Positions 1 through 50,142 of a DNA stretch of 50,142 bases are shown piece by piece (within the stretch, counting starts at the first letter, position 1; each line of letters begins with the position of its first letter). Source of the stretch: Anaerolineales bacterium (GTDB lineage Bacteria; Chloroflexota; Anaerolineae; Anaerolineales; RBG-16-64-43); assembly GCA_016928575.1 (NCBI GenBank), contig JAFGKK010000023.1, positions 1 to 50,142 on the forward strand, given 5' to 3'. A program made the translations under genes and the position numbers. A model generated the notes under the pieces. That model saw nothing but the letters and a program-made list of their open reading frames with translations. It made no database searches and was not told where the DNA came from.

Positions 1-90
<90 letters not shown>

Positions 91-96
91 AAGTTT

Positions 97-113
97 TCGA
101 CACGAAGTGTCGA
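97..113 (-). other. Hairpin in the 16S rRNA leader
   Basis: TCGACAC and GTGTCGA form a perfect 7-bp stem around a 3-base GAA/TTC loop, a few bases upstream of the predicted mature 16S end. It may be a leader or processing structure of the precursor rRNA. That role is inferred from position only. Confidence 0.4.
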
Positions 114-185
114 GTTGTGTTGACAGAGATCCGGCTTCTTCCTATCACTCTTCAGTTGTTAAGGTTCGGTTCTTGCGGGCGGAGC

Positions 186-215
186 ATGTTACCACCTCCC
201 CGCCGGCCTTGTCAA
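186..215 (-). promoter_or_regulatory. Candidate second rRNA promoter (P2)
   Basis: On the minus strand a perfect TTGACA -35 (210-215) is followed after 18 bases by TAACAT (186-191), a weak -10 with four of six consensus matches. It points at the 16S gene about 100 bases downstream. Tandem promoters are common for rRNA operons. The weak -10 makes this the less certain of the two. Confidence 0.45.
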
Positions 216-362
216 GTCCCCAAGATGCAAACGGCCGATGCGCATTGCCTGCATCGGCTGGCGTTCAGACCATCAGACCTCTGGCCTCGGTTTCTGTTCG
301 CCTACTGGGATGTTTTGTAATCGTCTTTCCGCTTCCGCGGATTTCAACGGTTCAACTTGTAT

Positions 363-391
363 ATTCTATGGATCCGGCCGGTTTTTGTCAA
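363..391 (-). promoter_or_regulatory. rRNA operon promoter (P1)
   Basis: The minus strand shows TTGACA (386-391), a 17-base spacer and TAGAAT (363-368), a near-consensus housekeeping sigma-factor promoter directed at the 16S gene. Its strength and position fit a primary rRNA promoter with a leader of about 265 bases. The stretch from 392 to 554, between this promoter and the end of the neighbouring TPR gene, holds nothing recognisable. Confidence 0.75.
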
Positions 392-554
392 GGGCAGCCT
401 AACCCCGCCTGCGTCCCGCTTTCCCGGACCGCCTCAGCCCTCCGGATCCCCTCCCCGCCGCCGGAAGCCATTCCGGCCGCCCGGCTGGGATCGAAAACCC
501 GCCCCGATGTTCCTATGTGCAGAAAAAATTCGCCAAGGGCGGGGGCGTTTTCCG

Positions 555-1544
555 TCATTCGGCCGAGGTCTCTTCCGGCGCCGGGCCGTATCCATCCGGC
601 GGAATGGGCTCCGCCTCGCCGCAATTCACGATGGCGTAATCCCTTCCTTGGAGCGCCGCCTCGTAATCCGGCACCAGCCTCAGCGCCTCCTCGTAGAACC
701 ACCATGCGGCGCAGGCGTTTTGGTGAACCAGCGCGTCTCCGTTCTGCACCAGGATGTCGGCGTAATCCCTTCGAAGCGACTCGTTGTAGGACGGCCGGAT
801 CCTGTACGCTTCCTCGAACGCCTTCCAGCTCTTTTCAATGTCTTTGTTGCGGTAGTAATACGCGGATTGATACACCCTCAGGAAAACCATCGCCGCCTGA
901 ACCTGGGATTCCGCTTCCTTATCCAACGGGGCGTAGTTGGCCGCGAGGTCGAGGTAATAGATCCCCTCCGTCAGCCGGTTGGATTCCTTGAGCAGTTGGA
1001 CGCCGCGGTAGCGCAGCGCCACCCACAGCAGGCCGTCCACCCGTTCCGGTTCGAATCCCGGCACCTCGACCTTGAGGGTCAGCAGGGTCCCGATCATCTC
1101 GGCGTATTTTTTATCCACGAATTCCTGCCGCGCTTTAGCCAGCAGCTGTTCCGCCCGCGGCGCATCCGGGGTCGGGGAGGGAACCGGCGTGTGGGTCGGC
1201 CTCGGCGTCGGGGTGGCGTTCATCGCCGCCAGCGCCTGTTGGCGGAGCGTTTCGGCCCCCGGATACTCCGGATCGTTTTTCTGGACTTCGTCCAACCGCT
1301 GGAGGGCGACGCCGTATTTCTTTTCGGCGATGTCGGTGGCCGCCAATTGGATCTGCTCTAAGTTCCAGGCGCTGAGTCGAGCCGCCTGGCTTTCCGAGAA
1401 CCGCTTCGTCCCGGTGAAGTACCCGGCGACCGATCCGGCGGCCACGGCCAGGACCAAAAGGCCGAGGAAAATCCAAATTAAATTCGCCCGGCGCTTCGGC
1501 GTCGGCGACGGTTCCATTTTTCCGGCGGATTCTGTGGTAGTCAT
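555..1544 (-). CDS. Membrane-anchored TPR-like protein
   Basis: A protein of 329 residues with a short basic cytoplasmic N-terminus, one membrane segment at about residues 22-43, helical repeat sequence at about 48-110, a Pro/Thr-rich linker at about 111-130, and further TPR-like helices to about 300 (for example a stretch around KSWKAFEEAYRIRPSYNE). It ends in an acidic Pro-rich tail. The fold suggests a protein-interaction scaffold outside the cytoplasmic membrane; no enzymatic motif is visible. The ATG at 1544 was chosen because a TATAAT box lies exactly seven bases upstream of it; the longer reading frame back to 1637 would run through that promoter. The gene diverges from two related TPR genes on the plus strand. 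Specific function unknown. Confidence 0.8.
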   Translation of the reverse strand: MTTTESAGKMEPSPTPKRRANLIWIFLGLLVLAVAAGSVAGYFTGTKRFSESQAARLSAWNLEQIQLAATDIAEKKYGVALQRLDEVQKNDPEYPGAETLRQQALAAMNATPTPRPTHTPVPSPTPDAPRAEQLLAKARQEFVDKKYAEMIGTLLTLKVEVPGFEPERVDGLLWVALRYRGVQLLKESNRLTEGIYYLDLAANYAPLDKEAESQVQAAMVFLRVYQSAYYYRNKDIEKSWKAFEEAYRIRPSYNESLRRDYADILVQNGDALVHQNACAAWWFYEEALRLVPDYEAALQGRDYAIVNCGEAEPIPPDGYGPAPEETSAE

Positions 1545-1551
1545 GCGGCCG

Positions 1552-1557
1552 ATTATA
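1552..1557 (-). promoter_or_regulatory. -10 box for the 555-1544 TPR gene, possibly leaderless
   Basis: TATAAT on the minus strand is followed by CGGCCGC and then the ATG at 1544. This places the expected transcription start on or next to the start codon. No Shine-Dalgarno sequence can fit between them. No convincing -35 is present (best TTGCCC at 1577-1582, with a 19-base spacer). Confidence 0.5.
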
Positions 1558-1589
1558 CTGCACCTTTTCACGCCCCGGGCAAGCCTGCC

Positions 1590-1618
1590 TTGACGGGACA
1601 TGCATGCGGAATTACCAT
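1590..1618 (+). promoter_or_regulatory. Candidate promoter for the plus-strand TPR pair
   Basis: TTGACG (1590-1595) and TACCAT (1613-1618) are separated by 17 bases, just upstream of the ribosome-binding site AAGGGA and the ATG at 1636. With the minus-strand box at 1552-1557 it makes the 91-base gap a compact divergent promoter region. The -10 matches consensus at only four of six positions. Confidence 0.4.
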
Positions 1619-1635
1619 CTTTAAGGGAAATCGCC

Positions 1636-2871
1636 ATGTACCTTCACACCAGCAAGTACAAAATCAAACGGAAAAAGCCGTCTCGGTTTAATCTGGCTTT
1701 AATTTTCACCCTGTGCCTTCTGATCGTCGGCGCTGCGATCGTCCAAGCATACGTCGTTCCCCGGGTTCCGCCGCTGTTTCTTCCGACCCCCACCGCCACC
1801 CGCCCGGCCGCCTCCTACGCCGAGGATGCCGCGGCGATGTTCATGGAAGGCAAGCTGGAATCGTCGATTGCGCTTTATCAGCAGTCGATTCTGCTCGCAC
1901 CCACCAACAGCGAGCTCTACGTCGCCCTTTCGCGGGTGCAGGTGTTCGCGCACGATTACCAGGGGGCGGTCGAAAACGCCCAATACGCCGTTTTGCTTTC
2001 CAAAAGCGCGATGAGCTACGCGGTGTGGGGCGAAGCGATTCACCGCCTGGAGGCGGAAAACGACCTGCCCGCCTACGAGAATGCCGTCAAGCAGCTGCGC
2101 AAGAGCCTCGAACTCGAACCCAATCTGGCCTTGGCCCACGCCTATCTGGCGGAAGTGCTGATGGACACGGACTGGCAGTACTACGAAGACGCCTCGGCGG
2201 CGGCCCGCACCGCCATCGTCCAGAAACCGGATTTGATGGAAAGCCACCGGGCGATGGGATACGTCTACCTGATGACCGGCAATTACAGCGAGGCGCTGGA
2301 CGAATACCAAAAAGCCATCGACCTGCACAATAAGCTGGCGGATCTCTGGCTGCGGCTTGGCCAGTGTTACCAGGCGGTCAACGATCCGGGAGAGGCGATC
2401 GACGCCTACCTCAAGGCGTCGACGCTCGATTCGAAAAGCCCCGATCCCTTCGTGTTTATTTCGCGGACGTACGCCGGGCAGGGCGAATTCGGAAAGGCCG
2501 CCCAGTACGCCGAGATGGCGGTCGCCCTTGCCCCGCTCAATCCCAGCTACCACGGCCTGTTGGGCGTGATGTATTACCGCAACCGCCGCTATCAGGAAGC
2601 CATCCCGGAATTGAGCTTGGCGATCGCGGGCGGAACCATCAACACCGGCACCGAAACCGGGACCGTCGTCGGATTGCCACTCGGCGATTGGCCGGTTTCG
2701 GAGTATTACTGGACCTACGGTCTGGCGCTGGCGAAGGTCGGGCGCTGCGCCGAAGCCATCCCCGTGTTCCGCCTGCTCGAGCAGCAAAGGCCGGACGACG
2801 AGATCGCCATGGAAAACGTCGCCGAGGGGTTGACGCTCTGCAAAGCGGACACGCCCCAGCCTTCGGCGTAG
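1636..2871 (+). CDS. Membrane-anchored tetratricopeptide-repeat protein
   Basis: A 411-residue protein with a Lys-rich cytoplasmic tail, a membrane segment at about residues 18-39, a short Pro/Thr linker (PTPTATRP) and then TPR helices to near the end. Repeat signatures such as ALDEYQKAIDLHNKLADLW and AIDAYLKASTLDSKSPDPF are clear. TPR arrays bind partner proteins or peptides; here the array would face outward from the cytoplasmic membrane. The ATG at 1636 is preceded by AAGGGA at suitable spacing, so it is preferred over the ATG at 1600. It is followed after 12 bases by another gene of the same design, which suggests a two-gene operon. The partner is unknown. Confidence 0.88.
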   Translation: MYLHTSKYKIKRKKPSRFNLALIFTLCLLIVGAAIVQAYVVPRVPPLFLPTPTATRPAASYAEDAAAMFMEGKLESSIALYQQSILLAPTNSELYVALSRVQVFAHDYQGAVENAQYAVLLSKSAMSYAVWGEAIHRLEAENDLPAYENAVKQLRKSLELEPNLALAHAYLAEVLMDTDWQYYEDASAAARTAIVQKPDLMESHRAMGYVYLMTGNYSEALDEYQKAIDLHNKLADLWLRLGQCYQAVNDPGEAIDAYLKASTLDSKSPDPFVFISRTYAGQGEFGKAAQYAEMAVALAPLNPSYHGLLGVMYYRNRRYQEAIPELSLAIAGGTINTGTETGTVVGLPLGDWPVSEYYWTYGLALAKVGRCAEAIPVFRLLEQQRPDDEIAMENVAEGLTLCKADTPQPSA

Positions 2872-2883
2872 AGGCCGGATCCC

Positions 2884-4395
2884 ATGGAATTGCGCGGAAG
2901 CCGCTTCGATCCGGCCGCCGAACCCCCCCGTTTGACTCTGGCGAGAACCGCCGCATACGCCGCCGTGATCCTGGTTCTCCTGGGCGTGTATCGGCTGCTG
3001 GATCACGGCATCCTCCGCTCGCCCTTTGCCCCGCCGCCCACCCCGACCCGCATGGCCCTTTCCTTCGCCGAAGAAGGGAAAGCGTTCTTCGAAGCGGGGA
3101 TCCTCGACAAGGCGATCGAGGCCTATCAAAAGGCGGTGGCGGTGGACCCGCGGAATCCGGAATTGTGGGCGGAACTGGCGCGCATCCAAACTTATTCCAG
3201 CGAGTTGATGCTGTCGGCGGAGCAGAAGGAACAGCGGTTGAAGGAGGCGAAGGCCTCAATCGAAACGTCGATTTGCCCCGACGAAGCCTTCGGCCGGCTG
3301 TCCTTGGAGGAGCGGCGAAGCCGGCTGCAGGAGACCAAGGAAAGCATCGCCGCTTTGCTTCTCTCCGACGAAACGGTCGCCGCCCTCTCCCCCGCAGAAC
3401 AGCGCGACCGTTTGCAGGAAGCCCAGAATCCCCTGGATCCCATGGTCTATTGCGATCCGGATTTCGCAGAAGGTTACGCGATCCGGACTTTGGTTCTGGA
3501 TTGGTATGCCAACACGGAATGGATGGACTCGGAAACCCGCGACCGGACGCTGGCCGAAGCCTATCAGGCTTCGGCGAAAGCCCTCCTGCTGGATCCCAGC
3601 AACGCGCTTGCCCTTGCCTTCCGCGCCGAAGTCCTCGTCGACCAAGCCAACTGGTCGGCCGCCCTCGATGTGGGCGCGCAGGCGGCCGCCCTCGGCCCGG
3701 AGGTGATGGACGTCCACCGGGCCTACGCCTATGTGCTCGAAAGCAACGGCTACTACGAACGCGCGGTAACGGAATACCTGGAAGCCATCCGCCTGAACTC
3801 CAACCTGCCCTTCCTCTACATCCGGCTGGGCGCCAATTACCGCAAGCTGGGGGAGATCGCAACCGATCCGGGGTCCCGCGACGCGATGATCGAAAAAGCC
3901 ATCGAGGCCTTCGCCCGGGCGGCGGATCTGAATCCGAAGGATCCGATTCCCTACCTTTCGATCGCCCAAACCTACGCCAACCAGGGGGATTTCTTCGCGG
4001 CCGAGCGCAACGCGCAGAAAGCCCTCTCGCTGGACAACACCGATCCGTTTCTTTACGGCCGGCTGGGGGTCATTTATTACAAGGCGAAGAACTACGAGAC
4101 GGCGATAACCGTCCTGCGCTGCGCGATCCGCGGCTGCGCGGCGGAGGATAACGAAGCCGAAGGGGTGGACGTTGTGGAAACGCTGAAGCTCGAGGCCAAC
4201 TCGGTCGACGTGTACTACACCTACGGGTCGGTGCTATCCTTCTACGGCGCAACGGAAGGCAATTGCGCGGAAGCGGCCGCGATTTTCGCCGAGCTGCGCG
4301 CCTCGCCCTACTACGACACGACGGTGGAAACCATCATCCGCGAGGGCGAGGCGATCTGCGCCGCCTTCGCCCGCACCCCGACGCCGAAATCGTAA
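2884..4395 (+). CDS. Membrane-anchored tetratricopeptide-repeat protein, paralogue of the preceding gene
   Basis: A 503-residue protein with the same plan as its upstream neighbour: cytoplasmic N-terminus, membrane segment at about 22-42, a PPPTPT linker, then TPR units (for example AIEAYQKAVAVDPRNPELW and AIEAFARAADLNPKDPIPY). Between residues of about 105 and 190 the repeats are interrupted by a charged Glu/Arg-rich helical region, absent from the neighbour, which may be a coiled coil. The two genes probably arose by duplication and are co-transcribed (12-base gap). No catalytic motif is visible. The gene converges with the RNase J gene, and the 167 bases between them show no clear terminator. 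Confidence 0.88.
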   Translation: MELRGSRFDPAAEPPRLTLARTAAYAAVILVLLGVYRLLDHGILRSPFAPPPTPTRMALSFAEEGKAFFEAGILDKAIEAYQKAVAVDPRNPELWAELARIQTYSSELMLSAEQKEQRLKEAKASIETSICPDEAFGRLSLEERRSRLQETKESIAALLLSDETVAALSPAEQRDRLQEAQNPLDPMVYCDPDFAEGYAIRTLVLDWYANTEWMDSETRDRTLAEAYQASAKALLLDPSNALALAFRAEVLVDQANWSAALDVGAQAAALGPEVMDVHRAYAYVLESNGYYERAVTEYLEAIRLNSNLPFLYIRLGANYRKLGEIATDPGSRDAMIEKAIEAFARAADLNPKDPIPYLSIAQTYANQGDFFAAERNAQKALSLDNTDPFLYGRLGVIYYKAKNYETAITVLRCAIRGCAAEDNEAEGVDVVETLKLEANSVDVYYTYGSVLSFYGATEGNCAEAAAIFAELRASPYYDTTVETIIREGEAICAAFARTPTPKS

Positions 4396-4452
4396 ATCCT
4401 GCCAAGAGACAACCTGCCACGGCGCGCAGGCGTTGAGAAACGGATGGGGTGC

Positions 4453-4474
4453 TTTGGCGTCCTTGCGTCTTCGC
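4453..4474 (+). repeat. Degenerate TTTGCGTC-type repeat fragment
   Basis: The words TTTGGCGT, CCTTGCGT and CTTCGC follow one another between two convergent genes. They resemble the better preserved element at 10185-10226 and, in layout, the TTGTGCC repeats at 48-49 kb. It is short and degenerate, so it may be coincidence. Confidence 0.3.
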
Positions 4475-4562
4475 TTGTCAATGGTCTTGGTTTGCCACCC
4501 AGCCACCACGGCACATAGGCGCCGGGGTATGGACTGAATTTCCTCGGCGGGTCTGCAAAAAA

Positions 4563-6230
4563 CTATTGCTGCTTCTCTCCGGCCTTTCCCCCGTTTCCGT
4601 TCAACAACACGAAGATCATCGGCCTCCGCTTGGTTTCCCGGTAGAAAAACTCCGTCAGCGCCGATTCGATTCGTTCGGCCAGCCGGTCGCCGTTCCCGCG
4701 GCCCGCGATTTCGCGGATTTTCTCCTCGGCCATCGCCAGCAGCTCCCCCGATTCCGGAACGAAGACGAAGCCGCGCGAGAGGATTTCCGGCCGCCCCGCC
4801 AGCCTCCGGGTTGCAGGGTCGATCTCCGCCCGGACGATGACGAATCCGTCGCGCGCCAGCCGCTCGCGCTCGCGCATCACCGCCGGGCCGATGTCGCCCA
4901 CGCCCCGCCCGTCGACGAAGATGTATTCGCCCGGAACGCGCTCCCCCACCCGCATGGCGCCGCCTTCGAATTCGATCGGGTACCCGTTCTCCACCACCGC
5001 AACCTTTTCGGCGGGGATCCCCAAACCGCGCGCGATCGCCCCGTGCTGGTGCAGCTGGCGCAGTTCGCCGTGGATCGGGATGAAATGCTCCGGCTGCACG
5101 AGGTGGATCAGCAGTTTCATCTCCTCGGCGTTGGCGTGGCCCGAGACGTGGACCGGCGCGATCGGATCGTAGATCACCCGCGCGCCGCGCTGGAACAGCC
5201 GGTTGATCGTCCGGTGGACCATCTCCTCATTGCCGGGGATCGGGTGCGAGGAGAACACCACCGTATCCCCCTCCTCCAGGTCGAACTGGCGGTTGCGCCC
5301 GGTGGCCAGCCGGCCAAGGATCGAGGAAGGCTCGCCTTGCGTCCCGGCCGTCATCAACACCACTTTTTTCGAAGGCAGTTTCAGCGCCTCGTCCACCGAA
5401 ACCAGCAACCCATTCGGAACCTCCAGATACCCCAGCTTCTGAGCCATTTTCGCGTTTTCCTGCATCGAGGTCCCCACCAGCGCCAGCCTGCGCCCGTGGC
5501 GCTCGGCGGCGCGGATCGCCTGTTGGATGCGCGAGATCAACGAAGCGAAGGATCCGATCAGGATCCTCCCCGGCGCGGCCCGGAACAGGTCGTCGAAGGC
5601 CGAGTCGATCACCGCCTCGGAAGGAGTCCATCCCGGCCGGTCGGCGTTGGTCGAATCCGAAAGCAGCGCCAACACCCCGCGTTTGCTGAAATCCGCCAGC
5701 GCGGCGTAATCGGTCGGCCTGCCGTCCACCGGCGTGTGGTCGAACTTGAAATCGCCCGAATGCACGATCAACCCGGACGGCGTGGTGATGCCGAGTCCCA
5801 CACCGTCCGGTATCGAATGGCAGACGTGGAAGAATTCCACCCCGAACGGACCGATCTGCACCTTCTCCCCCGCCCGCACGGTGTTGAGGGTGGTGCGGTT
5901 TTGCAGGCCGGCGCGGGAAAGCTTGACCTCCAACAAGCCGCTGGTCAGCGGCGTGGCGTAGATCGGCGCCGGAAAAGTTTCGACGACATGGTCGATCGCC
6001 CCGGTATGATCCTCGTGGCCGTGGGTGACGACGATCCCGCGCACGCGGGCGCGCCGGTCCAGCACGGAATTGAAGTCCGGGATGATGTAGTCGATCCCGA
6101 GCATGTCGTTCTCGGGGAACATCAACCCGGCGTCCACGATCAGGGCGTCGGTCGGGGTTTCTATCAGCATCATGTTCTTGCCGACCTCGCCCAATCCGCC
6201 CAAGGGAAGAATCCGCAAATCCATACTCAT
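4563..6230 (-). CDS. rnj: Ribonuclease J (beta-CASP metallo-beta-lactamase RNase)
   Basis: A full-length 555-residue RNase J, which combines endonuclease and 5'-to-3' exonuclease activity in mRNA decay and rRNA maturation. The N-terminal metallo-beta-lactamase domain carries the zinc motif HGHEDH at residues 70-75, followed by FHVCHSIPDG and SGDFKFDHTP. The central beta-CASP segment is marked by LSDSTNADRPG, and VHVSGHA precedes the C-terminal domain, which ends near residue 555. The ATG at 6230 has AAGGTG five bases upstream; a second ATG lies two codons later. The gene stands between the convergent TPR genes and the cold-shock gene. Confidence 0.96.
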   Translation of the reverse strand: MSMDLRILPLGGLGEVGKNMMLIETPTDALIVDAGLMFPENDMLGIDYIIPDFNSVLDRRARVRGIVVTHGHEDHTGAIDHVVETFPAPIYATPLTSGLLEVKLSRAGLQNRTTLNTVRAGEKVQIGPFGVEFFHVCHSIPDGVGLGITTPSGLIVHSGDFKFDHTPVDGRPTDYAALADFSKRGVLALLSDSTNADRPGWTPSEAVIDSAFDDLFRAAPGRILIGSFASLISRIQQAIRAAERHGRRLALVGTSMQENAKMAQKLGYLEVPNGLLVSVDEALKLPSKKVVLMTAGTQGEPSSILGRLATGRNRQFDLEEGDTVVFSSHPIPGNEEMVHRTINRLFQRGARVIYDPIAPVHVSGHANAEEMKLLIHLVQPEHFIPIHGELRQLHQHGAIARGLGIPAEKVAVVENGYPIEFEGGAMRVGERVPGEYIFVDGRGVGDIGPAVMRERERLARDGFVIVRAEIDPATRRLAGRPEILSRGFVFVPESGELLAMAEEKIREIAGRGNGDRLAERIESALTEFFYRETKRRPMIFVLLNGNGGKAGEKQQ

Positions 6231-6390
6231 GGTTCACCTTTGCCTGAAATTCGACGGCGGGGCCGGATTCGGGGAAGCCGCCGGTACGGGAAGCCGCCCG
6301 CCCTCGAGGCCGGGGCCTCCGACCGACGTTTTCCGCCCGCCCTTCCGGCCGAAGCCGTCGAAAAGATTTTCGCCGCTCCGATTATCGCTG

Positions 6391-6423
6391 AAAAATAAAA
6401 TCCCCGCCGAGGGGGCCGGGGAT
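6391..6423 (-). terminator. Rho-independent terminator of the cold-shock gene
   Basis: On the minus strand ATCCCCG and CGGGGAT form a GC-rich 7-bp stem around a 10-base loop, immediately followed by a TTTTATTTTT tract. It begins about 45 bases after the csp stop codon, between that gene and the RNase J gene. Confidence 0.8.
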
Positions 6424-6466
6424 CATTCGATGTTCCTTGCGCGGACAACCGCTTTTGGAAAACCGA

Positions 6467-6679
6467 TTAATTCATCCGGACCACGCCCGTTGCCTGCAAA
6501 CCGCGGACGGTTTCCTCCACGGCGAACTCCACTTTTTCCCCTTCGCGGAGGTTCTGCAATTCCGAACCGACAATCGACGAATAGTGCACGAACACTTCGT
6601 GCCCTTTCTCCGTCCGGATATAGCCGTACCCTCTGGACCCGTCGAACCATCGGACGGTGCCGGTTGTTCGCTGTGCCAT
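6467..6679 (-). CDS. csp: Cold-shock domain protein (CspA family)
   Basis: A 70-residue single cold-shock domain that binds single-stranded RNA or DNA. The two RNA-binding motifs are present as GYGYI (variant of the usual GFGFI) and VFVHYSSI, after the typical opening GTVRWFDGSRG. The ATG at 6679 has GGAAGGA upstream. A longer frame opening at 6721 was rejected because the extra codons overlap the promoter. It is monocistronic, with a consensus promoter and its own terminator. The 5' leader is predicted at only about 26 bases, so the long cold-inducible leader of E. coli cspA is absent. Confidence 0.95.
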   Translation of the reverse strand: MAQRTTGTVRWFDGSRGYGYIRTEKGHEVFVHYSSIVGSELQNLREGEKVEFAVEETVRGLQATGVVRMN

Positions 6680-6711
6680 TCGAGAAATCCTTCCGGGAGT
6701 GAGTTTGGCGG

Positions 6712-6740
6712 ATTTTAGCACGCACCTTCGGGCATGTCAA
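6712..6740 (-). promoter_or_regulatory. Promoter of the cold-shock gene
   Basis: On the minus strand TTGACA (735-740 within 6.7 kb, that is 6735-6740) is followed by a 17-base spacer and TAAAAT (6712-6717). This is close to the ideal housekeeping promoter and predicts a start near 6705. A perfect palindrome lies just upstream at 6754-6769. Confidence 0.8.
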
Positions 6741-6753
6741 TTATTCTCTTTTT

Positions 6754-6769
6754 CCGCGGAATTCCGCGG
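6754..6769. promoter_or_regulatory. Perfect 16-bp palindrome upstream of the csp promoter
   Basis: CCGCGGAATTCCGCGG equals its own reverse complement. It lies about 14 bases upstream of the -35 box, where an activator or repressor dimer could bind. Nothing is known of such a site; it could also be chance in GC-rich sequence. Confidence 0.3.
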
Positions 6770-6829
6770 CGGCGGCGGGTTTTTCCCCGCCCGCCCCCTC
6801 CCCGCTCCCGTCGGTCCGCCTCGCGAGCC

Positions 6830-7537
6830 TCACGACTCCCAATGGTCAACCAGCGCTTGCAGGGATGGAAACGAGGGGTCCGGGCCGTTTCCGGCCGCCG
6901 GGGGCGGCTTTCCGATCCGGGCGGCGCGCATTCCCAAATCCTTTGCCGGGCGGATGTCGTACTCCGGATCGTCGCCGATCATCCAGGTCCCTTCCGGCCG
7001 CGCATCCAACGCCTCCAGCGCGGCCTGGAACGCCCGCGGATCCGGCTTGCCGATCCCTCGTTCGCCCTCGATCAGGATCGCGTCGAAATATTCCGCCAGG
7101 CGAAAGCGCTCGATCTTCGCCCGCTGGATCGAGGATTCTCCATTGGTCAGAAGCGCCGTCCGCGATCCGGCCCGCCGGATCCGTTCCAACGCCTCGACCG
7201 CGCCCCCGAACGGCCGCACGACGATTTCACGCTCGCGGGTGAAGACGTCCGCCAATTCGTCGGCCGTCGCGAAATCGGTCCGGCCCAGTTGTTCGAATCC
7301 CCGCCGGATGAAAAAACGGCGCGCCCGCTTCAGGTCCAGCCGCCCCTCGCGGAATCGGTCCGCGTCGGACCAATACCAGCGCCGGCTGGCGTCCACCGCC
7401 TCCTGCAGCCGGGCGGCCGGGATCCCCATCCGTTCGGCGTAAGTCCGGAACAACCGCGGCCATAAGGCTTCGGCCGGGGCTGAATAATCCAGGATGGTGT
7501 CATCCAGATCCAGGATCAGTTTTTCGGGGATGGGCAT
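6830..7537 (-). CDS. HAD-superfamily hydrolase (YjjG/phosphatase-like)
   Basis: A 235-residue haloacid dehalogenase-type phosphatase. Motif I is DLDDT with the nucleophile D10 and acid/base D12. A helical cap follows at about 16-100. Motif II is LLTNG (T131), motif III is K164 in GIGKPDP, and motif IV is GDDPEYD (D189, D190, D194). The sequence order and cap type resemble pyrimidine 5'-nucleotidases such as YjjG and phosphoglycolate phosphatase-like enzymes, but the substrate cannot be read from sequence. The start has no strong Shine-Dalgarno sequence. It ends 108 bases before the cold-shock gene's upstream region and is probably transcribed separately. Confidence 0.9.
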   Translation of the reverse strand: MPIPEKLILDLDDTILDYSAPAEALWPRLFRTYAERMGIPAARLQEAVDASRRWYWSDADRFREGRLDLKRARRFFIRRGFEQLGRTDFATADELADVFTREREIVVRPFGGAVEALERIRRAGSRTALLTNGESSIQRAKIERFRLAEYFDAILIEGERGIGKPDPRAFQAALEALDARPEGTWMIGDDPEYDIRPAKDLGMRAARIGKPPPAAGNGPDPSFPSLQALVDHWES

Positions 7538-7643
7538 GGAGCAGGACTTTCAGCCGCCTTGCGGGATGGGGACGGGCGGAATCGTGTTGGTCCGGCGCCC
7601 GCTGGATGCTCTCCGCACCGCCGGCGCGCCTTTACGTGCCGGA

Positions 7644-8705
7644 TCAAATTTCATCGCCGGTCAACGGATCGACGCCGATGTCGAGCCGGCCAGCGGCCAC
7701 CTCGGCGAGGATTTTTATCAGGTATTCTTGGCGCGCGGCGGAAATCCACTCGTTCGGAAAGGGCGCGTATTCCAGCCCGCCGTTTTCCAGGCTGTAAGGA
7801 ACCGCCTCGGCGAAGGCCTCCCCTCCCAGGAATCGCGGCAGAAGATCTTTCAACAGGATGTCCGGACGGAATGCGATTTCCCCCAGGACGCTTTTCGCGC
7901 CTTCGCGGGTTCCGTTTCCGAAGACGGCCAGGTAGAAATCCGGCCTGGCCCCGGCGATGCGGACCCCGTTCCGCGCCAAATGATGGAGCCCCTCATCCCA
8001 CGCGGTGCCGGGCATGGCCGAGGCGGTGTCGATGTAATTTGTCAGCAGGTCCGCGGCGGCGGTGGTCCCGGCCGAGGGATCCGCGCCCGCGGCGATCTCG
8101 AGAGTGAAGATCCGGCAGCGCGGGCAGAGGTAGCGGACCCCGTGCCGGAAACCGTTGCGGTAGATCTTTCCGCGATCGGTGTTCGCCTCGCCGATCCAAC
8201 CGACGTAATCGTTGCGGTTCTCGATCGTGGCGAGCAGCCCGGCCATGAACGCCGCCTGTTCGCGGCGGAGGTTTTCCCCGCCCACCACCAGCAGATTTGG
8301 AAGCGGCTCGGTTCCGCCCGCCTCGGCGGCTACAAAGCGGATCTCCGGGTGGGCTTGCGCCGCGGAGGCAAGCGCCGGTCCGAGATCGGCCTCGACGACC
8401 GCGGCCAAGCGAAGGCCGCTTGCGCTCCGCCCGCCGAGGATGTCGTCGCCGGGCGTCACGCGCAGGATCTGCCAGCCTTGCTGTGCGGCGAATTCCTCCA
8501 CCGCCTGCGCCGCGCGCTTGCCGGCCTCGGTGGCGAGAGGCTCGGGCGCCATCAACAGCGCAAACGGAGGAGGCGTGGGCGTCGCGCTGGGGACGGCCGG
8601 CTGGGTCGGCATCACGGATGGCGTCGGCGACTCGCCCTGCGAGCAGGCGGCCATCGCAACAAGAAGCATCACGGCGGGGCAGAAAGCCATTTTGCGGCCA
8701 GTCAT
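7644..8705 (-). CDS. BMP-family (basic membrane protein-like) substrate-binding lipoprotein
   Basis: A 353-residue predicted lipoprotein. The N-terminus is a signal peptide ending in the lipobox-like AMAAC (Cys near residue 21), followed by a Thr/Pro linker typical of exported proteins in this genome. The body matches the BMP (Bmp/Med/PnrA) periplasmic-binding fold, including a stretch like NLRREQAAFMAGLLATIENR and a WIGE segment. Family members bind nucleosides and feed an ABC importer, but no permease or ATPase gene is adjacent. An ATG at 8705 and one at 8690 are both possible. TACAAT lies eight bases before 8705 with no Shine-Dalgarno sequence, so the transcript may be leaderless. Confidence 0.82.
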   Translation of the reverse strand: MTGRKMAFCPAVMLLVAMAACSQGESPTPSVMPTQPAVPSATPTPPPFALLMAPEPLATEAGKRAAQAVEEFAAQQGWQILRVTPGDDILGGRSASGLRLAAVVEADLGPALASAAQAHPEIRFVAAEAGGTEPLPNLLVVGGENLRREQAAFMAGLLATIENRNDYVGWIGEANTDRGKIYRNGFRHGVRYLCPRCRIFTLEIAAGADPSAGTTAAADLLTNYIDTASAMPGTAWDEGLHHLARNGVRIAGARPDFYLAVFGNGTREGAKSVLGEIAFRPDILLKDLLPRFLGGEAFAEAVPYSLENGGLEYAPFPNEWISAARQEYLIKILAEVAAGRLDIGVDPLTGDEI

Positions 8706-8823
8706 TATCGGGAATTGTAACCTATAGGGAATAGAATCCGGTTATGGAGGATGGACGTTGACCAATTTTAGACTGGCTGCTTAATTATTGAGGGACGCAC
8801 CACCCGTAACGATCTAAAAAAGG

Positions 8824-8852
8824 CGATGGTCGATGGTCCATCGTCCATGGTC
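8824..8852. repeat. Short GATGGTCC-type inverted repeat
   Basis: Between the BMP gene and the GMP-synthase-like gene the words GATGGTC, GATGG, TCCATCG and TCCATGG follow one another, so that the segment can fold on itself. Its use is unknown; it is too short and unlike the other repeats to classify. Confidence 0.3.
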
Positions 8853-8857
8853 CGTCT

Positions 8858-9823
8858 TCACACCGCTTCGATCGTCGACGGCGGCTTGGGGGCGAGGTTG
8901 TAGGTCACGCTGACTACGCCGGGGACTTCCTTGAGGATCGCCTCGGCCAATGTCAACAGCGTTTCGATCGGCAGTTTGGTCGGCGCCGCGGTGCGCGCAT
9001 CCAGGCTGTCCCAGCAGCGGATTTCGATCTGCTGGCCGAACTCGCGCCTGCCCTTGCGCATCCCGGTCACCCGGTCCTGATGCAGGATCGCCAGGTATTG
9101 GAACGCGCCGCTGTCCTTCAGCATCCGCTCGACGACCGCGGTGGCTTTGCGCACGGTCTCGATCCGTTCCGGCGCGGCTTCGCCGATGACCCGCGCCGCG
9201 AGCGCCGGTCCGGGGAAGGGAATCCGATCGAAAGTTTCGGCCGGCAATCCGAGCGCGCGCCCGACCTTGCGCACGCCGTCCTTGCGCAATTGGATCAGCG
9301 GTTCGAGGATCCGGTAGCCGAAGGCTTGCTGCGGATCGATCCCCAGTTGTTCGAAGACGTTGTGCTGGCGCTTGATCCCCGCCACGGTTTCGTCGACGTC
9401 GGTCAGGATCGTTCCCTGCAGGAGGAATTTGGCGCCGCTTTTTTGGACGATCTTGCCGAACACGTTCTTGTAGAAGGTCTGCGTGATCGCCTCGCGCTTC
9501 TGTTCCGGATCGACGACGCCCTTCAGCGCGGCGAAGAACTCCTTGCGGGCGTCGACGACTTCGACCTTAACGCCGAGCTTTTTAAAGGTTGCGGCAACCC
9601 GCTCCGGTTCGTCCCGGCGCATCAGGCCGTTCTGGATAAACACGGTTTTCAATTGCTTTCCAAGCGCCCGGTGCCCGAGCATCGTCACCACCGAGGAATC
9701 CACGCCCCCCGAAAGCGCGTTGATCGCCAGGCCGCTTCCGACGGCGGTTTGGATCTCGGCGACCTTTTGCTCGATGAATTGTTGTTCGTTCAATGATGCG
9801 GCGGCGATCTCCTTGATTTTCAT
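8858..9823 (-). CDS. Stand-alone GMP synthase-like ATP pyrophosphatase subunit
   Basis: A 321-residue protein matching only the C-terminal half of bacterial GuaA, which aminates XMP to GMP after adenylation. The PP-loop SGGVDSS is at residues 38-44, followed by a GTILTD segment, KRQHNV, a dimerisation domain from about 200 and the KPPSTIE tail. The glutamine amidotransferase domain is absent and no candidate for it is adjacent, as in archaeal two-subunit enzymes. Several usually conserved positions differ: PFPGPAL replaces PFPGPGL, RIPF replaces RHPF, and the tail ends KPPSTIEAV instead of KPPATIEWE. The ATG at 9823 has a perfect AGGAGG five bases upstream. It is either a split GuaA subunit or a paralogue with another substrate. 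Confidence 0.85.
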   Translation of the reverse strand: MKIKEIAAASLNEQQFIEQKVAEIQTAVGSGLAINALSGGVDSSVVTMLGHRALGKQLKTVFIQNGLMRRDEPERVAATFKKLGVKVEVVDARKEFFAALKGVVDPEQKREAITQTFYKNVFGKIVQKSGAKFLLQGTILTDVDETVAGIKRQHNVFEQLGIDPQQAFGYRILEPLIQLRKDGVRKVGRALGLPAETFDRIPFPGPALAARVIGEAAPERIETVRKATAVVERMLKDSGAFQYLAILHQDRVTGMRKGRREFGQQIEIRCWDSLDARTAAPTKLPIETLLTLAEAILKEVPGVVSVTYNLAPKPPSTIEAV

Positions 9824-9974
9824 GATTCCTCCTGCATAGAATGGGTTTTAAAAAACCGTTTACCGCGAAGCCCGTCCCCGGTGGGCGGGCCGGGTGACGT
9901 CAAGGGCGCCAAGAAGTAATATAAATATTTTGGCAACTGCTTAGGCAGCTTATTTCGACAGAATAATCTCAGCA

Positions 9975-9992
9975 TAACATCACCGGTGTTAT
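9975..9992. promoter_or_regulatory. Imperfect palindrome upstream of the GMP-synthase-like gene
   Basis: A CACCGGTG core is flanked by ATAAC and TTAT, giving an operator-like dyad about 150 bases upstream of the start at 9823. The surrounding DNA is AT-rich compared with the genes. No known regulator site was recognised. Confidence 0.25.
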
Positions 9993-10000
9993 AGGTTTTG

Positions 10001-10160
10001 TATGTCACCCCGGCGTGGCTCCCCCGCGCCCGCCCTCGCTCCCGCCCTCGCGCCCGCCCTCGCGAAGCGGGGGAAGCGGGGGAAGCAAGGTTCGAAGACG
10101 GGGTCCAGTATTTATTGAAGATTTACTGGATGCCGGCTAATTTCACTCCGGCATGACGAT
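10001..10160. repeat. Dispersed palindromic element with GC-rich 12-mers
   Basis: The segment opens with TCACCCCGGCGTGG, runs through three near-copies of a 12-mer (CGCCCGCCCTCG and variants, 10027-10062), the matching GCGGGGGAAGCGGGGG, and ends with an inverted repeat GATGCCGG...CCGGCATGACG. A similar GTCATGCCCGCG...GGGGATGACG element occurs at 41921-42015. These look like mobile-type intergenic repeats without coding capacity. The rest of the 420-base gap shows no gene. Confidence 0.55.
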
Positions 10161-10184
10161 TACCAGCTGAGCAGTAACAAATTT

Positions 10185-10226
10185 AAAACCTTTGCGTTCT
10201 TTGCGTCTTTGCGGCGAAAAGGTTTT
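10185..10226. repeat. TTTGCGTC repeat element with inverted ends
   Basis: The words TTTGCGTTC, TTTGCGTC and TTTGCGGCG follow each other at 8-9 base intervals. They are bounded by AAAACCTTT and AAAGGTTTT, which are inverted copies of each other. The internal period resembles the TTGTGCC words of the 48-49 kb array. It sits just downstream of the SDR gene. Confidence 0.5.
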
Positions 10227-10245
10227 CCACAACCGGACTTTGAAA

Positions 10246-11259
10246 TCATCTGCCCGGGAAAGTTTTCTCGTACTCCGACAGGATTTTATCCCATTTCGCG
10301 CTGGCCTCGCCGTCGATTGTGCAGCGCCGCGGATCCGCGTCGAACCAATCCAGCGCCCGGCGGACTCCCTCCGCCCACCGCACCTTCGGGGCGAAGTCCG
10401 GAACGAAGGATTTGATCTTGGCGTTGTCGAAGACCAGGCTGTGGGATTTATCCCCCAGCAGGCTCCCCACTGCATCGGGATCGTAGGCGGCGATCAGGTC
10501 CGAGGGGACGTGGACCAGCTTCGGCTCCGCACCCGCCGCCCGGCCGGCTTCAAGGTAAATTTGGTTCCACGGCAGCGCCTCGTCGGAGGTGATGTGGAAT
10601 ATTTCGCCGACGGCTTTCCCCATCCCCATCAATCCGCAGAACCCGACGGCGAAGTCCGCGTTCCAGGTCATCACCCACAGCGAGGTCCCGTCCCCCGGGA
10701 CGATCACCGGCTTCCCGCGCCGGATGCGGTCGATCGCGGTGTAGGGGTGCTCCCAGGAGTTGACGCACAGCGGAATTTGCGAAGGGCCGTAGGTCAGCGA
10801 GGGGCGGACGATCGTGGCCGGAAATTGCCGTTCCCGGAATTCGCGCAGCAGCCGATCCTCGCAGGCGATTTTATTGCGCGAATACTCCCAAAATGGGTTT
10901 TCCAGCGGCGTACTCTCGGTGATCCGGTAATCCGCCGGCGGTTTCCGGTAGGCGCTGGCCGAACTGATGAAGATGAATTGCCGCGTCCGGCCGCGGAACA
11001 GGGCGATGTCGCGCTCGACATCGGCCGGCGTGTAGGCGATCCAATCCACAACCGTGTCGAATTCGCGACCGTCCAGCAGCGACCGGAGGGTTTCCAAATC
11101 CCCGTGGACGTCGCCGGGGATTGCCTCCGCTCCGGCGGGCGCGGGATACTTGCGCGATCGCCCCCGGTTGAGCACCGTCAGCTCCCAGCCGTCCGCGAAC
11201 GCCCGCTCCGCGCAGGCCGAGCTGATCAGGCCGGTCCCGCCGATGAACAGCGCCTTCAT
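10246..11259 (-). CDS. NAD-dependent epimerase/dehydratase-family (SDR) protein
   Basis: A 337-residue extended short-chain dehydrogenase/reductase. The nucleotide-binding loop is GGTGLIS near the N-terminus, the catalytic Ser lies in a SSASAY segment and the YxxxK pair is YSRNK. The C-terminal half shows the sugar-nucleotide type substrate domain, and the overall pattern is like the CSP41/NAD-dependent epimerase group. The true substrate is unknown. The ATG at 11259 is chosen because GGGAG lies seven bases upstream; a GTG at 11268 would have this sequence directly against it. The gene is separate from its neighbours. Confidence 0.88.
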   Translation of the reverse strand: MKALFIGGTGLISSACAERAFADGWELTVLNRGRSRKYPAPAGAEAIPGDVHGDLETLRSLLDGREFDTVVDWIAYTPADVERDIALFRGRTRQFIFISSASAYRKPPADYRITESTPLENPFWEYSRNKIACEDRLLREFRERQFPATIVRPSLTYGPSQIPLCVNSWEHPYTAIDRIRRGKPVIVPGDGTSLWVMTWNADFAVGFCGLMGMGKAVGEIFHITSDEALPWNQIYLEAGRAAGAEPKLVHVPSDLIAAYDPDAVGSLLGDKSHSLVFDNAKIKSFVPDFAPKVRWAEGVRRALDWFDADPRRCTIDGEASAKWDKILSEYEKTFPGR

Positions 11260-11382
11260 GATGCTCACTCCCGTGAGAATGGATTTCCTGCGGCTCGCCG
11301 GTTTTGCATGCCGCCGTTTGCGGCGCTTCCGGTTTTGTACCGGCGCCCATTATTCCGGCAGCGGATTCCCGGCGGTGAACTC

Positions 11383-11661
11383 CTACCCCTCTTTTTGGCG
11401 GGTGACCAGCCAGAGGATCCCCGTGATCAACCAAGGAACAAACCCCGCCCCGATGCAGCATAACCCGGCGGGGTTGTTGAGGTAGGTTTTTTCGCCGTTA
11501 ATGATGACATAAGGGGAAAAGAATCCCGAGAGGGTCAGAATACTGGAGCAACAACAAATCAGGGACAGGAAAACCGAAGAGGTGATGGCCACAATCACGG
11601 GGGTTGACAATCCCCTCTTCGGCGTCGCCGGGATCGGCGCGGAGGACGGAAGGGGTTCCAT
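11383..11661 (-). CDS. Small membrane protein with a CCC motif, copy 1
   Basis: A 92-residue protein of unknown function with a Pro-rich N-terminus and two predicted membrane segments (about 21-45 and 62-85). The first contains three consecutive cysteines (ICCCSS), and the loop before the second has GLCCIGAGFVPW. The ATG at 11661 has GGAGG four bases upstream. It aligns along its length with the next gene upstream (11825-12118): both share the Pro-rich lead, the Cys cluster, a GL-CIGA motif and a C-terminal basic tail. They are tandem paralogues separated by a terminator. Confidence 0.78.
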   Translation of the reverse strand: MEPLPSSAPIPATPKRGLSTPVIVAITSSVFLSLICCCSSILTLSGFFSPYVIINGEKTYLNNPAGLCCIGAGFVPWLITGILWLVTRQKEG

Positions 11662-11679
11662 AAAGCCTCCAAACAATGC

Positions 11680-11734
11680 GAAAAAAACGGTTCCTGCGAC
11701 TCATCCTCGCCGGGATGTTCGAGAGGCAGGAACC
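11680..11734 (-). terminator. Rho-independent terminator between the two small CCC-protein genes
   Basis: GGTTCCTGC (minus strand, from 11734) pairs with GCAGGAACC to form a perfect 9-bp stem, followed after one G by seven T residues. It lies downstream of the 11825-12118 gene and just upstream of the ribosome-binding site of the 11383-11661 gene. It would end the first transcript or attenuate read-through into the second. Confidence 0.75.
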
Positions 11735-11824
11735 CGCGCATCCGAAAGGATTTCTCTTCCTATAAATTTTCTCCCCCGAAAATAACCTCATGCGGAGGAA
11801 ACCCGCATTCGGGCCGGCGGTGGA

Positions 11825-12118
11825 TTATTTCTTCGAGCGCTGGACCAGGAAGACGATGACCGGAATGAACAGCGGAATGATCGCCGCGCCGATGCAGATC
11901 AGGCCGTACATCGGCTCGATGGTGCCGGATTGGTCGCCCATCATCCCGTAGGTTTCCCACGTGCCCTGGCCTGTCAGCAGGGAAACGCCGGGGCAGCAGC
12001 AGCACATAGAGAGGATGACGGCGGCGATGATCGAGATGATCAACGCCACGGGGCTCTTCTTGGCGGGCTCGGATCCGGGCGGGGGTGTAACGGGCGGATT
12101 GACGATTGTCTGTTGCAT
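11825..12118 (-). CDS. Small membrane protein with a CCCC motif, copy 2
   Basis: A 97-residue protein with a Pro/Lys-rich N-terminus, a membrane segment at about 24-43 ending in four cysteines (MCCCCPG), a polar loop, a GLICIGAAIIPLF segment leading into a second membrane helix, and a basic end (QRSKK). The ATG has AGGAGAG upstream. It resembles the small two-helix membrane proteins annotated as hypothetical or DUF4190-like, but no family is certain. It is the paralogue of 11383-11661. Confidence 0.8.
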   Translation of the reverse strand: MQQTIVNPPVTPPPGSEPAKKSPVALIISIIAAVILSMCCCCPGVSLLTGQGTWETYGMMGDQSGTIEPMYGLICIGAAIIPLFIPVIVFLVQRSKK

Positions 12119-12201
12119 ATTTCTCTCCTTTTTTGGGCGCAGTTTTTCGGGGGATTCCCCTTTTACCAGCGTTTCCCAGGATGGACAGGATTATACCCGC
12201 T

Positions 12202-14547
12202 TTACGCGAACTCCTCTTCCGCCCCCTCCCCATAGTCGATCACTTCCCGCGGCTGGGAGCCCTGGGTCGGCGGGCCGATGATCCCGCGCTCCTCGAGCTG
12301 ATCCATCAGCCGCGCGGCGCGGGTGTAGCCGATGCGGAAGTGACGCTGCAACCGCGTGGTCGAGGCCTTGCGCCACTGCCGCACCGCGGCGATCGCCTCC
12401 TCGATCAGTTTGTCCTCGCCGGATCCGTCGGCCTCTTGCTCGAACATCGGCATCTGCTGCATCGGAAAATCCGGCTCGTCGAGGATCCGTCCGCCGTCCG
12501 GACCCGCCGGCGCGTTCGTCGCGCCGTGCGTCACCGGGACGCTCGGCTGGCGCGCCACGTACGCCGCCCGCCAATATTGGACCAGCCGCATGAGCTCCGG
12601 CTCCGAGACGTAGGCTCCCTGCAGGCGGACGAGATTCGGCGAATCCGGGGATTGGAACAGCATATCGCCGCGGCCGAGCAGTTTTTCCGCGCCCGGTTGG
12701 TCGAGGATCACCCGGCTGTCGACCTGCGAGGCGACCGCGAAGGCGATCCGCGCGGGGATGTTAGCCTTGATCAGCCCGGTAAGCACGTCCACCGACGGCC
12801 GCTGGGTGGCGATGATCATGTGGATGCCCGTCGCGCGCGAAAGCTGTCCGATGCGGGTGAGGATCCGCTCGACTTCGTCCGGCGCCATCAGCATCAGGTC
12901 CGCCAGTTCATCGATCACCACCACCCACACCGGCAGCGGCTTCTCGCCGCGCTCCGCCGCCCCGCGGTTGTACTCCTCGAGGTTGCGCACCTTCGCGCCG
13001 CTGAACTTGCGGTAGCGCTCATCCATCTCGCGCGTCACCCACTGCAGCGCGCCCACCACCCTCTCCAGCTCCACCACCACCGGCGCCAAGAGGTGCGGAA
13101 TGCCGTTGTAGGAGGTGAGTTCGACCCGTTTCGGATCGACCAGCAGCAGCCGCAGGTCGTCCGGGGTGTTGTGCAGCAGGTAGCAGGCGAGGATCGCGTT
13201 GACGCACACCGATTTTCCCGAGCCGGTCGTCCCCGCGATCAGCAGGTGCGGCATTTTCGCCAGGTCGGCCACCGCCGGTCGGCCGGAGACGTCCTTGCCG
13301 AGTGCGATCCGCAGCGGCGACCGTCTTTCGCGGAACGCGTCCGATTCGACAACGTCGCGCAGTCCGACCAGCGAGATTTCCGCGTTCGGGACCTCGATCC
13401 CGACGAATCCCTTGCCCGGCACGGGCGCCTGGATCCGGATCGAGGGCGCGGCGAGGGCCAGGGCGATGTCGTCGGATAGCGCGGCGATCTTGCTGACTTT
13501 AATCCGGGTGGTTTTTCCGCCGCGCGTATCGGCGAACCCCGGTTCGACCCCGAATTGCGTGATCGTCGGCCCGCGGTTGATCTCCACCACCTTGGCCGAC
13601 GCCCCGAAGCTCTCCAGGGTATCTTCGATAATCTTGGCCCGCTGGCGGTCGATGTTCTCGTCTGACGCCGCTTCCATTCCAGGATTGAGCACCTGTCCGG
13701 CCGCCGGCAGCGCCCACGGCGGCGGAGGTTCCGGAACGCCGATCGTGATGACCGGCTCCTCTTCGCCCCGGGGGGGTATGTGCGGCTGGGCTTCGGATTC
13801 CCCCACGGCGGCCGAGGGAACGGCGGGCGCCGGCGCAACACCGGATTGGCGGAGGACCGGTTCGGATTCAGCCGTGGGCCGATCGTAACGGACGGCCGGA
13901 GAGGCGGTCTGCGAACGGGAGCGCAAACGAAGGCGCGCGGCTTGCCACCGAGCCCGCAGGAAATTTCCCAACCTTTGACACACGGGCCAGAGAAGACGGA
14001 TGAGTTCCGGGATCGAGACGCGGAAGGCGAGCAGGATACCCACCAGCAACCAGGCCGCCAGCACCAGGACGGTTCCGGCATAGTCGATCAGCGAGAGGAA
14101 CACGTGCAGCAGCAGCGCGCCCGTGTATCCGCCGCCGTTTCCGTCGCGGGCCGTCAGGAAAATCGTGTCGCGTGTGGGATACGTGAGCAGGTGCGCCAGC
14201 ATCAGCGATCCGAGGAACAGGACCGCTATCCCGGCGATCCGATCCGGCGCGGGGACGGGCAGCATCGCGCGGAACCGCCTCAGGATGAGGTATACGCCCG
14301 GGACGGCGAAGATCAGCGGGGCGAGGAAAGCGCCGAGGCCGAACAGGCGCCGCAAGAGCAGGACCCAGGCGGCGGGAAGCGTCTCCGGCTCGGCCGCGAA
14401 AAAGAAGATCAGAGTCAGGAGGCCCAACCCGGCCAAGCCCACTCCGAGGATGTCGAGCCGGCTGTCCGGCGGGACGAGCGGCTCGGAAGAGGGCGCAGGG
14501 GTGCGGGTCGTTTTCTTTCCGACGGGACGTTTCGTTTGAGTCGGCAC
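12202..14547 (-). CDS. ftsK: DNA translocase FtsK/SpoIIIE
   Basis: A 781-residue septal DNA pump that moves chromosome ends through the division site. The N-terminus has four membrane segments (about 33-51, 68-90, 104-122 and 143-175) and then a Pro-rich linker. The motor carries the alpha/beta FtsK domains with Walker A GTTGSGKS at 439-446 and Walker B VVVIDEL at 542-548. The C-terminal winged-helix gamma domain (about 711-765) reads KLIEEAIAAVRQWRKAST and carries the sequence-recognition helix. The start is GTG with AGGA upstream. Unlike E. coli FtsK it has a short linker and SpoIIIE-like size. Confidence 0.96.
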   Translation of the reverse strand: MPTQTKRPVGKKTTRTPAPSSEPLVPPDSRLDILGVGLAGLGLLTLIFFFAAEPETLPAAWVLLLRRLFGLGAFLAPLIFAVPGVYLILRRFRAMLPVPAPDRIAGIAVLFLGSLMLAHLLTYPTRDTIFLTARDGNGGGYTGALLLHVFLSLIDYAGTVLVLAAWLLVGILLAFRVSIPELIRLLWPVCQRLGNFLRARWQAARLRLRSRSQTASPAVRYDRPTAESEPVLRQSGVAPAPAVPSAAVGESEAQPHIPPRGEEEPVITIGVPEPPPPWALPAAGQVLNPGMEAASDENIDRQRAKIIEDTLESFGASAKVVEINRGPTITQFGVEPGFADTRGGKTTRIKVSKIAALSDDIALALAAPSIRIQAPVPGKGFVGIEVPNAEISLVGLRDVVESDAFRERRSPLRIALGKDVSGRPAVADLAKMPHLLIAGTTGSGKSVCVNAILACYLLHNTPDDLRLLLVDPKRVELTSYNGIPHLLAPVVVELERVVGALQWVTREMDERYRKFSGAKVRNLEEYNRGAAERGEKPLPVWVVVIDELADLMLMAPDEVERILTRIGQLSRATGIHMIIATQRPSVDVLTGLIKANIPARIAFAVASQVDSRVILDQPGAEKLLGRGDMLFQSPDSPNLVRLQGAYVSEPELMRLVQYWRAAYVARQPSVPVTHGATNAPAGPDGGRILDEPDFPMQQMPMFEQEADGSGEDKLIEEAIAAVRQWRKASTTRLQRHFRIGYTRAARLMDQLEERGIIGPPTQGSQPREVIDYGEGAEEEFA

Positions 14548-14619
14548 GGTGTTTTCCTAGACCGAGGCGGCCTTGGTCTGGACGATCGCGTGAGTCTCAG
14601 GATCGCGTTCGATTATATA

Positions 14620-15600
14620 TCAACGGTCGTCGTATCCCCGCGGATGGGACCGGTGCCATTGCCAGGCGCTGTCGATAATGTCGCGCAGGGCGGGGACGCG
14701 CGGCGCCCAGCCCAGCTCGCGGCGGATCTTCTCCGAGGAGGCCACCAAGCGGGCCGCGTCGCCGGCCCGCCGCGGAGTGACCTCGGCGGGGATCGGATGC
14801 CCAATGACCTCGCGGGCGACTTCGATCACCTGTTTGACCGAATACCCCGCGCCGTTGCCGAGGTTGTACACCAGGCGCGGCTTCTCCGCCAGCGCGTCGA
14901 GCGTCTGCAGATGCGCCGAGATCAGGTCGGCGACGTGGATGTAGTCGCGGATCGCGCTTCCGTCGGGGGTGGGGTAATCGTCGCCGAAGATTTTCGCCGC
15001 GGGCAGGAGGCCGAGCGGGACCCGCAGGACGAGCGGGATAAGGTGGCTTTCGGCGGGATGGTCCTCGCCCCGGCCGGGCAGCGCGCCCGCCGCGTTGAAG
15101 TAGCGCAGCGCGGCGTACCGCAAGCCGTGGACGAGGTGGTACCACTCGAGGGTCTGCTCGACCATCAGCTTTGTCTGGCCGTAGACGTTGCTCGGCTTGA
15201 TCGGGGAATCTTCCGTGAGCGGCTTGTCGCTCGAGGCGTACACTGCCGCGCTGGAGGAGAACACGAACCGCCGGATTCCCGCGCGTTGGACCTCCTCCAA
15301 CAGCGCGATCGAGCAGGTTACGTTGTTGTGCATGTATTTGCCCGGGTCGCGCATGGATTCCCCGGCTTCGATGAAGGCGGCGAAATGCATCACCGCGTCG
15401 AATTTCCCCTCCATCAGCGCCGCCCGCAGCGCCTCGCGGTCCGCCAGGTTTGCCTGGATGAACTTCGCCCCCGCGGGTACCGCCGCGCGGTGGCCGGTAA
15501 GCAGCGCGTCGAACACCGTCACCGCATGCCCCGCCTCGAGCAGCATCTGTGCGCATCCCGAACCGATGTACCCGGCGCCGCCGGTGACCAAAATGTTCAT
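14620..15600 (-). CDS. galE: UDP-glucose 4-epimerase
   Basis: A 326-residue extended SDR that interconverts UDP-glucose and UDP-galactose with tightly bound NAD. The N-terminus has TGGAGYIGSG, the catalytic residues lie in SSSAAVYA and YGQTK, and RYFNAAGA and NLGNGAGYSV are typical of GalE. The ATG at 15600 has GGAGG upstream. It is likely to supply UDP-galactose for the glycan genes further right, although it is not part of that cluster. The length fits the family. Confidence 0.94.
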   Translation of the reverse strand: MNILVTGGAGYIGSGCAQMLLEAGHAVTVFDALLTGHRAAVPAGAKFIQANLADREALRAALMEGKFDAVMHFAAFIEAGESMRDPGKYMHNNVTCSIALLEEVQRAGIRRFVFSSSAAVYASSDKPLTEDSPIKPSNVYGQTKLMVEQTLEWYHLVHGLRYAALRYFNAAGALPGRGEDHPAESHLIPLVLRVPLGLLPAAKIFGDDYPTPDGSAIRDYIHVADLISAHLQTLDALAEKPRLVYNLGNGAGYSVKQVIEVAREVIGHPIPAEVTPRRAGDAARLVASSEKIRRELGWAPRVPALRDIIDSAWQWHRSHPRGYDDR

Positions 15601-16024
15601 GACTCGCCTCCGCCCAACTTCATCACTGCTCCTCCCGCCCGACGGGCCACCGGACGCTCAGCCTTCCGGCCCAGCTGTTTCGTCGGCGGGTGATTGCGGT
15701 TCCTCCGGACGCCGTCATTGTACATCGATGCGGATCCGCAGGAACCGTCCACGGCTCACTTTAATAAACCGTCGGCGGCAAGCGGGAAGAACAGCGCGCC
15801 GAACATCCGCGTCAAAGCGTGAAGAGCATGCATCAAAGCCGGCGTAATAAAACCATCAACCCCAGGAAACCGTACGGTGCGCGAATTTAACCGCCGCGGC
15901 CGGCAAGATCCTTCGGTTCGTCGGCGTCCATTGCAGGACGGGCTTTGGGGCTTGAATAGGCTGTCCTCTCCCGGGAAGGCCCGCATCCCCCGGAGACCAT
16001 GGCGCGCGGGCTGGATGCGGAAGG
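15601..16024. other. Intergenic region with no recognised gene
   Basis: The 424 bases between galE and the helicase gene hold no convincing reading frame: the longest (76 codons, minus strand, 15756-15986) has Arg/Pro-rich shadow composition and no recognisable domain. On the minus strand a TACAAT box near 15720 could belong to a galE promoter, but no matching -35 is visible. Confidence 0.5.
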
Positions 16025-18238
16025 CTACTCGATCGCTTCGATCGGCGCGGCGTCGGCGTCCAACCGCTTGAGGCCGGCCGATTCGAATTCGACCGTGAGG
16101 ATTTCGTCTCCGCCGTGGACCCGGCTTTCGAGGATGATGCCCTCGCCGAAGCGGTTGTGGCGGATTCGCATCCCGCTGCGGAACTTGGATTCGCGCGGCG
16201 CGCCGGACTCCGGCGTTTCGCGGAGCGGCGATTCGATCCGGCGCCGGAACGGGAAGGTCCGCCCGGCGGATTCCTCCCCGCTCAGCAGGTCCGGCGGGAT
16301 GTCGCGCAGGAAGCGCGATTCGTCCATCAGTCCGCCGCCGCCCCCGGCCGACCGCCGGAACGCGCGCAACAGATACAAGCGGTCCATCGCGCGGGTGATT
16401 CCCACGTAGAACAGCCGGCGCTCCTCAGCCATCGCCTCCGGGTCGTCCATCGAGCGCATGTGCGGAAGCAATCCGTCGTCCAAGCCGACGAGGAACACCA
16501 CCGGAAATTCCAATCCCTTGGCCGCGTGGAGGGTGAGCAGCACCGGCGCGTCCTGCGCCTCGGTCAGCGTATCCTGATCGGAAACGAGCGCGATCTCCTC
16601 TAGGAAGCGGTCGAGCGGAATCTCCTCGAACTCCTCGGCAACCGCAATCAATTGCTCCACGTTTTCCCAGCGTTCGTCGCCCTCTTCCGAGCCGTTCCGC
16701 AGAAATTCGCGGTAGCGGATATCCCGCAGGATCCGCCTCAGCAATTCCGGGACCGTATCCTTGCCCGCCGCCGCGCGCCAATCGGCCAGCATCCGTCCAA
16801 AAGCGGCGAAGGCGGGCGCGGCGCGGGGCGGGAGAAGCGCGGCGAGGCGGGCCGTCGCCGCCGCATCGGCCATCGCCAGCAACAGCGTCCCCGGCTGCCG
16901 GCCCCCGCGCGCGGCGGCCTCCTGCAGTGCGGCAAAGGCCTTATCGCCGATCCCGCGGGTCGGGGTATTGATCGCCCGCGCCAAGCTGACCGCGTCGGCC
17001 GGATTGTGGACCAGGCGCAGGTAAGCCAGCGCGTCCTTCACCTCGCGCCGGCCGTAGAAGCGCTGGGCGCCGACCAGCCGGTAGGGCAGGTTGGCGCGGA
17101 TGAATTCCTCCTCCAGGGCGCGCGATTGGGCGTTGGTGCGGTACATCACCGCGCAATCCCCGGGTCGGAGAGTCCGCTCGCCTTCGCCAGGCATCTGCGC
17201 CGTCAGCTCGGAGATCGTCTCGACCACGAACCGCGCTTCGTCGTGCTCGTCGTAGGCCTCGCGCAGGACGAGCTTCCGCCCCGCGCCGCGGCGGGTGAAG
17301 AGCTTCTTGTCCACCCGTCCGCGGTTGACGCGGATCACGCCCATCGCCGCGTCGAGCACGTTCTGCACCGAGCGGTAGTTCTCCTCGAGCAGGATCGTCC
17401 GCGCTCCGGAAAAATCCTCCCGGAAGCGCTGGACGTTGCGGTAATCCGCGCCGCGCCAGCGGTAAATGGACTGGTCGGCGTCGCCCACAACGTAAAGGTT
17501 GCGGCCCCTCTCAGCCAGCAATTTCACCAATGCGTACTGGACTTCGTTCGTATCCTGGAATTCGTCCACCAGGATGTGCAGGTAGCGCTCCTGGTAGCGC
17601 CCGAGGATTTCGGGGTGCTCCCGGAACAGGCGCACGGCCAACAGCAGAAGGTCGTCGAAATCGGCGGCGCGGCTGGCGGCGAGCAGCTCCTGGTAGCGGC
17701 GGTAGGCCTTTCCCGCGGCGCGTTCGAAGGGCGTGAGGTTTGGGAACCGTTCGGGGGACAGCATCTCGTTCTTGGCGCGCGAGATCGCGCTTTGGACCGC
17801 CCCGGGGGAATATTGCTTGATGTTCAGGTTGCAGTCCAGCAGGGCCTGTTTCACGGTCCGCTCGGAATCGTCGCCGTCGAAGATCACGTAATCCCGCGGC
17901 AGGCCGACCGCCTCGCCGTCGCGCCTCAGCCAGCGGGCGCACAATGAATGAAAGGTTCCGATCGACAGATGGCGCAGGCCTCGCTCCCGCCCGTCGCCCC
18001 CGTCCGCCGCGGCCAGCAGGCGCTCGATCCGTTCGCGCATCTCCCGGGCGGCCTTGTTGGTGAAGGTCACGGCGAGGATCTGCCGCGGCGCGATCCCCGC
18101 CTGCAGGACAAGATGTGCGAACCGGCAGGCCAGCACGCGCGTCTTGCCGGAGCCCGGACCGGCCACGATCAGCGCCGGCCCCTCGCCGCACTCCACCGCT
18201 TCGCGTTGCCGCGCATTCAGCGATTGTAGGTAATCCAT
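16025..18238 (-). CDS. pcrA: ATP-dependent DNA helicase of the UvrD/PcrA family
   Basis: A 737-residue superfamily 1A 3'-to-5' helicase for nucleotide excision repair, mismatch repair and clearing of replication blocks. Motif I is AGPGSGKT at residues 26-33, motif Ia is TFTNKAAREM, motif II is DEFQDTN at 225-231, motif III is GDADQSIYRWRGAD, motif IV is LEENYRS, and motifs V and VI are LHAAKGLEFPVVF and RRLFYVGITRA. The C-terminal end has a tudor-like segment (VRHNRFGEGIIL-like), as in PcrA. It is a complete single-subunit helicase. The start at 18238 has only a weak AGGA upstream. Confidence 0.95.
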   Translation of the reverse strand: MDYLQSLNARQREAVECGEGPALIVAGPGSGKTRVLACRFAHLVLQAGIAPRQILAVTFTNKAAREMRERIERLLAAADGGDGRERGLRHLSIGTFHSLCARWLRRDGEAVGLPRDYVIFDGDDSERTVKQALLDCNLNIKQYSPGAVQSAISRAKNEMLSPERFPNLTPFERAAGKAYRRYQELLAASRAADFDDLLLLAVRLFREHPEILGRYQERYLHILVDEFQDTNEVQYALVKLLAERGRNLYVVGDADQSIYRWRGADYRNVQRFREDFSGARTILLEENYRSVQNVLDAAMGVIRVNRGRVDKKLFTRRGAGRKLVLREAYDEHDEARFVVETISELTAQMPGEGERTLRPGDCAVMYRTNAQSRALEEEFIRANLPYRLVGAQRFYGRREVKDALAYLRLVHNPADAVSLARAINTPTRGIGDKAFAALQEAAARGGRQPGTLLLAMADAAATARLAALLPPRAAPAFAAFGRMLADWRAAAGKDTVPELLRRILRDIRYREFLRNGSEEGDERWENVEQLIAVAEEFEEIPLDRFLEEIALVSDQDTLTEAQDAPVLLTLHAAKGLEFPVVFLVGLDDGLLPHMRSMDDPEAMAEERRLFYVGITRAMDRLYLLRAFRRSAGGGGGLMDESRFLRDIPPDLLSGEESAGRTFPFRRRIESPLRETPESGAPRESKFRSGMRIRHNRFGEGIILESRVHGGDEILTVEFESAGLKRLDADAAPIEAIE

Positions 18239-18457
18239 GTCGGGGCTTTTCCTACGGCGCCTTCACCGCGCGCGTCGTTGTATCATAAACCCGATTCCAT
18301 TTCCAACGCGGTTCCGTTTTTCCCGAAGCGCGCAAAGCGCCCCATGCCGGCGTCACGCCTTCGCGCTCGTCGCGCGCATCGCGGGAAGAACGGAACCGCC
18401 CGCGCGTTCGAACGATCGGCCGCCGCGCCCGGCCCGATCCGGCGCCGGGGGTTCGGG

Positions 18458-19753
18458 CTATGGGATCGGCGGTGCCGCGCCCGGCGGGGTTTCATCCGCC
18501 CATCTCGGCGCATTTTGTTCTAGGGTCAGGATCTCCTTCGAGCCGAACGAGACCCCCGCCCCGGCCAGGGCGACCAGCCCGGCGATCACGAACAGCATCG
18601 GCGTTCCAAATCGGTCCGCAAACAATCCGCTGAAAATCATTCCCAGGGGAACCACGGCGGTGATCAGGCTCAAGAACACCGAGATCACCCGCCCTTGGAT
18701 TCCGGGTTCGATCACCGATTGAAAAATCGCAAAGACCGGGCCGTCCACCAGGGATCCCATCACCCCCGCCCAGGCGATGGCGGCCAGCGCCATCGCCAAG
18801 AAGTCCGGCGGCGTCAACCCCACCAAGAGCAAGCCCGTCCCCATGCCCGTCATGCCCAGCAGGACGGTCACGATCCGGCGCTTGAATCCGCCCCAAACCG
18901 AAAGCAGCAATCCGCCCGCCACCGTCCCCACACTCGAGGCGGCGTCCAGCCAGCCGATCTCGAGTGCGCCGCCGCCGAAGTGTTTGACCGCCAGGATCGG
19001 CAGCAGGGAATAGGCCGGATTGAGGAAAAACTTCACCACCACGGCCACCGCCATGATCAGCAGGCCGCCCTTCCAGCCGCGGATATAGCGGAAGCCGACG
19101 CGCATATCTTGGAGGATGTTTTTCCGGGGTTCTTCCGGATGTCCCTGCGGCGCCGCCGGCTGCGGCACGCCGATCGCCAGCAGAGGCAGGACCGCCAACA
19201 CCGCGGTGAGGAGATCGATCGACAGCACCCAATGCATCGGGAAGACCATCACCAGCAGCGCGCCCGTCGGCGGCGCCACGATTCCCAAAGCTCCGTTCAG
19301 GGTTTGATTCAACCCGCCCACCCGCGCCAGGTGTTTCTGGGGGACCATCAACGAGGTCGACGCCAGCATCGCCGGCCAGTGGAAGGTGCCCGCCGCGGCC
19401 CGTAAGAGCATCGCCGCATATACGTGCCCGACTTCCATCCACCCCCGGGCATTCAGGATCACCAGCCAGAGCGTGACCAGCGCCACCAGGCTGTCGGCGG
19501 CCACCATGATCCAGCGGCGGTTGTGGCGGTCGATGAACGCACCGGCAAAGGGTCCGATCAACACCGTCGGCAGCAGCGCCGCCAGCGTGGCGACGGTCAG
19601 GACCAGCGCGGATCCGGTTTGGGCGGTGAGCCACCAGACCAGCGCGAACTGGACCAGCATCGAGCCGAAAATCGAGAAGACCTGGCCGGTCCAGATCATG
19701 GAAAACCGAAGCGCCCAATTTTTCGGAAGGGGTGACTCCTGTCTGGCATTCAA
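18458..19753 (-). CDS. Major facilitator superfamily exporter (MFS_3/DHA3-like)
   Basis: A 431-residue integral membrane protein with about 12 predicted membrane segments. The N-terminal FSMIWTGQVFSIFGSMLVQF and the loop FAGAFIDRHNRRWIM correspond to the first helix and the MFS signature loop of the macrolide/enterobactin efflux group (DHA3). The substrate is unknown. The start looks like TTG at 19753, because no in-frame ATG lies before the first helix; the AAGGA upstream is about 11 bases away, so this start is tentative. The downstream gene remnant at 19.9-20.2 kb is unrelated. Confidence 0.87.
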   Translation of the reverse strand: MNARQESPLPKNWALRFSMIWTGQVFSIFGSMLVQFALVWWLTAQTGSALVLTVATLAALLPTVLIGPFAGAFIDRHNRRWIMVAADSLVALVTLWLVILNARGWMEVGHVYAAMLLRAAAGTFHWPAMLASTSLMVPQKHLARVGGLNQTLNGALGIVAPPTGALLVMVFPMHWVLSIDLLTAVLAVLPLLAIGVPQPAAPQGHPEEPRKNILQDMRVGFRYIRGWKGGLLIMAVAVVVKFFLNPAYSLLPILAVKHFGGGALEIGWLDAASSVGTVAGGLLLSVWGGFKRRIVTVLLGMTGMGTGLLLVGLTPPDFLAMALAAIAWAGVMGSLVDGPVFAIFQSVIEPGIQGRVISVFLSLITAVVPLGMIFSGLFADRFGTPMLFVIAGLVALAGAGVSFGSKEILTLEQNAPRWADETPPGAAPPIP

Positions 19754-19858
19754 CGATGGATAGTCCTTGCTTCAAGGATTGGGTCTCCCCCTCCCGCTGC
19801 GGAACGGGGAAAGCCGGTCACCGTTCTACCATATTGCAGGGCGATCCCGAAGGGGTGT

Positions 19859-20237
19859 TTACCCCCGGAAATGGTCAGCCGGATGCGCCGCGGGGAAAAA
19901 CCGCAGTCCCCGGGCCTGGACGTGCACGGCGGCTTTGGGAAAATCCGGCAGACCTCCGGCATGGTCGAAATGCAGGCGCGTCATCAGGATGTCGGTCACC
20001 GCTTCCGGGGCGTATCCCAGCCGCCGGATCTGATGGACGGCGGCAATTGCCGGATCCTCGACCCCGCCGAAGATTCGTTTAAGGAGTTCCTGCTTCCCGG
20101 CCGGCGACTCGTAATCCCGCTTAGCCAATCCGGCGTCGATCAGGAGAAGCCGGTCTTCCGTCCGGTGCAGGACGCACGCCCCCCACGCGCCGCGAGAGAA
20201 ACGGCGGGCGCATTTCTCCGCAATTATGAATCGTCAA
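19859..20237 (-). pseudogene. Frameshifted, truncated metallo-beta-lactamase-fold hydrolase
   Basis: Two frames together spell the start of a metallo-beta-lactamase-fold protein. From about 20237 one frame reads TIHNCGEMRPP, like the N-terminus of a known hydrolase subgroup. A second frame then reads CVLHRTEDRLLLIDAGL, HQIRRLGYAPEAVTDILM and HFDHAGGLPDFPKAAVHV, stopping at 19859. The zinc motif is reduced: the usual first His of HxHxDH is Arg (TRLHFDH). The protein stops soon after, so most of the C-terminal half, with the remaining metal ligands, is missing. A frameshift near 20170-20200 and the truncation make it a decayed gene. A sequencing error is an alternative. Confidence 0.6.
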
Positions 20238-20481
20238 GACATGGATCGAATCTCGCTGAGGCCGGGATTCCTTTTCATCGCCGCGAGCCGGCGGTGCGGA
20301 AACCGATCGCGGCGGATTCCTCAAGCGCCCCCTCTCCCCCCGGGCGGCCTTCCGGCCTCGAAGGATCGGCTGTATGCGGCCTCGGAGTGGTTCCTGCAGG
20401 TCTTTTTTTACCTTGCAGGCGTTCCCGATTCCCCGGAACCCCGTCCCTTGGAATCGCGCCCGGCGCCCGCCTCCCGCCCTC

Positions 20482-22353
20482 CTAGCGCCTCGGCCGGATC
20501 CGGATTGTGTGGGTTTCCCGCGCGGCGGTGTGGCGGTAGAGGAGGACCTGCTCCTCCCACCGGTACTCATAGGTTCCGTCGGAGACGCTCACGTCCGCCC
20601 CGTCCGGGTAGTGGAACCGCGGGACAAAGACCTCCGTTGGTCCGATCACGTCGGCGGCGTGGCGGAAGGCGCAGGAGAAGGTCCGCCGGCGGACGTCGAA
20701 GCTCATCCGCAGAAGCTCCCCGGCCGCCGCCCGGACATACGGCCGCACCACCGCCCCCAAAGCGCGCCCCCCCGAATTCACGTCGCGCGGGTCGCTCTGC
20801 TGGTCGCGGCTGAAGATGGAAAGGTCCTCGTTGTTCCAACCGTCCCCGTGGGCGTTGGTGTTGTCGGCTGTGTAGTTCCACAGCGTCAGACTCAGCCGCG
20901 CGTCCTCGAACGCGCGCATCAGCCGGTCCATCGCGCGCGCCTGCTGGCGGAAATCGCCCGTCCGGTAAGCCCGTTTGTCCTGCAGGTCGTAGGCGATCCC
21001 GGATTCGCCGATCAGAACCGGAGGGGAGTCCAGCCTTTGCTCCGCCCAACAGCGGAACAACTCGAGCTGCTCGCGGAAGGAGCGCCGGATGTACCACGGG
21101 GTGAAGATCGGCCGCCCGGTGTGGGCATTGGTGGCCAGCCAAGCCGAGAAGTTGCGGAAGAACAGGACCGATCCGTCGTACCAGTGCGGAGCGTAAACGA
21201 TGTTGCCGGCCTTCCACTCGGGCGGTGGAGTCTCCGGCGAACTTTCGATGAAAACGACAGCCTTGGGATCCACCGCGCGGACGGCCTCGGCGAAACGGCG
21301 GGCGAAGGGCAGATAATAATCCTGAGAAAAATCCACCCGCCTTCCGTTGCGCGCGGCGAAATACTCCGGCGCCAGACAGCGCGGCCGGCCGTCCGCCCCG
21401 ACATCCCAGACCCCGTGCCCGCGCCAGGGGCACTCCCTGCCCGGCAGCCAAGCGCTTCGTCTGCCTTCGTTCAAAATCCGGCTTCCCGTCCTGCGGAATC
21501 CCGTCGGGCCGGCCTCCCAAACTTCGACCGCCTGTGAAAACCCGGAGCCGAGCAGCATGGATTGAAACGGGCTCGGCAGCGGGCCGACTTTAACATAGCC
21601 GCCCGGCCGGCGCAGATCCTCCCAGCCGAGAAACCCCTTGCCGGGTTCGTTCAAGGTGTCGTAGCCGACGACGCAGGGCAGGTCCTTCAGCCGCTCGGCC
21701 AGTCGGCACACGGCGCCGAGGTAGCGGCGCTGGAGAAAATCCTGGATCGGTTCGCCCTCCACCCGGAGCCGGGGGGCGAAAACATTCCCGCCGAAGAACA
21801 GCGTGAACATCGTCCCGGCCGCCAGCTTGGCTTCGTTGGTCGGCCAGATCATCCGCGGAAGCGGGCCTTCGTGGAAGGGATGCAGGACAGCCGCCCCGGT
21901 CGCGTGCAGGTTGCGGAGGTCGAAACCGGCGGCCTCGAGAGTCCAGCCCGGTGCGCCGTCTCCGCCGGAAAACCGGCTCCACACGTCCTGGTGCGGATCG
22001 ATGAACAGCAGAAAGCCGTGCCGGCCGGCTTTTTCCACGACGGCGCGCACGTACTCGAGGTACTCCTCGTCGTAGATCCCCGGCCCGGCGTGCTCGACCG
22101 CCTCCCAGGTGACGAGGAAGCGCAGGAAATTGAAGCCCCACGCCCGCAGGCGCCCGAGGTGCTCGTCGGCCTCCTCCAGCGGAAAGGGCCGGCCGACGAA
22201 CGAAACCCCGCGATGACCGAAAAAATTTTCGCGGATGTGCGTGGCGCCGTCCGGACGGAAGGGCACCTTGCTGCTCCCGCCGAGATTGACGCCCCGCAGG
22301 AGGAGAGTCCGTCCGCGCCCGTCGAGCAACTCGTTTCCGCTGATGCGCATCAT
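20482..22353 (-). CDS. Glycoside hydrolase family 5, endoglycoceramidase/steryl-glucosidase-like
   Basis: A 623-residue TIM-barrel glycosidase. The N-terminus RGVNLGGSSKVP and the block LLFIDPHQDVWSRFSGGDGA resemble the GH5_12 endoglycoceramidase-related group. The acid/base is Glu236 in TLNEPGKG, the nucleophile is Glu450 in LIGESGI, with H390 (APHWYD) and W492 (LWNYTADN) in the usual active-site places. A C-terminal beta-sandwich-like region follows from about 540. No signal peptide is visible, so the enzyme should be cytoplasmic and may act on glycolipids or steryl/aryl glucosides. Start ATG-ATG with GGGAGAAGG upstream. The group assignment is by motif memory and needs a search. Confidence 0.8.
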   Translation of the reverse strand: MMRISGNELLDGRGRTLLLRGVNLGGSSKVPFRPDGATHIRENFFGHRGVSFVGRPFPLEEADEHLGRLRAWGFNFLRFLVTWEAVEHAGPGIYDEEYLEYVRAVVEKAGRHGFLLFIDPHQDVWSRFSGGDGAPGWTLEAAGFDLRNLHATGAAVLHPFHEGPLPRMIWPTNEAKLAAGTMFTLFFGGNVFAPRLRVEGEPIQDFLQRRYLGAVCRLAERLKDLPCVVGYDTLNEPGKGFLGWEDLRRPGGYVKVGPLPSPFQSMLLGSGFSQAVEVWEAGPTGFRRTGSRILNEGRRSAWLPGRECPWRGHGVWDVGADGRPRCLAPEYFAARNGRRVDFSQDYYLPFARRFAEAVRAVDPKAVVFIESSPETPPPEWKAGNIVYAPHWYDGSVLFFRNFSAWLATNAHTGRPIFTPWYIRRSFREQLELFRCWAEQRLDSPPVLIGESGIAYDLQDKRAYRTGDFRQQARAMDRLMRAFEDARLSLTLWNYTADNTNAHGDGWNNEDLSIFSRDQQSDPRDVNSGGRALGAVVRPYVRAAAGELLRMSFDVRRRTFSCAFRHAADVIGPTEVFVPRFHYPDGADVSVSDGTYEYRWEEQVLLYRHTAARETHTIRIRPRR

Positions 22354-22410
22354 GCCCTTCTCCCGCCGCGTCCCGGCGCTTCCCGCCCGCGTTTCAATTC
22401 CGGATTCAGG

Positions 22411-23739
22411 CTATTGGAACAATTGAACGATGCGTTCCGGTATCTGCGGAGCGCTGAGGATCAGATCGGCGACCGTCGCGGCGGCGGCGAACCCGCCGGC
22501 GGCCAGGAATTGGCGGCGCGGAATCTCCCCCCGCCGCAGCCGCAGGATCGCCAACACGCTCAGTGCGGCGAGGAACGGGTACATGGGGTACCGCAGCCGG
22601 CTGGTCACAGTGATCGGAATCGCCGCCGCCGGCACAATCAGCGCGAGCAGGGCGGCGATCCGGGCCGCGGCCGGCCCTTTGCGCAAGGCCGAGATCCAGC
22701 CGGCGCCGCCGACCGCCAGATAGAAAAAATAAAAGGGGGCGGAAAGCAGGAAGGTGACCAGCCGGGAGATCCCCGAGAGGTGAAACCACCATGCGGATGT
22801 GCGCAGGGCGCTGAAGAATTTCGCGGTTTTCACCATTTGCAGTCCGAGAAATCCCCCCGGATCCGAAAGCATGTATTGGAAATACATCTCCGTGCCGTGA
22901 CGGTCGGTTTCCAGAAACCCGTGCTCGCTCAGGTACTGGTTGATCTCGGGAGTCACGAGTTGTTCCCCCAAGGAATCCGGATTGTTGCCGACCCACAGGT
23001 CGTAGCCTCCGGCGGCGGTCAGCAGGACGCAGCGCCCGTACACCGCGCAGTTGCGCGCCGTCCAGATTCCCACCAAAAGAACCGCCGCCGCGGCGGCCGC
23101 CGGCAGAAGAATCCATTTTTTCTTCACCGCCAGGAGGAGGAGCAGCACCGCCAACGCCAGAATGGCGATCGGGCGGACGAGGATCGCCGCCGCCAGCAGG
23201 ACGGCGGTGCCGAGCGCCGCCTTGGCTGTCGGGGAATCCGCGAACCGCACCATCCCGGCCGCCGCAAGCAGGATCAAGGTAAGGTAGAGGGTTTCCGTGA
23301 ATAGCATGGCGGCGATCTGGATCAGGTCCGGATTGAATCCGTACAGCGCCGCCGCCAGCAGGGCCAATCCATCCCGGTCCTCCGATTCGCCCAGCACCTT
23401 GCTTGCCAGATGGAACACCAGCAGCGCGTTCAGCGCGTGCAGCAGGGATTGGACGATCCAAACCGGCTCGAGATGATGTCCCAGAAGGCGGTAGATCACC
23501 GCTAGGAAATACGGATACCCGGGGCCGACGACGGCGATCGCCGGGTCTTCCGCCAGCGCCGAGCCTTCCACCAGCCGGAAGCCCCCGCCTTGCGCCAGGT
23601 TCCAGCCGATCGTGTCGTACCAGCGCGCGTCGACCATCGGCGCAATGCGGAATCCGAAGGCGTAGGCCAGCGCGCACGTCAGAGCGGCCGCGAGGATTGC
23701 CGCTAGATAAAGGGTTCTTTTTCGGAGGCTGATCGCCAA
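22411..23739 (-). CDS. GT-C membrane glycosyltransferase (PMT/ArnT-like)
   Basis: A 442-residue protein with about 10 membrane segments. The first outside loop has the acidic pattern VDARWYDTIGWNLAQGGGF (D37, D42), typical of PMT_2/GT39-83 enzymes that transfer a sugar from a polyprenyl-phosphate donor on the outer face. The start codon is TTG at 23739 with GGGAG upstream; no ATG is available before the first helix. It precedes the GH5 gene by 57 bases and may be co-transcribed with it. Confidence 0.85.
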   Translation of the reverse strand: MAISLRKRTLYLAAILAAALTCALAYAFGFRIAPMVDARWYDTIGWNLAQGGGFRLVEGSALAEDPAIAVVGPGYPYFLAVIYRLLGHHLEPVWIVQSLLHALNALLVFHLASKVLGESEDRDGLALLAAALYGFNPDLIQIAAMLFTETLYLTLILLAAAGMVRFADSPTAKAALGTAVLLAAAILVRPIAILALAVLLLLLAVKKKWILLPAAAAAAVLLVGIWTARNCAVYGRCVLLTAAGGYDLWVGNNPDSLGEQLVTPEINQYLSEHGFLETDRHGTEMYFQYMLSDPGGFLGLQMVKTAKFFSALRTSAWWFHLSGISRLVTFLLSAPFYFFYLAVGGAGWISALRKGPAAARIAALLALIVPAAAIPITVTSRLRYPMYPFLAALSVLAILRLRRGEIPRRQFLAAGGFAAAATVADLILSAPQIPERIVQLFQ

Positions 23740-24131
23740 GACAGCCGCTCCCAGTACAAAGCCGTCGGACGGAAACCGCTTTGAAAGCCCGCCGAATTAT
23801 AGCCTCACAAGGGACGCGATGGGGGAAAAGCGGAAGGCGCCCCTCTCCCCGCTGCTTCGGAGCGGGAGAGGGGCGCCTTAATGAATGGGAGTCGAAAAAG
23901 GCGGCTGAGGCGGTTGCCCTGCCCGGCCAGTCCGCCGTGAGGACCCGGGCTTGCCGGGCTCTCTGCGGAGGCTTTGGAATCGCCGCATTTTTTGCTTTTT
24001 CCCCAGCTCGTCCGGCATGAACAGGCTATCCGCCTCGGAAGATCACCCGGCCCGCCAAGGGCTTTCCCGCCATCACCGGGCAAAGATAATCCAGGACGGG
24101 ATCAATTCCAAAGGAGGTTTTTCACCGCCGG
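23740..24131. other. Intergenic region with a long hairpin
   Basis: No gene is recognised in these 392 bases. It holds a near-perfect inverted repeat (23834-23879) and a purine-rich AAAGGAGGTTTTTC at 24109-24122 on the plus strand that has no reading frame after it. A tRNA or known ncRNA was looked for by eye and not seen. Confidence 0.5.
23834..23879. repeat. 46-base hairpin repeat with one bulge
   Basis: AAGGCGCCCCTCTCCCCGCT and AGCGGGAGAGGGGCGCCTT are inverted copies with one extra base, around a short GCTTCGG loop. There is no adjacent T-tract, so it is unlikely to be a simple terminator. It resembles in layout the palindromic elements at 41.7 and 42.1 kb. Confidence 0.65.
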
Positions 24132-24536
24132 TCAATTCGCTTTCTTGAGTTGATCCTTGAAGAACGCCGACAGCACCGTGTTGACGACCGTCACGATCAG
24201 CGCCCCAAGAAAGGCCGCCAGAAAATCCGCCCGGTACCCGAAGCCGAATAATCCGCCGATCTGTCCAGTCAGCCAGAAGAGGAAGGTGTTGATCAGCAGG
24301 GTGAACAGCCCTAGGGTGAGCAGGATGAACGGGCAGGTCAGGAATTTCAGCAGCGGCGCCAGGAGCGAATTAACCAGCCCCAGGATCAGCGCCAGGACGA
24401 CGATCGCCAGCCAGTGGGCGGATTCCACGACCAGCCCCTGCCCCGGCCGGAGGAGGATGTAGATTTCCGGCACGAGACGGATGGCCAAATAAATGGCGAC
24501 CGAGTTGATTCCCAATCGGACTAGAAATCGGGTCAT
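24132..24536 (-). CDS. Holin-like four-helix membrane protein (phage holin family 4)
   Basis: A 134-residue protein with four predicted membrane segments and the composition of the small family annotated as phage holin family 4 or DUF-type membrane protein: LGINSVAIYLAIRL, then LALILGLVNSLLAPLLK, LTLGLFTLLINTFLFWL and FLGALIVTVVNTVLSAFF. ATG at 24536 with GGAGG four bases upstream; it overlaps the stop of the gene before by four bases (ATGA), so translation is coupled. It is last in the operon. Despite the name, a lytic role is not expected; function unknown. Confidence 0.82.
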   Translation of the reverse strand: MTRFLVRLGINSVAIYLAIRLVPEIYILLRPGQGLVVESAHWLAIVVLALILGLVNSLLAPLLKFLTCPFILLTLGLFTLLINTFLFWLTGQIGGLFGFGYRADFLAAFLGALIVTVVNTVLSAFFKDQLKKAN

Positions 24537-25504
24537 AGGACACCTCCAGAAAAAGTATAACGCATCCACTGAAATGTACGTCGTTTTTGGAACCCAAGTT
24601 CTATCAGGACGTCGGCCGAGGCCTCCGGCGTCGTCTCCAGCGCCGCTCTGCCGTCCGGCGTACGGTATTGCACGGCGGCGTCCACCAGCGCCCGTTCCAC
24701 CCGGCCGCAGGTTCCGGCGCGCTGGATCAGCACCCCCTCCCATCCGGTCGGACGTTCGTACATCGTGAGGGCGGCCAGCGCATCCCCCTGCCCGCGGGCG
24801 AGAAAATGCTTCACCGTCCTTCCCTCCAGCAGGTGTCTGAGGCGCTTCCCAACCGAGGGGCGGAACGCCTCCGCCGCGAGAGGAACGTTCCACGCGGTGC
24901 CGTCCGGGGTCACCTCGCGGTACAAAGCGAATTCCTCGCCCCATTCGGCGTCTTTGCGGAGGGAGACTTTGCAGGATGTAGGCGCGGCCGGCGCAGGCCC
25001 GGCAGAATCCCTTGCCCGGGTCCAGGAAATCCGCCCGCCGATATCGGCGAATCCGAGTTCGCGATAGAGCCGCGCCGCCGATTCGTTGGCCGCATCCACC
25101 TGCAGGTAGATCTTCCGACCGCCTTCGGCGCGGACGGCGTCCATCGCGTGCCGGACCAGCCCCCGGGCGATTCCCCGGCGCCGGAAATCCGGATGGACGG
25201 CGACGTTGGAAAGCAGCCAGGCTCCCGCTTCCGGAGTCCGGCGGGTGATGGTGGCGTTGCCTACCAGGCTCCCCGCCTCCGTCCACACCGATCCGAGCAC
25301 CCATTCGTCGGGCTGAACGGCGCCGACCAGCCGCGAGAGGCTCCAGGCCGCGCCGCCCAGCTCCGCGATCCAGCGCACGTCGTGCAGCGACCGCCGGGCG
25401 GAGGAATCCAGCACGTCGGCGAAGCACAATTCCACCAGCCGGGTGATTTGCGGCACGTCGTGCGGGAAGCGGGCCCGACGCGGGCCGGCGGCGGAACCGC
25501 TCAT
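24533..25504 (-). CDS. GNAT-family N-acetyltransferase
   Basis: A 323-residue protein whose first half is a GNAT domain: LLSNVAVHPDFRRRGIARGLV contains the acetyl-CoA loop RRRGIA, and YLQVDAANESAARLYRELGFADIG is the closing signature. The second half (about 175-323) is a second, degenerate acetyltransferase-like domain. Chosen start is ATG at 25504; the frame also extends to a TTG at 25549, just 4 bases after the stop of the preceding gene, and either could be real. It sits in the polysaccharide operon and may acetylate a sugar or a nucleotide-sugar intermediate; that is inference. Confidence 0.82.
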   Translation of the reverse strand: MSGSAAGPRRARFPHDVPQITRLVELCFADVLDSSARRSLHDVRWIAELGGAAWSLSRLVGAVQPDEWVLGSVWTEAGSLVGNATITRRTPEAGAWLLSNVAVHPDFRRRGIARGLVRHAMDAVRAEGGRKIYLQVDAANESAARLYRELGFADIGGRISWTRARDSAGPAPAAPTSCKVSLRKDAEWGEEFALYREVTPDGTAWNVPLAAEAFRPSVGKRLRHLLEGRTVKHFLARGQGDALAALTMYERPTGWEGVLIQRAGTCGRVERALVDAAVQYRTPDGRAALETTPEASADVLIELGFQKRRTFQWMRYTFSGGVL

Positions 25505-25553
25505 TCCCGTGAGAGAGGGGAGGCGAGGCCGGTCGGCGTCGCGCGGCAACGCA

Positions 25554-26975
25554 TCAGGATCCCTGAAAGCGGAGGATGGTTCCGAGCGTCCGCAAGGCGA
25601 TTTTCATGTCGAGCATCAAGGACAAGTGGCGGATGTAGTACAGATCGTATTCCAGCTTGAGGGCGGTGTCTTCGACCGTGCGCACGTAGCCGAAATTCAC
25701 CTGCGACCAGCCCGTCAAGCCCGGCTGAACCAGCAGCCGGGCGCGGTAGAAGGGAATCTGTTTTTCCAATTGGGCGATCCACTCCGGCCGCTCGGGCCGC
25801 GGGCCGATCAGGCTCATGTCTCCGCGCAGGACGTTCCAGAACTGCGGAAACTCGTCCAGCCGGGTGCGCCGCATCCATTTGCCCACCCGCGTCGTCCGCG
25901 GATCCGCGGGCGACGCCCAGCGGGCTTCGCCGTCGGGCTCGGCGTGTTCCACCATCGTCCGGTATTTCCAAACCCCGATCGGATGCCCGCCCTTGCCCGA
26001 CCGTTCCTGGCGGTAGAGGATCGGGCCGCGCGTATCCAGCCGGATCAGCAGACCCAGCAGGGGAAACGTGGCGACGGTGAAGGCGAGGCCGACCAGCGCC
26101 GCGGCGACGTCGATCAGCCTTTTGAGCGGGCCGTAGAGGCTGTTGACCCGGACGCTGTCGAGGAACGACGTCAGCAGCCAATCCGCGCTGAGGTAGCCGA
26201 TCGGCACGCGTCCGAGCAGGGATTCGTAAAGGGCGGGCATGCGGATCACTTCCGCGCCGCGCTCCTGGCAGTCGAGAACCGCCTGAAACAATTCCGGGCG
26301 GATCCGGCCGGTGATGGCGAGAATCAGGACGGGAGCGCCCTGCATCCCGACCGCCTCCTGCAGAACCTCCCAACCGCCGAGGATCGGGACCCCCTTAACC
26401 TTGGTTCCGCGCTTCTGCGGATCGTCGTCGATCATCCCGCACACCCGGAAATGCCCGGGAACCTCCCGGGTCAGCACGCTCAGGATCATCGTCCCCGCCC
26501 GTCCGGCGCCGATGATCAGAACCGGCCGCTGCAGCATCGGCAGGGTGAACAAACGGATCGCCAGCATCCGCCAGCCGAATTCCAGCACGCTGACCGACCC
26601 CATAAACATCAGGATCGGAATGCGGGGAAGCGTATTGGCGTCGGCGAAAAAATACAGTCCGAGGTAGAGGAACAAAGAAACGCCCGTGGCCAGCGCCAGG
26701 CCCGAGATGGTGCGCTCGCTCGAAAAGGCGACGTGCGGATCGTACAGGTGAAAGATGAGGAAAAACCACGCCGGCCCAAGCAGCAGGAAGGGCGTGACAG
26801 GATCGCGCATCCGGAACAACGCCGTCAGACCCTGGACGGCCGGGTCGATCCAGGTCCATCCGATCCAGGAAACGCCGACGGCGAGAACGATGCAAAGCAG
26901 GTCGCCGGCGAACAGCAACGCCTGGCGTTCGGAAAGGGTGAGGCCGCTGCGCTGGACCGACGGTGCGTTCGCCAT
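25554..26975 (-). CDS. Polyprenyl glycosylphosphotransferase (WbaP/EpsL-like sugar transferase)
   Basis: A 473-residue initiating transferase that puts the first sugar-1-phosphate on undecaprenyl phosphate. Several membrane segments lie before about residue 150, a Rossmann-like CoA-binding segment (LIIGAGRAGT) at about 152-162, and a final membrane helix leads into the catalytic domain at about 285-473. Catalytic motifs KYRTM, TRLDEFPQFWNVLRGDMS and LIGPRPERP are intact. Next to it upstream is the epimerase (12-base gap) and downstream the GNAT gene (4 to 49 bases). The operon also has a WecA-like enzyme, so it holds two alternative initiators. Confidence 0.93.
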   Translation of the reverse strand: MANAPSVQRSGLTLSERQALLFAGDLLCIVLAVGVSWIGWTWIDPAVQGLTALFRMRDPVTPFLLLGPAWFFLIFHLYDPHVAFSSERTISGLALATGVSLFLYLGLYFFADANTLPRIPILMFMGSVSVLEFGWRMLAIRLFTLPMLQRPVLIIGAGRAGTMILSVLTREVPGHFRVCGMIDDDPQKRGTKVKGVPILGGWEVLQEAVGMQGAPVLILAITGRIRPELFQAVLDCQERGAEVIRMPALYESLLGRVPIGYLSADWLLTSFLDSVRVNSLYGPLKRLIDVAAALVGLAFTVATFPLLGLLIRLDTRGPILYRQERSGKGGHPIGVWKYRTMVEHAEPDGEARWASPADPRTTRVGKWMRRTRLDEFPQFWNVLRGDMSLIGPRPERPEWIAQLEKQIPFYRARLLVQPGLTGWSQVNFGYVRTVEDTALKLEYDLYYIRHLSLMLDMKIALRTLGTILRFQGS

Positions 26976-26987
26976 GGAAGCCGCCGG

Positions 26988-27962
26988 TCAGGCTTTGGGC
27001 TGCCGGCGGAAAAAACCGATGATTTCGTCGAGGGTCTGCGCGAGCGAGATCTCCGGCTTCCATCCGGTGACGCGCCGGATCTTTTGGATGTCGGGAACGC
27101 GCTGGCGCATATCCTCGAATCCGCCGTCGTAAGCCTGCTGGTAGGATATGTGTTTAATCTCGGAGGAGGATCCGGTCAGCTTTTTGACCGTCTCGGCCAG
27201 CGCGCGCACGCCGATCTCCTCGGTCGATCCGATGTTGAACACCTGTCCTTCCGCCGCCGGATTCTCGATCAGCAGCAGAATCGCCCGGACCACGTCGCGC
27301 ACGTTGCAGAAGCAGCGGGATTGCAGACCGTCGTCGTAGACGGTGATGGGCTCCCCCGCCAGCGCCTGGCGGACGAAGCGCGGAATGACCATCCCGTACT
27401 GGGCGCTCTGCCGCGGGCCGACGGTGTTGAAGAACCGCCCGATCACCACCGGCAGGTTTTGCGAGCGGTGATAGGCGAGCGCCAGAAACTCGTCCAGCGC
27501 CTTCGAAGTGGCGTAGGCCCAGCGGGTGACCGTCGTCGCGCCGAACACGCCGTCGTCGTCCTCACGGAAGGGCACCTTGTTGTTCTTGCCGTAGACCTCG
27601 GAGGACGAAGCCAGAAACACCTTCCGCCGATACCGGCGGGCGACCCGCAGGACCGCCTCGCTGCCCATCACGTTGGTTTCGATGGTCCGGACCGGATCAT
27701 TGACGATCAGCTGGACCCCCACCGCCGCGGCCAGGTGGAGGATCCGGTCGCACTCGCTCCCCAGGCGGTCCATCACCGTTTCGTTGGTGATCGTCTCGAG
27801 CGCGAAGGAGAATCCGGGGTTTTTCGTCAGCGGTTCGATATTCTCGAAGCGGCCGGTGGAGAGGTCGTCGATGACGGTGACCTCCTCCCCCCGCTCGAGC
27901 AGGGCTTCGGCCAGGTGGCTGCCGATGAACCCGGCGCCGCCGGTGATCAACGTATGGGTCAT
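26988..27962 (-). CDS. NAD-dependent sugar-nucleotide epimerase/dehydratase
   Basis: A 324-residue extended SDR. The nucleotide loop is TGGAGFIGSH at residues 7-16, the active-site serine lies in ASSSEVYG and the Tyr-Lys pair is YATSK. The segments GRFFNTVGPRQS and VYDDGLQSRCFCNVRDVVRA place it in the UDP-hexose epimerase/UDP-glucuronate decarboxylase/dTDP-glucose dehydratase set, without fixing the substrate. ATG at 27962 overlaps the preceding stop by four bases (ATGA). It would produce a nucleotide sugar for the surface glycan. Length and motifs are normal. Confidence 0.92.
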   Translation of the reverse strand: MTHTLITGGAGFIGSHLAEALLERGEEVTVIDDLSTGRFENIEPLTKNPGFSFALETITNETVMDRLGSECDRILHLAAAVGVQLIVNDPVRTIETNVMGSEAVLRVARRYRRKVFLASSSEVYGKNNKVPFREDDDGVFGATTVTRWAYATSKALDEFLALAYHRSQNLPVVIGRFFNTVGPRQSAQYGMVIPRFVRQALAGEPITVYDDGLQSRCFCNVRDVVRAILLLIENPAAEGQVFNIGSTEEIGVRALAETVKKLTGSSSEIKHISYQQAYDGGFEDMRQRVPDIQKIRRVTGWKPEISLAQTLDEIIGFFRRQPKA

Positions 27963-29473
27963 GAGGGCTTGTCCTTTCGACGAACGCCGAGCATGGTTTC
28001 TTCCAGCGCCCGGGCCAGGGCCGGCGGATCCGCCCACGCCCCCTCGGCCGTGGGCGCGCCGCAGGCGAGCTCCGCGCCGGGAGCGGCCAGCAGGCGGCCG
28101 GAGAATTCGGCCGCTCCCTTGCGGATCTCCTCCGGCCAACCGGCGCCCCGGCAAAAAACGATCAGATGCGCTTCGCGGAACAATTCGCCGACCTTCTGCG
28201 TCTCGAGTCCGTCCGGAAACGGCAACAGCTTCCCCGCCAGGCGAAACAAGCGATGCCAATCCTGCGGCTGTCCGATCGCTTCGCCGATCCCGGAATCCAT
28301 CCACGCCGCGAAGGCTTCCCCTTCCAGCGCCAGGGCCCGCAAGTACGCCTTCAGCGCCGAACGGGAGGCGCGGGGCGAGGCCGCGACGACCAGGTTTTCC
28401 GAAAGCATCCGCGCGGCTTTAACCGCGGCGACTCCCTGCTCGTCCTCCGCCAGGATCAGGATCAGCGGATTGTTGAGCGGGATCGGCCGCGCCCGCTCCA
28501 GCACCGCCAGGCCGATTAATCCCGCAACCAGCAATCCGGCAAACATCAGGACGGCCGTTTCCGGCCGGGAGCGGGTCATCAAAACGGCCAGGATCCCGAG
28601 CAGTCCGGCGGCCAGATACATGGAAAAAACCGCGCGGTTGATCCCCAGGCCGAGCCGCGCCAACCGGTGCGAGGTGTGGTCCGTTCCGCCCCGGGAAACC
28701 GGCCGCCGGTTGAACAGCCGTGAAAAAGTGACCAGCGTGGTGTCGAAGATGGGCAAGCCCAGGACAACGATCGGCGCCATCCAGGTCGATCCCAAGGGAA
28801 GGTTGGTCGGCGAGTATTCGACGCCGATCACCGCCAGCAGGAACCCGAGCAGCAGCGAGCCGGTGTCGCCCATGAAGATCATCGCCGGGGAGATGTTGTA
28901 GTAGAGGAATCCCAGCGAGGCGCCGGTGACCGCCGCCGCCAGGCTCGCCACCAAACCCTGGCGGGCCGAGGCGGCCAGGATGGTGAAGAAGAGCGCGGCG
29001 ACGGAGCAGATCCCCGCCGCCAGTCCGTCCATGTTGTCCATCAGGTTGATGGCGTTGGTGATGCCCACGAACCAGAAAAGGGTGACCGCGAAGTTGACGG
29101 CGGGGAAGGGGGTGATCCGCACCTGGATCCCGGCCGCCGCCGCCAGCACCGCGGCGGCGATCTGCGCCAGCAGTTTCACCCGCGGCGAAACCCCCCGGCG
29201 GTCGTCCCACAGGCCCACCAGCATCAGCAGGGTTGCCCCGACCGCCACCGCCGCCATCGGGACCACCTCGGTGGAGAAGTCGACCCGCAGCAAGACCGCG
29301 CACAGCGCGAGGTAGATCGCCAGGCCCCCCAACAGCGGCATCGGGCGCACGTGCATCTTGTGCGGCTTGGGGGCGTCGACGAAACCCGTGCGGAACGCAA
29401 CCCGGCCGATCACCGGCGTGGCGACGAAGGCGGCCAGAAAGGAAAAGATAATGAGGGGAAGGTAGGCGTCCAT
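27959..29473 (-). CDS. WecA/TagO-like undecaprenyl-phosphate GlcNAc-1-phosphate transferase with C-terminal extension
   Basis: A 504-residue protein whose first 345 residues are a WecA/MraY-type phosphosugar transferase with about ten membrane segments. Motifs seen: WDDRRG at 89-94, NLMDNMDG at 143-150, FMGDTGS at 200-206 and HTSHRL at 266-271. These enzymes start lipid-linked glycans such as O-antigen or teichoic-acid linkage units. The last 160 residues are an extra soluble domain (ILILAEDEQGVAAVKAARML onwards), not part of the usual family. The ATG at 29473 lies 7 bases after the stop of the upstream GT4 gene. Confidence 0.93.
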   Translation of the reverse strand: MDAYLPLIIFSFLAAFVATPVIGRVAFRTGFVDAPKPHKMHVRPMPLLGGLAIYLALCAVLLRVDFSTEVVPMAAVAVGATLLMLVGLWDDRRGVSPRVKLLAQIAAAVLAAAAGIQVRITPFPAVNFAVTLFWFVGITNAINLMDNMDGLAAGICSVAALFFTILAASARQGLVASLAAAVTGASLGFLYYNISPAMIFMGDTGSLLLGFLLAVIGVEYSPTNLPLGSTWMAPIVVLGLPIFDTTLVTFSRLFNRRPVSRGGTDHTSHRLARLGLGINRAVFSMYLAAGLLGILAVLMTRSRPETAVLMFAGLLVAGLIGLAVLERARPIPLNNPLILILAEDEQGVAAVKAARMLSENLVVAASPRASRSALKAYLRALALEGEAFAAWMDSGIGEAIGQPQDWHRLFRLAGKLLPFPDGLETQKVGELFREAHLIVFCRGAGWPEEIRKGAAEFSGRLLAAPGAELACGAPTAEGAWADPPALARALEETMLGVRRKDKPS

Positions 29474-29480
29474 CCGCTGG

Positions 29481-30674
29481 TCACCGCGGGCCGGGCGCGC
29501 CCGCTTTGCCGCGGGCGAGCGCCTCGTACAGCGCGGCCATGGCGGAAAGCATCCGCTCACGGCCGAAACGTTCCTCCACTTCCCGGCGGGCGAGCACGCG
29601 CATCCGCTCCGTCGGTTCTTTTTCCGCAAGGGCCTCGCGCCAGGCCCGGACCGCAGCACCGGCGTCGCCGGCCGGGAAGAGCCGTCCGGTCAATCCGTCC
29701 CGGACGACGTCCGGCACGCCTCCCACCGCCGCGGCCGCCACCGGCACGCCGGCGGCCATGGCTTCGATCACCGCCACGGGGGTGCCCTCGTTTGCGGAAG
29801 TCAGCGCGAGCAGATCCAGTCCGGCATAGACCGGAACCATGTCTTTTCGCCATCCCAGGAAATGCACGCGCTCCCGGATCCCCAATTCGAAAGCGTATTG
29901 CCCGAGCGGCTCCCGCATTTCGCCGTCCCCGACGATGATAAACCGGGCCGGGACCCCCGAGTTTACCATGCTTCGCGCCGCCTCCAAAAAAAGGCGGTGA
30001 TTCTTGATCGGCACCAGCCGGCCGACGATCCCGATCAGTTTTTCTTCGGCGCCGATTCCCAATTCCGACCGCAATTCGCCGCGGCGCGGATCGCACCCGA
30101 GCAGGGGTTTGAGGTCCATTCCAAGCGGGATGATCTCAATCTTGGCCGGATCGGCGACGCCCATCTCCGCCAGATCGGCCTTCAGCGCCGGGCTGAGGGT
30201 GACGATCCGGTCGCTGATCCGCGTCAATCCGCGTTCCACCGAGCGGAAAAAGACCTCAACCGGCCGGGGAAAATATCCGCGCAGGACGTGTCCGTGAAAT
30301 GTGTGGATAACGGCCGGGACCCCGGCGCAGCGGGCCGCCGCCCGCCCGAGCGCTCCGGCTTTGGCCGTGTGGGTGTGGACCACGTCGGGCTTCCACGACC
30401 GGAACAGGCGCAGGAGTTGGACGAACGCGGCCAGATCGGCGGGTCCGAGGCGGGGGGAAAGGGCGGAGAGGATTTCCGGTTTGACGCCTCGTTCGGCGGC
30501 CAGGTAATGCATCCCGGCCTCGCCGCGCCCCTCGCGCCCGGAAACCAGCCGAACTTCAAAGCGGCCGCGGGGAAGCCCAGCCGCCAACTCGATCACGTGC
30601 GTGGCCGGCCCACCGACGTTCAGTCGCGCGATGACGAGGACGATCCGCAGGGGGCGTTCGGGTTTTTTGTCCAT
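29481..30674 (-). CDS. Glycosyltransferase family 4
   Basis: A 397-residue GT-B fold enzyme. The N-terminal half has a donor-less Rossmann opening VIARLNVGGPATHVIELAAG and the C-terminal half the retaining EX7E site (ANEGTPVAVIEAMAAGVPV). It first fits the GT4 mannosyl/N-acetylglucosaminyl transferase group. The ATG at 30674 lacks a strong ribosome-binding site, but a TATAAT at 30696-30701 is 21 bases upstream. It heads the operon with the initiating transferase and epimerase. Confidence 0.92.
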   Translation of the reverse strand: MDKKPERPLRIVLVIARLNVGGPATHVIELAAGLPRGRFEVRLVSGREGRGEAGMHYLAAERGVKPEILSALSPRLGPADLAAFVQLLRLFRSWKPDVVHTHTAKAGALGRAAARCAGVPAVIHTFHGHVLRGYFPRPVEVFFRSVERGLTRISDRIVTLSPALKADLAEMGVADPAKIEIIPLGMDLKPLLGCDPRRGELRSELGIGAEEKLIGIVGRLVPIKNHRLFLEAARSMVNSGVPARFIIVGDGEMREPLGQYAFELGIRERVHFLGWRKDMVPVYAGLDLLALTSANEGTPVAVIEAMAAGVPVAAAAVGGVPDVVRDGLTGRLFPAGDAGAAVRAWREALAEKEPTERMRVLARREVEERFGRERMLSAMAALYEALARGKAGAPGPR

Positions 30675-30695
30675 TGGAGCCGGAGTCCGGGGATG

Positions 30696-30701
30696 ATTAT
30701 A
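30696..30701 (-). promoter_or_regulatory. -10 box for the 30.7-24.1 kb polysaccharide operon
   Basis: TATAAT in TTGGTATATAATC, 21 bases before the ATG at 30674. No -35 matches consensus, so either an activator is needed or the box is fortuitous. Confidence 0.4.
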
Positions 30702-31135
30702 TACCAAGGACGGGGCGCCTTTTTGGAGAATAGGCGGCGCTTCCGCCGCCCTTCCGGGAAGATCAGCCAAGGGCAGGCTCCGGGACATTAATAGGTGATT
30801 CACCGGGGAGGTATTCCCAACCCCCTACCGTCTGAAGAGAAATAATATGAGAACCGTGACTAATACCCATTAATATCTTGGCCGGAAAAAGTCCCCCGCC
30901 TTCTTGATAACCCCGCGGACTTCCGATTCGGCAAGGACGTATGCTTCTTTCGGATTCATCACCACCATTGTGTCTTATGATTAATGAGATGAATAAGGTC
31001 GGCTGTTTCCTTCCTTATATGATATGCGACTCTGAAAAAATGGTTGTGAACGGTTATAGTTATTCTTTCTCTTTTGTATCTTCTCAGCCCGCTTCATGGA
31101 TGGGAAGAAGCGTAGAAAAACAAGCCCCGATATTA

Positions 31136-31220
31136 CCCCCTCATCCCATCCTCCCGTCACTGTCCCGAGCGCAGCAAGGGACAGCGATGGACGGCGACGG
31201 GAGGGCGGATGAGGGAGAGG
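31136..31220. repeat. Palindromic intergenic repeat
   Basis: CCCTCATCC, CCTCCCGTC and TGTCCC are mirrored by GGGACA, GACGGGAGG and GGATGAGGG around a centre near 31174, so the 85 bases fold as a long hairpin. The pattern is like the elements at 41.7-42.2 kb. No coding capacity. Confidence 0.6.
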
Positions 31221-31512
31221 CTGAGTAGATACTTTCTTTTACCAATTGATTCAGGACTTGATTTGTGAATTTACCATTCCTCAATTTTCCCATCATCATT
31301 TTGCTTCGTTTACCACGGGATACCTTATTGTTAAAGCGGGGGGAAAGCAATAATACCCAGCCGCACTTGCGAAATGGGGCTTGCATTCATGTTGGTTGGC
31401 GGGCACGATCGCGATTCAGATAAACCTCTCTTCTCACGACGTTTTTGGCTGGCCTCCAAGACAGGTATGGGCGAGCCGAAGTGCAAGATCTTCACTCTTT
31501 ATAGTGGATGGT

Positions 31513-33210
31513 TTATGCCGCCGGAACACGATACAAGCGAATCACTGGCCCTACTCGAATCCAACCCAGCAAATCCATCTTTTCCATTGGCGTTCGGTTT
31601 TCGATGCTTTGCTCGCAGCTTTCCGATCGAAACGGCGAAAAGACTTGAACAAGTTGCAGCTCAGTGCGGGTTTGGTCATCTATCACGGGGAACTCAATGA
31701 CACTGTCCACGCCGTAACGGCTGGATCCCTGGCAATAATCGTTTTCGATCACATATTCAATGTCATTCGCCCGGACGAAATTCCACCATGTCGCGTGATC
31801 CGTGATTTGGGATTGGAACTCCGCGCCGAAAAGATCATACTCAGGCTGGTGGAAAAGGTCCGGATGCGACAACCTATACGCGTAACTGGGCGGGAGGGTC
31901 GTCAGCGTTTGCATCCGCTGGATACTGGTCGCGTTACGCGCCAGCGGCACGCTGAAGGTAAAAGGCTCACCGATCAAGATGCGGGAATTTTCCGGGATGT
32001 GCTGGATAATATACTCGTATGCCGCAGATCGCGTATTTGGAGCAGCCATGGCGCTGTCTATCAATAGGCATTCGCCAAGGGCCAATACCAGTGCAATTGA
32101 GCCTACACTGACGGCAATCCAGCGTTGCTTCCGCCGTTCGTACTGCGACCAAGTCCATATGGCATAGGCGCCAAGTATCGCCACCGGGAAGGCGGTCGCC
32201 AGCCAGAATGTGATTCGCGGTCCCGGCGCGGGCATCATGCTAAACGAGAATAAAATCAGGAAAACGGCGAGAACTAGCGGTTCAAGTCTGCGACGCAGGA
32301 TTGCCAGTGCCGTTCCGGCGAGGGATAGCAATGCAAGATAAGGCCGCATCGGGATTAATGGCAGCAGAGCGTTGGCCTTGATGTTTTCAATTCGCTCTGC
32401 GAGGGTGTTCGTAGTACTGAACCGCTCGCTGAAAATAAAACCGATGTCGCTGAGAACCGCGTCCGTATCCAGGATAATGTAAGGGTTTAAAATTAGGTGG
32501 CTTACGACAAACGCCAGCAAAGCCCACAACCAGTGTGTTGCCAAGAATGAGATCGGACGCCCGGGCTGCCGCCACCAATAGATTATATGGGCCAGTACCA
32601 GTGCGATACCAACGACAACCGTTTGCAGATGGCCTAGCATGGCGATTGTCAGTCCGATTCCACCCAGGATATAGGACCAGCGTGTGCCGCGCCGAGCCAT
32701 ATACACGGACGCCGTCAGGGTTATCGTGACACCCAGGAGTCCCATGTTGTCTGAAAGCGAATAATGAGCCAGATACGCAGCGAAAGGTTGGACGCCCATA
32801 AACAGCCCGGCGAGCAATCCACCCCCGTCATTACCAGTCAGTTCTCGGCCCGTCAAATAGGCTAAAAACACGCCCGCCAGCGTCAAGAAAACCGTCATAA
32901 TGCGCACCACCAGAATAAAATATTCCCGGTGGGTGAAATACAGCGCTTCAAAATCCGCAGTCGAGAATCCGGGATTTGTTAATTTAAGCGCCGCATAATA
33001 CGGGCCTAGAGCCGACCATTGCATGATATCCCAGCCCGCACGAATGTAGGCATAATCGGGCGGAGCACCCGACGCGATTCTCAATGAAGCCGAGATGCCC
33101 GAACTCTCGTCCGTCACCTGCCCGTGGGGCAACCCATTGTCAAGGCCCCACAGCCGCAGCCCAAGTGCCAACAGCAGGATCAAGAACAACAGACTTCGTT
33201 TTAAGATCAT
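31513..33210 (-). CDS. GT-C/GT39-like membrane glycosyltransferase, lower GC than neighbours
   Basis: A 565-residue protein with about 11-12 membrane segments and a periplasmic C-terminal domain (about 420-565). The first outside loop carries TDESSGI (D34, E35), the acidic pair of polyprenol-dependent GT-C enzymes, and LFLILLLALGLRLWGLDNGLP is its typical first helix. GC content is roughly 50 percent against about 65-70 percent in the flanking glycosyltransferase genes, and it is the only gene in AT-rich DNA between 30.7 and 34.0 kb. A TTG start at 33258 is possible, but ATG at 33210 keeps the first helix at the N-terminus. It looks like a recent arrival. Confidence 0.88.
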   Translation of the reverse strand: MILKRSLLFLILLLALGLRLWGLDNGLPHGQVTDESSGISASLRIASGAPPDYAYIRAGWDIMQWSALGPYYAALKLTNPGFSTADFEALYFTHREYFILVVRIMTVFLTLAGVFLAYLTGRELTGNDGGGLLAGLFMGVQPFAAYLAHYSLSDNMGLLGVTITLTASVYMARRGTRWSYILGGIGLTIAMLGHLQTVVVGIALVLAHIIYWWRQPGRPISFLATHWLWALLAFVVSHLILNPYIILDTDAVLSDIGFIFSERFSTTNTLAERIENIKANALLPLIPMRPYLALLSLAGTALAILRRRLEPLVLAVFLILFSFSMMPAPGPRITFWLATAFPVAILGAYAIWTWSQYERRKQRWIAVSVGSIALVLALGECLLIDSAMAAPNTRSAAYEYIIQHIPENSRILIGEPFTFSVPLARNATSIQRMQTLTTLPPSYAYRLSHPDLFHQPEYDLFGAEFQSQITDHATWWNFVRANDIEYVIENDYCQGSSRYGVDSVIEFPVIDDQTRTELQLVQVFSPFRSESCEQSIENRTPMEKMDLLGWIRVGPVIRLYRVPAA

Positions 33211-33264
33211 TTCAATTAGTTTTACGCTATGGAGACGGTGTAATTTGTGAGGTGCCAAGGTGCG

Positions 33265-33273
33265 ATTATATCA
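33265..33273 (-). promoter_or_regulatory. Extended -10 promoter of the lower-GC glycosyltransferase
   Basis: TGATATAAT on the minus strand is a perfect extended -10 (TGnTATAAT) with expected start near 33258 and a leader of about 48 bases to the ATG at 33210. No -35 of note, as usual for extended -10 promoters. Confidence 0.5.
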
Positions 33274-33700
33274 TGCTCATGGACCCAGCGGACGGCGATG
33301 GATTGGTGCCGCCGGCAGCGCAGATGAGTGCAAGTGTTTTGCATCACTTCCACGAGCAACCGCCGCCGTGAATGACGCTACGATTTCGCTTACAGGCCCT
33401 GGTTTACCAATCCCTCCGTGTCTACTTCGGTACTCTGCACGGATGTGAAAACCAAAATAAATTCGTTTTAGCGGGGACTGAGTCATTCTTGGACTTTGCG
33501 GAGGGAATAAACCGGACGCGAATCCACAATCATCAACAATAGGCCACAATAATAAGTCTGAGCCGGAATTCGACTGAGTCTTCTATAGTAAATATATCCA
33601 CATTCCGAAACCTGAAAAATAAATTCAAAATCCGGATGGGTGAAACGCCCCAAAATAAAAAGGGGGGAGCATTATCGGTCTGACGGAATGCGCCATGCCC

Positions 33701-33790
33701 TTAATGATACGACGCCATGAACACCGCGGTCGTGAGCACGATTCCACGGGGGCGAAGTATCCGCAATATGCTTCTGCCGCCAGAAATTAA
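33701..33790 (-). pseudogene. Possible remnant of a SAM-dependent methyltransferase
   Basis: One minus-strand frame reads GGRSILRILRPRGIVLTTA and VFMASYH before a stop. This looks like the segment of class I methyltransferases around the conserved LKPGG turn, with Arg replacing the first Gly. Only about 30 codons survive. Low confidence; a search could easily refute it. Confidence 0.3.
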
Positions 33791-33989
33791 TTGGCTACAT
33801 ACTCCTTAACCTGAATGCACAGAACTGCACCGGTGGTCAATCTATTTTATTACAAACTCAAAGAGCCGCATCTCGTTAGGACAGCGCGGTGAAGTTCCAA
33901 TATCGAGAAAATCGTACGCATCTCGAAAAGTCTCTTCCACGGATTGCGCAAAGGGGTATTCATACTTCGCCCTATGTAGATCTTCCATC

Positions 33990-35123
33990 TTACGACGCTA
34001 TTACAATTTTTCTATATGCCTTCACCGTCCGTTCCGCCATCTTCTCCACCGGAAATTCCTTCCGCACCCGCTCGCTCCCCGCGCGCCCCATCCGCTCCGC
34101 CCGCGGCCGGTCCGCCGCAAGCGCGCGGATCGACTCCGCCAAGCCGGCCGGATCCCCCGGAGAAACGAGCAGGCCGGTTTCCTCCGGGACGACGATTTCC
34201 GGAAGCGCGGAAACGTCCGCGGCGACAACCGGCTTCCCGAGGGCCATGGCCTCCAGCGCCACCAGACCGAAACCCTCCCAGCGCGAGGGAATCGCGAGCA
34301 GGTCGGCGCCGGCCATCACGTCGGCCGCGTCATCGCGCCAGCCGAGGAACCGCGCCCGCCGGAGGCCGAGCGAGTGCGCGAGCCGCTCCAGTGCGGGCCG
34401 ATCCGGCCCGTCGCCCGCCAGGACAAGCCGCGCCGCCGGAAGCTCCCTTTCCACCGACGCGAACGCCCGCAGCAGAATGTCGACTCCCTTCTGGCGCGTC
34501 AACCGCCCGACGAATCCGACGATCGACTCGCCGCCAGCGCCGATTTCGCGCCGGAATTTTCCCGGGTGAGCCGAGCGCGCGAATGAATCCGCGTCGATCC
34601 CGTAGGGGACGACCTCGATTTTTTGCGCGGGCGCCCCTTCCGTTTCCACCAGAAAACGCCGCACGGCCTGCGAGATCGCGATGATCCGGCCCGCGCGCCG
34701 GAGCGACGGGGCGAAGACCGGCCGCAGGGGAAGCCAACGGCGGAAGCGGTCGTCGTTGTGGCGGGAAACCACGAACGGCCGCGCGGGAAACGCCCGCATC
34801 GCGATCTCGCCGTACACTTCCCCGTGCGGCAGGTGGGCATGCAGAATGTCGAACGGCTCGCGCCGGAGGAGGCCGCCCAATCGGGCGGGCAGCGACGGAT
34901 CGATATGTCCGCGGATGGGCAGAGTGAAAACGGAGATTCCGGCCGCTTCCCACCGGGCGCGCAGGGCGTCCTGCGGCCGCCGCGGATCTTCCAAGAGGAT
35001 CACCGACGGATCCACCGCGAAAGAGAGCAAGGCGGGCAGAAGCGCAAGCAGATGGCTTTCCGCCCCGGCGATGCCAACGGCCTTTAATAAATGAAGCACC
35101 CGAATCCGCTGCGACGACGGCAT
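33990..35123 (-). CDS. Glycosyltransferase family 4
   Basis: A 377-residue GT-B enzyme: VLHLLKAVGIAGAESHLLAL opens the first Rossmann domain, VGFVGRLTRQKGVDILL the second, and SRWEGFGLVALEAMALGKPV is the EX7E donor site. Start ATG at 35123 with GGGGTG upstream. It is last in the six-gene operon that starts at 41606 and lies 61 bases after the preceding gene. It probably adds one sugar on the cytoplasmic face. Confidence 0.92.
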   Translation of the reverse strand: MPSSQRIRVLHLLKAVGIAGAESHLLALLPALLSFAVDPSVILLEDPRRPQDALRARWEAAGISVFTLPIRGHIDPSLPARLGGLLRREPFDILHAHLPHGEVYGEIAMRAFPARPFVVSRHNDDRFRRWLPLRPVFAPSLRRAGRIIAISQAVRRFLVETEGAPAQKIEVVPYGIDADSFARSAHPGKFRREIGAGGESIVGFVGRLTRQKGVDILLRAFASVERELPAARLVLAGDGPDRPALERLAHSLGLRRARFLGWRDDAADVMAGADLLAIPSRWEGFGLVALEAMALGKPVVAADVSALPEIVVPEETGLLVSPGDPAGLAESIRALAADRPRAERMGRAGSERVRKEFPVEKMAERTVKAYRKIVIAS

Positions 35124-35184
35124 CAATTCACCCCGGGGAAGAAGCGGAGACGCGGGAGAAGCGCACGGCGTTTTTTGACTCCAT

Positions 35185-36237
35185 TCATCGCTCTCCGCTC
35201 CGCTCCAGGCACCGGTCCAACAGTTCGGCGTACCGCTGGGCAAGCACTTCCCAATGATAGGCTGCTGACGCCTTTATCCCGTGTGCGCCCATCCGCGCGC
35301 GGGCCGGCTTATCCCGCGCCAGCGCGATAAGCCCGGCGGCGAACGCAGCCGGATCGCGGGCGGCGATGCCCGCCTTGGCTTCCTTGACCGGGACCATTTC
35401 CTCGACATCGAAGCCGACGACCGGCACACCGCATGCCATATATTCCAGGACCTTGATGCTGGCTCGGCCCATCAAATCCAGCGCCCGCGGATACAACCCG
35501 ATGTCGAAGGCGGCGACGTATTCCATCAAGGCCGGCCGCCGCTGGTAGCCCGTCAGCCGGACCCATGGGCTGCGCTCCGCATATTCCCGCACCTTGCGGC
35601 TAGGTTCGCCCACCAGCCAGAGGACCAGCCGCGGTTCCTTCCGGCGCGCGCATTCCATCGCCTCGAGCAGCCGGTCCACGGCGTACATCTGCTGCAGCGA
35701 ATCCGCCGGCAGCTCGTCGGAGAACTCGAAATGCGGCTGGTGGATCCCCGCCACCACCTCCCGCGCAGACCGCGTCCAAGCCTCCCGCGCCGCCTTCACC
35801 TGCTCCGGGGTCACGGAAGGAGTGGAAACCCCCTGCGGGATGACGACGGCCGGATTGCGCAATCCGCGATCGGCTAGGCGCCGCGAGACGGATTCGCTGG
35901 TGACAACCACCGCCGCCACGTTCGGCCGGTTGAGTTCGCGGATTTCCTCGGCGCCGAACAGCGGATCGTCGTGGTCGCAGACCACGGCGTTGTGGATCCG
36001 CCTGATCTGCCGCCAATCGGTGCAATAGACAAGCGGATAGCGCGCGCCCAGCCAGCGCATCAACAGCGGAAGCCAGATCCGCCGGCGGACCCCGCGGATC
36101 GGCCAGCAGGGATGCATATCCACATAGAACCGGTCGACCCGATCCAGCCGCGGCAGCAGCTCCTCCTGGCGGGCGTTGTTGTGGCCGCGGCTCCAGGCGC
36201 CCGCCCAGGCGATACGGTTCTTCGACGGCGGAGTCAT
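35185..36237 (-). CDS. Glycosyltransferase (GT-B fold, GT4-like)
   Basis: A 350-residue protein opening IAWAGAWSRGHNNARQEELL. A donor-site pattern LMGRASIKVLEYMACGVPVVGF with its two acidic residues is present, and YVAAFDIGLYPRALD precedes it. It is more divergent from typical GT4 enzymes than its neighbours. ATG at 36237 overlaps the preceding stop by four bases (ATGA). Confidence 0.85.
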   Translation of the reverse strand: MTPPSKNRIAWAGAWSRGHNNARQEELLPRLDRVDRFYVDMHPCWPIRGVRRRIWLPLLMRWLGARYPLVYCTDWRQIRRIHNAVVCDHDDPLFGAEEIRELNRPNVAAVVVTSESVSRRLADRGLRNPAVVIPQGVSTPSVTPEQVKAAREAWTRSAREVVAGIHQPHFEFSDELPADSLQQMYAVDRLLEAMECARRKEPRLVLWLVGEPSRKVREYAERSPWVRLTGYQRRPALMEYVAAFDIGLYPRALDLMGRASIKVLEYMACGVPVVGFDVEEMVPVKEAKAGIAARDPAAFAAGLIALARDKPARARMGAHGIKASAAYHWEVLAQRYAELLDRCLERSGER

Positions 36238-37418
36238 TCGCCGGCCTCTCTCGAAAAGAAGGACGGCCAATCCAGCGGGCGCCCCTCGATCATGCGAACA
36301 AAGGCGTTCAGCACCCTGGGCTGGGAGTAAAAGGCCACCCGCCTTTCGCCGGCGGCGGACCAAGCCCGCCGAAGGCGTTCATCGCGCAGGACGCGCTCGC
36401 ACAGCGCGGCAAACGCCGGGCGGTCGCCGGCTTCGATGAGGCATTCCGCCTGTTCGGGCGCGATCACATCGCGCACGCCGCCCACGTCGTAGGCCGCGAA
36501 CGGGCATCCGGCGGCCATGGCTTCGATCAGCACGCGCGGAAACCCCTCGACGTCGGACGGCATGACGTACAAGTCCGCGGCGCGGAAAAATACCGGCACA
36601 TCGCGATTGGGAACCTGGCCGCGGATATCGAACGATTCCTGCAATCCAAGCTCGGAAATGCGCCGCCGCAGTTCGGAAAGGTACGGCCCCCCGCCGGCCA
36701 CCAGCAGGGTCAACGGCCCCGCCGCCGACCGGAGTGACCGCGCCAGGCCGGGGAGGAAATCGGCGCCGCGGCGGTGCGAGACGCGGTGCAGGAACAGCAC
36801 CGCTTTGCGGTCCGGCGGAAGGCCCAGCGCGCGCCGGGCATCGTCCCGGTCCACCGCTTGAAACCGTTCGATGTCAACGAAATTCGGGAGGACGATGATT
36901 TTTTTCAGCGGGATCCGCGCGTGCCGGGCGTAATACTCCGCCATCCGCGGCGTGCCGGTCACGAAATCGGTGCACAGGCGGACCGAGGTGTTGATGCAGA
37001 AGCAATTCCAGCCAAAGACGAGTTTCCGCCGCCACGGCTCGCCCGGCTCCGGCCCCATGTCGGCGTACATGCCGCAGTTCCAGTAATACGCCCGCCCGCC
37101 GAGCAATCGGACGACGATCGAGGCGGCGACGGCGGCGGTGTAGGAATAGTGGACGTAAAAAAATTCTATCCCCCGCAGGCGGGCGGCGAGGAACACGAGC
37201 GCTTCCTCGAACAGCCGCAGGGCCGGCAGGCGGATCCGCAGGGGATGCAGCGGCGGATCCTTTGGCAGCGGACCCGTCGCCCGCTCGACGTGGATCTCGA
37301 CCGGGACCCGTTTCTGTAGGTTCCGCAGAAAATCGTACAGGTGGTATAGATGCTCCGCCGATTCGGCGTCGTAGCGCGGCAGCAGATACAGCAGCCGGGG
37401 CGCGGCGGGCGGCTTCAT
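36234..37418 (-). CDS. Glycosyltransferase family 4
   Basis: A 394-residue GT-B enzyme. LYLLPRYDAESAEHLYHLYDF is the N-terminal domain; VLFLHRVSHRRGADFLPGL and SDVEGFPRVLIEAMAAGCPFAAYDVGG are the donor domain with the EX7E pair. A WNCGMYADMGPEPGEPWRR stretch in the middle is unusual. Start ATG at 37418 overlaps the upstream stop (ATGA). Part of the 41.6-34.0 kb operon. Confidence 0.9.
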   Translation of the reverse strand: MKPPAAPRLLYLLPRYDAESAEHLYHLYDFLRNLQKRVPVEIHVERATGPLPKDPPLHPLRIRLPALRLFEEALVFLAARLRGIEFFYVHYSYTAAVAASIVVRLLGGRAYYWNCGMYADMGPEPGEPWRRKLVFGWNCFCINTSVRLCTDFVTGTPRMAEYYARHARIPLKKIIVLPNFVDIERFQAVDRDDARRALGLPPDRKAVLFLHRVSHRRGADFLPGLARSLRSAAGPLTLLVAGGGPYLSELRRRISELGLQESFDIRGQVPNRDVPVFFRAADLYVMPSDVEGFPRVLIEAMAAGCPFAAYDVGGVRDVIAPEQAECLIEAGDRPAFAALCERVLRDERLRRAWSAAGERRVAFYSQPRVLNAFVRMIEGRPLDWPSFFSREAGE

Positions 37419-38578
37419 CGGGAAACCCCCGCCGCGGCGACGTCCCGCCATTGCGCGACGATCCCGTCGAAGAGTCGATCGGGATCGAACCGGCTGAGGA
37501 TTCTCGTCCGCGCCGCAGAGCCCATGCGCGAGTGTTTTTCCACATCCGCCAAAAGCCCGCAAGCGTTTTGCGCGAGGGCTCGCGCGTCCTCGACAGGCGC
37601 GAGCAGGCCGGTCTCGCCGTCGGCGACGATGTCCTCCGCTCCGGCGGTCCTCGTCGCCACGACCGGGAGGCCGGCCGCGCCCGCCTCGACCAGGACCCGG
37701 CCGAAGCCCTCGTAGATCGACGGATAGAGGAACACGTCGGCCGCACCGTACATTCCCGCCAAGTCCTGCAAGGCGAGTGCGCCGGTCCACACCAGCGATC
37801 CGCCAAGTCCCGCCCGCTTCGCCGCGCGGTCCAGATCCTCCTGCGCCAATTCCTTCCGCCCGGCGACGACCAGGCGCGCTCCGGGAAAACGGACGCGGAT
37901 TTCCGCAAATGCGGAGAACAACAACGGCAAGCGCTTGAAGCGGACCGGCCGGCCCGCCCACAGGATCATCCGCGCATCAGCCGCGAAGCCCAACCGCTCC
38001 CGGGCCCTGGCCGTCGAATCCGCCAAGCGGCTTCCGGAGAACAGCGCGATGTCGCAGGGGACGGGCAGGACGCGGACCTTCCCGGCGGGCAGGCCGAGTC
38101 TGCGGACGTAGAGTTCGCGTTCGCGGGTGTTGACCACCCGCCAGGCGTCCGCGCGCGGAAGCAGGAAGCGCGCGAGGAGGTGCAGCCCGCGAAAGGTCAC
38201 CGGCCGCTCCGCGATCCAATGCCGGTTGAACAGAAAGCAGGAGTGGTTTTGAATGAGCAACGGCCGGCCCAGGGAACGGCGCAGAAAATGTCCGACCAGC
38301 GCCGTGGCGAACGGGTCCTGGGAGGCGATCAGGTCCGGCGGATGAACGCGCGCCGCCTCGCGGGCCAGCGTGTACGCCGCCGGCGCATAGCCGATGCGCT
38401 TTACGCCGGTCCGCCGGACGGTCAACGGGCCGAATTCGTCCGCCCCCGGCTTCAGCGCGTCCACGATGAGATCAATCCGGCCGCCGGCCCGGCGCGCATA
38501 CTCCGATAGCCGCCGCACGGGTTCGCTTGTCCGGTCGTTCAATCCGTCGTCGCCGACGCCCAGCATCAGCACGTTCAT
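37415..38578 (-). CDS. Glycosyltransferase family 4
   Basis: A 387-residue GT-B enzyme: MNVLMLGVGDDGLNDRTSEPV begins the first domain, LIASQDPFATALVGHFLRRSL follows, and YPSIYEGFGRVLVEAGAAGLPV is the EX7E donor site. ATG at 38578 overlaps the preceding stop by four bases. The SQDPFATAL element occurs in many bacterial GT4 enzymes of capsule loci. Confidence 0.91.
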   Translation of the reverse strand: MNVLMLGVGDDGLNDRTSEPVRRLSEYARRAGGRIDLIVDALKPGADEFGPLTVRRTGVKRIGYAPAAYTLAREAARVHPPDLIASQDPFATALVGHFLRRSLGRPLLIQNHSCFLFNRHWIAERPVTFRGLHLLARFLLPRADAWRVVNTRERELYVRRLGLPAGKVRVLPVPCDIALFSGSRLADSTARARERLGFAADARMILWAGRPVRFKRLPLLFSAFAEIRVRFPGARLVVAGRKELAQEDLDRAAKRAGLGGSLVWTGALALQDLAGMYGAADVFLYPSIYEGFGRVLVEAGAAGLPVVATRTAGAEDIVADGETGLLAPVEDARALAQNACGLLADVEKHSRMGSAARTRILSRFDPDRLFDGIVAQWRDVAAAGVSR

Positions 38579-39750
38579 CGCGCCGCGGCGCTCCTTCCCG
38601 CCGCCCGCATCAGCACATCCTCGGTCCGCTTCACCAGCGTCTCCCATTGGTAGCGATCCAGGAACGCCTTCCGTCCGCCCTCGATCAGCGCAGCGCGCAG
38701 ATCCGGATTCGAGAACAGCCGCGTCAGCGCTTCCGAAAGCGCCGGCAGATCGTCCGGCGGATAGAGCAATCCGTTTTCCCCATCAGCGATCAACTCCGGG
38801 ACGGCCCCGCCGTTGCAGGCAACCACCGGCACGCCGGCGGCGTATCCCTCGATCACCGAATAAGAAAAGGTCTCGTTGATGGAGTTCACCACCAGCGCGT
38901 CCACCGCGCGGAGGAAGCCGCCGACCTGCGCCCGCGGGACGGATCCGGTGAAAAGAACCCGCTCCCGAACGTGGATTTCCGCGGCCAACGATTCCAGCGC
39001 TCCTCGTTCCGGGCCGTCGCCGACGATTACCAGCCGCAGGTCGCTCCGCAATGCGAGCAGCCGGATCAGACCGTCGATCCGTTTGAAAGGAATCAACCGG
39101 GCCGCCACGGCCAGCGTGCGCCCCGGGAACGGCGGCAACTCCTCGGGCGGCGAATCCGGGAACGGAACGACCGCGTTGGGGACGATCGCCATCCGCCGCG
39201 GATCGACGCCCCAGCCGGCCACAATCCCATGGAAGAACCGGCTGGCGACGATGATCCGATCGGCGCGGCGCGAGACCGCGCTCCGCAGGAGCTTTATCAG
39301 CTCGAACTTCAACGGCTGGCGGCGGCGCTGGAAGTCCGCCATGTCTCGGTCGCCGGCGCGCCGGTTCGATGCGCGCTCCCAGGCCCAATCGCCGACGATT
39401 TTCATCACCAGCGGCCGGTGCGCGAGCGCAGCCGCGGCCGCCGCCTCGATGAACAGGCCGTTGGCATAGATCACGTCCGCCCCGCCGGCCGAGCGCGCGA
39501 TCGCGGAGACGGTCTCCCGCATCCGCGCGAGCCTCGGCATCCCGCGGCGGATGCGGCGCACCGGGAACGCGTAATCCCCTCCGACGGGATCGTCCGCCAG
39601 AGTCAACACCTCCACTGCGTGCCCGCGCGCAACGAGCGAATCCGCAATCCGTGGAACGTAAGAAGCCGGGCCGCCGATGTCGGGCGGAAAGATGCCCGTC
39701 GGGAGCGCGATCCGCAGCCGGTCCGCCTCCGCCTTCACCGCCGCGCGCAT
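38575..39750 (-). CDS. Glycosyltransferase family 4
   Basis: A 391-residue GT-B enzyme: RIALPTGIFPPDIGGPASYV is a hallmark GT4 opening, AVAARLIPFKRIDGLIRLL the second Rossmann unit, and NSINETFSYSVIEGYAAGVPV the donor site. ATG at 39750 has GGAGGT seven bases upstream, so the 51-base extension to 39801 was dropped. It overlaps the upstream membrane GT gene by 16 bases. Confidence 0.92.
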   Translation of the reverse strand: MRAAVKAEADRLRIALPTGIFPPDIGGPASYVPRIADSLVARGHAVEVLTLADDPVGGDYAFPVRRIRRGMPRLARMRETVSAIARSAGGADVIYANGLFIEAAAAAALAHRPLVMKIVGDWAWERASNRRAGDRDMADFQRRRQPLKFELIKLLRSAVSRRADRIIVASRFFHGIVAGWGVDPRRMAIVPNAVVPFPDSPPEELPPFPGRTLAVAARLIPFKRIDGLIRLLALRSDLRLVIVGDGPERGALESLAAEIHVRERVLFTGSVPRAQVGGFLRAVDALVVNSINETFSYSVIEGYAAGVPVVACNGGAVPELIADGENGLLYPPDDLPALSEALTRLFSNPDLRAALIEGGRKAFLDRYQWETLVKRTEDVLMRAAGRSAAAR

Positions 39751-41606
39751 ATCGCGTACCTCCGGCCTTCCCAGGCCAGTTCGTATCCATCCCACGGGCA
39801 CGGGTCTGGATGCGCGTCCTGATCCGCACCGAGGAACTCGACCACCCGGTAATCGTCCTGAGGACCCTGGCCGGCCACCGCGGCGTTCGGCGATTCATAC
39901 ACGTACTTCAAGCCGAATTCCAGCCAGCCCCACGCCCGCGTGGGATCCCCCTCGCCGCCCAAGCGAACCACTCCGATCCGAACCGTTTGGGAAGGCCGGC
40001 GCTCCGCCGCCGACGCCAGCCAAGCCATCGCTTCGACCTGCCCGCTTTCCCGGCCGCCGTATCCCGATGACACGATCGACTCCATTTTGGAAGACGCTGA
40101 CCGGTATGGGAAGAAGAACAGGATGACTAGAAGGACCGCGGCGGCCGGCAGCCAGCGGCGGGGTTTGGCCGAGCGCACGACGGCATCGAGCGCGGCGGCG
40201 ACCGCAACCGACTGCAGCGGCCAGAACCAATAGAACCGCCACGAGCGCTCAAGTTCGGAAAGCGCCCACAGCAATCCGCCGCAGACGCCGATCGTTATCG
40301 CCAGAACGCCCGTCTCGCGGACGGGCGCCTTCCGCCGCAGAGCGATCGGCAGTGCGAGCGCGCCGGAAACCCACACGAGGATGCCGTATGCCCGGACCTG
40401 GCCGAGCAACAGCGCCATGGAATGATACGCTCCCGAATCGCCCGGAAGGAAAGCGCCGACCAACGCCGGCTGAGAAATCAGAATCAGGATCCCGGCTCCG
40501 ATTCCGCCTCCAAGCAAAAATCTCCAAAGCGGCGCGGCGCGCAGGCGTTCGGTTAGGCCGGAGACAGGCTTCCACCCGGCGATCCAACAGAGGAATAAAA
40601 TCATCCAGCCGGTTAGGTATGCGCCGAAGAGGATCCCCGTCGGCCAGGCCGGATCGCCGAACAAGAAATACCCCGAATCGAAATTGCGGTCCAGCTTATT
40701 AAAAAGCGTGCAAGCCAGCCAGGTAAGCGACGCCAGCCTTCCCGTCCCGGCGTATACCATCCGGTTGGCATCATACTCCGCGGTCCAGGGGAGATAATTC
40801 CACTCCTGAAAATCCGTTTCGCCGGGAAGGGTGGCGTAGCAATCCACGTCCGCCGTTGTTTGCGCCGCTCCGGTTTCGAGATCCCGGCGCAGGATCATGC
40901 TGCCGATATCCACGAAGCCACGCCCGGCTTCGAAATTTAAATACGGCAGCCAGATAAGGAACAACAGCAGGAGGACCGTGGCCAGGCTGCGGAGCGATAT
41001 CGGCGGCCGGAAGACTAGGGCGATCACCAACATGGCGACCAGCGCCGGAGCCAACGTGAAATAGACGTACATCCCCAAGCCGGCCAGAAGGAACGCGGCG
41101 GAGAACATATGCGGCGAGCGGCCGCGCACCCAGCGGACCAGGAAGTAAGCCATTCCCGCCACGAAAAACGGATGGCCGTTCGGCCAAAGCGACGGTCCGA
41201 CCAAGGGCAGGAATCCCGCCAGCGGGACGGCCGCCCAGGCCGCAACCCGGCCGATCGTATCCCGCGCAAGGAAGAACAGGAAGGCCAGCAGGCCGAGGTG
41301 CAGCAATACCGCGCCGGGGACTTCCGCGAGCCGCGGATCCGAAAACAGCAGGACCCCCGGGATCATCAGAAACGAGGTCCCGGGCGGGCCCCATCCGGAA
41401 TAAGAGAGCCCCTGTCCGCGGTAGGGGATCACCCCATTGCGTATGAATTCGATCGCGTTGGCCTGATGGGTGCGGATGTCCGGGCTGTCGAAAGGCCCCG
41501 ATTCGCGCCAGGCGGCGTAAAAGATCAGGCTGGAGGCGGCCGTCACCGCCAGGATCCAGCCCCAGTCGAGAATTATTTCCCAAGGCAGCTGCTTTTTCAC
41601 GCGCAC
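39735..41606 (-). CDS. GT-C/GT39-like membrane glycosyltransferase
   Basis: A 623-residue protein with about 12 membrane segments. The first loop reads DSPDIRTHQANAIEFIRNG with acidic residues after the first helix, and SYSGWGPPGTSFLMIPG follows, all as in polyprenol-sugar transferases. A periplasmic C-terminal domain starts at about residue 500. Start GTG at 41606 with AGAGG six bases upstream. It heads the operon. Confidence 0.86.
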   Translation of the reverse strand: MRVKKQLPWEIILDWGWILAVTAASSLIFYAAWRESGPFDSPDIRTHQANAIEFIRNGVIPYRGQGLSYSGWGPPGTSFLMIPGVLLFSDPRLAEVPGAVLLHLGLLAFLFFLARDTIGRVAAWAAVPLAGFLPLVGPSLWPNGHPFFVAGMAYFLVRWVRGRSPHMFSAAFLLAGLGMYVYFTLAPALVAMLVIALVFRPPISLRSLATVLLLLFLIWLPYLNFEAGRGFVDIGSMILRRDLETGAAQTTADVDCYATLPGETDFQEWNYLPWTAEYDANRMVYAGTGRLASLTWLACTLFNKLDRNFDSGYFLFGDPAWPTGILFGAYLTGWMILFLCWIAGWKPVSGLTERLRAAPLWRFLLGGGIGAGILILISQPALVGAFLPGDSGAYHSMALLLGQVRAYGILVWVSGALALPIALRRKAPVRETGVLAITIGVCGGLLWALSELERSWRFYWFWPLQSVAVAAALDAVVRSAKPRRWLPAAAVLLVILFFFPYRSASSKMESIVSSGYGGRESGQVEAMAWLASAAERRPSQTVRIGVVRLGGEGDPTRAWGWLEFGLKYVYESPNAAVAGQGPQDDYRVVEFLGADQDAHPDPCPWDGYELAWEGRRYAICARR

Positions 41607-41724
41607 AGGGTCCTCTTCACGATTCGGCGAACGTCATATTCGATCGGATTTCCCTGACAAGTTTGGAAGCATCCAAGATATCTTCATGGTTTGTAAGTGC
41701 TTCTCAGCCTCCCGCCGTCATCCA

Positions 41725-41811
41725 ATCCTCACCCCCAACCCCTACACCCCCTCCCCCTCTCCTGACATAAGTCAGGAGAGGGGGAAGGGGACGGGGGATA
41801 GAGGTGAGGAT
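41725..41811. repeat. 87-base palindromic element
   Basis: ATCCTCACC at the left end is mirrored by GGTGAGGAT at the right, and the centre is the near-perfect CCCCTCTCCTGAC-ATAA-GTCAGGAGAGGGG. No T-tract, no coding. Family resemblance to elements at 23.8, 31.1 and 42.1 kb. Confidence 0.75.
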
Positions 41812-41920
41812 GGAAAAGGGCAGGATATCCCTCTACTACAAAACAAGCTGAGCAGAGACTATGATTTCTCATATCCGCTCCTTGGGAAATGCCCTATTGA
41901 TACTCACGGCGTCCATTAGG

Positions 41921-42020
41921 TCGTCATGCCCGCGCTCGCCCTCGCGGAGCGGGGGTGCTCTCAGCGGGCACCCAGCCCGAAAAATCCCGGATCCCCGATT
42001 AAGACACTCGGGGATGACGA
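41921..42020. repeat. GTCATGCCCGCG...GGGGATGACG dispersed element
   Basis: The ends GTCATGCCC and GGGGATGAC are inverted and a second internal inverted repeat (GCGGAGCGGGGGTGC, GCGGGCACCC) lies between. Similar in ends to the element at 10.0-10.16 kb. Probably a widespread intergenic repeat. Confidence 0.6.
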
Positions 42021-42054
42021 TCAAACGACTGCAGGGCATCCTTAGGGACGCCGT

Positions 42055-42185
42055 CCTCCCATTCTCCATCCCTTCCCACCTCCCCTTGTCACTCGCTATC
42101 CCTCGCTACGCTCGGGAAGAGCGCTCGTGACATTCCCCTCCTCCCTTCCCGTAATACGGGAAGGGAGGAGGGGTTGGGGGAGGTA
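42055..42185. repeat. Nested palindromic repeat
   Basis: GTCACTCGC...GCTCGTGAC is followed by CCCCTCCTCCCTTCCCGT and its mirror ACGGGAAGGGAGGAGGGG (42133-42171), all flanked by GGATGGGA-type ends. The second arm is a perfect hairpin. No gene. Confidence 0.65.
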
Positions 42186-42215
42186 GGATGGGATGGCAAT
42201 GTCGGCGGGCGGCCT

Positions 42216-43865
42216 TTATAGCAATTCGAAATACCGCACTTTTACCCCCGCCGGCAATTTCCCTTCGAAGGCCTCCAGCGCGGCACGGAGCGGGGCGGCC
42301 TCTTCGGGCAGGACCGCGTACCACGTCACGGTCGCACTGCCGCAGACGACGTTGCCGGGGATGGTCCACTCCCCGACGCGGATCCAGGAAGCGGGGACCG
42401 ACGCGGCTCCCGTCTCCGGATTGTACCCGAACCAGCTGTCGTAAATGACCGCGATCCGCGTCCCCTCCGCGGCGGTGAGCGTTTCCAGCGCGCCGGCCAG
42501 GTCGCGCTGCCAGGCGCCGGCCAGCTTGGCCGCCAGCACTTCGCGCGAGGCGAGCCCGAACAGATCGACTAGGCGCAGGTCGGCCAAGTAGTCGATCGCC
42601 CCGATGTCGTTGGCCGCGACGACGCCCTGCGGATAATATTCCCGCAGGAAGAGGCCCATCTGATACTGCTGCTGCCAGATGTTGCGCGATGCGGCGGGCG
42701 TCTTCCAGAGCGGCTGGACCGCGAGGTTCGCCAGCGGAATCCCGATTATGAGAGCGGTGACAACCGCCGCGACCGCGGCGGCCGCATTGCGGCGCAGTCC
42801 AGCCCAATCCACGGCCGGCACCCCCAGACAGCCGACCGCCCAGATCCCGAGCGCGTTCAGGTATGCTTGATAGCGGTAGAACATTTCGGCCGTGATCCAT
42901 ATCGAATGCATCAAAACGGCGAGGAAGAAGAGGACGGCGGGCAGAACACGCGGGTCCCAAAAGGCGATTTTGGATTCGGCGCGCGCACGCAGGAGCAAAA
43001 GCACGCCGAGGATCACCGCCAGCGACTGCCAGAAGGGCAGGTGCGGCCCCTCGATGTCGGTGACGGGCAGGAACGGCCGGACGGCCATGGTCCAGAGTGA
43101 GACCGGATCGGTCCAATCTACGCCGCCATGTTTGATCAGCAGCGAGTTGGGGAGGAAGGACCAGCCCTGGCTCAGGGAATAAATCCCGTACAGAACGACC
43201 GGAAGCGCGGCGGATAGGCCGACGGCGGCCGCCGCTTTCCAGCGCCCGCGCAGGGCGAGGAGCAGGCACACTGCGGCGGCGAGGAAACAGCCTTCATAGC
43301 GCACCGCCGCGGCCAGCGCCGCCCATCCACACAGCGGGAGCAGGCGCGCCGGCGGCCCGCCTGCGAGGAAGCGCACGGCCGCGGCGCAGAACGCCACCGC
43401 GGTGAGCGTTTGCAGTGTCGTCTCCATGCCGTTAAAGACCAGCGGCCACAAAGGAAGGACCAGCATGCCGCCGACCAAGAGGGCTAACTGGCCCGGGGGA
43501 CGAACGCCGCGGGAGGCCCATTCGCGGCGCCAGAGGGCGAGCAGGACGCCCGCGGCCGCGACGTTGATCAGCAGCGGAAAAATTTCCCGGTCGCCGAAGA
43601 CCCGCATCAACCCGGCCAGGATCAGCGGCCAGAGGATCGAGCTGGAGGAGGAGGAAAAACCGTACGGCGTGACTCCCCACACCCCGTCCCGGACGATGTG
43701 CTTGGCGATCGCGAGGTGGATATAGGCGTCGTCGAGGTTATAGATGAAGCGGCCCCCGGTCTGGCGCAGGATGGCAAGCAGGAGGACCGCCGCGGCCGCG
43801 GCCGCGGCGGCGTAGGCCGCAAGCAGGACCGCGTTCCCGCGGAAAAAATCCGCCGCCCGGCGCAT
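42216..43865 (-). CDS. GT-C-like membrane protein, paralogue 3 of a tandem set
   Basis: A 549-residue protein with about 11-12 membrane segments followed by a periplasmic C-terminal domain. The first outside loop is LDDAYIHLAIAKHIVRDGVWG (D45, D46), a diacidic motif like that of polyprenol-dependent GT-C enzymes. It shares this motif, a GME segment, a RYEG segment, a AANDIGAI segment and the C-terminal YDSWFGYNPE with the protein at 45459-47096. ATG at 43865 comes two bases after the preceding stop. Donor and acceptor unknown. Confidence 0.83.
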   Translation of the reverse strand: MRRAADFFRGNAVLLAAYAAAAAAAAVLLLAILRQTGGRFIYNLDDAYIHLAIAKHIVRDGVWGVTPYGFSSSSSSILWPLILAGLMRVFGDREIFPLLINVAAAGVLLALWRREWASRGVRPPGQLALLVGGMLVLPLWPLVFNGMETTLQTLTAVAFCAAAVRFLAGGPPARLLPLCGWAALAAAVRYEGCFLAAAVCLLLALRGRWKAAAAVGLSAALPVVLYGIYSLSQGWSFLPNSLLIKHGGVDWTDPVSLWTMAVRPFLPVTDIEGPHLPFWQSLAVILGVLLLLRARAESKIAFWDPRVLPAVLFFLAVLMHSIWITAEMFYRYQAYLNALGIWAVGCLGVPAVDWAGLRRNAAAAVAAVVTALIIGIPLANLAVQPLWKTPAASRNIWQQQYQMGLFLREYYPQGVVAANDIGAIDYLADLRLVDLFGLASREVLAAKLAGAWQRDLAGALETLTAAEGTRIAVIYDSWFGYNPETGAASVPASWIRVGEWTIPGNVVCGSATVTWYAVLPEEAAPLRAALEAFEGKLPAGVKVRYFELL

Positions 43866-43867
43866 CC

Positions 43868-45472
43868 TTATTTCCCGCCCTCCAATTTGCGGACAACGCC
43901 GTGATCCGGCAGATCCGCCAGGAACGCGTCGGTGCACCGCCGCAATTCGTCGTCCTCGCGCACCAGGAAAATTTCGGCCGAGCCGCACGCGGCGCACTCC
44001 GCTTGCACCCATCCGCCCGCGCGGATCCAAACTTGCGCGGCCCGGACCTGGATCACCGGCTGGAAGATGAGCGCGGCGCACGCTCCGCTGCGCTCCGCCT
44101 CCGAGCGCATCCATTCGGCGCTCAGTTCTCCGCCGCGGCGTTCCCGGAAAGCCGCGAGGCCGACGAAGCCAGTGAGATCCACCACTTCGTCCTTCCCGGC
44201 CAGGAAGACGACCGTCCCGGGCGAGTCGGTCGCCACGATCCCCGATCCGCAATCCGCAATCCATCCGGCCGCGGCCAGCCGGACCCCTTGGTAGCGTTCC
44301 AGCGACTCGCCGAATTGGATTGCGCCCTGAACGCCGCGGTGGAGAAGCGGAAATCCGATCAGGACGGCCAAGCCTGCGCCCGCCAGCAGAGAGACCGTGT
44401 TGTCGCGCAAGGCGCGCAAATCGGCGGGCAGGATCTTTCCCAAGCCCGGCAGGACGGCCCAGCACCCCAGCAGGATCAGCCAGGCGTCATACCGGTATCC
44501 GAGGTCTCCGATCAGCGTGAGATCGGCGAGGATGACAAGAACCGCCAGCGCCGGCGCGAAGAAGCCGCGTTCGCGGACGGGCCCGAGCCGGCCGGTGAAT
44601 CCAAGCCAGGCCGGCAGGAGGGCCGCGACGAGCACGAGCGCGCGCAGGCCCGGATTGAGGCCGAGGATGTTCAGCGAGCGGAAGACCACCGCCGGCGCCG
44701 CGGAGAGGTCCGCCGGGATCAGCTCGGCGCGGCGCAGGTAGACCGACGCCGGGACGGGCAGCCAGCCGGCGCGCCAGGAGAAGAAGCCGAAGACCGCCGT
44801 CGGAAGCGCCGCCGCGCACGGAATCAGCAGGCCGGCGCGCCAATCCCTCCGCAGTAAAAGAAAGAAGCCGGCGATCGCGGCCACCAGCAGGCCCTCGTAA
44901 CGGGTTGCAGCGAGCAGCGCGGCCAGGACGCACAGCGGCGCAAAGCCCGCCTCTGCGGGGGATTGCATCCGCCGCGCCCACAATTCCAAAAAGGCGAGCA
45001 GGAGGACGAGGAACAACACGTGCTCCATCCCGGAGGCGGCGAGCGGGGCGAGCGGCAGGGCGATGATCAGCACCGCGAGCAGAAGAGCCTGAGCCAGCGG
45101 AGCGGCAACCGCCTTGCGGACGGCGCGATAGGCCAGCACGATCAGCGCGGCGGAAAGGAGCGCGTTGAAAATCCATGCCCACAGGGCGTCGGCGCCCAGC
45201 AGGAAGAACACGGGGGCGAGGAGAATCGGCCACAACAGGGTCCCGAAGGCGGAGGCGAACTCGCCCGGGACGATCTCCCACGCGAATCCTTGGGCCAAAT
45301 TTTTAGCCAGAGCCAGGCGCTGATAGGCGTCTTCCTCGGCCAGCATCACCCGCCCGGAGGCGGTCTGCCCGGCGAGCGCGATCCCCAGCAGAACCGCCGC
45401 CAGCGCCAATACGGCCAGGAGCGGCCAATGCGCGCGCCATGCCGGTTTTAGGGATTCCTTATCCGCCGCCAT
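43868..45472 (-). CDS. GT-C-like membrane protein, paralogue 2 (divergent)
   Basis: A 534-residue membrane protein of the same plan as its two neighbours, but with the first-loop motif changed: AEEDAYQRLALAKNLAQG replaces DD-x-YIH (E46, E47, D48). GME and RYEG are still present. Its C-terminal domain contains VATDSPGTVVFLAGKDEVVDL instead of the AANDIGA segment. It overlaps the preceding gene by 14 bases. The altered motif may mean a different donor or lost activity. Confidence 0.82.
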   Translation of the reverse strand: MAADKESLKPAWRAHWPLLAVLALAAVLLGIALAGQTASGRVMLAEEDAYQRLALAKNLAQGFAWEIVPGEFASAFGTLLWPILLAPVFFLLGADALWAWIFNALLSAALIVLAYRAVRKAVAAPLAQALLLAVLIIALPLAPLAASGMEHVLFLVLLLAFLELWARRMQSPAEAGFAPLCVLAALLAATRYEGLLVAAIAGFFLLLRRDWRAGLLIPCAAALPTAVFGFFSWRAGWLPVPASVYLRRAELIPADLSAAPAVVFRSLNILGLNPGLRALVLVAALLPAWLGFTGRLGPVRERGFFAPALAVLVILADLTLIGDLGYRYDAWLILLGCWAVLPGLGKILPADLRALRDNTVSLLAGAGLAVLIGFPLLHRGVQGAIQFGESLERYQGVRLAAAGWIADCGSGIVATDSPGTVVFLAGKDEVVDLTGFVGLAAFRERRGGELSAEWMRSEAERSGACAALIFQPVIQVRAAQVWIRAGGWVQAECAACGSAEIFLVREDDELRRCTDAFLADLPDHGVVRKLEGGK

Positions 45473-47096
45473 GCGTTTCCTCCGTTCTCCCGAGCTCCTC
45501 CGCCGGGACGAACACCACCCGCTCCGGAAGCGAACTCTCGAATTCCACCAGTTGCGAGCGCAAAAGGTCCGCGTGGTCCGGGGACGGCGCGTAGAACGAG
45601 ACGGTGTCGCCGCCGCACACGTAGCAATCCGTGAAATGCCACTCGCCGACCTTCACCCATCCCTCGGGCAGTCCCCCGTAGCGGTCGAACCAGTAATCGT
45701 AGACGACCACCACCTGCGCGCCGCTTTCACTCACCAGCCGCGCGATTTCCACCGTATCGTACGTGCCGCCGAGCTTTTCGCGCGCCACATCCATCGAAGC
45801 CAGCCCATAGAGGTCCAGCAGCGGGAATTCGTTGTAGAACGAAACCGCGCCGATGTCGTTGGCCGCCACCGGCCCCTGCGGATAGTAGCGCTTCAGGAAC
45901 AGTGCCATCTGGTATTGCATCTCGTAGATGTTGCGCGCCGCGGGCGGCGTGTGGAGGATCGCGCCCTGCGCCCGGCCGAGGAACGGGACGGCGAGCAGAA
46001 CGGCGGTGGCCGCGGCGGCGATCCGCGCCGCGGCGGCGGAGGGCAGCCGCAACCGCCAGCCGCCCGGCGGCGCCGCGGCCTCGAGGGCCCACACGCCGAG
46101 CGCGATCAGGTAGGCGGCGTGGCGGTAGAACCACTCCATGTTGATCAACGTCCCGTGGGCGAAGGCGATCATCAGGAAGAACGCGCCGGGGGCGATCCGC
46201 GCGAATAGCTTCTCCCGCTCTTCTTTATGGGCAAGGAACAGCCAGGAAAGCAGGGTCAACACGGCCAGCGCCAGGATGTAATCCCGCCCGGTGAGGTAGC
46301 GGAACGGGCGGGTGAGGATCTGGGCCGGCGCCTCGGGGACGATGTCGGTGAACGGCGCGCTCTTGATCAGCACCGAGTTCGGCACCGGATACCAACCCTG
46401 CGCCAGCGAAACCAGCGCCATCAGCGCCACCGGCAGGCAGGCCGTAACGATCACCGCCGCCGCCGTTTTCCACCGCCGGCGCCAACCGAGGAGTAGGGCC
46501 GCCGCTCCGGCCAGGAACAACCCTTCATAGCGGATCAGGGTCAGCGTGCACCCCAGCGCGATCAAGCGGCCGTCGAATTTGTCCGGGCCCTCTTCTTTCA
46601 AGACGGAGATCAGCCACTCGGCGAAGAGGACGAAGACCAGGATCTGCAGGACGTGCTCCATGCCGTCGAAGGTGATCGCCGCGAACGGGACGCACAGCAC
46701 CAAGAGTGTCAGGACCGCCGCGCAAGTTGCATTCCCCCGCCCGCGCGCCCGCATCCCGCGGTAGACGGCGCCCAGCACGAGGATCGAGATCCCCAGGTTG
46801 AGGATCAGCGGACTCCACTCGTTGACCCCGAAGATCACATAGGTGAGCGCGATCAGGATCGGCCAAAGGATCGAACTGGCGCAGGAGGTGAAGGCGTAGG
46901 GCGTCACGCCCCACACGCCGTGGCGAGCGAGGTTCTTAGCTATGGCCATGTGGATGTAGACGTCGTCGGAAGCGTAGATAAGCTTGCCGCCGGAGATCGA
47001 GAGGATCTGGACCAGCGTGACGGCGAAGATCGCCAGCCAGAGGGCGGCCGCGGCCAGGAGCGGCCAATGCCGCCTGATGAAGGATCTATGATGCAT
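45459..47096 (-). CDS. GT-C-like membrane protein, paralogue 1
   Basis: A 545-residue protein with about 11-12 membrane segments. First loop SDDVYIHMAIAKNLARHGVWG (D44, D45), then FDGMEHVLQILVF and LTLIRYEGLFLAG. The periplasmic C-terminal domain has VAANDIGAVSFYNEFPLLDL and VVYDYWFDRYGG. ATG at 47096 overlaps the preceding GT2 gene by 11 bases. Compare 42216-43865, its closest relative here. Confidence 0.83.
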   Translation of the reverse strand: MHHRSFIRRHWPLLAAAALWLAIFAVTLVQILSISGGKLIYASDDVYIHMAIAKNLARHGVWGVTPYAFTSCASSILWPILIALTYVIFGVNEWSPLILNLGISILVLGAVYRGMRARGRGNATCAAVLTLLVLCVPFAAITFDGMEHVLQILVFVLFAEWLISVLKEEGPDKFDGRLIALGCTLTLIRYEGLFLAGAAALLLGWRRRWKTAAAVIVTACLPVALMALVSLAQGWYPVPNSVLIKSAPFTDIVPEAPAQILTRPFRYLTGRDYILALAVLTLLSWLFLAHKEEREKLFARIAPGAFFLMIAFAHGTLINMEWFYRHAAYLIALGVWALEAAAPPGGWRLRLPSAAAARIAAAATAVLLAVPFLGRAQGAILHTPPAARNIYEMQYQMALFLKRYYPQGPVAANDIGAVSFYNEFPLLDLYGLASMDVAREKLGGTYDTVEIARLVSESGAQVVVVYDYWFDRYGGLPEGWVKVGEWHFTDCYVCGGDTVSFYAPSPDHADLLRSQLVEFESSLPERVVFVPAEELGRTEETHGGG

Positions 47097-47994
47097 GCTT
47101 GCCCCGCTCCCACAGCGCCCGCAGCCCGGCGTAGCATAAGCGCGCCGCCTCGCGCGGGGAGCGCTCGAGCGCCATCGCCCGGATCAGATTCGCCGCCCCC
47201 GCGCGGATCCGCCCGCCGCGGAGGAAGATCCGCGCCTGGCGGAAATACACCGAACGCGAGAACGCCTGGCGGCGCAGGGCCGTTACCTCCGGCGGCAATT
47301 TTTCATCGGCGAAATATTCTTCCAGAACCCGCTTGTATTCATCGCCGAAGCGCCCGCCCTGGTGCAGGGTCTTGGAGGCCTGCCACACCCGGGAGGCGGC
47401 GACGGTCTGGGGGATGTGCGCGCCGCCGTCCGGGAAGCGGTTCCAAATCCGCAGGAAGAACTCGAAATCGAGCGCGAAATGCAGGTCCTCGTTCAGCCCG
47501 CCCACCGCCTCGCGGGTCATCCGCGGGATGAATACGCCGGGCTGGCCCATGTTCTTGCCGAGCAGAAGCGAACGCAATCCGTATCCCGCCATCTTCTTCT
47601 CGCCGAGCGTCCGGCCCTGGTGGTCGATCTCTTGCACGTCGCCGTAGAGGATCGCCGCGCCGGGATGGGCCGCGAAGACCGCGGCGGCGGCCGCGAGCGC
47701 GCCCGGCTCCAGCCGGTCGTCGGAGTTGACCCATCCCAGCACCTCGCCCTTGGCGCGGGCCCAGCCCTTGTTGACCGCCTCGGCCTGGCCGCGGTCCGAC
47801 TCGCTGACCCAGAAATCCAGCCGCCGCTCGTATTTAAGCAGGATTTCGCGGCTGGCGTCCTGCGAGCCGCCGTCGACGACGATGACTTCCTTGCGGGCGT
47901 AGGCCTGATCCAGCGCCGAACACAGGCACTCCTCGAGGAATGCGCCCTGGTTGTAGGACGGGATGACGATCGAAAACAGGGGGTCGGAAGCCAT
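47086..47994 (-). CDS. Glycosyltransferase family 2
   Basis: A 302-residue GT-A fold enzyme: FSIVIPSYNQGAFLEECL, EVIVVDGGSQDAS (nucleotide-sugar binding), and VNSDDRLEPGA (metal site) are canonical, with GYGLRSLLLGKNMGQPGVFI later. The start was placed at ATG 47994, not 48147: the longer frame reads through the repeat DNA. TATAAT lies seven bases upstream of this ATG, suggesting a leaderless transcript. It heads the third glycan operon. Confidence 0.92.
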   Translation of the reverse strand: MASDPLFSIVIPSYNQGAFLEECLCSALDQAYARKEVIVVDGGSQDASREILLKYERRLDFWVSESDRGQAEAVNKGWARAKGEVLGWVNSDDRLEPGALAAAAAVFAAHPGAAILYGDVQEIDHQGRTLGEKKMAGYGLRSLLLGKNMGQPGVFIPRMTREAVGGLNEDLHFALDFEFFLRIWNRFPDGGAHIPQTVAASRVWQASKTLHQGGRFGDEYKRVLEEYFADEKLPPEVTALRRQAFSRSVYFRQARIFLRGGRIRAGAANLIRAMALERSPREAARLCYAGLRALWERGKHAS

Positions 47995-48001
47995 CCCTTC
48001 G

Positions 48002-48007
48002 ATTATA
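48002..48007 (-). promoter_or_regulatory. -10 box of the GT2-led operon, possibly leaderless
   Basis: TATAAT, then CGAAGGG, then ATG at 47994. The spacing puts the expected RNA start at the A of the ATG; AAGGG abuts the start codon, too close for a ribosome-binding site. No -35 consensus seen. Confidence 0.5.
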
Positions 48008-48040
48008 CCGAAGGGCAGGCCGATCCCATAAAGGGGTACA

Positions 48041-48079
48041 ATAGCCACAAAAGGCACAAAAGACACATAAGGTCCTATG
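48041..48079. repeat. Half-palindrome of the TTGTGCC family, left flank of the array
   Basis: AGCCACAAAAGGCACAAAAG and ACACATAAGGTCC represent the right arm only of the repeat unit found further right. After it the DNA reads GAGGCCACTCTCGACCC, like the spacer text of the later units. Confidence 0.55.
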
Positions 48080-48212
48080 AATAATTCGGATATTTTAAAG
48101 GGGGAGAATATATTGAGAAATGAAGAGGCCACTCTCGACCCGTGCAACCGTATCCGTCAGACTGAGATCGACATTCATTCGACCGGAAAATAGAAGCGCC
48201 TCTGGTAAATAA

Positions 48213-48276
48213 TTTTGTGCCTTTTGTGCCTTATGTGGCTATCAAATGGCCACAAAAGGCACATAAGGCACATAAA
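48213..48276. repeat. Intact TTGTGCC palindrome upstream of the GxxExxY gene
   Basis: TTTTGTGCC, TTTTGTGCC, TTATGTGGC and its mirror GCCACAAAAGGCACATAAGG with a short loop. The arms match almost perfectly. It ends 41 bases before the GxxExxY start codon. Confidence 0.7.
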
Positions 48277-48316
48277 ATTCTTGATATTCCATTAGTTCCA
48301 TAAAAAGGGGGGAGAA

Positions 48317-48700
48317 ATGGAAACCAGAGACGAAGCCATCATCCTGGAATTATGCAACAACGTCCGGCAGGTCGCGTTTGCGCTCCATGCGTACCTGCGT
48401 CACGGACATCTTGAAAAAGTGTATGAGAACGGCCTTTTGCATCGGCTCCGAAAAGCAGGAATGAGGGTTGAGCGGCAAAAACCTTTGCGGGTGTACGACG
48501 AGGATGGATTTCCACTGGGTAATTACTTCGTCGATTTATTCGTCGAAGATTGCCTGATCGTGGAGTTGAAAGCGTGCAAATCATTGGCGGAAGAACACCT
48601 TGCGCAAACATTGGGATACCTGCGGGCAACCAATTGCCGCGACGCAATGCTCATAAATTTCGGCACGCCAAAAATCCAAATCCGGAAATTAATTTTGTGA
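48317..48700 (+). CDS. GxxExxY-family protein
   Basis: A 127-residue protein of the GxxExxY family; the namesake motif appears as GHLEKVYE at about residues 29-36. A nuclease-like core is suggested by YFVDLFVEDCLIVELKACK: the D, E and K spaced as in PD-(D/E)xK enzymes. The C-terminal half LAEEHLAQTLGYLRATN is typical. Cellular role is not known. The start has GGGGGGAGAAATGG context, a strong ribosome-binding site. It is the only gene in the low-GC repeat tract, and its stop codon overlaps the first base words of the next repeat. Confidence 0.88.
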   Translation: METRDEAIILELCNNVRQVAFALHAYLRHGHLEKVYENGLLHRLRKAGMRVERQKPLRVYDEDGFPLGNYFVDLFVEDCLIVELKACKSLAEEHLAQTLGYLRATNCRDAMLINFGTPKIQIRKLIL

Positions 48701-49349
48701 CTATTGTTCTCTATGTGGCCTTTTTTGCCACAAAAAGCACAAAAGGCACATAAGGCACATATGGTCTTTTTCGGAGACTGGTTACTCTCGCCTCCCCAAG
48801 AATAAAAATCAGAAGATTTCCTTGTGCCTTTTGTGCCTTATGTGGCCATTGATTTCCCTCAAAAGGCACATAAGGCACAAAAGGTTTTTGGGAAACCGAC
48901 CACCCTCGACTCCAAGAATAAAATCCGAAGAATTATTTTGTGCCTTTTGTGCCTTATGTGGCCATTGATTTACCACAAGAAGCACATAAGGCACATAAGG
49001 TCTTTTCGGAAACTGACTACCCTCTATTCACTTCTCATAAAAAACGGGGGAAATATTTTGTGACTTTTGTGCCTTATGTGGCCATTGATTTCCCATAAAA
49101 AGCACACAAGGTTTTTAGGGAAGACGACCACCTTCGACTCCCCAAGAAAAAAATCCGAAGAATTATTTTGTGCTTATTGTGCCCTATGTTGCCATTGATT
49201 TGCCACAAAAAGTACATAAGGTACATAAGGGGTTTTTTGGGAACCGACTACCCTCAACCCACCAAGAATAAAAACCGGAAGAATTATTATGTGCTTTTTA
49301 TGCCTTATGTGGCTATTGATTTACCACAAAAGGCACATAAAGTTTTTTC
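48695..49349. repeat. Tandem array of six ~116-base repeat units
   Basis: Units begin at about 48695, 48822, 48938, 49058, 49168 and 49289 (steps 127, 116, 120, 110, 121). Each opens TTGTGCCTTTTGTGCC, TTATGTGGCC, then a loop CATTGATTT and the mirrored arm CCACAAAAGGCACATAAGGC, then about 50 bases of shared spacer: TTTTGGGAAACCGACTACCC, CTCGACTCC, AAGAATAAAATCCGAAGAAT, TATT. Arms decay toward the right. The array is AT-rich and non-coding; the frames inside it are repeat shadows. Confidence 0.85.
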
Positions 49350-49692
49350 TCAGCGACAGCTTTTCCATTCAATCTATGAATCCGCGTACTTTTTATTAAA
49401 AACACACAGCTTCACTGAGCGGGCGTGTCTTATCGCGACTGCTGCCACCCTATTTGTAAGGAAACCTTCTATCTTTTGTATAATGTCGAGATTTTCCCGA
49501 TTATTCAGGTCCCTCTATCCAAACAGGAACGTACGAATCGACGCCCGGATCGGAAATCCAAATCAATTCCTTTGTATTCGTATTCAATCTAAAAATCCGA
49601 ATTATTTCTCCGGTCGAATGCGGATAATTCTTAATTATTGCCGAAAAAATAATATATTGCATCACTCTTGTCCAAGATCGGGTTAAAAAAAG

Positions 49693-49750
49693 TGACCTCT
49701 AAACGGGATAGAATCGTTGTGACGCAACCATCCTACCCGGAAAGAGGTCA
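49693..49750 (+). promoter_or_regulatory. Hairpin covering the transposase ribosome-binding site
   Basis: TGACCTCT (49693-49700) pairs with AGAGGTCA (49743-49750), which includes the AGAGGT ribosome-binding site. Inside, CGGG pairs with CCCG, TAG with CTA and GTTG with CAAC. A transcript that enters from outside would fold and hide the site. This is a known anti-readthrough arrangement in several insertion sequences; here it is inferred from sequence. Confidence 0.6.
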
Positions 49751-49755
49751 ACCCA

Positions 49756-50142
49756 ATGATAAAGGCAGCCAGCTGTTTCACGCAAATCCTCGCTTTGGTC
49801 GACCGAGCCACGTTCGCACAAGCCATCAAACACCATAAAGCCGAACGTTATGCAAAAGGATTTAGTTGTTGGGAGCAGTTCGTTTCCATGTTGTTTTCTC
49901 AATTAGCCGGCGCCAATTCCCTACGGGAGATATCTGGCGGATTGGCTAGCGCCGGGGGAAAACTCATCCACCTGAACCTGAAGAAGTCCCCGTCCCGATC
50001 GACACTGGCCTACGCCAATAAACATCGTCATTGGCAGGTTTATCAGGAATTATTTGAGCATCTACTGGTCCAATGCCGACAGTGGGGTGGCAAACGGAAG
50101 CGGAAGTTCCGGTTCAAGAACCCGTTGATCAGTCTGGATGCC
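49756..50142 (+). CDS. IS4-family transposase, N-terminal part (runs off the window)
   Basis: 129 codons are present. FSCWEQFVSMLFSQLAGANS and LREISGGLAS with SPSRSTLAYANKHR match the N-terminal DUF4372 domain of IS4-type transposases; the visible end FKNPLISLDA corresponds to the first catalytic Asp of the DDE domain. The ATG at 49756 follows AGAGGT at eight bases. The remaining catalytic residues lie beyond the edge, so integrity is unknown. Confidence 0.85.
   Translation, partial: MIKAASCFTQILALVDRATFAQAIKHHKAERYAKGFSCWEQFVSMLFSQLAGANSLREISGGLASAGGKLIHLNLKKSPSRSTLAYANKHRHWQVYQELFEHLLVQCRQWGGKRKRKFRFKNPLISLDA

Follow-up and report, generated by a model that had tools for sequence, protein, structure and literature searches.

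A clade of glutaminase-free GMP synthetase-like proteins with fixed active-site changes, spread over bacterial phyla and represented in an Anaerolineales genome

The stretch of DNA that was analysed here, 50,142 nucleotides from an Anaerolineales bacterium and referred to below as the window, raises the question of what a protein that resembles GMP synthetase (GuaA) but stands alone does in a bacterial cell. A sequence-only reading of the window had noted that only the ATP-pyrophosphatase half of GuaA is encoded, with no amidotransferase partner in the neighbourhood, and had offered either a split GuaA or a paralogue acting on another substrate, such as a modified nucleotide. The description itself was borne out: the gene is intact and carries the ATP-pyrophosphatase and dimerisation parts only (Table 1), no glutaminase was found among the scanned neighbour proteins (window about 0.5-14.5 kb), and the genome search gave no glutaminase-family match on the window's contig. 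The reading frame is uninterrupted and its third-position GC is 0.83, compared to 63.5% GC for the window. When the gene was compared to its ortholog in a congener (G001), there were 31, 18, and 112 differences at codon positions 1, 2, and 3, respectively, and dN and dS were 0.077 and 0.71 by NG86 and 0.075 and 1.21 by YN00. Thus, the gene is genuine and evolves under purifying selection.

Table 1. Positions in the window of the GuaA-like gene and of the sites discussed in the text
Feature	Position	Strand	Residues	Remark or basis
Stand-alone GuaA-like ATP pyrophosphatase	8858..9823	minus	321 aa	ATG start
AGGAGG, probable ribosome-binding site	9828..9833	minus		4 bases 5' of ATG; sequence
PP-loop SGGVDS, ATP/PPi binding	9695..9712	minus	38-43	kept
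Helix with Arg110	9470..9499	minus		Arg110 kept, Thr114 and Tyr118 changed; alignment
Catalytic Asp142/Glu145 and lid IKRQHN for IK(S/T)HHN	9359..9400	minus	lid 150-155	alignment
K-D-G-V-R	9269..9283	minus	181-185	PPi lysine kept; alignment
Base-sandwiching loop PFPGPALAAR	9191..9220	minus	202-211	alignment
GMP_synt_C dimerisation domain, diverged	8867..9106	minus	240-319	
C-terminal loop, end IEAV for IEWE	8861..8911	minus		same length; Lys313 and Glu319 kept; alignment

The protein is over the gathering cut-off of GMP_synt_C (PF00958; 62.3 bits vs 27) and its match to the GuaA C-terminal models covers almost all of each model, but it was below both GuaA equivalog cut-offs, with 286 bits vs 338.75 for TIGR00884 and 270.7 bits vs 400 for NF000848, a model that takes in the glutaminase part which this protein does not have. 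Within its own genome the window gene scored 65.1 bits against GMP_synt_C whereas the canonical copy scored 147.9. By sequence, the closest solved relative is the archaeal B subunit 2dpl (240.4 bits). An AlphaFold model built from an alignment of 8 sequences (pLDDT 81, pTM 0.80; below pLDDT 50 in the lid at 143-155, at 202-205, and in the tail at 314-321) was searched against the PDB, where 2dpl, 3a4i, and 6jp9, all archaeal B subunits, ranked highest by E-value with TMq of 0.75-0.81, followed by other GMP synthetases and then by LarE. A single-sequence model was poor (pLDDT 46) and was left out of the analysis. LarE, the first non-GMP-synthetase in this ranking, shares the PP-loop fold but is a sulfur transferase, and it is only 16-18% identical among the matches listed.

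When the window's own genome and 40 relatives were searched (41 in all), close homologs of this protein were found only in the window genome and the congener, at 87% identity, and the remaining matches were at 46% identity or less. In the class sample the clade was present in 12 of 396 genomes, namely the window genome, ten at 66-78% identity, and one in which the gene is split over two contigs. In a draw of 400 genomes from the phylum the window genome alone passed a cut-off of 1e-75, which makes the clade rare across the phylum as a whole. It is found elsewhere, however: in the class around a Desulfobacteraceae MAG (G441), 44 of 192 genomes carried it at 61-78% identity (E <= 1e-90), and at least 492 loci matched in 84,980 species genomes, a number that may include canonical copies. 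The best 80 of these at least 492 loci were 73-81% identical over the best segment, and all were titled as MAGs; together with the class members they cover 18 named phyla, where ranks follow the submitters' titles, 14 of the 90 rows have no phylum name, and some 'Deltaproteobacteria' seem to have been counted as Myxococcota. Lengths are uniform, with 55 of 92 anchor ORFs at 320 aa; longer ones were taken as 5' extensions (long ones were cut back to 322 aa) and one of 255 aa is cut by a contig end. Relatives were not found in viral contigs. In phage and plasmid records (16 and 300, respectively) all matches were below 60% identity, as fits canonical GuaA; the highest identity among the matches listed (20 of the 300 plasmid rows) was 42%.

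In a tree of 66 rows, comprising 35 of the 90 paralogues, 29 of the 58 canonical rows plus two archaeal B subunits, a branch with SH-aLRT 100 set all 35 paralogues apart from the other rows, and the clustering with archaeal GuaAb that the sequence-only reading had proposed to look for was thus not seen with these two archaeal sequences. In a tree of 90 members (duplicates L045 and L046 left out) the phylum labels needed 34 changes, compared to a minimum of 17 and a shuffled mean of 51.3, which would fit repeated transfer between phyla. When the 90 paralogues were aligned with the 58 canonical and the two archaeal rows (leaving out L055 and L056, in which the gene is split over two contigs, the duplicates L075 and L093, and the canonical L166, for which no frame was found), 29 positions had one residue in at least 90% of the paralogues and a different one in at least 90% of the comparison rows. 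The clade is thus separate, spread over bacterial phyla, and has fixed active-site changes. No description of it was found in the mostly open-access literature, and this clade of about 320-aa proteins is apparently not yet described.

The catalytic core is kept throughout. In the PP-loop SGG(V/I)DS the residues S, G, G, D, and S were each present in 89 of 89 paralogues (one row has no N-terminus), and the variable position was Val in 84 and Ile in 5. Asp142, Glu145, Lys151, His154, Asn155, and Lys181 were kept in 90/90, as were Arg110, Gln242, Arg260, Lys313, Thr317, Glu319, and Arg185, so that each of the XMP-site residues known from M. jannaschii (Arg102, Gln231, Arg249, Lys302, and Glu308) is in place in every member. 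These side-chain contacts have been described in the enzymes of M. jannaschii and T. thermophilus (PMC10526850, PMC11448925), where the counterpart of Arg110, Mj Arg102, contacts O6 of XMP (PMC10526850), the Gln242 site contacts the ribose, and the Arg260 site contacts the phosphate from the other subunit (PMC10526850, PMC11448925).

Around this core the clade has departed from all canonical and archaeal rows. A stronger change than those noted in the sequence-only reading, which did not mention it, is in the lid, where IK(S/T)HHN, given as the invariant lid motif of GMP synthetases (PMC10526850), is replaced by IKRQHN, with Lys, Arg, Gln, His, and Asn each in 90/90; Gln153 thus stands in 90/90 paralogues where His stands in 60/60 canonical and archaeal rows. 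In the loop whose Pro-Gly-Pro stretch is reported to sandwich the base (PMC11448925), Ala207 was found in 90/90 clade members vs Gly in 60/60, so PFPGPAL for PFPGPGL is a true difference, as had been supposed. On the helix that carries Arg110, Thr114 was present in 88/90 paralogues vs Gly in 60/60, and Tyr118 in 90/90 vs Ile in 56 and Met in 4 of 60. The acids of KD(D/E)V are described as facing the glutaminase (PMC10526850); the first, Asp182, was kept in 83/90 paralogues and the second was lost (Gly 78, Ser 6, and Ala 4 of 90), this position being Glu in 60/60 canonical and archaeal rows. Near the C-terminus, Ser305 takes the place of Mj Arg294, the residue of the salt bridge in trans across the dimer, with Ser in 89/90 and Asn in 1/90 vs Arg in 60/60. 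The missing WE end was also confirmed, the last two residues being Ala 85 or Val 5 and then Val 68 or Ile 22 of 90, compared to W-E in 58/58 canonical rows. In M. jannaschii it is the alpha-carboxylate of the last residue that is reported to hold the O6-contacting Arg (PMC10526850), and since the length of the C-terminus is exactly unchanged the terminal Val of the clade could serve in the same way. The contrast of RIPF with RHPF, on the other hand, did not hold up as meaningful because the canonical and archaeal enzymes themselves vary at this site (Gln 40, His 19, and Met 1 of 60). Two of the changes fall on residues at which mutation of the P. falciparum enzyme is reported to be damaging: the Leu mutant of Arg539 (Mj Arg294) lost all activity and the Ala mutant of His388 (here Gln153) had lowered adduct formation (PMC10526850). 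This suggests that the clade may not bind XMP as the kept contacts would lead one to assume.

Carrier genomes were examined for canonical guaA, the check proposed in the sequence-only reading. The window's genome has a full-length guaA on another contig (C15), listed as an ORF of 558 aa that ends in KPPATIEWE, and this gene is also the sole match over cut-off to the GuaA glutaminase family in that genome. The second-best glutaminase match had 106.5 bits against a cut-off of 172.15 and reads as a TrpG-TrpD fusion. The protein is therefore a paralogue and not half of a split GuaA. Canonical guaA was found in 51 of the 59 carriers of the paralogue: in 39 of 46 carriers, G431 and G457 among them showing it only as fragments; in G462, where a 337-aa frame holds the first half and is presumably cut; in G468, as a 646-aa frame; and in 10 of the 13 carriers that belong to the window's class (G000, G001, G082, G068, G423, G280, and G290, and, by the glutaminase part, G047, G189, and G261). 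It was not found in the remaining eight (G443, G445, G450, G460, G465, G205, G251, and G042), which are all drafts. Draft genomes miss genes, and among the window's own genome and its 40 relatives there were likewise 3 that gave no GuaA match. The glutaminase model TIGR00888 was over cut-off in 47 of the 58 other carriers, each time within a frame of at least 337 aa, and hence no stand-alone glutaminase partner was seen; a free-standing GuaA glutaminase over cut-off, the GATase subunit that might have been expected, was found neither in the window's draft genome nor in the 58 other carriers, also drafts. As a separate observation, the 646-aa GMP synthetase frame of G468, a Chitinispirillaceae MAG (L199, G468:C50), has two weak GMP_synt_C stretches and is perhaps like the human monomeric type.

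The explanation that we favour, although we would hold it at even strength with all others taken together, is that the window protein is a paralogue of GMP synthetase that forms a homodimer, has no glutaminase, carries out GuaA-type chemistry in two steps, and has been neofunctionalised. What we infer here is that it dimerises, that it reacts in two steps, where its amine comes from, and that its product or use is other than bulk GMP synthesis. The PP-loop would bind ATP; Asp142, Lys151, and His154 would help to adenylate a ring carbonyl of XMP or of a purine 5'-monophosphate close to it; AMP would then be displaced by free ammonia or a different small amine; and the product, or its use, would differ from bulk GMP synthesis. 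We incline towards a different acceptor or amine, since the canonical enzyme accompanies the paralogue in most carriers and since two of the changed residues are damaging when mutated in known GMP synthetases. A more specific form, that a GuaA-type PP-loop synthetase was retooled for an amine not derived from glutamine or for a purine mononucleotide other than XMP, perhaps together with DUF1846, is held more tentatively. The earlier suggestion of a paralogue with another substrate thus survives in part: a distinct multi-phylum clade with fixed active-site changes speaks for it, but the side-chain contacts to XMP are invariant, and none of the evidence singles out a modified nucleotide. Several findings go against the favoured explanation. 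The changes at the sites of Arg294 and of the lid His, damaging in P. falciparum, may mean that XMP is not bound as assumed; the genes and regulatory elements around the paralogue do not name a pathway; and the lid and C-terminal loop are the low-confidence parts of the model. Asp182 is kept in most members, so that loss of the glutaminase interface is only partly marked, and the eight draft carriers in which canonical guaA was not found would also fit a GMP-synthesising role.

That role is the main rival, possible but in our estimate the less probable, in which the protein is an ammonia-dependent isozyme of GMP synthetase (XMP + NH3 + ATP -> GMP) kept as a back-up or as a copy resistant to glutamine analogues. 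The invariant XMP side-chain contacts and core catalytic residues argue for it, as do the eight carriers just mentioned; the ATPPase subunit of known enzymes is reported to take external ammonia in vitro (PMC10526850), and use of glutamine or of ammonia has a precedent in the NAD synthetase family (PMC3376133). It has to be set against the presence of canonical guaA in 51/59 carriers, the scores under both equivalog cut-offs, and the 29 fixed differences, which include Arg294 to Ser and the lid His to Gln, positions at which the GMP synthetase mutants described lose activity wholly or partly. Resistance to antibiotics directed at GuaA was also considered, and the literature gave no lead to a stand-alone copy.

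No partner gene, operon, or riboswitch that names the pathway was found around the paralogue. BLAST clustering of the ORFs that lie up to 8 kb from 92 anchors, which stand for 90 distinct loci, gave no conserved operon; the largest cluster spans 18 loci at scattered distances, and its representative looks by eye like a sensor protein. A riboswitch at the gene was found neither in the window nor in 34 loci, the sole cis-regulatory match being to a cobalamin riboswitch, which in L101 lies about 4.6 kb away. Pfam was run on 117 of 143 adjacent ORFs, 26 having been left out by eye as likely antisense or for their size and two window entries having been swapped for genes taken to be real. DUF1846 (UPF0371) was the only neighbour that recurred in more than one lineage, whereas the others, 6PGD and PurH (in Planctomycetota), ArgJ, a GH2 glycosidase, and DUF362, recurred in 2-4 loci each.

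It is conceivable, though improbable, that the window protein is a component of a system with DUF1846. This gene adjoins the paralogue in 6 of 90 distinct loci and in two arrangements: divergent in two Hydrogenedentota MAGs (L085 and L100), with about 218 bp between starts, and convergent, 36 bp apart, in four MAGs whose titles give Deltaproteobacteria, Desulfobacterales, or Desulfobacteraceae (L076, L118, L120, and L123), of which L076 and L118 have only the DUF1846 end on the contig. Within each arrangement the organisms are related, so that the divergent pair may go back to one event and the convergent four to another. The window's own genome has a DUF1846 gene (L172, G000:C75:10289-11287), and in its class DUF1846 was found in 3 of 396 genomes, all of them carriers, and in 0 of 384 non-carriers (Fisher p 2e-5; 7e-4 when the window genome is left out). 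For the class of G441, on the other hand, the 44 carriers and the 21 genomes with DUF1846 overlap in just 8 of 192 (p 0.07), and many carriers do not have it: the gene was found in 4 of the 13 that belong to the window's class and in 23 of the 46 others. DUF1846 is an orphan family; a C. difficile member is reported to be essential, with knock-down elongating the cells (PMC12548448), and a pneumococcal one is reported as a hemin binder (PMC9238395). The linkage of paralogue and DUF1846 is a weak lead.

Still less probable is a catalytically dead or regulatory GuaA-like protein that forms, for example, mixed dimers with canonical GuaA. The changes of Arg294 to Ser and of His to Gln, and a dimerisation domain that is present though diverged, would suit such a role, but neither the PP-loop nor the catalytic Asp, Lys, and His vary within the clade and that domain is far from the canonical one, as its score shows. 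Least of all do we expect the split GuaA first proposed, in which the protein would be the ATPPase subunit of a GMP synthetase whose glutaminase subunit is encoded at another locus, as the stand-alone form and the match to 2dpl are outweighed by the full-length guaA in the same genome, the glutaminase searches, the position in the tree, and the lost glutaminase-facing acid.

Compared to known systems, the neofunctionalised paralogue that we favour is like archaeal GuaAb in domain make-up, length class, fold, PP-loop, and XMP contacts; it is unlike it in that no GuaAa partner was found in these draft genomes, in its place outside the archaeal sequences, in the lid and a longer stretch after the lid, in the PGPA loop, in Ser for Arg294, and in having no terminal Glu. 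The ATPPase and dimerisation parts of bacterial GuaA (TIGR00884, NF000848) are matched end to end, but the glutaminase domain is absent. Ammonia-dependent NAD synthetase (NadE) is likewise a PP-loop ATP pyrophosphatase without a glutaminase and, its match being weak, may serve as an analogy only; its acceptor is different and it has no GMP_synt_C domain. Homology annotation likely labels the proteins of the clade as GMP synthase. If the clade makes another product, then its carriers hold a mis-named step of nucleotide chemistry, and the clade is a test case for a glutamine amidotransferase losing its glutaminase; if it was retooled as outlined above, these bacteria would have a nucleotide not yet known in them. 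If instead it is a GMP synthetase that uses ammonia only, glutamine-free guanine synthesis would be a widespread back-up.

Some further observations concern the surroundings of the gene. Downstream of it, a Bmp/PnrA-like protein is encoded on the minus strand (window 7644-8705; match of 20.9 bits vs a cut-off of 24.1), and a similar ORF also lies downstream of the ortholog in the congener (L004). PnrA-type proteins are nucleoside binders. The gap upstream of the gene (9824-10142) contains a short GC-rich near-repeat with GCGAGGGCGGGC-type units. Two adjoining TPR-repeat proteins of 423 and 503 aa are encoded on the plus strand (1600-4395); both seem to begin with a membrane segment and they may be a tandem duplication. 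Finally, the window opens within a 16S rRNA gene, in its 5' end (1-90, minus strand), and the congener's contig (L044, end) also halts there, so that the stretch between the rRNA gene and the window gene may be common to both.
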